Shown piece after piece: positions 1 to 36,098 of a stretch of 36,098 bases of DNA. The notes under the pieces were generated by a model. The model was not told the origin of the DNA. It ran no database searches and was given only the letters and a program-made list of their open reading frames with translations. The position numbers and the translations under genes were made by a program. Source of the DNA: Synechococcus sp. (GTDB taxonomy: Bacteria; Cyanobacteriota; Cyanobacteriia; PCC-6307; Cyanobiaceae); NCBI GenBank assembly GCA_012270465.1, contig JAAXIH010000044.1:1-36098 (forward strand), given 5' to 3'. How positions within the stretch are numbered: the stretch's first letter is position 1; every line of letters starts with the position of its first letter.

Positions 1-1799
1 TCGCTTTGGCCGGGAAGGCCTGGCCTGAGGCTGCAGATGCCGCGAATGATCAGCTCAATCTGCACTCCGGCTTGGGAGGCTTCATAGAGCAGAGCAATGA
101 TCCGCGGATCCACCAGGGAATTCATCTTGGCGATGATGTGGCCGCCGCGGCCTGCCTTGGCATGGTCGATTTCGCGGCGGATCAGAGCCTCCATGCCGGA
201 GCGCAGGCTTACCGGTGCCACCAGCAGTTTGCGGAAGGTTTGCTGCTTGGAGAAACCGGTGAGGTAGTTGAACAACTCCACCAGGTCTTCCCCCAATTCA
301 GGCCTGGCACTCAGCAGGCCGAGATCGGTGTACAACCGTGATGTTTTGGAGTTGTAGTTGCCGGTGCCGATGTGCACGTAGGAGCGCAACTCCTCTTTTT
401 CGCGTCGCAACACCAGGGTGATCTTGGTGTGGGTTTTGAGCCCGATGACTCCGTAGACCACATGCACCCCAGCGTTTTCAAGCTGGCGGGCCCACTGAAT
501 GTTGTTCTCTTCATCGAAACGGGCCTTGAGCTCCACCAGGGCCATGACCTGTTTGCCGTTCTCGGCGGCGCGGATTAATGAACTGATCACAGCCGAGTCT
601 TTTGAGACTCGGTAAAGGGTCATTTTGATGCCGAGCACATCAGGATCCTCGGCCGCTTGATTGATCAATTCCTCAACCGATGAGGAGAACAGGTCATAGG
701 GGTGATGCAGCAGAACATCGCCGCGTTTCAGCACAGCGAAGATGCTCTCGAACTCCTCTTCTGGGATGGATCCATCCGCCAGCAGGGCTTTCTGAGCGCG
801 CGCCAGCGGTGCTGCAATCCGGGCCTTTTGAGGCTGGTCTTTGAGCTTCGGCAGCGGCACGCCGGTCAGGGCGAACAGGTCATCGAGGCCCAGTGGTCCG
901 CTGATTCGGTAGACGTCCTCTTTGCCCACGGCCATGCCTTCCATCAGCAGGTCGATCACATCGCTGGGCATGCCATCGGAGACCTCCAGGCGCACCACCT
1001 CGCCGCCCATGCGCCGCCGGCGCAGCCCCTCTTGCAGGGCATTCATGAGGTCGTCAGCTTCCAGCTCCCGCAGTTCCAGGTCGGCGTCGCGGGTGACCCG
1101 GAAGGTGTAGTGGGCCTCCACGCTCATGCCAGGGAACAGCAAGCCCAGGTTGTTGGCCACCACCTGCTCCAGGGCGATGGCGGTGTACAGCAGGCCCTCT
1201 TGGCCAGCCAGCTCAAGCGGCAGCTTGATGAAGCGCGGCAGATTCTTCTGGGGCACCTTTACCCGCGCAAATTGCTGCTCACCGGTGTCGGGATCGCGGA
1301 TTAAGGCGGCGATGTTGAAGCTGAGGTTGCTGATAAACGGAAACGGGTGCGCCGGATCCACCGCCAGCGGCGTCAGCACCGGAAAGATGGCGCTGCGGAA
1401 GTGCTTGTTGACCCAGGCGCGCTGCTCATCATTGAGCTGCTCGTAATCGAGCACCTGCACCCCGTGCTCAGCCAGTTGGGGCCGCAGGGTGTCGCGGTAG
1501 TGCTGCTGCTGCTGCTCCAGCAGTGGCCGCAATTTGGTTTGGATCGCCGCCAGTTGCTCCAGCGGGCTGAGGCCATCCACGCTTGGGGTCTCGATGCCGG
1601 CTTCCACCTGTGACTTCAACGAAGCCACCCGCACCATGAAGAACTCGTCGAGGTTGTTGCTGAAGATCGCGCTGAATTTGGCTTGCTCCAGCAGCGGCGT
1701 GCGGGGGTCCATGGCCTGGGCCAGCACCCGCTGGTTGAAATCAATCCAGGCCAGTTCGCGGTTGAGGTAGAGCTCGGGGGCGAGTTCAACCGAGGTCAT
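1..1799 (-). CDS. ppk: Polyphosphate kinase 1, partial (runs off left edge of window)
   Basis: Minus-strand reading from ATG at 1799 gives MTSVELAPELYLNRELAWIDFNQRVLAQAMDPRTPLLEQAKFSAIFSNNLDEFFMVRVASL..., the typical PPK1 N-terminus. It stays open to base 1. It is absent from the ORF track because it has no stop inside the window. Confidence 0.95.
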   Translation of the reverse strand, partial: MTSVELAPELYLNRELAWIDFNQRVLAQAMDPRTPLLEQAKFSAIFSNNLDEFFMVRVASLKSQVEAGIETPSVDGLSPLEQLAAIQTKLRPLLEQQQQHYRDTLRPQLAEHGVQVLDYEQLNDEQRAWVNKHFRSAIFPVLTPLAVDPAHPFPFISNLSFNIAALIRDPDTGEQQFARVKVPQKNLPRFIKLPLELAGQEGLLYTAIALEQVVANNLGLLFPGMSVEAHYTFRVTRDADLELRELEADDLMNALQEGLRRRRMGGEVVRLEVSDGMPSDVIDLLMEGMAVGKEDVYRISGPLGLDDLFALTGVPLPKLKDQPQKARIAAPLARAQKALLADGSIPEEEFESIFAVLKRGDVLLHHPYDLFSSSVEELINQAAEDPDVLGIKMTLYRVSKDSAVISSLIRAAENGKQVMALVELKARFDEENNIQWARQLENAGVHVVYGVIGLKTHTKITLVLRREKEELRSYVHIGTGNYNSKTSRLYTDLGLLSARPELGEDLVELFNYLTGFSKQQTFRKLLVAPVSLRSGMEALIRREIDHAKAGRGGHIIAKMNSLVDPRIIALLYEASQAGVQIELIIRGICSLRPGLPGQS

Positions 1800-1832
1800 G
1801 GGCCCGCCGTAGCAATCCTTGGAGCCTTGAAA

Positions 1833-3107
1833 TTAGCCAGCCTGCTTAAAGCTGCCGTTCGCGCTTAAGGCAGCCACGCCGATCAGGAAGGCCGCGGCCA
1901 GCAGAAATGGACTGCTGTGACCCAAGAGCTCGTAGCTGAATCCCATCAGTGGCGGCCCCAGGAAACTCCCCAGGCTCTGCAGACCTTGCAGGCTGCCCAG
2001 GGCGGCACCTTGGCCGCCACTGCTGAGCCGCCGTGAAACCAGGCTGCGCAGCGATGGTGTGACCAACCCAGTGCCGAAGGCCAGCAGGGCCACCGCTGGG
2101 AACACGACGCTTTGACTGCGCTCCACCGGGGCCAGCGGAATCATCAGGCAACCCACCAGCACTAGGCCCAGGCCCACCAGGGTTAAACGCTGCTCGCCGA
2201 AGCGTTTGACCAGAGGGCCAATTAAGCCCCCCTGTACCACGGTGGCCACAACCCCCACGATCAAAAACGCCGTGGTGGCCGGGCCAGGACCCCAGCCGAA
2301 TTTCTGCTTGAAGAACAGCACCAGCACGGCGGTGAAGCCGTTGAAGGCCAAGAAGAAGAGGAAGAAGCCCAAACACAGCCGGCTCACCCGGGGGTTGCTG
2401 AACACCCCCGAGAGTTGGGTAAAGGGATTGAGGGCCCGCTTGCGCGGCAGCGGTTGGCGTTGATCCAGCGGGTGCGTTTCCGGCAGCAACCGCAGCACCA
2501 ACAGCAGGTTCACAACAGCGATCAGCAGCGCGATCCAGACCGGCAGCGTGACGCTCCACTGGCTCAAGACCCCCGCGAAAGCCGGTCCGAGGATGAATCC
2601 CAGGCCAAAGGCCACACCGATCAAACCAAAGGCTTTGGCCCGGTTTTCTGGGGTGCTGATGTCAGCCAGCACCGCACCTGCGGTGGCTGCCGTGCCGCCA
2701 CTGAAGCCATCGAGAAGGCGACCGCCAAACAGCAGCAGCAGCGGCCAGAGGCTGCCATCGGGCCACGGCAGTTCCAAGGTCAGGCCAAACACCCCAAGCC
2801 CAACAACGGTTCCTGCCACACAGGTGGCAATCACCGGGCGCCGGCCAAAGCGGTCACTGAAGGCGCCGATGAGGGGGGTGGCGATGAATTGGGCCAGGGC
2901 GTAACTGCCGGCCAGCAAACCCAAGGTGGTGCCGCTGCTGGTGAAGCTCGCCAGCAAAAACGGCAGCAAGGGGAAGACCAGGCTTTCGCTCACCCGGTCA
3001 TTGAGCAGGGTGACGAAAACGCACAGCAGGGTGGAGGGGCGCTTCAACTCAGGCGCTCTCCGGTTGAGCCATGCCGCGCTCTTGGCGCACGGCTTGCCAG
3101 ACATCAA
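1833..3107 (-). CDS. MFS transporter (drug/tetracycline-resistance-like)
   Basis: 12-TM-like hydrophobic protein with the MFS motif GAFSDRFGRRPV; the exact start is uncertain and overlaps the next gene. Confidence 0.85.
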   Translation of the reverse strand: MMSGKPCAKSAAWLNRRAPELKRPSTLLCVFVTLLNDRVSESLVFPLLPFLLASFTSSGTTLGLLAGSYALAQFIATPLIGAFSDRFGRRPVIATCVAGTVVGLGVFGLTLELPWPDGSLWPLLLLFGGRLLDGFSGGTAATAGAVLADISTPENRAKAFGLIGVAFGLGFILGPAFAGVLSQWSVTLPVWIALLIAVVNLLLVLRLLPETHPLDQRQPLPRKRALNPFTQLSGVFSNPRVSRLCLGFFLFFLAFNGFTAVLVLFFKQKFGWGPGPATTAFLIVGVVATVVQGGLIGPLVKRFGEQRLTLVGLGLVLVGCLMIPLAPVERSQSVVFPAVALLAFGTGLVTPSLRSLVSRRLSSGGQGAALGSLQGLQSLGSFLGPPLMGFSYELLGHSSPFLLAAAFLIGVAALSANGSFKQAG

Positions 3108-3543
3108 CGGCTTGCTGGCGCAGGAGCTGCTCTGGTGCCATCGCTTGCTGCTCCGGTGGCAGGTTCATTTCGTTGATGGCTTCGGAGTCGTCGTAGAAGT
3201 CGCTGTAGTCCTCCCAGCCGGCGCCGTAATAGATCTTGCGGATGCCAGCCCAGTGGGCAGCGCCGTAACACATGGGGCAGCAGCGGCTGCTGGCATACAG
3301 CACGCAGCCACTGAGGTCCCAGGTCCCCAGTGCGCGGCCGGCGGCACGAATGGCATTGATTTCAGCGTGGGCTGTGGGGTCGCTATCGCCGTTGACGCTG
3401 TTGCCTTCGGCGGCAATCACAACCCCATCGCGGACGACCACAGCGCCAAAGGGTTCACCGCTGCGTTCTTCCAGGGCTGTTTGCCGTGAGATCTCGATGG
3501 CCTGGGCCATGAACTGTTCGTGCTGCTCGGCGCTCGACATCAC
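3049..3543 (-). CDS. Nucleoside/guanine deaminase (CDA superfamily)
   Basis: Zinc motifs [10 protein letters not shown] and [16 protein letters not shown] start region. Confidence 0.88.
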
Positions 3544-3590
3544 CTGGGCTCAGGAATGACGCAAGCTTGGTGCATCAGCAGCTCAATCGG

Positions 3591-4082
3591 ATGGTCGAGC
3601 CCAGCTTGAGCCACCTCAACGCCAGCGGTGAGGTGCACATGGTGGAGGTGGGTGATCGAGCCAGCACCGAGCGATGCGCCACCGCCGAAGGCTGCATTGC
3701 CATGCAGCCCGAGGTGCTCGAGTTGGTGCTGCAGCGGCGTGCGCCTAAGGGCGATGTTTTGGCTGTGGCTCGCATTGCCGCCATTCAGGCGGCCAAGCGC
3801 ACCTGGGAGTTGATTCCTCTGTGTCATCCGATTGCGTTGACCGGCCTCGAGGTCAGCATCGAACCGCTGGCGGATGGCAGTGGTTTGCGGCTGGAGGCAT
3901 CGGCTCGCACCGTGGGTCAAACCGGGGTTGAGATGGAGGCGCTGACGGCGGTGCAGGTGGGGTTGTTGACCCTCTACGACATGCTCAAAAGTGCTGATCC
4001 GGCCATGACGATTACGTCTGTGCGCTTGCTCAGTAAGGAGGGAGGCCGCAACGGCCGCTGGCAGCGCTCGAGTGATGGCTGA
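3591..4082 (+). CDS. moaC: Cyclic pyranopterin monophosphate synthase MoaC
   Basis: [23 protein letters not shown]...[14 protein letters not shown]...[26 protein letters not shown] at 3591 preferred. Confidence 0.95.
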
Positions 4083-5328
4083 ACCCTTTCCAGCCGAAGG
4101 CTTGCCCTTAGAGCAGGCTCGCCAGGCCGTGCTTGCAGCCTTGTCGGCCGCGCCAATGGAGGAGTTGCTGCCTCTGCAGCAGGCGTTGGGGCGCCTGAGC
4201 GCTGCACCGGTGTTGGCGGCTGAGTCGGTGCCTGGATTTCAAGCCTCGATCCTCGATGGCTACGCCATCAGCACACCGGAGCCTCCAGCGCCTGGAACCC
4301 GTTGGCAGCTGGTGGGCCGTTCAGCGCCCGGGGCGCCCTACGGCTCTGAGCTTGGCGCCGGTGAAGCGATTCGCATCCTCACCGGTGCACCCCTGCCAAC
4401 TGGGGGTCAGCGGGTGTTGCCCCAGGAGCAGGTGCAGTGCCCAACGGCCACCACGCTCGAGCTGGTTGAGCCGGTGTCGGATCAGCCTTGGATTCGCGCA
4501 GCTGATGAGGAGGCCAGTGCCGGCCAGCAGCTCTTGGCTGCCGGAACCCGTTTGGGCGCAGCGGAACTGGCTCGCTTGGCATCGTGCGGAATCAGCCAGC
4601 TTGCGGTGACCGTGCGGCCGCGGCTGGGGCTGTTGATCACCGGGGATGAGTTGATTCCCCCGGGTGAACGCCGGCCCCCGGGAGCCATTTGGGAGAGCAA
4701 CGGCACCTTGCTGGAGTCGTTATTGACTCGGCTGGGTTATCCCGTGGCCCAGCGCCGGGTGGTGGCCGACGATCCGGCGGCGTTGCGGTTGGTCTTGCAG
4801 GAGCTGGCCGCTGGCTCGGACGTGGTGGTGAGCACCGGTGGGGTTTCCGCCGGTGACAGTGATTGGATTCGCCCCCTGCTGGCCGAGCTCGGTGAGGTGG
4901 CGTTTTGGAAGTTGTTTCTCAAGCCAGGCCGCCCGTTTGCCTTTGGTTCACTGCAAGGGCCCAGCGGCCAAGCCATCCCCTTCTTTGGTTTGCCTGGCAA
5001 TCCCGTGGCCGCAGCGATCACAGCCTTGCAACTGCTGTGGCCAGCCCTGCAACAGCTGGAGGGAGCCAAGCCCCAGCTGCTGCCCCGTTTTCAGCTGCCC
5101 TTGGCCCAGGACCTGCGCCGCCGCGCTGGCCGGCCGGAGTTAGCCCGGGCTCGTTTGCACGTGGATGGATCTGGACCGCCAATGGCTTGGCTGGAGGGCA
5201 GTCAGGCCTCCTCCCGCATTGGCTCGTTGCAGGAGGCGGATCTGCTGTTGGAGTTGCCGGCTGAAGCCACCGAGCTGGCGGCGGGAACGCTGGTGTGGGC
5301 GCAACTGCTGCGGTTGCCGATTTTTTGA
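4075..5328 (+). CDS. moeA: Molybdopterin molybdenumtransferase MoeA
   Basis: [42 protein letters not shown] motifs; start overlaps the moaC end. Confidence 0.95.
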
Positions 5329-5329
5329 A

Positions 5330-5776
5330 TCAAAGCGGCGTGTTGCCCTCAATCCAGCGGCGTTTGCCAGAGCGGCTGATCTCCTGTTTCCAGAACGGCG
5401 CGTCGTGCTTGATGGCTTCCAGCAGCGCTTGGCAGCAGCGCTGGGCTGGACCGCGGCGATCAGCGCTCACGGCCACCAGCACAAGGGCCTGATTGGGTGT
5501 CACCCGGCCAATGCGATGGCGAAGCAGCACGGCGCGCACGCCGTGGCTCGATGCTGCATCGCTCGCTAGGTGCTGCAGCTGGCGTTCGGTCATGCCGGGG
5601 TAGTGCTCCAGTTGCATGGCTTCGAGCTCCTCAGCGCTGCTGCCTTGGCTGCGCATGCGGCCAATGAAAATCGCGGTGGCCGCGTCGTTTTCTTGGTGCG
5701 GCCATTGCTGCAACTCAGCCAGTGGCTCGAACGCGTTGCTGCAGAGAGCTACATCGATGGGGATACTGCCGGCCAT
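5330..5776 (-). CDS. moaE: Molybdopterin synthase catalytic subunit MoaE
   Basis: TAIFIGRMR...LEHYPGMTE...RHRIGRVTPNQALVLVAVSADRR...DAPFWKQE; start placed at MAGSIPIDV. Confidence 0.92.
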   Translation of the reverse strand: MAGSIPIDVALCSNAFEPLAELQQWPHQENDAATAIFIGRMRSQGSSAEELEAMQLEHYPGMTERQLQHLASDAASSHGVRAVLLRHRIGRVTPNQALVLVAVSADRRGPAQRCCQALLEAIKHDAPFWKQEISRSGKRRWIEGNTPL

Positions 5777-5780
5777 GGCG

Positions 5781-6032
5781 TTAGCCACCACTGATCGGCG
5801 GCAGGAAGGCCAGCTCATCGCCTTGTTGGAGCTGTTGGCGCGGACTCTCGAATTCTTGATTGATCGCGACGCGTGTGCCGTCGGGAATGGCGTCTCCAAA
5901 GCCCAAGGCTTGCCACACACTCAGGGCATCGGCGCCACCGTTGAGTGGCCATGACCGTTGGTCCCAGCCCGCCTGTTCACGCAGAGCGGCAAACAACCGC
6001 ACGGTGATGCTGCCTGAGCTTTGCTGCATCAC
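5781..6032 (-). CDS. moaD: Molybdopterin synthase sulfur carrier subunit MoaD
   Basis: Short ubiquitin-like protein with a C-terminal ...LAFLPPISGG. Confidence 0.9.
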   Translation of the reverse strand: MMQQSSGSITVRLFAALREQAGWDQRSWPLNGGADALSVWQALGFGDAIPDGTRVAINQEFESPRQQLQQGDELAFLPPISGG

Positions 6033-6066
6033 GGCAGCCTAGGAATGGGTAAAGCACCCCTTGGCG

Positions 6067-6570
6067 ATGGGACTTGCAATCGCACTGCTGACGGTGTCCG
6101 ATACGCGCAGCTTGGCCGACGATCCCAGCGGCGATGCCCTGCAGCAGGCCCTACTCGCCGCAGGCCATCAGTTACAGCAGCGCCAGCTGGTGCCCGATGA
6201 CCGCTATGCGATTCGGGCGGTGTTGAGCGCTTGGATTGCGGATCCAGCGGTGCAGGTGGTGATCAGCTCCGGTGGCACCGGGCTCACCGGCCGTGATGGC
6301 ACGCCAGAAGCGGTGGCGCCGCTGCTGGATAAAACCATTGATGGCTTTGGTGAGCTGTTCCGGGTGCTCTCCTTCGAGACCATCGGCACCAGCAGCTTGC
6401 AAAGCCGTTGTTTGGCGGGGACGGCCAACGGCACGATCGTTTTTGTGTTGCCGGGTTCCCTCGATGCGGTGACCACGGCCTGGGAGCGTTTGATTGCCGC
6501 TCAGCTGAATCCAGACACCCGCCCCTGCAATTTGGTGCAGCTGTTGCCCCGCCTGCGGGAACCCTCGTGA
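6067..6570 (+). CDS. moaB: MoaB/Mog family molybdenum cofactor biosynthesis protein
   Basis: [30 protein letters not shown] motifs. Confidence 0.92.
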
Positions 6571-7280
6571 TCGCGCTGGCGCTGGCGCTGGTGGCCTTTC
6601 TTTATGGCGCCGTTGGCCATGCCGGTGCCACCGGTTACATCGCTGTGTTCGCGTTAGCCGGCCTGGCCCCTGAGCAGATCCGGCCGACGGCTTTGCTGCT
6701 CAACGTGGTGGTGGCGAGTTTGGGTAGCTGGCAGTTTTGGCGTGCTGGTCATCTGCACTGGCGGCAGTTTTGGCCGCTGCTGCCCTTGGCGGTGCCGGCG
6801 GCTTTTTTGGGGGGATGGCTGGATGTGCCAACCCGAGGTTTGCGGGTGCTGTTGGGTTTGGTGCTGCTGTCGGCCGCGGTTCGTTTTCTGCTGCGTCCCC
6901 AGGATCCCGAGCAGCTCGCTCCTCCCGAACGCTTCAGCTTGTTGGCTACCGGTGGTGGTTTGGGGTTCATGGCTGGGCTCACCGGCACTGGTGGTGGTGT
7001 ATTTCTCAGCCCTTGGATGGTGTTGCGGCGCTGGTGCGGCACCCGCCAAGCCGCCGCGGCGTCAGCGGTGTTCATCTTGATGAACTCGATCGCGGGGCTC
7101 TTGGGTTTTTGGCGCTCAGGCCAACCGCTTCCGGCTGTGCCTTGGGCGTGGTTGCTGATTGTGCTGTTAGCCGGTGGCGCCGGTGCCTACGCGGGTAGTC
7201 ATCGCTGGGCGGTTCCCACCATTCGCCGTTTGCTGGCCCTGGTGACCGGCTTTGCAGGCAGCAAGTTGCTGCTGGGTTGA
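6567..7280 (+). CDS. TauE/SafE (TSUP) family permease
   Basis: GTG start at 6567 overlaps the moaB stop; hydrophobic protein with GAVGHAGATGYIAVFALAG and GLTGTGGGVFLSP repeats typical of TSUP permeases. Confidence 0.8.
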   Translation: MIALALALVAFLYGAVGHAGATGYIAVFALAGLAPEQIRPTALLLNVVVASLGSWQFWRAGHLHWRQFWPLLPLAVPAAFLGGWLDVPTRGLRVLLGLVLLSAAVRFLLRPQDPEQLAPPERFSLLATGGGLGFMAGLTGTGGGVFLSPWMVLRRWCGTRQAAAASAVFILMNSIAGLLGFWRSGQPLPAVPWAWLLIVLLAGGAGAYAGSHRWAVPTIRRLLALVTGFAGSKLLLG

Positions 7281-7283
7281 GCC

Positions 7284-9800
7284 ATGGCTGTTGCTTCGCT
7301 GCCGATTGAGCCGTTGTTGCCGCAGCTGCTGGAGACGTTGCGCGTCCATGGCCGGCTGGTGCTGCAGGCCCCACCTGGAGCGGGCAAAACCACGCGGGTG
7401 CCGTTGGCCTTGGCTGCGGCTGAACCTTGGTGCCAAGGCCGGGTGCTGGTGCTGGAACCGCGGCGTTTGGCCGCCAAGTTGGCCGCCCGGCAGATGGCCC
7501 GCAGTTTGGGGGAAGCCGTTGGTGAAACGGTGGGCTATCGCGTGCGGCTCGATAGCTGCGTTGGTCCCAACACCCGCGTGGAGTTGGTGACCGATGGGCT
7601 CTTTTTGCGCCTGTTGCAGGAGGACCCAGCCCTGAGCGGTGTCAGTGCGGTTCTGTTCGATGAAGTGCATGAGCGGGGCATTGGCAGTGATCTGGCCTTG
7701 GCGCTCACCTGGCAGGCCCGCCAGCTGCTGGTGCCCGATCTCGCTGTTGTGGCGATGTCAGCCACCCTTGATGCCGAGCCATTGGCGCGGTTGCTCGATA
7801 ACGCCCCGGTGTTGAGCAGTGAGGGCCGCGCGTTTCCTGTTGAAACTATCTATGCCGAGCGGCCTGCTCCGGATCAACCCAGTCCGCGAGCGATTGCTGA
7901 TCAGGTGCGCCCGGCGATCCGGGAGGCCTTGGCAACGCAGCAGGGCAGCGTCTTGGTGTTTCTTCCTGGTCAGGCGGAGATCCGTCGTCTGCTGGAGCAG
8001 CTGCAGGACGCCCTTCCGGCTGACGTGGAGCTCACGCCCCTGTTTGGTGATCTCGATGCGCGCGCCCAGGACGCAGCGGTGGCTGCTGCTGCGCCAGGTC
8101 GCCGCAAGGTGGTGCTGGCCACAGCCCTGGCCGAAAGCAGCCTCACCATCGATGGCATTGAGGTGGTGATTGATGCGGGCTGGAGCCGGGTGTCGCGGTT
8201 TGACCCCAGCACCGGTTTGGCGCGGTTGTTGACCGAAAAAGCTGCTGTGGCCCAAGCCGATCAGCGCCGCGGCCGTGCGGGTCGTTTGGGGCCCGGTGTG
8301 TGTTGGCGGCTGTGGACCGCTGTGGATCAGCAGCGCCGGCCGCTGCAGCCCCAGCCCGAAATTCTCAGCAGTGATCCCGCTCCATTGGCCTTGGAGTTGG
8401 CCCTGTGGGGGGCAGCCGAGGGCGAGGAGTTGGCGTTCCTTGATCCGCCGCCTTCAGGACCTCTGCAGCAGGCCCAGGTGTTGTTGCAGGAGCTGGGCGC
8501 CTTGCTGCCTAATGGCCAACCCACCCCCCGCGGTCGAGCTATGGCGGCCTTGGGCTTGCACCCGCGCTTGGGGGCCATGGTGTTGCGCGCCGCTGATCTG
8601 CAGCTGCCGGCCACGGCGTTGAACCTGCCGCCGTTGTCGGCTGATCAGCTGCAGGCTTTGGCCTGTGTGGTGGCAGCGCTGCTAGGCGAACGGGATCCCT
8701 TGCGCCAAGACGCCGTTGGTGCCGACCTTTGCCTGCGGCTTGATCTGCTGGAGCAGCGCGGCCGAGCGGGTGCGCTGGCACCCATCCGTCAGCTGGCGCT
8801 GCAACTCCGCCGTCAGCTGCGTTTGCCCAAAAGTGTTCCTTTGCTGCCTGACGGCTGGGCTGCGTGGGTGGGGATTGTGTTGGCCTTGGCCTATCCCGAT
8901 CGCTTGGCGTTGCCGCGGGCTCAGGAGCGCCCTGGCGTGATGGTGCTGAGCTCTGGCCGCGGCGCAGCGCTGGAACCGCAGGATCCCCTGGCCGCTAGTG
9001 AAGCTTTGGTGGCGGCCCATCTCGATGGCGACCGCCGTCAGGCCCGCATCTGGTTGGCAGCACCGCTGCCTCGCGCGGCCTTGGAGTTGTTGCAGCCCGA
9101 ACAGCTCCTCGATGACGACGTTGTGGAGTGGGATGACGAGCGCCAGCAGGTGATGGCCCGCCGGCAGCGCCGCTTGGGTGCGTTGCTGCTCAGTGATGCC
9201 CCCCAGCCCCAGCCGGATGCAGAGGCTGTGCAGGCGGTTCTGCTGGAGCAGCTGCAGCGCCGCGGTTTGCCGTGGCTTGGTTGGACGCCAGCGCAGCTGC
9301 AACTACGCGGCCGACTGGACTTTCTGCATCAGCTGGAGCCTGAACTCTGGCCAGCGGTAGATGACGCCAGCCTGCTGGCCGAGCTGGACCTGTGGCTTGG
9401 TCCGCATTTGGAAGGCGTACGTAGCGCGGCTCAGCTGCAGGCCATTGATCTGCAGTCGGCCTTGCTGGATCGTCTGGATTGGCGCGCCCGCAGCCAACTC
9501 GATGCGCTGGCCCCGTTGCGTTGGACCTTGCCCAGTGGCCGCCATGGCCGCATTGATTACAGCGGCGAAGAGCCGGTGCTCAGCAGCCGGCTCCAAGACT
9601 TTTTTGGCCTGCAGCAGACGCCGCGGCTGGCGGGCGGTCGCCATGCCGTGCTGGTGCATTTGCTCTCACCAGCGGGCCGTCCGGCTGCGGTGACCCGCGA
9701 TCTGGAGAGTTTTTGGCAGCAGGGCTACCCGCTGGTGCGCAAAGACCTGCGGGGCCGTTATCCCAAGCACCGCTGGCCGGAGGATCCGACGCAGGCTTGA
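7284..9800 (+). CDS. hrpB: ATP-dependent helicase HrpB
   Basis: APPGAGKTT (Walker A), DEVHERG (DEAH-like), SATLD, QRRGRAGR, and C-terminal ...YPLVRKDLRGRYPKHRWPEDP typical of HrpB. Confidence 0.95.
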   Translation: MAVASLPIEPLLPQLLETLRVHGRLVLQAPPGAGKTTRVPLALAAAEPWCQGRVLVLEPRRLAAKLAARQMARSLGEAVGETVGYRVRLDSCVGPNTRVELVTDGLFLRLLQEDPALSGVSAVLFDEVHERGIGSDLALALTWQARQLLVPDLAVVAMSATLDAEPLARLLDNAPVLSSEGRAFPVETIYAERPAPDQPSPRAIADQVRPAIREALATQQGSVLVFLPGQAEIRRLLEQLQDALPADVELTPLFGDLDARAQDAAVAAAAPGRRKVVLATALAESSLTIDGIEVVIDAGWSRVSRFDPSTGLARLLTEKAAVAQADQRRGRAGRLGPGVCWRLWTAVDQQRRPLQPQPEILSSDPAPLALELALWGAAEGEELAFLDPPPSGPLQQAQVLLQELGALLPNGQPTPRGRAMAALGLHPRLGAMVLRAADLQLPATALNLPPLSADQLQALACVVAALLGERDPLRQDAVGADLCLRLDLLEQRGRAGALAPIRQLALQLRRQLRLPKSVPLLPDGWAAWVGIVLALAYPDRLALPRAQERPGVMVLSSGRGAALEPQDPLAASEALVAAHLDGDRRQARIWLAAPLPRAALELLQPEQLLDDDVVEWDDERQQVMARRQRRLGALLLSDAPQPQPDAEAVQAVLLEQLQRRGLPWLGWTPAQLQLRGRLDFLHQLEPELWPAVDDASLLAELDLWLGPHLEGVRSAAQLQAIDLQSALLDRLDWRARSQLDALAPLRWTLPSGRHGRIDYSGEEPVLSSRLQDFFGLQQTPRLAGGRHAVLVHLLSPAGRPAAVTRDLESFWQQGYPLVRKDLRGRYPKHRWPEDPTQA

Positions 9801-10132
9801 GCCGGCCGGGAAGGTTGGCGGCGCCGCGTTGGGAAGATGCGGCTGACCCAGGGGCTGCGGCGATAGCCCTGGCGTTGATTCAAATAGCGCTCGTCGGCGG
9901 CGATCAAATCAGCAGGATCGTCGAGATCCACGCCTCCATAGAGGAGGTGCAGCAAACGATCGGGTTCGATCTCGAGGGCAGCTGCTTCATCCCAAAGCCG
10001 CTTGCTGCGCTTGGGATTGGCAAAGACGAATTGGGCGCGGGCAATGTCCTTGCAGAGCCGCATGACCAGTTGCTGTTCCTTGCGTTGCTGGGAGGTGCTG
10101 CTGCCGCGGCAGAGGGAGGAGGGAAGCATCAA
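9758..10132 (-). CDS. Hypothetical protein
   Basis: Open reading frame with a plausible soluble protein; 3' end overlaps the hrpB 3' end by about 43 bp. Confidence 0.6.
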   Translation of the reverse strand: MMLPSSLCRGSSTSQQRKEQQLVMRLCKDIARAQFVFANPKRSKRLWDEAAALEIEPDRLLHLLYGGVDLDDPADLIAADERYLNQRQGYRRSPWVSRIFPTRRRQPSRPAQACVGSSGQRCLG

Positions 10133-10199
10133 CCGTATCGTTTGCTACAGCTTGAGCGGCTCAGGCGCCTTTTGGCATCGGTGTTCTCACCTAAATCCC

Positions 10200-11252
10200 T
10201 CAGCCGCCCAAATAAGCCATCTCAGCTGGCTGCCTGATGTCCCCTTGGCGTTGCTCGCGCTCTTCGCTGTAGCGATCGGTGCGTTGCTGCCAGATCTCCT
10301 TCAGAGCCTTTTGGAGTGCGTGAGCGCTTCTGTCTGTGCCAAGGAATGGGCGCAGATCATGGCCTTGCTCAGCAAACAGGCAGGTGTAGGCCATGCCATC
10401 AGCGGTGACCCGCAGGCGGTTGCAATCGCCGCAGAAGGGTTGGCTAATCGAGGCCACCGCCGCCACGTGCCCCGCGCCATCGCGGTAACGCCAGCGGCTG
10501 GCGGTGCCGTGTTGGGGCCGCCCTAACGGTTCCAGTGGCCAGCGCTGTTGCAGTTGGCTGAGGAGTTCGCTGGCAGGCACCACCTCAGCTGCTGACCAGC
10601 CGTTGCGGTTGCCCACATCCATGTATTCGATCAGCCGCAGCTCCACGTTCTGCTGGCGCGCCAATTCGGCTAGGGGAAGCAGCTGATCGTCGTTGCGGCC
10701 GCGCTGGATGACGCTGTTGAGCTTGATGGCGCCGGATTCGGCGTGGAAGCCAGCGGCTTTGGCTGCAGCAATGCCTTGCAGCACGCGTTGCAGCAGCTGC
10801 TCGCCATGGCTCTCGCCCCCTTGCAGACCGGCCATCCGGCTCACGCTGGCCCCGGTGGCCCCATCGAGGCTGATGGTGATGCGATCGAGGCCTGCTCGTT
10901 TGAGTTGCTCGGCTCGGCAGCCGTCCAGCAGCGTGCCATTGGTGGTTAGGGCCACCTCCTGCAGTTGATGCAATGGGTCGTGGCGGCTGTTGCGGCCCTG
11001 CTGAATGGCCAGCAGTAGTTCATCCAAGCCAGGGGCGAGTAGCGGTTCTCCCCCTGTGAGCCGCAGGGTGGTGAGCCCCAGCTCGCAGCAGGTCCGGATC
11101 AGTTGCAGCCGCTCCTGCAGCGAGAGACGGCTGTCTTCGCCGCCATCGGGCTGGCAGTAGGGGCAAGACAGGTTGCAGCGGGCCGTCAGCGACAGCCGCA
11201 ACACCCCCAAGGGCCTGTTGTGTTGATCAATCAATCGCCCTGGAGTCGTCAT
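10200..11252 (-). CDS. moaA: GTP 3',8-cyclase MoaA (radical SAM)
   Basis: SLTARCNLSCPYC radical-SAM motif, LRLTGGEPL, C-terminal FCGDCNRLRVTADG and YTCLF. Confidence 0.96.
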   Translation of the reverse strand: MTTPGRLIDQHNRPLGVLRLSLTARCNLSCPYCQPDGGEDSRLSLQERLQLIRTCCELGLTTLRLTGGEPLLAPGLDELLLAIQQGRNSRHDPLHQLQEVALTTNGTLLDGCRAEQLKRAGLDRITISLDGATGASVSRMAGLQGGESHGEQLLQRVLQGIAAAKAAGFHAESGAIKLNSVIQRGRNDDQLLPLAELARQQNVELRLIEYMDVGNRNGWSAAEVVPASELLSQLQQRWPLEPLGRPQHGTASRWRYRDGAGHVAAVASISQPFCGDCNRLRVTADGMAYTCLFAEQGHDLRPFLGTDRSAHALQKALKEIWQQRTDRYSEEREQRQGDIRQPAEMAYLGG

Positions 11253-11817
11253 TGGGGTGATTGCAGTTGCGCAGTTGCCCTGGCGGCAGGCTCACGGCTC
11301 GGTAGGGGATTTGCTCGAGCCAGGCCATCCAACTGTTGTGACCGGCAGCGAGTGTTTCCAGCATGGAGTGGCGTTGTTTGCTCCCGCCCGGATAAATGCC
11401 CAGCAGGGGCTGCAGGCGTTCGCCGTCGTGGGCCACGGCTGCTGCAGTGGGTTGCTGTTGCCAGCTGCTGATGAGTTGCCGTAAGCCATCAGCTTCCAAT
11501 TCGGGCATGTCCACCGGCGCGATCAGCAGGGCTTGCTGCTGATCGCTCGGAAACACCGGTGCAATGGCGTTCAGCGGGCCTGCCCCGGGTGTGGCATCGC
11601 GCTGCACGCTGACCCCTTGGTATGTCTGCAGCAGCTCTTCATGGCTGGGGTGGATGGTGAGCACCAGCACCGGTAGATCGAGGCTGTTGAGCAGGCCCGT
11701 GATGTGCTCCAACCAGCTGCCGCCAGCGGCATGGGGAAGCAAGGCTTTATCGCGGCCCATGCGTCGGCTGGCTCCACCGCTGAGAACAACAGCCCGCAGT
11801 GCAATTTTGGTAGCCAT
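11227..11817 (-). CDS. mobA: Molybdenum cofactor guanylyltransferase MobA
   Basis: VVLSGGASRRMGRDKALLP; APVDMPEL. Confidence 0.93.
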   Translation of the reverse strand: MATKIALRAVVLSGGASRRMGRDKALLPHAAGGSWLEHITGLLNSLDLPVLVLTIHPSHEELLQTYQGVSVQRDATPGAGPLNAIAPVFPSDQQQALLIAPVDMPELEADGLRQLISSWQQQPTAAAVAHDGERLQPLLGIYPGGSKQRHSMLETLAAGHNSWMAWLEQIPYRAVSLPPGQLRNCNHPNDDSRAID

Positions 11818-11890
11818 CGCAACAGTTTGGTGCTCCACACTTCACCAGCTCTGATTAAAAGTTCGTGGTGAACTATTTGATGTTTGCTTT

Positions 11891-11904
11891 GTAGCATTAA
11901 GTAC
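11891..11904. promoter_or_regulatory. NtcA-binding site (GTA-N8-TAC) upstream of napA
   Basis: GTAgcattaagTAC; a -10-like TCCAAT lies 23 nt downstream toward napA. Confidence 0.75.
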
Positions 11905-12026
11905 TTTTAAGAGGCCCCCCAAGCTGATCCAATAGCGCGGTGGGCGACTTGTTTTGGTAACGCCCTAAATCCGCTGCCCGAGCATTCCATTTTGAGCTCA
12001 GGGTCTGTCACTACACCTTGACTCTC

Positions 12027-13586
12027 ATGCTTGGCGACCTTTGGTCGTTCCAGGGGAGATATCGCACGCTGCATCTCACCTGGTTCGCCTTTTTTCTCAC
12101 GTTTGTTGTTTGGTTCAACCTGGCTCCCCTCGCCACCACGGTGAAGGCTGACCTGGGTTTGACCGTTGGCCAAATCCGCACCGTGGCAATCTGCAACGTT
12201 GCGCTCACCATCCCGGCTCGCGTGCTGATCGGGATGCTTCTCGACAAATTCGGTCCCCGTCTGACCTACTCCACCTTGCTGGTGTTTTCGGTCATTCCCT
12301 GCTTGATGTTCGCTGCTGCGCAGGACTTCAACCAGCTGGTGGTGGCCCGTTTGCTGCTTTCCATCGTTGGCGCCGGCTTCGTGATCGGCATCCGCATGGT
12401 GGCCGAATGGTTCCCGCCCAAGGAAATCGGCCTGGCTGAAGGCATCTACGGCGGCTGGGGCAACTTTGGCTCCGCGTTCTCCGCCTTGGCTCTGGTGGGT
12501 GTGGCCGGTTGGCTGTCCTTCTCGGGTGGTTTTGAGCTGCCCACCGGTGCGGTCCTGAACTGGCGTGGTGCCATTGCCCTCACCGGCATCATCTCAGCTG
12601 TTTACGGCGTCATTTATTACTTCAACGTCAGTGATACTCCGCCTGGAAAGGTGTATCAGCGCCCGGAAAAAACAGCTGGTCTTGAAGTCACCTCCATGCG
12701 TGATTTTTGGGGATTGCTTGGCATGAATGTGCCGTTCGCGGCCATTCTTTGCGTCCTTTGCTGGCGCCTGCAGAAGGTTGGATTCCTCAATGCTTCCACC
12801 TATCCGTTGGCTCTGTTGGCCGTTTTGGTGTGGTTTGTCTTCCAGACCTGGGGGATCGTTCGCACCAACCGTGAGCTGATCATGGGCACGAAGGTCTATC
12901 CCAAGGAAGACCGCTACGAGTTCAAGCAGGTGGCCATCCTTGAGCTCACCTACATCGTCAACTTTGGTTCTGAGCTGGCGGTGGTCTCGATGCTGCCCAC
13001 CTTCTTTGAAACCACCTTCGACCTGCCCAAGGCCACCGCTGGAATCCTGGCCTCCTGCTTTGCCTTTGTGAACCTGGTGGCTCGCCCCGGTGGCGGACTG
13101 ATCTCCGACCGTTTGGGCTCTCGTAAAAACACCATGGGTTTCCTCACCCTTGGCTTGGGGGTTGGTTACCTGATCATGAGCATGATCAAGCCCGGCACAT
13201 TCACCGGTTCCACCGGTATTGCTGTGGCTGTGTTGATCACGATGCTGGCCTCCTTCTTTGTGCAGGCCGGTGAAGGCGCCACCTTTGCTCTGGTGCCTCT
13301 GGTGAAGCGTCGCGTCACTGGCCAGGTGGCTGGTTTGGTCGGCGCCTACGGCAACGTTGGCGCGGTCACGTATCTCACCATCTTCAGCTTGCTGCCGATG
13401 TGGATGGGTGGTGGCGCTGAGCCCACACCTGAGATCATTGCTTCCTCCAACAGTGCCTTCTTCCAGGTGCTTGGCGTGGCTGGTCTGGTTGTGGCCTTCT
13501 TCTGCTTCTTCTTCCTCAAAGAGCCCAAGGGTTCCTTTGCGGAACTGCATGAAGGTGAGGCAGCTCAGGTTCAGCCTGTTGCCTGA
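12027..13586 (+). CDS. napA: MFS nitrate/nitrite permease (NapA/NrtP type)
   Basis: Large MFS protein of the NNP family (GFVIGIRMVAEWFPPKEIGLAEGIYGGWGNFGSA) directly upstream of narB; ATG at 12027. Confidence 0.93.
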   Translation: MLGDLWSFQGRYRTLHLTWFAFFLTFVVWFNLAPLATTVKADLGLTVGQIRTVAICNVALTIPARVLIGMLLDKFGPRLTYSTLLVFSVIPCLMFAAAQDFNQLVVARLLLSIVGAGFVIGIRMVAEWFPPKEIGLAEGIYGGWGNFGSAFSALALVGVAGWLSFSGGFELPTGAVLNWRGAIALTGIISAVYGVIYYFNVSDTPPGKVYQRPEKTAGLEVTSMRDFWGLLGMNVPFAAILCVLCWRLQKVGFLNASTYPLALLAVLVWFVFQTWGIVRTNRELIMGTKVYPKEDRYEFKQVAILELTYIVNFGSELAVVSMLPTFFETTFDLPKATAGILASCFAFVNLVARPGGGLISDRLGSRKNTMGFLTLGLGVGYLIMSMIKPGTFTGSTGIAVAVLITMLASFFVQAGEGATFALVPLVKRRVTGQVAGLVGAYGNVGAVTYLTIFSLLPMWMGGGAEPTPEIIASSNSAFFQVLGVAGLVVAFFCFFFLKEPKGSFAELHEGEAAQVQPVA

Positions 13587-13602
13587 GCTGTTGCTCCCCA
13601 TG

Positions 13603-13638
13603 GCCCAGGGTCGTAAGACCCTGGGCTTTTTGTTTTTT
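13603..13638 (+). terminator. Rho-independent terminator between napA and narB
   Basis: GCCCAGGGTC-GTAA-GACCCTGGGC followed by TTTTTGTTTTTT. Confidence 0.88.
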
Positions 13639-13651
13639 AAAAGCGCTTGCC

Positions 13652-15871
13652 GTGGCTGATTCGGTAACCAGTCAGTGTCCCTACTGCGGGGTTGGTTGCG
13701 GTTTGGAATTGCTGCCTCCCGCGCAACCGGGCCGGCCCGTTCGCCGTGATGGCGAGGGCCATCCCATGTGGTCAGCCCGTGGTGATCGCGCCCATCCCTC
13801 AAGCCAGGGCCAGGTCTGCATCAAAGGGGCCACGGTTGGCGAGACCCTCGCGGGTGGACGACTCAGTCAGCCCCTGTATCGCCCTTCTCTGGAGGATCCG
13901 TTCCAGCCCATCACCTGGGACGACGCCTTTGATCTCTTGGCTGGACGCATCCGCAGCACCCTGGCGAGTAAAGGGCCTGGCGCCATTGCGATGTATGGCT
14001 CCGGCCAGTTCCACACCGAGGACTATTACCTGGCGCAGAAGCTCTTCAAAGGCGCCATTGGTTCCAACAATTTCGATGCGAACTCGCGCTTGTGCATGAG
14101 TTCCGCGGTGGCTGGCTACACCCGCAGCCTTGGGTCCGATGGCCCGCCGTGTTGTTACGAGGATCTCGATCACTGTTCGGTGGCCTTTCTGATTGGCACC
14201 AACACAGCTGAATGCCATCCAGTGCTGTTCCAGCGCTTGTTGAAGCGCAAAAAGAAAGATCCCAAGGGCCTCACGATTGTGGTGGTGGATCCAAGGGCGA
14301 CGGAAACCGCCAAGATCGCCGACCATCACTTGGCGATTGCACCAGGGACAGACCTGATGCTGCTCCACGGATTGGCGCGGCTGATCCTCAAAGACGTTGG
14401 CTTCAATGCCGACTTCATCGATGAGGCCACCGAGGGCTTTGCAGCGTTCTCCCAGGCGGTGGAGTCCTGGACACCGCGGCGGGTCGCTGAGGCCTGCGGT
14501 ATCACTGAAAAGCAGCTCAGGGCGGTGGCCCGGTTGTGGTGCCGCAAGCCAGCGGTGCTGAGTTTGTGGTCGATGGGCGTCAACCAACGCCGTGAGGGCA
14601 CGGCAGTTGTGGGCGGCTTGATCAACCTGCATTTGCTCACTGGCCAGATCGGCCATGCCGGAGCTGGACCGTTTTCCTTGACCGGCCAACCCAATGCCAT
14701 GGGTGGCCGAGAAGCCGGCGGCTTAGCCCATTTGCTGCCTGGTTATCGGCTGGTGGGCAATGCCGATCACCGCGCTGAGGTTGAGCGCGCCTGGGGTTTT
14801 CAGCCTGGATCGATTGCGGCTCAGCCTGGTTTGGCCGCTGGTGAGCAAGTGGAGGCGATGGAGCGCGGTGAGCTCGATCTCTGGTGGGTGGCGGCCACCA
14901 ATCCTTTGGTGAGCATGCCGGAGTTGGACCGGCTCAAGGCGGCGCTGCGCAACTGTCCTTTGGTGGTGGTCAGTGATGCCTACGCCGATACCGAAACCTC
15001 CCATTACGCCCATCTGCTGTTGCCAGCGGCGCAATGGAGCGAGAAAGCCGGAGCGATGACCAATTCCGAGCGGCGCATCACCTATTGCCCGGCCTTCCGC
15101 AAACCCCATGGCGAGAGCCGCGCCGATTGGCAGGTGTTCGCAGAACTCGGTCGCCGGCTCGGCTTTGAGCAGCAGTTCAGCTACGACTCCGCTGCTGAGG
15201 TGTATGCCGAATTTGCGGCCCTGAGTGCTGGTCGTTTATGCGATGTCTCTGGTCTCAGCCATGCGGTGCTGGCGCAGCACGGACCCCAGCAGTGGCCGTT
15301 CCCCAGTGGCAGTGAACCCACCACAGAATCCAAGCGGCTGTACAGCGATCACTGTTTTGCCACCCCGTCGCGGCGGGCCCGCTTCATGGCTGAGCAGCCA
15401 CTGGGTTTGGCCGAACCACCCTGTGATGCCTATCCCTTGGTGCTCACGGTGGGCCGCTATTTGGGCCATTGGCACACCATGACGCGGACCGCGAAGGTTG
15501 AGCGCATTCAGTCGATGCATGCCGAACCTCGCCTTGAGGTGCATCCCGATGACGCCAAGCGTTTTTCACTTGAGGCCGATGGTATTGCGGCGATCACCTC
15601 GCGCCGCGGCACGCTCACAGCTCGCATCACCATCACCGACCGCATCCGCCCAGGTTCGGTGTTTTTGCCCATGCACTGGGGATTCACCCAGGAGCATGCC
15701 TGTGAGGCCAATGCCTTGATGCACGGTGAGGCCTGTCCGGTGTCCAAGCAGCCCGAGCTCAAGGCCACAGCCGTGGTGGTGGCGCCGGCGGTGTCGGTGA
15801 TTCGTCCGCAGGAGCAGACCGGCAATCGATTGCAGGCGTTGCGGCGCTTGCTCAGCCCAGCACTTCGTTGA
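13652..15871 (+). CDS. narB: Assimilatory nitrate reductase (ferredoxin type) NarB
   Basis: N-terminal CPYCGVGCGLE...QGQVCIKGATVGETL 4Fe-4S motif; molybdopterin oxidoreductase domains throughout; GTG start. Confidence 0.96.
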   Translation: MADSVTSQCPYCGVGCGLELLPPAQPGRPVRRDGEGHPMWSARGDRAHPSSQGQVCIKGATVGETLAGGRLSQPLYRPSLEDPFQPITWDDAFDLLAGRIRSTLASKGPGAIAMYGSGQFHTEDYYLAQKLFKGAIGSNNFDANSRLCMSSAVAGYTRSLGSDGPPCCYEDLDHCSVAFLIGTNTAECHPVLFQRLLKRKKKDPKGLTIVVVDPRATETAKIADHHLAIAPGTDLMLLHGLARLILKDVGFNADFIDEATEGFAAFSQAVESWTPRRVAEACGITEKQLRAVARLWCRKPAVLSLWSMGVNQRREGTAVVGGLINLHLLTGQIGHAGAGPFSLTGQPNAMGGREAGGLAHLLPGYRLVGNADHRAEVERAWGFQPGSIAAQPGLAAGEQVEAMERGELDLWWVAATNPLVSMPELDRLKAALRNCPLVVVSDAYADTETSHYAHLLLPAAQWSEKAGAMTNSERRITYCPAFRKPHGESRADWQVFAELGRRLGFEQQFSYDSAAEVYAEFAALSAGRLCDVSGLSHAVLAQHGPQQWPFPSGSEPTTESKRLYSDHCFATPSRRARFMAEQPLGLAEPPCDAYPLVLTVGRYLGHWHTMTRTAKVERIQSMHAEPRLEVHPDDAKRFSLEADGIAAITSRRGTLTARITITDRIRPGSVFLPMHWGFTQEHACEANALMHGEACPVSKQPELKATAVVVAPAVSVIRPQEQTGNRLQALRRLLSPALR

Positions 15872-16307
15872 AGGCGGCTGGCAGGTTGTGGTGATCGTGG
15901 CCTGGTCGGGCCAGCTTGCAGAGGGCAAAGCGTTCCAGTTCATCGAGCTCTGACCAGGCATTGGCATTGAGCTCAACTCCCTGCTTGTGAGCCGCATCAA
16001 TCAACTCAGCAGGAATGCGATTGGGCTCTTGCCACGGCTCACCGCAAGCTGGAGGCAGGTCTTTGGCCATCCCATCAGCCATTGAACTGGTGCAATCACG
16101 CAGGTGATCACGCAGTGCATTCAGTTGCTGGCGCTCATCAGGCCAATCCACAAGTTGTTGGCGTTGCTCCTGAGTTAGGGCCAACCAGTGGTTCAACTTC
16201 AGCTTGAGGCCGATGAGATCGAGTTTGCGGCGAACACAGAGTGGGATGCAGCGCCAGCTACCGATGAAATCGTGCTCAAAAGCAAAACAGTGGCTGGCTT
16301 GATTCAT
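15852..16307 (-). CDS. narM: Nitrate reductase associated protein NarM
   Basis: FAFEHDFIGSWRCIPLCVRRKLDLIGLKLKLNHW; convergent with and overlapping the narB 3' end. Confidence 0.85.
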   Translation of the reverse strand: MNQASHCFAFEHDFIGSWRCIPLCVRRKLDLIGLKLKLNHWLALTQEQRQQLVDWPDERQQLNALRDHLRDCTSSMADGMAKDLPPACGEPWQEPNRIPAELIDAAHKQGVELNANAWSELDELERFALCKLARPGHDHHNLPAAFNEVLG

Positions 16308-16382
16308 CGCAATTTGGTGTCGGTTGTGGCTTATTGGTGCTCCGTTTCCTGGCAGTTTTAGCTCCTCGTTGGAGCATCAATC

Positions 16383-16508
16383 ATGCGTTTGGCAATTGCC
16401 ATGGGTCTTCTGCTTGGAGCTTCCCACGGTTGGTTTGCCGTTGATCAACGCATGGTTCAGGCCGAGCCTGCTTTTGTGTCGATTTATACCGACTCTTGGG
16501 TGAACTGA
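16383..16508 (+). CDS. Small (41 aa) putative signal-peptide-bearing peptide
   Basis: ATG at 16383 gives MRLAIAMGLLLGASHGWFAVDQRMVQAEPAFVSIYTDSWVN*; hydrophobic N-terminus. Confidence 0.45.
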   Translation: MRLAIAMGLLLGASHGWFAVDQRMVQAEPAFVSIYTDSWVN

Positions 16509-16548
16509 AGAGCGTTTTTCATAGTGAAGTCATCAAGATTTGATTTTG

Positions 16549-16752
16549 ATGGCAGTCCAAAGTGCAGCGTCGGTCGGTTCAGGCCGTCATCCCATCACCA
16601 TCGCCGCTGGCTTTCTGGGAGCCTTTGTGGTTGGTTCTTTGGCGGTTCAGCTGATGAGAACTGCTGATCCAGTGGCTGTTTCGCCAGCCCAGGTGGTGGC
16701 TCCGGTAACAGCCCATGCCGCCAGCCTGTGGCAGCCCCTGGCTCAGCCCTGA
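16549..16752 (+). CDS. Small hypothetical membrane-anchored protein (67 aa)
   Basis: MAVQSAASVGSGRHPITIAAGFLGAFVVGSLAVQLMRTADPVAVS...; one predicted TM segment. Confidence 0.5.
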   Translation: MAVQSAASVGSGRHPITIAAGFLGAFVVGSLAVQLMRTADPVAVSPAQVVAPVTAHAASLWQPLAQP

Positions 16753-17804
16753 GCCAAAGCAGCCTGCACGGCGCCCAAGTGGTTGAGGGCTTGGCCTGAG
16801 TTCAGCAATTCTCTGGCGTGCTCAAGCCCTTGCTCCAGGCTGTCTTCACGGCCCGCCTGCCAGAGATAGGTGCCGGCATTCCAGCGCAAGGCGGTGGCCA
16901 GTTCCCCCTGCCCGCCCAGAGCGGCTCTGGCCTGATCGCTCCAGACCTCAAGCCCTTCCCACAGTTGGTCATGGCCGTAACAGCCATGGTCACGGGGGTG
17001 AAGGATTTGGCGCTGCTGCTCGTTGTTGCTGCAGCGGGCGGTGACGCAGGCCCTGCTGATCGGTAGATCGGTGCTGCCTTCTAAGCCTTTGACGGTCAGC
17101 ACATCGGGTTCATCGGCGAGTTTGAGTGCTTCCCAGGCCCTGGCTTCGGTTGGGGGATGAACAAAACCGCTCACCAGCAGATGCTCACCCTGGTGGGCGG
17201 TCCACAGCAGTTCAAGGCTGGCAACAGGCGGCCGTTTGCCGAGATCTTCCCGGTAAGGAATCAGGCTTTCAGCGGCTGGAAAGTGGTCGGGTTGATGCAC
17301 CAGAGCCAGGTTGGTGGCATCGAGGCACTGCTGGAGCGCTTCCAAGCTGCGGTAAGTCCAGCTCACCCCTAGGGCACTGAAGAGTTCTGCGCTGCTGACG
17401 CCATATTTCACAGGCATGCGCCCAGCACCCTGCAGCACAACAGGCAGGCCTGCGGCCGCTAAGACCAGAGCCGTGAGGGGATAGATCGGTGCTGTGCGGC
17501 TGCGGCCATCGAATGGCATGCCAAAGCTGATCGCCTTGGTGGTGGTGCTGAGCTTGGGTCCGCGCTGCCGATAAACATCGAGCATGCCGGTGAGCTCTTG
17601 GGGCTCAGGCCGGCGGATGCGGTGGGCGATTAAAAAGGCTCCGATTTGAGCTGGTGTGGCCTCTTCATCGAGGATCAGCTCGAGGGCATGCCGAGCTTCT
17701 TCGCGGCTGAGCCCTTTGCTGGTGTGCTCACCGCTGCCAACTTTGCGCAGGTAGGTCTTAAACGTCTCCCGCCCACTGACCGGCGAGCTTGGCTCTGCGG
17801 CCAT
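16743..17804 (-). CDS. Anthranilate phosphoribosyltransferase (TrpD)-like protein
   Basis: LSREEARHALELILDEEATPAQIGAFLIAHRIRRPEPQELTGMLDVYR resembles the TrpD N-terminal domain; ...YPLTALVLAAAGLPVVLQGAGRMPVKYGVSSAELFSALG. Confidence 0.82.
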   Translation of the reverse strand: MAAEPSSPVSGRETFKTYLRKVGSGEHTSKGLSREEARHALELILDEEATPAQIGAFLIAHRIRRPEPQELTGMLDVYRQRGPKLSTTTKAISFGMPFDGRSRTAPIYPLTALVLAAAGLPVVLQGAGRMPVKYGVSSAELFSALGVSWTYRSLEALQQCLDATNLALVHQPDHFPAAESLIPYREDLGKRPPVASLELLWTAHQGEHLLVSGFVHPPTEARAWEALKLADEPDVLTVKGLEGSTDLPISRACVTARCSNNEQQRQILHPRDHGCYGHDQLWEGLEVWSDQARAALGGQGELATALRWNAGTYLWQAGREDSLEQGLEHARELLNSGQALNHLGAVQAALAQG

Positions 17805-17856
17805 GACTGCTCCTCCGCGCTGAAGCGATCCTGGAGAGCCGAGGGGCCCCTATTGA

Positions 17857-17870
17857 GTATCAACCGCTAC
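17857..17870. promoter_or_regulatory. NtcA-binding site (GTA-N8-TAC) between the TrpD-like gene and cynS
   Basis: GTAtcaaccgcTAC in the divergent intergenic region. Confidence 0.65.
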
Positions 17871-17998
17871 CAATCGCTTCTTTGCTGGGTAGCAAGCGTT
17901 GCTGTTGGGATCAATGAATTGCCCGAGATTGATGGCTGAAAAGCGGCAACTTTTTAGAACGCTTTTTCTCTTAAAACATCTAATTTGCCCTTTCCGTT

Positions 17999-18481
17999 AT
18001 GACGTTGACCCCATCGCTGACGCCAAGCCTGGCGGCGCCATCAGCGGACACTGTCACGGCCACACTCTTAGCTGCCAAAAAAGCGAAAGGACTCACATTT
18101 ACTGAGCTTGGTTCGCTGCTGGGCCGCGATGAGGTTTGGGTGGCCTCTCTCTTTTATGGCCAATCCACAGCCTCAGCTGCTGAAGCTCAGCAGCTGGCTG
18201 AAGCCTTGAATCTTGATCCGGCGATCACCGAAGCGCTGCAGAGCTATCCCACCAAAGGCTCCTTGGAGCCGGTGATCCCAACAGATCCGCTGATCTATCG
18301 CTTCTACGAGATCATGCAGGTCTATGGCATGCCGATGAAAGATGTGATCCAAGAAAAGTTTGGTGATGGCATCATGAGCGCCATTGATTTCACCCTCAAC
18401 ATCGACAAGGTGGAAGATCCTGCTGGTGACCGTGTCAAGGTCACCATGTGCGGCAAGTTCCTGCCTTACAAAAAGTGGTGA
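17999..18481 (+). CDS. cynS: Cyanate hydratase (cyanase)
   Basis: [26 protein letters not shown] and [36 protein letters not shown]...FLPYKKW, characteristic cyanase sequence. Confidence 0.97.
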
Positions 18482-18506
18482 TTATCTCAGCTTAGATAAC
18501 AAAGTA

Positions 18507-18531
18507 AGCGGCCATGATTGGCCGCTTTTTT
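18507..18531 (+). terminator. Rho-independent terminator after cynS
   Basis: AGCGGCCA-TGAT-TGGCCGCT followed by a T-run. Confidence 0.85.
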
Positions 18532-19273
18532 ATTGGGCTTTGAGTTGGCGTTGCAAAGCTTCTTCAAGGCGTGTTTGTTGTAAGTCTCGAGCCAACTGCT
18601 CCAGCAATTGGCGGCTGGACTCGCTTTGAATGCAGCCCAGGGCTTGGATCGCCATCTCAGCTACGCCAGGCAGGGCATCCACCGTGGCGCAGGCAGCGAT
18701 CCGTTTCAGGATTTCAGGTTCATCGCGCCTTTGCAGCAGCCGCAAGGTGGCGATCACAACTTCGGCTCGTAGATCGTTGAGCAGGGGTTCGCACAAGCTC
18801 AGCAGTTGCTCGGTGGAGATCCTGCGGCAGCGGAATGTCAGCAACTCGATTCCAGCCAGGCGGTGCTGCTGGCCTGGCGCGTCTAAGGCGTTGGTGATGA
18901 TCGAAAGATCAATCCCATTGCCCCAGCACCCCAGGGCGCGCAGCACCTCCGGCTCTAACTCACCCGCTTGCGGCAGCCATTGCAGCAGCTGCTGCTTGGC
19001 GTCGGGGTGATGGCAAATGCTGAGGGCTCGAATGAGCGCTGATCGGAGTCCCAGTTGTTGGCAGAGGGGCCCGATCAGCTCGAAAGCTTGAGGCCCTGCC
19101 ATGCCCAAGCGCTCGCCGATCGCGAGCGCAAGAGCAGGGTCAGAAACCCTGGGCAGCAGGGCTGCCAGTTCCTCAGGGCTGAGTGGTTGGCGCCTCCACT
19201 GAGCAAGACGCTTGGACAGTTCCAGTTCCTGGTCAGGCGTCAACTGCTCAGTAGGGGCGACAACAGTGAGCAT
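18530..19273 (-). CDS. HEAT-repeat-like protein
   Basis: Alpha-helical repeat-like leucine-rich sequence (DALPGVAEMAIQALGCIQSESSRQLLEQLAR); four bases from focA on the same strand. Confidence 0.7.
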   Translation of the reverse strand: MLTVVAPTEQLTPDQELELSKRLAQWRRQPLSPEELAALLPRVSDPALALAIGERLGMAGPQAFELIGPLCQQLGLRSALIRALSICHHPDAKQQLLQWLPQAGELEPEVLRALGCWGNGIDLSIITNALDAPGQQHRLAGIELLTFRCRRISTEQLLSLCEPLLNDLRAEVVIATLRLLQRRDEPEILKRIAACATVDALPGVAEMAIQALGCIQSESSRQLLEQLARDLQQTRLEEALQRQLKAQ

Positions 19274-19276
19274 TGA

Positions 19277-20185
19277 TCAGCGGGCGCCGAGTTCAGCAGC
19301 CAGCTCGCGCTCGAGCTTCTCGTCTTTTTCACGAGGTAGAACGTTGTCCAGCTTGGTGCGGTGGGTGCTGTAGAAGAGCATCCCGATGAACACCATGCCG
19401 CCCACGATGTTGCCGAGGGTGACAGGCAGGAAGTTCCAGAAAATCACCTTGGTGAAAGGCACGCCTGAGCCGAGAATCGGGCCGGCGGTGTGCAGGAACT
19501 GGTTCACAACGATGTGCTCCATGCCCATCGATTGGAAGGCGGTGATCGGAAGCCAGCAGGCCAGGATCTTGCCGGGAACGCTCTTGCTCACCAGAGCCAT
19601 GGTCACGCCCAGGCAAACCAACCAGTTGGCCACGAGTCCGCGCAGGAAGGCGAGGAAGAATCCCATGCTTCCCAGGGCCTCGTACTTCTTCTCAACGGTG
19701 ATTTGATTGAGGGCCATGATCTTCTGGGCCACGGCATCCCAGATCGGCGGGCCGACGTTGTCAGCAGCGCCATCCATGGTGCCGCTGGTGAGGCTGATGG
19801 CCATGATCACAGCCACAACGGCGGTGCCGATCCAGTTGCCGATCCACACCCAGATCCAGTTGCGGAAGGTGGCACCCCAGCTGCTCTTGCCGGCCCAGGT
19901 GGCCATCGGCAGCAGGGCGAAGTTGCCGGTCACCAGCTCCATGCCAAACAGCACGATGCTGGCGAAGCCGAAGGGGAACAGCAGCGAGCCCACGAAGGGG
20001 GCTTTAACGGTGATGCCCACGGTGAGGGCCAGGATCACCGCCAGGCCAAGGATGGCCCCGGAGTAAAAGCCGCGGATCAGCAGGTTCTTGACGCTGACCG
20101 TTGATTTTTTGCCGCCGGCGGCAATCATGCCGTCGACGAGCTCATTGGGTAGGACGTAGTCCATTTGTGAGGCTGTAACGCTCAT
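19277..20185 (-). CDS. focA: Formate/nitrite transporter family protein
   Basis: FNT-family features: LFPFGFASIVLFGMELVTGNFALLPMATWAGK, MGMEHIVVNQFL, FWNFLPVTLGNIVGGMVFIG. Confidence 0.93.
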   Translation of the reverse strand: MSVTASQMDYVLPNELVDGMIAAGGKKSTVSVKNLLIRGFYSGAILGLAVILALTVGITVKAPFVGSLLFPFGFASIVLFGMELVTGNFALLPMATWAGKSSWGATFRNWIWVWIGNWIGTAVVAVIMAISLTSGTMDGAADNVGPPIWDAVAQKIMALNQITVEKKYEALGSMGFFLAFLRGLVANWLVCLGVTMALVSKSVPGKILACWLPITAFQSMGMEHIVVNQFLHTAGPILGSGVPFTKVIFWNFLPVTLGNIVGGMVFIGMLFYSTHRTKLDNVLPREKDEKLERELAAELGAR

Positions 20186-20221
20186 GGTGTTGAAGTCAGT
20201 TGTTTAGTCGTGGCTCTCTAA

Positions 20222-20356
20222 TCAGCCGCTGATGCTGTTCATGAGCTTGGAGAAGGCATCCTTGCTCCCTTCTGGTTTGTTGATGGCGGGTTTGTCTTTG
20301 CCACTGGTGCTGAACCAGTTGACCAAACGACTGAAGAAATCAGCTTTTTGAGCCAT
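20222..20356 (-). CDS. Small ORF (44 aa) between nirA and focA
   Basis: Reads MAQKADFFSRLVNWFSTSGKDKPAINKPEGSKDAFSKLMNSISG*; same strand as nirA and focA; fills the intergenic space; below the ORF-track length cut-off. Confidence 0.6.
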   Translation of the reverse strand: MAQKADFFSRLVNWFSTSGKDKPAINKPEGSKDAFSKLMNSISG

Positions 20357-20437
20357 GGTGAGTGAGGTTGAGGTGGGCGGGTGATCAAAACTCAGCGGGG
20401 CTTCAAAAGATCAGCGCCGCCACTGATTTCGATCCGA

Positions 20438-21985
20438 TCAAGCAGCCTTGGGTTTGGCTCCGAATTGTTCAATCAGGATTTCCTTGAGTGCTGAGCGCAC
20501 TTCGGTGGCGGGCACACCTTTGCGATGCAATTCACCGACTTTCGGGTTGGCCCCTTGGGAGCCGCCGATGGTGATGTCGTAGCCCTCAACCATCCCCGAT
20601 TCACCGCGGGTTTTGGTGCCAGTGAGGCCAATGGCGCCCATGTAGGCCTGGCCGCAGGTGTTGGGGCAGCCGGTCCAGTGGATCTTGATCTCCTCAGGCA
20701 GGTGCAGCTCTTGATCCAGCTCAGCGGCTGCTGCCAGGGCTTGGTCTTTGGTGTTGGTTAAGGCAAAGCTGCAATAGGTATTGCCGGTGCAGCTCACCGT
20801 GCCTGCCGCCAGGTGGCTGGGCTCGAGCGGGAATTTCTGCAGCAGTGGCTCGCTCTTGAAGCGATCGAGCTGGCTGCTGGGAATGCCGGTGATGATCACG
20901 TTTTGATCTTCAGTCAGGCGCACATCCCCGCTGCCATAACCCTCTGAAAGGGAGGCCAGATCTTGGAAGTCTTCGGCCTTGAGCCGGCCAACAGGAACAT
21001 GCAGCCCGGCGTAGTTGAGCTCCGGTTGTTTTTGCGGATGGATGCCGTAGTGGGAGCGCGGCGTTGCATCAAACACCGAGCCGGGGTCGGGTGTGAGTGG
21101 GCCAAAGCGCTCGGCGACGAGCTCGCGGAACGCTTCCAGGCCAACGGAATCCAGGTACAAACGGAACCGGCCTTTGGGGCGCTTGTCCCGTTCGCCGTTG
21201 TCGCGCCACAGGGTTAGGACCGCTGCCGTCATCCGGCAGATCTCATCAGGCTTCACCCAGGCATTGAGGGGGATGGCATAGGCGTTCATCTGTGAGGAAA
21301 GAATTCCGCCAATCCAGACGCCAAAACCCATCACGCCATCGCGTTCCACCGGGTGGAAGACGATGTCGTTGTGCAGCAGGAAGTTGTCGCGTGAACCGGC
21401 AACAGCTGTATTCCACTTCCGCGGCAGATTCGAGAACTCAGGGTTGCCTTCACCATTGCTGGTCAGGAAGTTCTGCAACTCCAGGGTGTAAGGGCGCGTA
21501 TCGATGATTTCTTCAGGATCGATGCCAGCGATCGGGTTGCCCGTGACGTTGCGGGGGTTATCAAAGGCCGATTGGATCGTGTTGAGGCCAACAGCCTTCA
21601 AGCGCGAAAGGATGTCAGGCAGGTCTTCCAGCAGAACACCACGCAATTGAATGTTCTGGCGGGTGGTGATGTCGGCACTGCCGCTATCGCCATAACGAGC
21701 AACGATGCTGCCGATGGCCCGCAACTGCTCAGCATTGAGGACCCCATTGGGAACCCTCAGGCGCAGCATGAACAGCCCCGGAGTTTTGGGGCGCCAGAAC
21801 ATGCCGTACCACTTCAGCCGCAACTGAAGATCGGTTTCGTCGACGTTCTCCCAGCCCACACGGGCGAATTCTTCGATTTCACTACCAACGAGCAAGCCAT
21901 CTTTGTTGGCTTTGTTCTGCTCGATTTTGTTGAGTTTCTTACCCTCTAGCCAACTTGGCAGGGGCTTACTCGGTGTTGCCACCAT
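20438..21985 (-). CDS. nirA: Ferredoxin-nitrite reductase NirA
   Basis: Sulfite/nitrite reductase repeats; siroheme/4Fe-4S motif TGNTYCSFALTNTK...HWTGCPNTCGQAYMG. Confidence 0.96.
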   Translation of the reverse strand: MVATPSKPLPSWLEGKKLNKIEQNKANKDGLLVGSEIEEFARVGWENVDETDLQLRLKWYGMFWRPKTPGLFMLRLRVPNGVLNAEQLRAIGSIVARYGDSGSADITTRQNIQLRGVLLEDLPDILSRLKAVGLNTIQSAFDNPRNVTGNPIAGIDPEEIIDTRPYTLELQNFLTSNGEGNPEFSNLPRKWNTAVAGSRDNFLLHNDIVFHPVERDGVMGFGVWIGGILSSQMNAYAIPLNAWVKPDEICRMTAAVLTLWRDNGERDKRPKGRFRLYLDSVGLEAFRELVAERFGPLTPDPGSVFDATPRSHYGIHPQKQPELNYAGLHVPVGRLKAEDFQDLASLSEGYGSGDVRLTEDQNVIITGIPSSQLDRFKSEPLLQKFPLEPSHLAAGTVSCTGNTYCSFALTNTKDQALAAAAELDQELHLPEEIKIHWTGCPNTCGQAYMGAIGLTGTKTRGESGMVEGYDITIGGSQGANPKVGELHRKGVPATEVRSALKEILIEQFGAKPKAA

Positions 21986-22093
21986 AGTTCTGAAGCGAAA
22001 TGTGAGTGTTGGAGTTCAACTCTCAGGCCGCTTCAGAATGAAAGGCACGGCTTGATGTTGTGAGTACTTAATGGATCGAGTGGGCCGGAGGAA

Positions 22094-22107
22094 GTAACCG
22101 TTGCTAC
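22094..22107. promoter_or_regulatory. NtcA-binding site (GTA-N8-TAC) upstream of nirA
   Basis: GTAaccgttgcTAC; on the minus strand a -10-like TTAAGT follows 22 nt downstream, then the nirA ATG at 21985. Confidence 0.8.
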
Positions 22108-22117
22108 GAAACTTCGC

Positions 22118-22345
22118 TCAGTACTGGCGGCCGATTTCTCCCAGCATGCGAACAGCTCCATGGCGCAGCATTTGCCACACCTTGGACATGGCAGCGAAAT
22201 CGGCATCGAGTTCGCTCTGCCAATCACTGTTGTGAGCTCGACGCTCAGGGCGTCGCTCTGGGGGGCGGGAATAGCTGGTCCGTCGTTCAGCTGCTCTGAC
22301 GCGGCTGGAGCGTCGTGACCGTGGCAGCGCTCGTGGCGATGGCAT
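22118..22345 (-). CDS. Hypothetical small Arg-rich protein (75 aa from ATG)
   Basis: MPSPRALPRSRRSSRVRAAERRTSYSRPPERRPERRAHNSDWQSELDADFAAMSKVWQMLRHGAVRMLGEIGRQY; basic N-terminus and an amphipathic helical C-terminus. Confidence 0.4.
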   Translation of the reverse strand: MPSPRALPRSRRSSRVRAAERRTSYSRPPERRPERRAHNSDWQSELDADFAAMSKVWQMLRHGAVRMLGEIGRQY

Positions 22346-22354
22346 GGTGATGGG

Positions 22355-23014
22355 ATGGCGCAACGCAGCAGGAGTTCATCAGCTCAGGTGGCCCCCCAGT
22401 GGTGGCCGTTGATACAGGACCTGGCTGCGGCTGGTCCTTGGCCCCTGTTGGTGGTGGTGCATGGCCATGGCGGTGGGGCTGTTCCTGCTGTGCTCCAATC
22501 GTTGCTGCATGAGCTGGCTCAAGCCCGTGGCGCTGCTGTGTGGGTGCAGGCGCTAACAGCTGAACCCCTTGAATTACCGCCGCGGCAGAGGCTGTTGTTG
22601 GTGCCGTTGTTGTTAACGCCAGGCAGCCATGTGCGCGTTGATGTGCCGGCGATTCGCCAGCGATTGCGCGGGCTTGGCCATCAGGTGATGGCGTTGCCGT
22701 TTTTGGGCGCTTGGCAGCCTTGGTTGCAGCATTTGCGCCAGTTGGGATGCGATGCTGAAAGCCAAGTGGTTGTTCATCACCCCCTTCGTCCGGGGATTGC
22801 TGAGCGCTATCTGCACGTTCTTAGCCAGGCGCTTGCACTTCCTTTGCGGAGTGCTGACACCTGTGATGCAGAGCTTGATCGGGTGTTGCCGCTTGCTTTG
22901 GCGCCCAATCGCATGACAGCCCACCTCAGTGCTCAGCAAGAGGGTGGTCTGGCTCTTCTCGAGCACCCTGCCACGCGTCAATTTCTCTTCGAGCTGTTGT
23001 TGGACTTGCCATGA
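22355..23014 (+). CDS. CbiX-like sirohydrochlorin cobalto/ferrochelatase family protein
   Basis: LLVVVHGHGGGAVPAVLQSLLHEL...LLVPLLLTPGSHVRVDVPAI; adjacent to cobA, consistent with a siroheme supply role for NirA. Confidence 0.75.
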   Translation: MAQRSRSSSAQVAPQWWPLIQDLAAAGPWPLLVVVHGHGGGAVPAVLQSLLHELAQARGAAVWVQALTAEPLELPPRQRLLLVPLLLTPGSHVRVDVPAIRQRLRGLGHQVMALPFLGAWQPWLQHLRQLGCDAESQVVVHHPLRPGIAERYLHVLSQALALPLRSADTCDAELDRVLPLALAPNRMTAHLSAQQEGGLALLEHPATRQFLFELLLDLP

Positions 23015-23823
23015 CCACTGACACGCCCGGCATCGTTTATCTGGTGGGAGCAGGTCCGGGAGATCCCGAATTGTTGACGTTGCGGGCCCATCGTCTACTG
23101 CAGCGTTGTGATGCCTTGGTGCATGACTCCTTAGTTCCGTTGGAGCTCCTGGAGTTGGTTCCTGAGGGCTGCGAGATTCATCCGGTTGGTAAACGGCGCG
23201 GTCACCATTCCGTGCCGCAACCCAGTACCAATGCGTTATTGCAGCAGTTGGCTGGGCGTTGCCGTTGTGTGGTGCGGCTGAAAGGTGGTGATCCTTTCCT
23301 TTTTGGCCGTGGTGGTGAAGAAGCCGCTTATTTGGCCAAGCGCGGTGTGCCTGTTGAGGTGGTTCCCGGGGTCACCTCCGGCATTGCGGCGCCGGCCTAT
23401 GTCGGGATTCCTGTGACCCATCGCCGGGCCGGGTCCTCGGTGACCTTTGTCACCGGCCACGAAGAAATCGATAAGGGCCGGCCAGCGGTGGATTGGCGCG
23501 CGTTAGCCGCTTGCAGTGATGGCCTTGTCATTTATATGGGCCTGCACAACCTGGCTCGGATCTGCGAGGAGTTGCAGGCCGGCGGTCTGGCGGGAACCAC
23601 CCCTGCCGCCATCATTCAGCAGGGCAGCGTGAACGGCCAAAAGCATCTGATTGCCACGCTGGAGGATCTTGCTGATGCCGCCGATGAGCAGGGTTTCAGC
23701 GCCCCCGCCATCGTTGTGATCGGTGAGGTGGTGGAGCAGCGGATCCCTGGATGCGCACCCATGCCAGCCCCGGTGACGATGCCGCAGCCCATCCCGCGCA
23801 GCCCTCAAAACGCCCCTGCTTAA
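23011..23823 (+). CDS. cobA: Uroporphyrinogen-III C-methyltransferase
   Basis: VYLVGAGPGDPELLTLRAHRLLQRCDALVHDSLV...RLKGGDPFLFGRGGEEA...VVPGVTSGIAAPAYVGIPVTHR. Confidence 0.96.
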   Translation: MTTDTPGIVYLVGAGPGDPELLTLRAHRLLQRCDALVHDSLVPLELLELVPEGCEIHPVGKRRGHHSVPQPSTNALLQQLAGRCRCVVRLKGGDPFLFGRGGEEAAYLAKRGVPVEVVPGVTSGIAAPAYVGIPVTHRRAGSSVTFVTGHEEIDKGRPAVDWRALAACSDGLVIYMGLHNLARICEELQAGGLAGTTPAAIIQQGSVNGQKHLIATLEDLADAADEQGFSAPAIVVIGEVVEQRIPGCAPMPAPVTMPQPIPRSPQNAPA

Positions 23824-23837
23824 ACACTCAAAAACAG

Positions 23838-23851
23838 GTATCGCCTGTTAC
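23838..23851. promoter_or_regulatory. NtcA-binding site (GTA-N8-TAC) upstream of the guanidine operon
   Basis: GTAtcgcctgtTAC begins 15 nt after the cobA stop; a weak -10-like GAGATT lies 23 nt downstream (23875-23880). Confidence 0.7.
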
Positions 23852-23884
23852 CGCATTGGGGTCGATCGCGGCCGGAGATTTGAT

Positions 23885-23995
23885 GTGCGGTTTGTGGAAA
23901 CCAACGCTCCCACCACCCCGTTTGGGTGAGTGAGCCAACCGTTTCCAACCAGCTTTTCCGGTTCGTCGGTGGAACAAAAGCCTGGGAGACCGCAC
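23885..23995 (+). ncRNA. Structured 5' leader, putative guanidine-I-like (or novel) riboswitch
   Basis: Closing stem GTGCGGT (23885-23891)/ACCGCAC (23989-23995). Arm A: GGAAAC/GTTTCC (23896-23901/23941-23946) enclosing GCTC/GAGC and CACCC/GGGTG. Arm B: GCTTTT/AAAAGC (23952-23957/23976-23981) enclosing GTTC/GAAC. The 3' segment GGAACAAAAGCCTGGGAGA resembles the ykkC 3' consensus GGGAUAAAAGCCCGGGAGA as recalled. Confidence 0.6.
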
Positions 23996-24014
23996 TCACT
24001 CGCACTCCCCTGCA

Positions 24015-25205
24015 ATGACGTCCACAAGTGGCTCCCCCGGGGGCTTCGAGCGCAGCCATCCCAGTGAGGGGATGGCGGCCCTTGAGAAAGAGCAACGCCT
24101 GCCCCTCACCGGATGGCAGCAAGAGGTGGATCAGGCCAAGCGCTTGGGCTTGGAAGCAGCCCACAGCATCGTGGACCGCAACATCTCCACCTTTTCTCGC
24201 GGTGAGTTGCCCCATTACGCGGGCATCAACACCTTCATGAAGGCGCCCTATCTCGAGGACGTGAACCGCGTCGGCGAGTTTGATGTGGCGGTGGTGGGTA
24301 TTCCCCACGATTGCGGCACCACCTATCGCCCCGGTACGCGCTTTGGGCCCCAGGGAATTCGCAGAATTTCAGCGCTCTACACCCCTTACAACTACGAGAT
24401 GGGTGTGGATCTGCGCGAGCAAATCACCCTCTGTGATGTGGGTGATGTCTTCACTATTCCCGCCAATAACGAGAAAAGCTTCGATCAGATCTCCAAGGGG
24501 GTGGCCCATGTCTTTGCCAGCGGAGCCTTTCCGATTCTCTTGGGTGGTGATCACTCCATTGGGTTTCCAACAGTCCGCGGTGTTTGCCGCCATCTCGGCG
24601 ACAAGAAGGTGGGGATCATCCACTTCGATCGCCACGTCGATACCCAAGAGATCGATCTCGACGAACGGATGCACACCTGTCCGTGGTTCCATGCCACGAA
24701 CATGGCCAACGCACCGGCTCAGAACCTGGTGCAGCTGGGCATTGGTGGCTGGCAAGTGCCCCGCGAAGGGGTGAAGGTTTGCCGTGAGCGCGGCACCAAC
24801 GTGCTTACCGTCACCGACATCACGGAGATGGGTCTGGAGGCTGCGGCCCGTTACGCGATTGAACGGGCCACCGATGGCACCGATTGCGTCTACATCTCCT
24901 TTGATATCGACTGCATCGATGCTGGCTTTGTTCCTGGCACCGGTTGGCCAGAGCCGGGGGGGTTGTTGCCCCGCGAAGCCCTGAAGTTGCTCGAGCTGAT
25001 CGTTCGCAACGTGCCGGTCTGCGGCTTGGAGCTGGTGGAGGTGTCGCCTCCTTATGACATCAGTGATATGACCTCACTGATGGCCACTCGGGTGATCTGC
25101 GACACCATGGCCCACCTAGTGGTGAGCGGCCAGCTGCCCCGCAAAGAGAAGCCCAGTTGGATCAATCCCACTTGCAACATGCAGGTGGATCAGGCCTGGA
25201 GGTGA
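24015..25205 (+). CDS. gdmH: Ureohydrolase-family protein, probable Ni-dependent guanidine hydrolase (GdmH)
   Basis: Arginase/agmatinase fold motifs GGDHSIGFP, HFDRHVDTQEIDLDERMHTCPWFHATNM and SFDIDCIDAGFVPGTGWPEPGG; long N-terminal extension; followed by hypA/hypB-like genes and an ABC importer as in the Synechocystis sll1077 locus. Confidence 0.88.
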   Translation: MTSTSGSPGGFERSHPSEGMAALEKEQRLPLTGWQQEVDQAKRLGLEAAHSIVDRNISTFSRGELPHYAGINTFMKAPYLEDVNRVGEFDVAVVGIPHDCGTTYRPGTRFGPQGIRRISALYTPYNYEMGVDLREQITLCDVGDVFTIPANNEKSFDQISKGVAHVFASGAFPILLGGDHSIGFPTVRGVCRHLGDKKVGIIHFDRHVDTQEIDLDERMHTCPWFHATNMANAPAQNLVQLGIGGWQVPREGVKVCRERGTNVLTVTDITEMGLEAAARYAIERATDGTDCVYISFDIDCIDAGFVPGTGWPEPGGLLPREALKLLELIVRNVPVCGLELVEVSPPYDISDMTSLMATRVICDTMAHLVVSGQLPRKEKPSWINPTCNMQVDQAWR

Positions 25206-25209
25206 TCCC

Positions 25210-25611
25210 ATGCATGAGGTCGACATGACCAAGTGCCTGCTCCTGGCTCTGCAGCAATGGCGCGAGGAGCAGGCATCACCTCAGGCGATGGTGGACACCA
25301 TCCATTTGGAGGTGGGCCGCTTCACCTGCGTTGAGCCGGAGCAGCTGCGTTTCACTTTTCAAGCCGCTGTTGCTGGCAGCTGGCTCGATGGCGCCCAGCT
25401 GCAGATCGAAGAGATCCCCTTTGTGGGTCGTTGCTTGGCCTGCAATGGCACTTACAGCCCAACTCCTGAGGGCGCTTACCGCTCTCCCTGCTGCGATCAC
25501 CCACTGGAAGAGATCGTCAGCGGCCGCGAATTGCGAATTCGCAGCATCGACTACCGCACGTCCCTTCAGAGCGCTGTTGAGTCACAAGCTCTCTCGCTGC
25601 AGCGCGTCTGA
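25210..25611 (+). CDS. hypA: HypA-like nickel metallochaperone
   Basis: MHEVDMTKCLLLAL...VGRFTCVEPEQLRFTF...CLACNGTYSP..GAYRSPCCDHPLEEIVSGRELRIRSID; Zn-binding CxxC pairs. Confidence 0.9.
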   Translation: MHEVDMTKCLLLALQQWREEQASPQAMVDTIHLEVGRFTCVEPEQLRFTFQAAVAGSWLDGAQLQIEEIPFVGRCLACNGTYSPTPEGAYRSPCCDHPLEEIVSGRELRIRSIDYRTSLQSAVESQALSLQRV

Positions 25612-25641
25612 AGGCAAAACAGTCCTCCACCGTCTCTTGCC

Positions 25642-26340
25642 ATGCATTTGCCTTTAGAAGATCGCCTCGGCATGAATTTGCTGGCGGCCAATCAGCACCA
25701 AGCCGAGCACAACCGTGAGCACTTTGAGGCTTGGCAGGTGCTGGCCCTCAATGTGATGAGTAGCCCTGGGGCGGGCAAAACAGCGTTGCTGGAGCGCTCG
25801 TTGCCTCAGTTGGCTCAGGAGTGGTCGATGGCCGTCTTGGAGGGCGACATGACCACCCAATTGGATGCGGAGCGTTTGGAGGCTGTGGGGATTCCGGTGG
25901 TGCCGATCACCACCGGGCGCTCCTGTCATCTCGATGCCGCCATGGTCAGTGGTGGCTTGAAGTTGTTGCGTCAGCGGCTGAACCCAAATCAGCTGGATCT
26001 GCTCTGGGTTGAAAACGTGGGGAATTTGGTTTGCCCTGCTGAATTTGAAGTGGGTGAACATCACAAAGTGGCGCTGCTCAGCGTCACCGAAGGGGAAGAC
26101 AAGCCGTTGAAGTACCCGCTGATGTTTCGCCAGGCTGATGTGGTCCTTATCACCAAGATTGATCTGTTGCCGTATCTGCCTGTTGAGCTTGAGCAGATTC
26201 GCCGCAACATCCACAGCATCAATCCCAATGCCAGCGTGATTCCGGTGTCTGCTCTCAGTGGTGAGGGGATTGATGTGTGGCACGCCTGGCTGCGTTCGGC
26301 TCGCCAAAACACCTTGCAACCTGCTCTGGCCATGGCCTGA
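25642..26340 (+). CDS. hypB: HypB-like GTPase nickel metallochaperone
   Basis: [20 protein letters not shown] (P-loop), [59 protein letters not shown]. Confidence 0.93.
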
Positions 26341-26375
26341 GCAGCGTTCTTGCGTGTTGTCCCTACTCCAATGTC

Positions 26376-27374
26376 ATGACCAAACAACTTCGAAATCTCT
26401 TATTCGCCAGTTTGGCGGTGGTGCTGGCTGTGGCCTGCTCCAAGCCTTCCACATCCATTGGCGGTGAGCCCATTGTTTTGGGTTACAGCAACTGGGCTGG
26501 CTGGTGGCCTTGGGCCATCGCTGTTGAAGAGAAGCTGTTTGAAAAGAATGGCGTCAACGTTGAGATGAAATGGTTTGACGGTTATGTGCAGTCGATGGAA
26601 ACATTTGCCGCAGGCAAAATCGATGGCAACTCCCAAACCCTGAATGACACCATCTCTTTCTTGCCTGGTGAGAATGGTGGTCAAGTTGTTGTGCTGGTGA
26701 ATGACAATTCAGCTGGCAATGATCAAATCATTGCTGATGAGGATATTGAGACCATCAGTGATCTGAAAGGAAAAACGGTCGCGGTTGAAGAAGGTGTTGT
26801 TGATGATTTCCTGCTGAGCCTGGCCCTGCGCGATGTGGGCCTTAGCCGTGATGACGTGATCATCAAGGGCATGCCGACCGACCAGGCTGCAACCGCCTTT
26901 GCTGCTGGTCAGGTGGATGCTGTTGGCGCATTCCCTCCTTACACCGGCACCGCCATGCAGCGTGAGGGTGCCCATGTCATCGCCAGCTCCAAGGAATACC
27001 CCGGTGCCATCCCTGATTTGTTGGCCGTCAGCGGTGATCTGATCAAAGAACGTCCTGAGGATGTTCAGAAGATCGTTGATACCTGGTGGGATGTGCGCGA
27101 GTTCATGGCTGCCAATCCCGAAAAATCGGAGCAGATCATGGCCAAGCGTGCTGGCATCCCCACTGCCGAATACGAGCAGTACAAGGCCGGCACCACCTTC
27201 TTCACGGTGGAGCAAAACGTTGAGGCGTTTAGTGATGGTCAGGGGATGCAGTTCATGCCCTATGCCGCCCAGAAGATGGCTGACTTCATGGTCTCAGTCG
27301 GCTTCATTCCGGAAAAGCCGGATATGAGCAACCTGTTTGATCCCTCCTTCATCAAGACCATCGCGGCGTCTTGA
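26376..27374 (+). CDS. ABC transporter substrate-binding lipoprotein (NMT1/TauA/SsuA family), probable guanidine importer
   Basis: Lipobox LAVAC; GGEPIVLGYSNWAGWWPWAIAVEEKLFEKNGVNVEMKWFDGYVQSMETFAAGKIDGNSQTLND. Confidence 0.88.
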   Translation: MTKQLRNLLFASLAVVLAVACSKPSTSIGGEPIVLGYSNWAGWWPWAIAVEEKLFEKNGVNVEMKWFDGYVQSMETFAAGKIDGNSQTLNDTISFLPGENGGQVVVLVNDNSAGNDQIIADEDIETISDLKGKTVAVEEGVVDDFLLSLALRDVGLSRDDVIIKGMPTDQAATAFAAGQVDAVGAFPPYTGTAMQREGAHVIASSKEYPGAIPDLLAVSGDLIKERPEDVQKIVDTWWDVREFMAANPEKSEQIMAKRAGIPTAEYEQYKAGTTFFTVEQNVEAFSDGQGMQFMPYAAQKMADFMVSVGFIPEKPDMSNLFDPSFIKTIAAS

Positions 27375-28192
27375 TGGCGGCGTCAGCAACGGATGGCGGG
27401 GGCGTTAAGCCCCTGCCTTTGCTGTCGATTGGAGCCACTCCATCGCCCTTGGTGCGCAGCGGGTTGCAGGTGTCGTCCCTGCTGATCCCGCTGTTGCTTT
27501 GGACGGTGATTAGTGCCCTGGAACTGGTGGACGGCAAATTTTTGCCGTCTCCAGCAGCGGTGCTGGAGTCGCTCGCCTCGATGGCACGGGAGGGGATCCT
27601 GTTTCAGGACATCGTGGCCAGCACTGGCCGGGTGTTTGCCGGCTTTTTCTTGGCCACTCTTGTGGCGGTGCCCTTGGGCATCTGCATGGGCGTCTATCCC
27701 GCGATCTGCGCCCTGTGTGAGCCCTTGATCGCGATGCTGCGCTACATGCCAGCCGCTGCGTTCATTCCCCTGCTCATCATCTATTTGGGCATCGGGGAAG
27801 AACCCAAGATTGCGCTGATTTTTCTAGGCACTGTTTATTTCAACGTCTTGATGGTGATGGATGCCGTCAAGTTCGTTCCCAAAGAGCTCATTGAAACCAC
27901 CCTCACCCTTGGTGGCCGCGGCCGCCAGGTGTTGGTGCAGGTGGTGGCGCGCTACAGCCTGCCCAGCATCATCGACACCCTGCGCATCAACATCGCCACC
28001 TCTTGGAACTTGGTGGTTGTGGCCGAACTGGTGGCCGCTGAGGTGGGCTTGGGCAAACGCATTCAGCTGGCGCAGCGTTTCTTCCGCACCGATCAGATCT
28101 TTGCCGAGTTGATCGTGCTGGGGTTGATCGGCTTTGCCATCGACATGGGCTTTCGGTTGTTGTTGCGGTTGTCGTGCCGCTGGGCCCTGTAA
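27374..28192 (+). CDS. ABC transporter permease (SsuC/TauC-like), probable guanidine importer
   Basis: TGATG overlap with the preceding gene; FIPLLIIYLGIGEEPKIALIFLGTVYFNVLM EAA-loop region typical of SsuC/TauC permeases. Confidence 0.88.
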   Translation: MAASATDGGGVKPLPLLSIGATPSPLVRSGLQVSSLLIPLLLWTVISALELVDGKFLPSPAAVLESLASMAREGILFQDIVASTGRVFAGFFLATLVAVPLGICMGVYPAICALCEPLIAMLRYMPAAAFIPLLIIYLGIGEEPKIALIFLGTVYFNVLMVMDAVKFVPKELIETTLTLGGRGRQVLVQVVARYSLPSIIDTLRINIATSWNLVVVAELVAAEVGLGKRIQLAQRFFRTDQIFAELIVLGLIGFAIDMGFRLLLRLSCRWAL

Positions 28193-28195
28193 GCG

Positions 28196-28963
28196 ATGGA
28201 ATTGCAGGTTCGCCATCTCAGCAAAACCTTTGGTTCGGGCCAGCACCGCAAAGAGGTGTTGCGCGACATCAGTTTTGCGCTGCGCTCTGGCGAGTTTCTT
28301 TCGTTGGTGGGAAGTTCAGGCTCAGGGAAGAGCACAATCCTGCGCTTGATAGCGGGTCTTGAGCAGCCCAGTTCAGGGCAGGTGCTGGTGGATGGACAAG
28401 CCGTTCAGGGTCCGGGCCCTGATCGCGGCATGGTTTTTCAGAAATACAGCCTCTACCCGTGGCTGAGTGCGGCTGAGAACGTTGCCTTTGGCATGCGCCT
28501 GCAGGGCTTGCCGCAGCGCGACATCAAGGAGCGGACCGCCTACTTCCTCGAGGTGGTGGGTCTGCAGGATGCCGCCAGAAAGCTGCCCCGTGAGCTCTCG
28601 GGCGGAATGCAACAACGGGTCGCCATCGCCCGCACCTTGGCCACCAATCCCAAGGTGTTGCTGCTCGATGAGCCCTTTGGCGCCTTGGATTTGCAGATTC
28701 GCGAGGCCATGCAGGATTTCTTGTTGCAGCTCTGGCAGCGCACTGGCCTCACTGTGTTGTTGATCACCCACGATGTGGAGGAGGCCTTGGTGCTGGCCCA
28801 GCGGGTGCATGTGTTGGCGCCTCACCCCGGCCGGATTGTCAGCACGGTGGAGGTGGATCTCGACAAGAGTGATCTCAATCAACTGCGCTTGAGTGCGGCA
28901 TTTCTGGAGAAGAGGCGCACCTTGGCTGGGGTGTTGCGGCAATTGGAGCCCGCGCTGGTCTGA
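28196..28963 (+). CDS. ABC transporter ATP-binding protein (SsuB/TauB-like), probable guanidine importer
   Basis: GSSGSGKST Walker A, ELSGGMQQRVAIART signature, VLLLDEPFGALD Walker B. Confidence 0.93.
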   Translation: MELQVRHLSKTFGSGQHRKEVLRDISFALRSGEFLSLVGSSGSGKSTILRLIAGLEQPSSGQVLVDGQAVQGPGPDRGMVFQKYSLYPWLSAAENVAFGMRLQGLPQRDIKERTAYFLEVVGLQDAARKLPRELSGGMQQRVAIARTLATNPKVLLLDEPFGALDLQIREAMQDFLLQLWQRTGLTVLLITHDVEEALVLAQRVHVLAPHPGRIVSTVEVDLDKSDLNQLRLSAAFLEKRRTLAGVLRQLEPALV

Positions 28964-30018
28964 TGCCTGAGGTGGCATTTCTCCCGGGCTGGCTGTATCA
29001 AGATCCAGCCATCGCCCAGTGGGAGCGCGATGGCTATGCCAAGCAGTGGTGGCATCCGCTGGCGGCTGTTTCGCAACTGCAGCCGGGCCAAGCCGTAGCG
29101 CTGCCGTTGTTGGGTGAATCGCTGCTGCTCACCCGTGAGCTGGATGGTGTGGTGCGCTGTTTTCGCAACCGCTGCCCACACCGCGGCGTTGAGTTGATGC
29201 CCGCTGATGGCGCGGCTCTGTCTTGCCGCAAGCTGATTTGCCCTTATCACGGCTGGACCTACAACCTTGAAGGCGAGCTGTTAGCCGCCGCCAGGGAAGA
29301 CGGTTTTGTTGCTGCCCTGAGGCGGGCTGATTGGCCCCTTGAGGCGTTGCCAGTTCAGCAGGACGGACCACTGATCTGGGTGGCGTTGGCTGACTCGCCC
29401 ATTCCCTTAGCCCAGCAGCTGCAGCTGATCCATGAGCAGGCTGGCGAGCAGTGGCAGGCGCCCTTGCAGCAGCAGGCCAGCAGCCGCCTCCGCCTGCAGT
29501 GCAATTGGAAAGTGGCGCACGACAACACCCTTGACGACTATCACGTCGCCATTGCTCACCCCACGACGCTGCACCGTGAGCAGGGCCCGGTTCGGGACTA
29601 TCGCCACCTAATTTCTGAGATGGCCAACGCCTTGGTCACTCCCTATCCCGAAGGCGGATCGTTTTTCACCTTTGGTTTGCCCCCGTGGACCCATGTTTTG
29701 CTGTGGCCTGATGGGCGGATGGCCCTGCTCGAGTTTTTGCCCCTGGAGCTGAGTTCGTGTGAGCTGCAGCTGCGTTTGTTTGCCAGTTCCGACCACCCCT
29801 TGGATGTTGAGATCTGGAAGCAGCAGTTGCTGGAGTTTTTGCAGGAGGACCGGCGGTTGGTCGAATCGGTGCAGCTCGGCTATCGGGCCGATTGGGTGCC
29901 AGGACCTGTGCATCAACTCGAGCAGCGGATCGTGCAGTGGCAGCAGCTTTATCAGCGCATGCTGGCTGAGGCTCAGCTCAGCCAGGAGCCTTTGCGCAGC
30001 CAGTCCGCCATCAACTGA
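28963..30018 (+). CDS. Rieske [2Fe-2S] oxygenase, alpha-subunit-like
   Basis: Rieske motif CPHRGVELMPADGAALSCRKLICPYHGWTYN and mononuclear-iron motif NTLDDYHVAIAHP; ATG overlaps the ATPase stop (TGATG). Confidence 0.9.
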   Translation: MPEVAFLPGWLYQDPAIAQWERDGYAKQWWHPLAAVSQLQPGQAVALPLLGESLLLTRELDGVVRCFRNRCPHRGVELMPADGAALSCRKLICPYHGWTYNLEGELLAAAREDGFVAALRRADWPLEALPVQQDGPLIWVALADSPIPLAQQLQLIHEQAGEQWQAPLQQQASSRLRLQCNWKVAHDNTLDDYHVAIAHPTTLHREQGPVRDYRHLISEMANALVTPYPEGGSFFTFGLPPWTHVLLWPDGRMALLEFLPLELSSCELQLRLFASSDHPLDVEIWKQQLLEFLQEDRRLVESVQLGYRADWVPGPVHQLEQRIVQWQQLYQRMLAEAQLSQEPLRSQSAIN

Positions 30019-30812
30019 TTGATCGTGGTGACATCGGCTAGTGGTTCTCCGCTCTCTGGGTGAACGGGCATGTAGCCATCAGGCCCAAACTCTGGTGTGA
30101 GTGTGAGCTGTTGCCCTGATTGGAGACGTTGCTGAGCAAAGAGCGACCAGCATTGGGCATGGGCCTCAAGAGCTTCCTGCCAGCCAGCGGTAAAGGGCTG
30201 AGGAACCCCAGCGCCTTGCTCATGGCCAACCCGGGCATGAATGTGATCCACGTGGCTGGCCATCGCCTGGATGGGGTGTAGCTCCGGGCTCATCAAGCGC
30301 TCGGCGACTACGCACCAATGGCTCACATCAGCGGTGAGCCGCAAGCTGGGGTGGGCCTTGAGGATGTCTTCGATGGCCCAGGGATTGAACAGGCTGCGGC
30401 TGCGGTGCGTTTCCAAACTCACCGGCACCGGAGTGTGGCTGAGCAATTGCAAGCAGCGCTCAAGAAAGCGGTGCTGCTGCGCCATCGGCCAGCAGTCGCT
30501 GCCTGTGATCAAGTTGATGCGGAGCGGCGCAAGCTCACAGGCCTGCTCCAGCTTGGTTTCCAGTTCGGCGAGGTGGTGCTCTGGGCTGAGTTCGAGCCTG
30601 GGGGTGTAACCACCACCGGTGGTGATCTCAACGATGAGTGGCTGGTTCTGCTGGTTCAGCAGGGTTTGGACTTCTTTGGGGCGCCAACCCTTGATGCAGG
30701 GATGTTCAAGGTTGGCTTCGAGGCCATCAAAGCCGGATTGCTTTGCGTAATTACTGGCGGCTTCGAGGCCGGCCTGCCAACCCCAGAGGGTGTGAAACAG
30801 CAGCGCTTTCAC
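29973..30812 (-). CDS. Xylose isomerase-like TIM-barrel protein (sugar phosphate isomerase/epimerase superfamily)
   Basis: Features such as SGFDGLEANL, VSLETHRSRSLFNPWAIEDILKAHPSLRLTADVSHW, HIHARVGHEQGAGVP. Confidence 0.8.
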   Translation of the reverse strand: MKALLFHTLWGWQAGLEAASNYAKQSGFDGLEANLEHPCIKGWRPKEVQTLLNQQNQPLIVEITTGGGYTPRLELSPEHHLAELETKLEQACELAPLRINLITGSDCWPMAQQHRFLERCLQLLSHTPVPVSLETHRSRSLFNPWAIEDILKAHPSLRLTADVSHWCVVAERLMSPELHPIQAMASHVDHIHARVGHEQGAGVPQPFTAGWQEALEAHAQCWSLFAQQRLQSGQQLTLTPEFGPDGYMPVHPESGEPLADVTTINQLMADWLRKGSWLS

Positions 30813-30997
30813 TGCGGCTGAGTGAACAGCTCCGGCTGGATACCGAGATAAACGGCTTCTTGAAAGAGGGCTTGCTTGGCTTGGGCATCGCCGCGGTGAT
30901 CCGCTTCGGCGTAGCGAAGCCGCAGCGATGCGATCAGGCTCGTGAGCCGCGCTGGTGACTGATGGCTGCTGTGGCGGGCCATGACAGGTGTGATCAC
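30809..30997 (-). CDS. Small hypothetical protein
   Basis: ATG/TGA-style overlap with the downstream TIM-barrel gene; helical composition (LTSLIASLRLRYAEADHRGDAQAKQALFQEAVYLGIQPELF). Confidence 0.5.
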   Translation of the reverse strand: MITPVMARHSSHQSPARLTSLIASLRLRYAEADHRGDAQAKQALFQEAVYLGIQPELFTQPQ

Positions 30998-31004
30998 AAC
31001 TCCA

Positions 31005-31619
31005 TCATGCTTGCTGCACCACCCGAAAGGTGAGATTCAGTCGGCACTGGCTCACCCGCAAGCGTTTCGGCAAGCCATGCAGCCAATGCCGCTGCGTGGG
31101 TGGATCCATCAGCAACAGGGCGCCATGGCCCAACTCGAGATCGAAATCGCGGCCTTGATGTCCCTTCTTGGGCTTGAAGCGAAAGGTGCGGCTGATCCCG
31201 AGTGAGAGCGAGGCGATGGGCGCTTCGGGGTTCAGCTCCGGTTCATCGTCGGCATGGAACCCCATGGCATCGCGACCATCGCGGTAGAGGTTCAACAGCA
31301 GTGAATTGAAGTGCCAGCCGCTGAGTTCAACGAGCTGCTCGCGGATCCGTTGGGCTGTTGGCGACCAAGGCTCCACCACATTGTCGAGTCCGGAGTAGCG
31401 ATACCCGCAGCCCGGATCGGCCATCCAGCAGGTCAGGCGCGGCAAGGGATGGCGTTTGCCGTAGAGCTGAATCGATTCCTGCTTCCAGGGAACTTCTTGC
31501 TGCAGCTGCTCCAACCACAGCGTTGCGGTGGCGGGATCCACCCACGCGGGTGCATGCCTCACCTGCAGCTTGGGTGAATCGGCGATGACAAGTTGCTTGG
31601 GTTGTATCAATGCCTGCAT
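31005..31619 (-). CDS. AlkB-like 2-oxoglutarate/Fe(II)-dependent dioxygenase
   Basis: FHADDEPELNPEAPIASLSLGISRTFRFKPKKGHQGRDFDLELGHGALLLMDPPTQRHWLHGLPK (HxD...H and RxxxxxR regions). Confidence 0.9.
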   Translation of the reverse strand: MQALIQPKQLVIADSPKLQVRHAPAWVDPATATLWLEQLQQEVPWKQESIQLYGKRHPLPRLTCWMADPGCGYRYSGLDNVVEPWSPTAQRIREQLVELSGWHFNSLLLNLYRDGRDAMGFHADDEPELNPEAPIASLSLGISRTFRFKPKKGHQGRDFDLELGHGALLLMDPPTQRHWLHGLPKRLRVSQCRLNLTFRVVQQA

Positions 31620-31668
31620 CGCGCCCTAATCATTTTTGTCTGAATGAAAGAAATGACGGGGTGATCTG

Positions 31669-32160
31669 ATGGGTCCTGTGCCCATGTTCGAGCTGATTCC
31701 GTATCAGCGCTTCCGTGATACTCCGGCGGTGCGGTTTTTCGACGTCACCATCGCCGATTCCAATGCCCGCGATTTGGTGGTGCATTCCGGCCCGGCGGTG
31801 AGCCCCCCCGACGACAAAGAGACTGGTGCTTGGCAGTTTTATTTGCATCCTCACCAAGAGGACAACCTGCTGGCTGTGCAGGGCGGACGTACCTTCTATT
31901 TGATCAACTTCCGTTGGAACTATCCGTTCCACATCGTGCGGCTTGAGGCCGGTGGCGACATCCTGCGGATTCCACCAGGAACCTTTCATCGCTCGATTTC
32001 CGATGAGGAAGGCTCAGTGGTGATGAATCAGGCCGTGCGTGAGGCCGATGCCTCGGTGGCAAGGGAATTTCGCGTGTACAACAGCGGCCGTATCCCGCGG
32101 TTGAAGGCCATCACCGCCAACTCAGCTCCGCTGCCCAAGCTCCACGGCGTCAGCTGGTGA
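31669..32160 (+). CDS. Cupin-like hypothetical protein
   Basis: FYLHPHQEDNLLAVQGGRTFYLINF...ILRIPPGTFHRSISDEEGSVVMNQAVR; cupin-type beta-barrel composition. Confidence 0.65.
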   Translation: MGPVPMFELIPYQRFRDTPAVRFFDVTIADSNARDLVVHSGPAVSPPDDKETGAWQFYLHPHQEDNLLAVQGGRTFYLINFRWNYPFHIVRLEAGGDILRIPPGTFHRSISDEEGSVVMNQAVREADASVAREFRVYNSGRIPRLKAITANSAPLPKLHGVSW

Positions 32161-33018
32161 GCTCTCCAGCTCGGTGGCTTCAATGCTCCAGGTCAACTCG
32201 CTCTGTGTGTTGGCTGGCCCGCTGAAACTGCCGTAAATAGCTGCGGTGAGCTCGGGCTTGGAGGAACTCACCAGCGGCACATAACGCTCATCGATCGCCC
32301 CTTGGCCGCTGGGATCAAAGCCGCGCCAACCAGCACCAGGCAGATACACCTCAGCCCAAGCGTGCAGGTCGTAGCGATCTGGCTTGGGAATGGCGAGGTG
32401 ATAACCGCTAACGAAGCGGGCCGGCAGGCCGATGCAGCGGCAGCATTCGATCATCACCACCGCCAGATCACGGCAGGAGCCGACCCGTTCACGCAGGGTG
32501 CGTCCAGCCGACCAGGCCGGCCCGTGGTTGCGCTGGGTGTAGCTGACCCGCTCTTGGATGATCTCGATCAGCTGCTGCAGAAAGCGCAGGCAGTGGTTGT
32601 CGCTGCCGATCAAAGCTTCTTGGGCCAGGGCAATGGCGAGGGGATCATGCTGGCCATTGGGCAGCCAACCCTGTAGATGGCAGTTCAGGTCGCTGTTGAG
32701 TTCACCAATCGGGTAGGGCAGTTGGGGTGGTTGGTCCTCCAGGCAGAGATGCAGCAGCGGCGGCTCTGTCGTGATCACCTCGGATTCAGCAATCACATCG
32801 AGCCGGTCGGTGTTGCCAACGAAGCGCACCTTTTCGATTTGATCGCCACTGGCGCATAACAGTGAAAAGCGATGGCACGGCTCGGGGTTGAAGCGCAGGC
32901 TGTGGCTACGCAGTGCCTGGAAGCCCAACGGCCGCGGTTGCAGGCAGATCCGATGGGGTCCCAACTGCACCGGATGCTCGTAGGAATAACTCAGTTGATG
33001 CCGGATCCTTACGTGCAT
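32122..33018 (-). CDS. Transglutaminase-like protease family protein
   Basis: Catalytic triad region RERVGSCRDLAVVMIECCRCIGLPARFVSGY...DLHAWAEVYLPGAGWRGFDPS. Confidence 0.92.
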   Translation of the reverse strand: MHVRIRHQLSYSYEHPVQLGPHRICLQPRPLGFQALRSHSLRFNPEPCHRFSLLCASGDQIEKVRFVGNTDRLDVIAESEVITTEPPLLHLCLEDQPPQLPYPIGELNSDLNCHLQGWLPNGQHDPLAIALAQEALIGSDNHCLRFLQQLIEIIQERVSYTQRNHGPAWSAGRTLRERVGSCRDLAVVMIECCRCIGLPARFVSGYHLAIPKPDRYDLHAWAEVYLPGAGWRGFDPSGQGAIDERYVPLVSSSKPELTAAIYGSFSGPANTQSELTWSIEATELESSPADAVELGQRS

Positions 33019-33959
33019 GGCGAGGTGGTGAAGTAGGTCTGCTGCAACTGGCTATGCACGGCATTGAGCTGGCTTTGCAGATGATCGATGCCTTGATGCA
33101 GGCCTGTGTTGATCAGGTCTTCTATCGGCATCGTCGTCCAGGTGATTCGCAACGCTTCGAGGGCCTGGCGCAAGTCCCCTTGAACTGGGTTGGCGGTGCT
33201 GCGTTCGATGCGATCCACCGTGCTGATGATTTCCTCAATGCAGTAACTCACCGAGCGGGGGAATTGGCGGTTGAGCAGCAAAAATCCAGCCACGCGCGCT
33301 GGTGTGATCTCCAGCGACTGCTTGCGCCGAAACATCTGATAGCCGCTGAGTGAGCGCAGCAGAGCGATCCATTGCAATTCATCGAGCGGACCGCCCACGT
33401 CTTCCGGGCTTGGGAGCAGCAGGAAGTACTTCACATCCAGCATGCGGGCCGTTTTGTCGGCCCGTTCCATCAGGCAGCCGAGGTTGGCAAATAGCCAGCT
33501 CTGGTCCCGCTGCATTGTGCTGTTCTGCAGGCCATAGAGGGTTTGGCAGCTGCGCCGGATCTGTTGTAGTTGCTCGGGGAGGCGTTGATGCCAGAACAGC
33601 GGGTCGTCCTGCAGCAGCAGGTGCAGCGCATTGAGCTCTTCAAACAGATCCGTCGGCAGGGTGTCGCGGATTTGGCGCGCGTTTTCGCGGGCAATCGCAA
33701 TGCAGTTGCTGATTGCATTGGGGTTCTCCGGTTGCCGTGTGATGAAGGTGATCACATCGGCCGGGCTGGCTGTTGGATGCAGCTTTTCAAACAGACGCCG
33801 GTCGGCGCAGGCATCAATCAGCGAGGTCCACTGACTGGGATTGCCAGAGGGGTTGTCGAGCGAGACGCTCCAGCCCACTTCGAGAAAACGCACCAGATTT
33901 TCGGCGCGCTCGATGTAGCGGAAAATCCAGTAAAGGCTGTCGGCTACACGGCAGAGCAT
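33009..33959 (-). CDS. Alpha-E domain-containing protein
   Basis: MLCRVADSLYWIFRYIERAENLVRFLEV...FLLLNRQFPRSVSYCI, characteristic alpha-E family; linked to transglutaminase and ATP-grasp genes. Confidence 0.9.
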   Translation of the reverse strand: MLCRVADSLYWIFRYIERAENLVRFLEVGWSVSLDNPSGNPSQWTSLIDACADRRLFEKLHPTASPADVITFITRQPENPNAISNCIAIARENARQIRDTLPTDLFEELNALHLLLQDDPLFWHQRLPEQLQQIRRSCQTLYGLQNSTMQRDQSWLFANLGCLMERADKTARMLDVKYFLLLPSPEDVGGPLDELQWIALLRSLSGYQMFRRKQSLEITPARVAGFLLLNRQFPRSVSYCIEEIISTVDRIERSTANPVQGDLRQALEALRITWTTMPIEDLINTGLHQGIDHLQSQLNAVHSQLQQTYFTTSPCT

Positions 33960-35383
33960 GGAACCACCCAGGTGTCTTTGCTGCCGCCGCCTTGGGATGA
34001 GTTCACCACCAAGGAATCGCGTTTGAGGGCCACACGCGTCAGCCCGCCTGGGGTCACCCAAGTGGATTGCCCGCGCAGCACATAGGGGCGCAGGTCCACA
34101 TGGCAGGGATAGAGCTCCCCTTCGCTGAGGGCCGGCACGGTGGAGAGTTGCAGCGTTGGCTGCGCAATGAAATTGCGGGGATTGCCGAGGATCTGTTCGC
34201 GGAACTGGGCCCGCTCCTCTGCGTTGGAGGCTGGGCCGATCAACATGCCGTAGCCACCGGCTTCCGACACCGCCTTCACCACCAGTTGCTCCAAGTTATC
34301 GAGCACAAAGGCGCGATCTGAGGGGTCAGAGCAGCGGTAGGTCTCGACGTTGGGAATGATCGTGTCTTCGCCGAGGTAGTAGCGAATGATCTCGGGGATG
34401 TAGGTGTAGATCAATTTGTCGTCGGCCACGCCGGTGCCAGGGGCATTGGCAATGGCCACTTGGCCTGCGGCGTAACACTCCATCAGCCCTGGAACACCCA
34501 GCATGGAATCAGGGCGGAAGCATTGGGGATCCAGGAAGTCGTCGTCGATGCGGCGGTAGATCACATCAACGCGGCTCAGTCCTGATGTGCTTCGCAGCCA
34601 AACCTTGCCGCCTTCACAGGTGAGATCGCTGCCTTCCACCAGCTGAACCCCCATCAGGCGGGCCAGGTAGCTGTGCTCGAAGTAGGCGCTGTTGTGAACC
34701 CCGGGCGTGAGGATCACCACATACGGTTCCGGGCTCCAGGGTGCAAGGCCCTTGAGCATGCGCAGCAACTGGGAGGGGTAGTCATCGATGGGGGCCACCC
34801 GCTGCCGTTGGAACAGATCACCAAACAGCTGTTTCATGACCCGCCTGTTTTCCAGGAAGTAGGCCACGCCGGAGGGGCAACGCAGGTTGTCTTCCAGCAC
34901 CCGCCAGGTGCCTTCACCATCACGGATCAGATCCAGCCCTGAGATGTGGCACCAGCGCTGTTGGGGAGGTTCCAGCCCTTGCATTTGTGGTCGCCACCCG
35001 AGGCTGGATTCGATCGCCTCCAGCGGGATCACTCCATCGGCCAGGATCTGCCGTTTGCCGTAGATGTCGGCGAGGAAGCAATCAATGGCTTCAAGGCGTT
35101 GCTTCAGCCCTTGATCGAGGCGCTGCCAGTCCTGTTGATCAATCAGCCGCGGCAGCGGATCAAACGGCAGGATCCGTTCACTGGCTTGGCTGTCGTTGTT
35201 GTAGAGGCGAAAGGTGGCGCCCAGGCGCTTAAGGAGTTGTTCGGCGCCGCGGTGGTCCTGGTTGAGCTGCTCCAGCCCGATGGCGCTGAGCCGGGCCATT
35301 AATTCACCGAGTGAGGAGCCCGAAGCCCGGGGTTGGTGCAGGTATTCGTCAAAACCGCTGGCGGCGGCGTAGCTCTCAAACAA
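33944..35383 (-). CDS. Circularly permuted ATP-grasp type 2 family protein
   Basis: RPQMQGLEPPQQRWCHISGLDLIRDGEGTWRVLEDNLRCPSGVAYFLENRRVM...GGYGMLIGPAS...LRPYVLRGQSTWVTPGGLTRVAL. Confidence 0.92.
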   Translation of the reverse strand: MFESYAAASGFDEYLHQPRASGSSLGELMARLSAIGLEQLNQDHRGAEQLLKRLGATFRLYNNDSQASERILPFDPLPRLIDQQDWQRLDQGLKQRLEAIDCFLADIYGKRQILADGVIPLEAIESSLGWRPQMQGLEPPQQRWCHISGLDLIRDGEGTWRVLEDNLRCPSGVAYFLENRRVMKQLFGDLFQRQRVAPIDDYPSQLLRMLKGLAPWSPEPYVVILTPGVHNSAYFEHSYLARLMGVQLVEGSDLTCEGGKVWLRSTSGLSRVDVIYRRIDDDFLDPQCFRPDSMLGVPGLMECYAAGQVAIANAPGTGVADDKLIYTYIPEIIRYYLGEDTIIPNVETYRCSDPSDRAFVLDNLEQLVVKAVSEAGGYGMLIGPASNAEERAQFREQILGNPRNFIAQPTLQLSTVPALSEGELYPCHVDLRPYVLRGQSTWVTPGGLTRVALKRDSLVVNSSQGGGSKDTWVVPCSAV

Positions 35384-35550
35384 AACGGTGCAGGGGGTAT
35401 TGCCTGGATTGTTCCGTTTGGCGAACCCCCCTCAAGGTCACGCTTGCTACCGAGCCAGGACCCGCCTAGTTGGCAGTTTTCGGGTTTGTTACGAGCAACA
35501 CCAAAAACAGCGCAATGGTCGCGGTTGCAACATCAGACGCGTGGGTCCAA

Positions 35551-36069
35551 ATGAGACCGTGCAGCCTCCTTGCGTTTGCTTCCGCTGTGGGCATCGGTCC
35601 GCCATTCGATGACAACCAGTCGTTTTTGGAGCTCTTTGAGCGCGTCAGCAACGGCCTCGATGAAGAGTCGAAGCTGCCGCTGTCGCTCTGGTTGTTTGAG
35701 GATCCCGATAGCCCTGTGGCCCTGCCGGGTGCCGCCTGTCTGGACCTGCACGACTGCCTGCACATCCTGTTGAACCGCGGCTATTCCACGGCCGATGAGG
35801 CCTTCGTGGTGGGTTTTTCCATGGGCAACGACCGGCGCTGCCGCCGCTGGCATCAGCGTTTGCTGGCCCTGGTGTCCCATCACTTTTATCCGCCTGTTTA
35901 TCGCCACAGCCGCCGTGATCTTTGGCAGTTCTGGCGTGGCGTTTGGCTCGGTCAGCGCACCTTGCCGTTGATGCAATTCACGCCCCACGATTTCCTCCGC
36001 CTGGGTGAGCACTTGGGCGAGATCCGTCAGGCCTTGGGGCTGCGCGATTGCTGCCAGCTTCAGGCTTGA
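35551..36069 (+). CDS. Coq4-like family protein
   Basis: Contains HDCLHILLNRGYSTADE, matching the HDxxH-x11-E zinc motif of COQ4; start uncertain. Confidence 0.65.
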   Translation: MRPCSLLAFASAVGIGPPFDDNQSFLELFERVSNGLDEESKLPLSLWLFEDPDSPVALPGAACLDLHDCLHILLNRGYSTADEAFVVGFSMGNDRRCRRWHQRLLALVSHHFYPPVYRHSRRDLWQFWRGVWLGQRTLPLMQFTPHDFLRLGEHLGEIRQALGLRDCCQLQA

Positions 36070-36098
36070 GCCATCAAGTGGTTCAGCAACTGATCAAG

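Follow-up and report, generated by a model that had tools for sequence, protein, structure and literature searches.

A guanidine-I riboswitch derivative in front of gdmH that may have been decommissioned in the Synechococcus RCC307 lineage

The RNA leader in front of the guanidine hydrolase gene gdmH in a 36,098-nt stretch of Synechococcus sp. DNA (contig JAAXIH010000044.1, hereafter the window) is homologous to guanidine-I riboswitches, has lost parts of their ligand pocket and is shared in this form only with Synechococcus RCC307. On balance, we favour the explanation that a guanidine-I riboswitch was decommissioned in the RCC307 lineage, its RNA being locked in a likely ON shape and gdmH being left under promoter control.

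Results

A structured leader precedes a guanidinase operon

The gene behind the leader, described as GdmH-like in a first-pass annotation of the window, was confirmed as such by its match to PDB entries 7esr and 7oi1, which are annotated as probable agmatinase 2 and which we take to be the Synechocystis guanidine hydrolase Sll1077/GdmH. It lies in a guanidine-type context (gdmH-hypA-hypB-ABC), with hypA/hypB-like genes, an ABC transporter and then a Rieske protein gene downstream (Table 1). Between the window and RCC307, gdmH has a single amino-acid difference (dN 0.0011, dS 0.28, with 18.9% of fourfold sites differing) and is evidently under strong purifying selection. The function of GdmH has been described previously (PMC8390497). 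The same genes make up the guanidinase cluster of marine picocyanobacteria, for which the accessible part of the published description places a ykkC riboswitch upstream in Synechococcus reference genomes and gives no account of a loss in the RCC307 lineage or of an NtcA box (PMC10119275).

The window leader had a minimum free energy of -45.9 kcal/mol (z -2.86), with only 1 of 200 shuffles equally stable, and all the stems named at first pass were present: GTGCGGT/ACCGCAC (23885-23891/23989-23995), GGAAAC/GTTTCC (23896-23901/23941-23946), GCTC/GAGC (23906-23909/23932-23935), CACCC/GGGTG (23914-23918/23924-23928) and, in the 3' arm, GCTTTT/AAAAGC with inner GTTC/GAAC. The first of these, proposed as a 7-bp closing stem, exists in its letters but extends beyond the element: its outermost GT (23885-23886) is unmatched in RCC307, which has AG there, and, judged by promoter spacing, probably lies before the transcript start, and on these grounds the element was trimmed from 23885-23995 to 23887-23993. 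The two proposed nested arms likewise both occur in the sequence, but only the remainder of the structure has support across orthologous gdmH leaders: P0, P1 and P2 have counterparts there, and P1, P1b and P2 covary in the canonical leader alignment, whereas the GCTTTT/AAAAGC plus GTTC/GAAC arm, complete only in the window and RCC307, was rejected as a conserved structure.

Table 1 Features of the gdmH leader and operon in the window (positions in the window).
Feature	Position	Strand	Remarks
NtcA-type box GTATCGCCTGTTAC (GTA-N8-TAC)	23838-23851	+	centre 42 nt upstream of P0
P0 5' strand GCGGTTT	23887-23893	+	TTT lengthens P0 to 7 pairs
P1 5' strand GGAAAC, pairs with 23941-23946	23896-23901	+	orthologous to the covarying guanidine-I P1
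5' core remnant CAACGCTCCCA (canonical CTAGGGTTCCG)	23902-23912	+	6/11 kept; RCC307 4/11
P1b hairpin GCTC/GAGC + CACCC/GGGTG	23906-23935	+	
Middle core remnant GTGAGCCAACCG (canonical CTGGTCCRAGAG)	23930-23941	+	AG-bulge equivalents (23939-23940) CC; RCC307 CT
P2 AACCAG...CCGGUU	23947-23963	+	5/6 pairs kept
3' core: P3 remnant, pocket guanines, P0 3' strand AGACCGC (23987-23993)	23964-23993	+	identical in RCC307
Spacer to start codon	23994-24014	+	predicted free in the window leader
gdmH, guanidine hydrolase	24015-25205	+	PDB 7esr/7oi1 match, E 4e-230
hypA- and hypB-like nickel chaperone genes	25210-26340	+	guanidinase operon
Putative guanidine ABC transporter (substrate-binding protein, permease, ATPase)	26277-28963	+	nitrate/taurine type

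The leader is orthologous to canonical guanidine-I leaders of the family

We screened 201 genomes of the family, found gdmH in 75 of them and retrieved 74 gdmH leaders. A canonical guanidine-I leader, with the motifs CTAGGGTTCCG, CTGGTCCRAGAG and GCACGGAGGGAYAAAAGCCCGGGAGACCGC or close variants and a closing GCGG/CCGC helix (named P0), was present in 71/74; the three exceptions were the window, RCC307 (G024, CT978603.1) and one further genome (G185). In the latter (L022 / L091), gdmH-hypA-hypB stands behind a different gene, with neither a guanidine-I riboswitch nor an NtcA-type box. Of 400 family genomes searched, just two, that of the window and RCC307, had the variant leader. The earlier idea of a picocyanobacterial guanidine-I variant with a rebuilt 5' half was thus correct as to derivation but not as to generality, a general picocyanobacterial subtype being ruled out by the 71/74 canonical leaders and by the restriction of the variant to 2/400 genomes. 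An assembly artefact was also ruled out, since the complete RCC307 genome has the variant leader too; no canonical guanidine-I element was found elsewhere in that genome.

The best Rfam match of the window leader was Guanidine-I (RF00442), with 20.6 bits against a gathering cut-off of 63, so that the standard model does miss the element, as had been anticipated. The RCC307 leader scored 24.0 bits and the canonical relatives 75-90 bits. No further Rfam riboswitch family matched the window leader at E<=10, and no sequence in the whole window rose above any Rfam cut-off. A family covariance model built from the canonical leader alignment matched 23887-23993 along the full length of the model (31.7 bits, E 5.6e-6), giving 35.4 bits for RCC307 and 82-110 bits for the canonical leaders. 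Moreover, the gene order nirA-cbiX-cobA-leader-gdmH-hypA-hypB-ABC is common to the window, RCC307 and a genome of the same genus as the window (G097), whose leader is canonical (80.3 bits). Because of the end-to-end match to the family model and of this canonical leader in the same gene order, the window leader is of common descent with the guanidine-I leaders.

Ligand contacts are lost, P1 and pocket guanines are retained

As near-invariant we counted the 52 positions shared by 95% or more of the canonical leaders. The window keeps 37/52 and has lost 15/52; the losses take in both AG-bulge residues, the core of P1a and one half of the pairs in P3. The AG-bulge (G45/A46 equivalents, 23939-23940, with the structure numbering mapped by inference) reads CC in the window and CT in RCC307; the ligand-contact roles of the AG-bulge and pocket have been reported (PMC11661666, PMC6031431). 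The 5' cores CUAGGGUUCCG and CUGGUCCRAGAG keep 6/11 and 6/11 of their near-invariant positions, in agreement with the first-pass observation that the 5' hallmarks of guanidine-I are absent. P1a is broken, the C69-equivalent is lost, and P3 around the S-turn is reduced to 2/4 pairs, of which one is G-U, and no compensating changes are seen. P1 keeps 6/6 pairs and P2 5/6, P0 also persists, and the P3 pocket guanines remain at 23968-23969 (GG of CACGG) and 23984-23985 (GG of CCCGGGAG).

Compared with guanidine-I (ykkC subtype 1, RF00442; found before gdmH/sll1077 in cyanobacteria), the window leader shares the position before gdmH, the P0/P1/P1b/P2 layout, several pocket guanines and the AAAAGCC..GGGAGACCGC 3' core, a resemblance that had been rightly recognised at first pass, but the AG-bulge, the CUAGGGUUCCG/CUGGUCC core and two of the four P3 pairs are gone, and the leader lies below the Rfam cut-off and is predicted to be P0-closed without ligand. 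Judged by these features, it descends from a guanidine-I riboswitch but falls short of a guanidine-I sensor.

The two halves of the leader changed unequally

Between the window and RCC307, 5/54 bases differ in the 5' half of the leader, including 3/23 core positions, one of which is the A46 equivalent. This rate approaches that of fourfold sites (0.189), and pairs of canonical leaders at a comparable distance show almost no change in their cores. Across the 3' half and the spacer together 0/74 bases differ, which would be expected in ~0.7% of cases if this stretch changed at the usual intergenic rate of about 6.5%. The pocket side looks unconstrained and the 3' side looks constrained, the latter with moderate confidence. 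A reading of strong selection from the 97-nt identical run was weakened by the presence of 12 identical runs of at least 97 nt in the 33.7 kb aligned.

In the same comparison, the window genome and RCC307 share a 258-nt identical run at the nirA/focA intergenic region (20186-20437) and the 5' part of nirA; a single base in 252 nt differs there, whereas most other intergenics differ at about 6% of bases, which may reflect either recent recombination or a strongly conserved leader. As to a donor for the 5' half of the gdmH leader, matches of 17-25 nt elsewhere in the genus were weak and unconnected and were taken as chance.

The variant leader is predicted to be P0-closed

Fold probabilities were calculated with ViennaRNA, which ignores tertiary contacts and ligand. 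The median P0 probability of the canonical leaders was 0.84 for the aptamer alone and 0.00 with 20 nt of spacer (0/71 above 0.4), the spacer pairing mainly with the P3/pocket strand in many leaders of this unliganded model; for the variant with spacer it was 0.96-0.97. The free energy of the closed versus the open P0 state was +8.3 kcal/mol (canonical median, 71/71 above zero) and -2.0 kcal/mol in the variant, with the same sign when either spacer (canonical or variant) was attached. Contributors to closure in the variant were the P1 arm, P2/3' core and the UUU extension of P0, which by UUU/AGA adds three pairs in both species, at a position where canonical leaders mostly have A-rich letters. 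With dangles off, the closed state of the variant became uphill by about 0.4-1.4 kcal/mol (near balance), all canonical leaders staying positive, and with longer coding sequence the variant P0 probability dropped to ~0.4 at some lengths. The start region was unpaired with probability 0.68 in the variant (canonical 5-95% range 0.24-0.65).

When canonical leaders were decayed at random, a P0 probability of at least 0.95 arose in 4-6% of trials, and in 13% of shuffled variants. The modelled P0-closed lock is thus unusual, yet not conclusive, and may be accidental in origin. For the canonical leaders, the modelled pairing between spacer and P3 strand is a plausible translational ON platform in picocyanobacteria.

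An NtcA-type box lies upstream of the leaders

The NtcA consensus is GTA-N8-TAC. A box of this type, with 0-1 mismatch, was present in 73/73 leaders tested (L003-L076, variant included), its centre standing at -41/-42 from the P0 start in 71 leaders and at -37 in 2, and was found anywhere in ~20% of shuffled upstream regions. The window and RCC307 have the same box, with no mismatch. Its distance from P0 would suit an NtcA-activated promoter whose transcript begins at P0, the probable start in the window being near 23887; NtcA binding itself we infer from the consensus. This arrangement suggests that throughout the family gdmH is under dual control, by guanidine as well as by nitrogen status.

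Discussion

In the mechanism that we propose, the spacer of canonical leaders would pair with the P3/pocket strand when guanidine is absent, and bound guanidine would hold the aptamer in its P0/P3-closed form and release the start region, a translational ON switch suggested by modelling. In the window lineage, the contacts of the AG-bulge, the core of P1a and two of the four P3 pairs were lost to substitutions; P1 stayed complete and P0 was lengthened by UUU/AGA. Because of these changes, the RNA is predicted to remain P0-closed with an open start region, guanidine or not; regulation of gdmH would then be left to the promoter, probably through NtcA and nitrogen status. In this scheme the ON polarity is likely, and the response to guanidine would be lost. 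Sensing has more probably been lost than replaced by a new or divergent sensor, because ligand contacts are missing and because the AG-bulge position is C in one sister and U in the other. Against decommissioning, the two related sequences represent only one evolutionary event, and the retained pocket guanines, together with a 3' half and spacer unchanged at all 74 bases, hint at a continuing function.

A doubtful but serious contender is plain neutral decay, by which the leader would be a drifting remnant without a regulatory role of its own and the P0-closed fold incidental. Such drift is consistent with the uncompensated breaks in P1a, P2 and P3, the near-neutral rate of the 5' half, the frequency of P0-closed folds after random decay (4-6%) or shuffling (13%) and the repeated occurrence of long identical runs; it fits poorly with the unchanged 74 bases, the intact P1 and a P0 that is three pairs longer in both species.

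It is unlikely that the leader of the RCC307 lineage functions as a riboswitch through a pocket rebuilt on the ykkC scaffold, recognising either guanidine by a new mode or a different nitrogen metabolite; if it did, the frozen 3' half and the extended P0 would be parts of the new sensor. In the guanidine-sensing form, which we regard as quite unlikely, the 5' half would have been rebuilt and guanidine held by the retained P3 guanines. Both GG dinucleotides of the pocket are kept, the 3' core is frozen between the two species and the gene context is unchanged, but the AG-bulge, whose residues touch the ligand and close off the pocket (PMC11661666), reads CC in one species and CT in the other, the C69-equivalent and P3 pairs are lost, and the predicted fold is independent of ligand.

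A ykkC variant of changed specificity, comparable to the PRPP/ppGpp types and responding to a ligand such as urea, methylguanidine or a nitrogen-status metabolite, is very unlikely. The leader does share with ykkC subtype 2 a pyrimidine at the A46 equivalent, a published mark of that subtype (PMC6031431), and a P0 helix, here lengthened, as PRPP aptamers possess one. However, a P0 also occurs in the canonical guanidine-I leaders of the family, the pyrimidine is not conserved (C in one species, U in the other), and the pocket side is otherwise disrupted, including P1a and P3 pairs; moreover, the leader stands before a guanidinase operon rather than purine or amino-acid genes, only two sequences carry it, and it has no match at E<=10 to another Rfam riboswitch family. 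The independent aptamer considered at first pass, a new class in keeping with the score below the Rfam cut-off, is scarcely credible and largely refuted by orthology, as the family model covers the whole element and its place and helices are those of the canonical guanidine-I leaders.

Riboswitches are catalogued mostly as working elements, and the window leader, in our preferred reading of a decommissioned guanidine-I switch, seems to have been disabled in place: gdmH is under strong selection, close relatives have an intact switch, and the leader was remodelled instead of deleted. The case also cautions that a leader homologous to a riboswitch need not be a sensor. Our data suggest that gdmH is normally controlled by both nitrogen status and guanidine, and that the RCC307 lineage may have retained only the control by nitrogen status.
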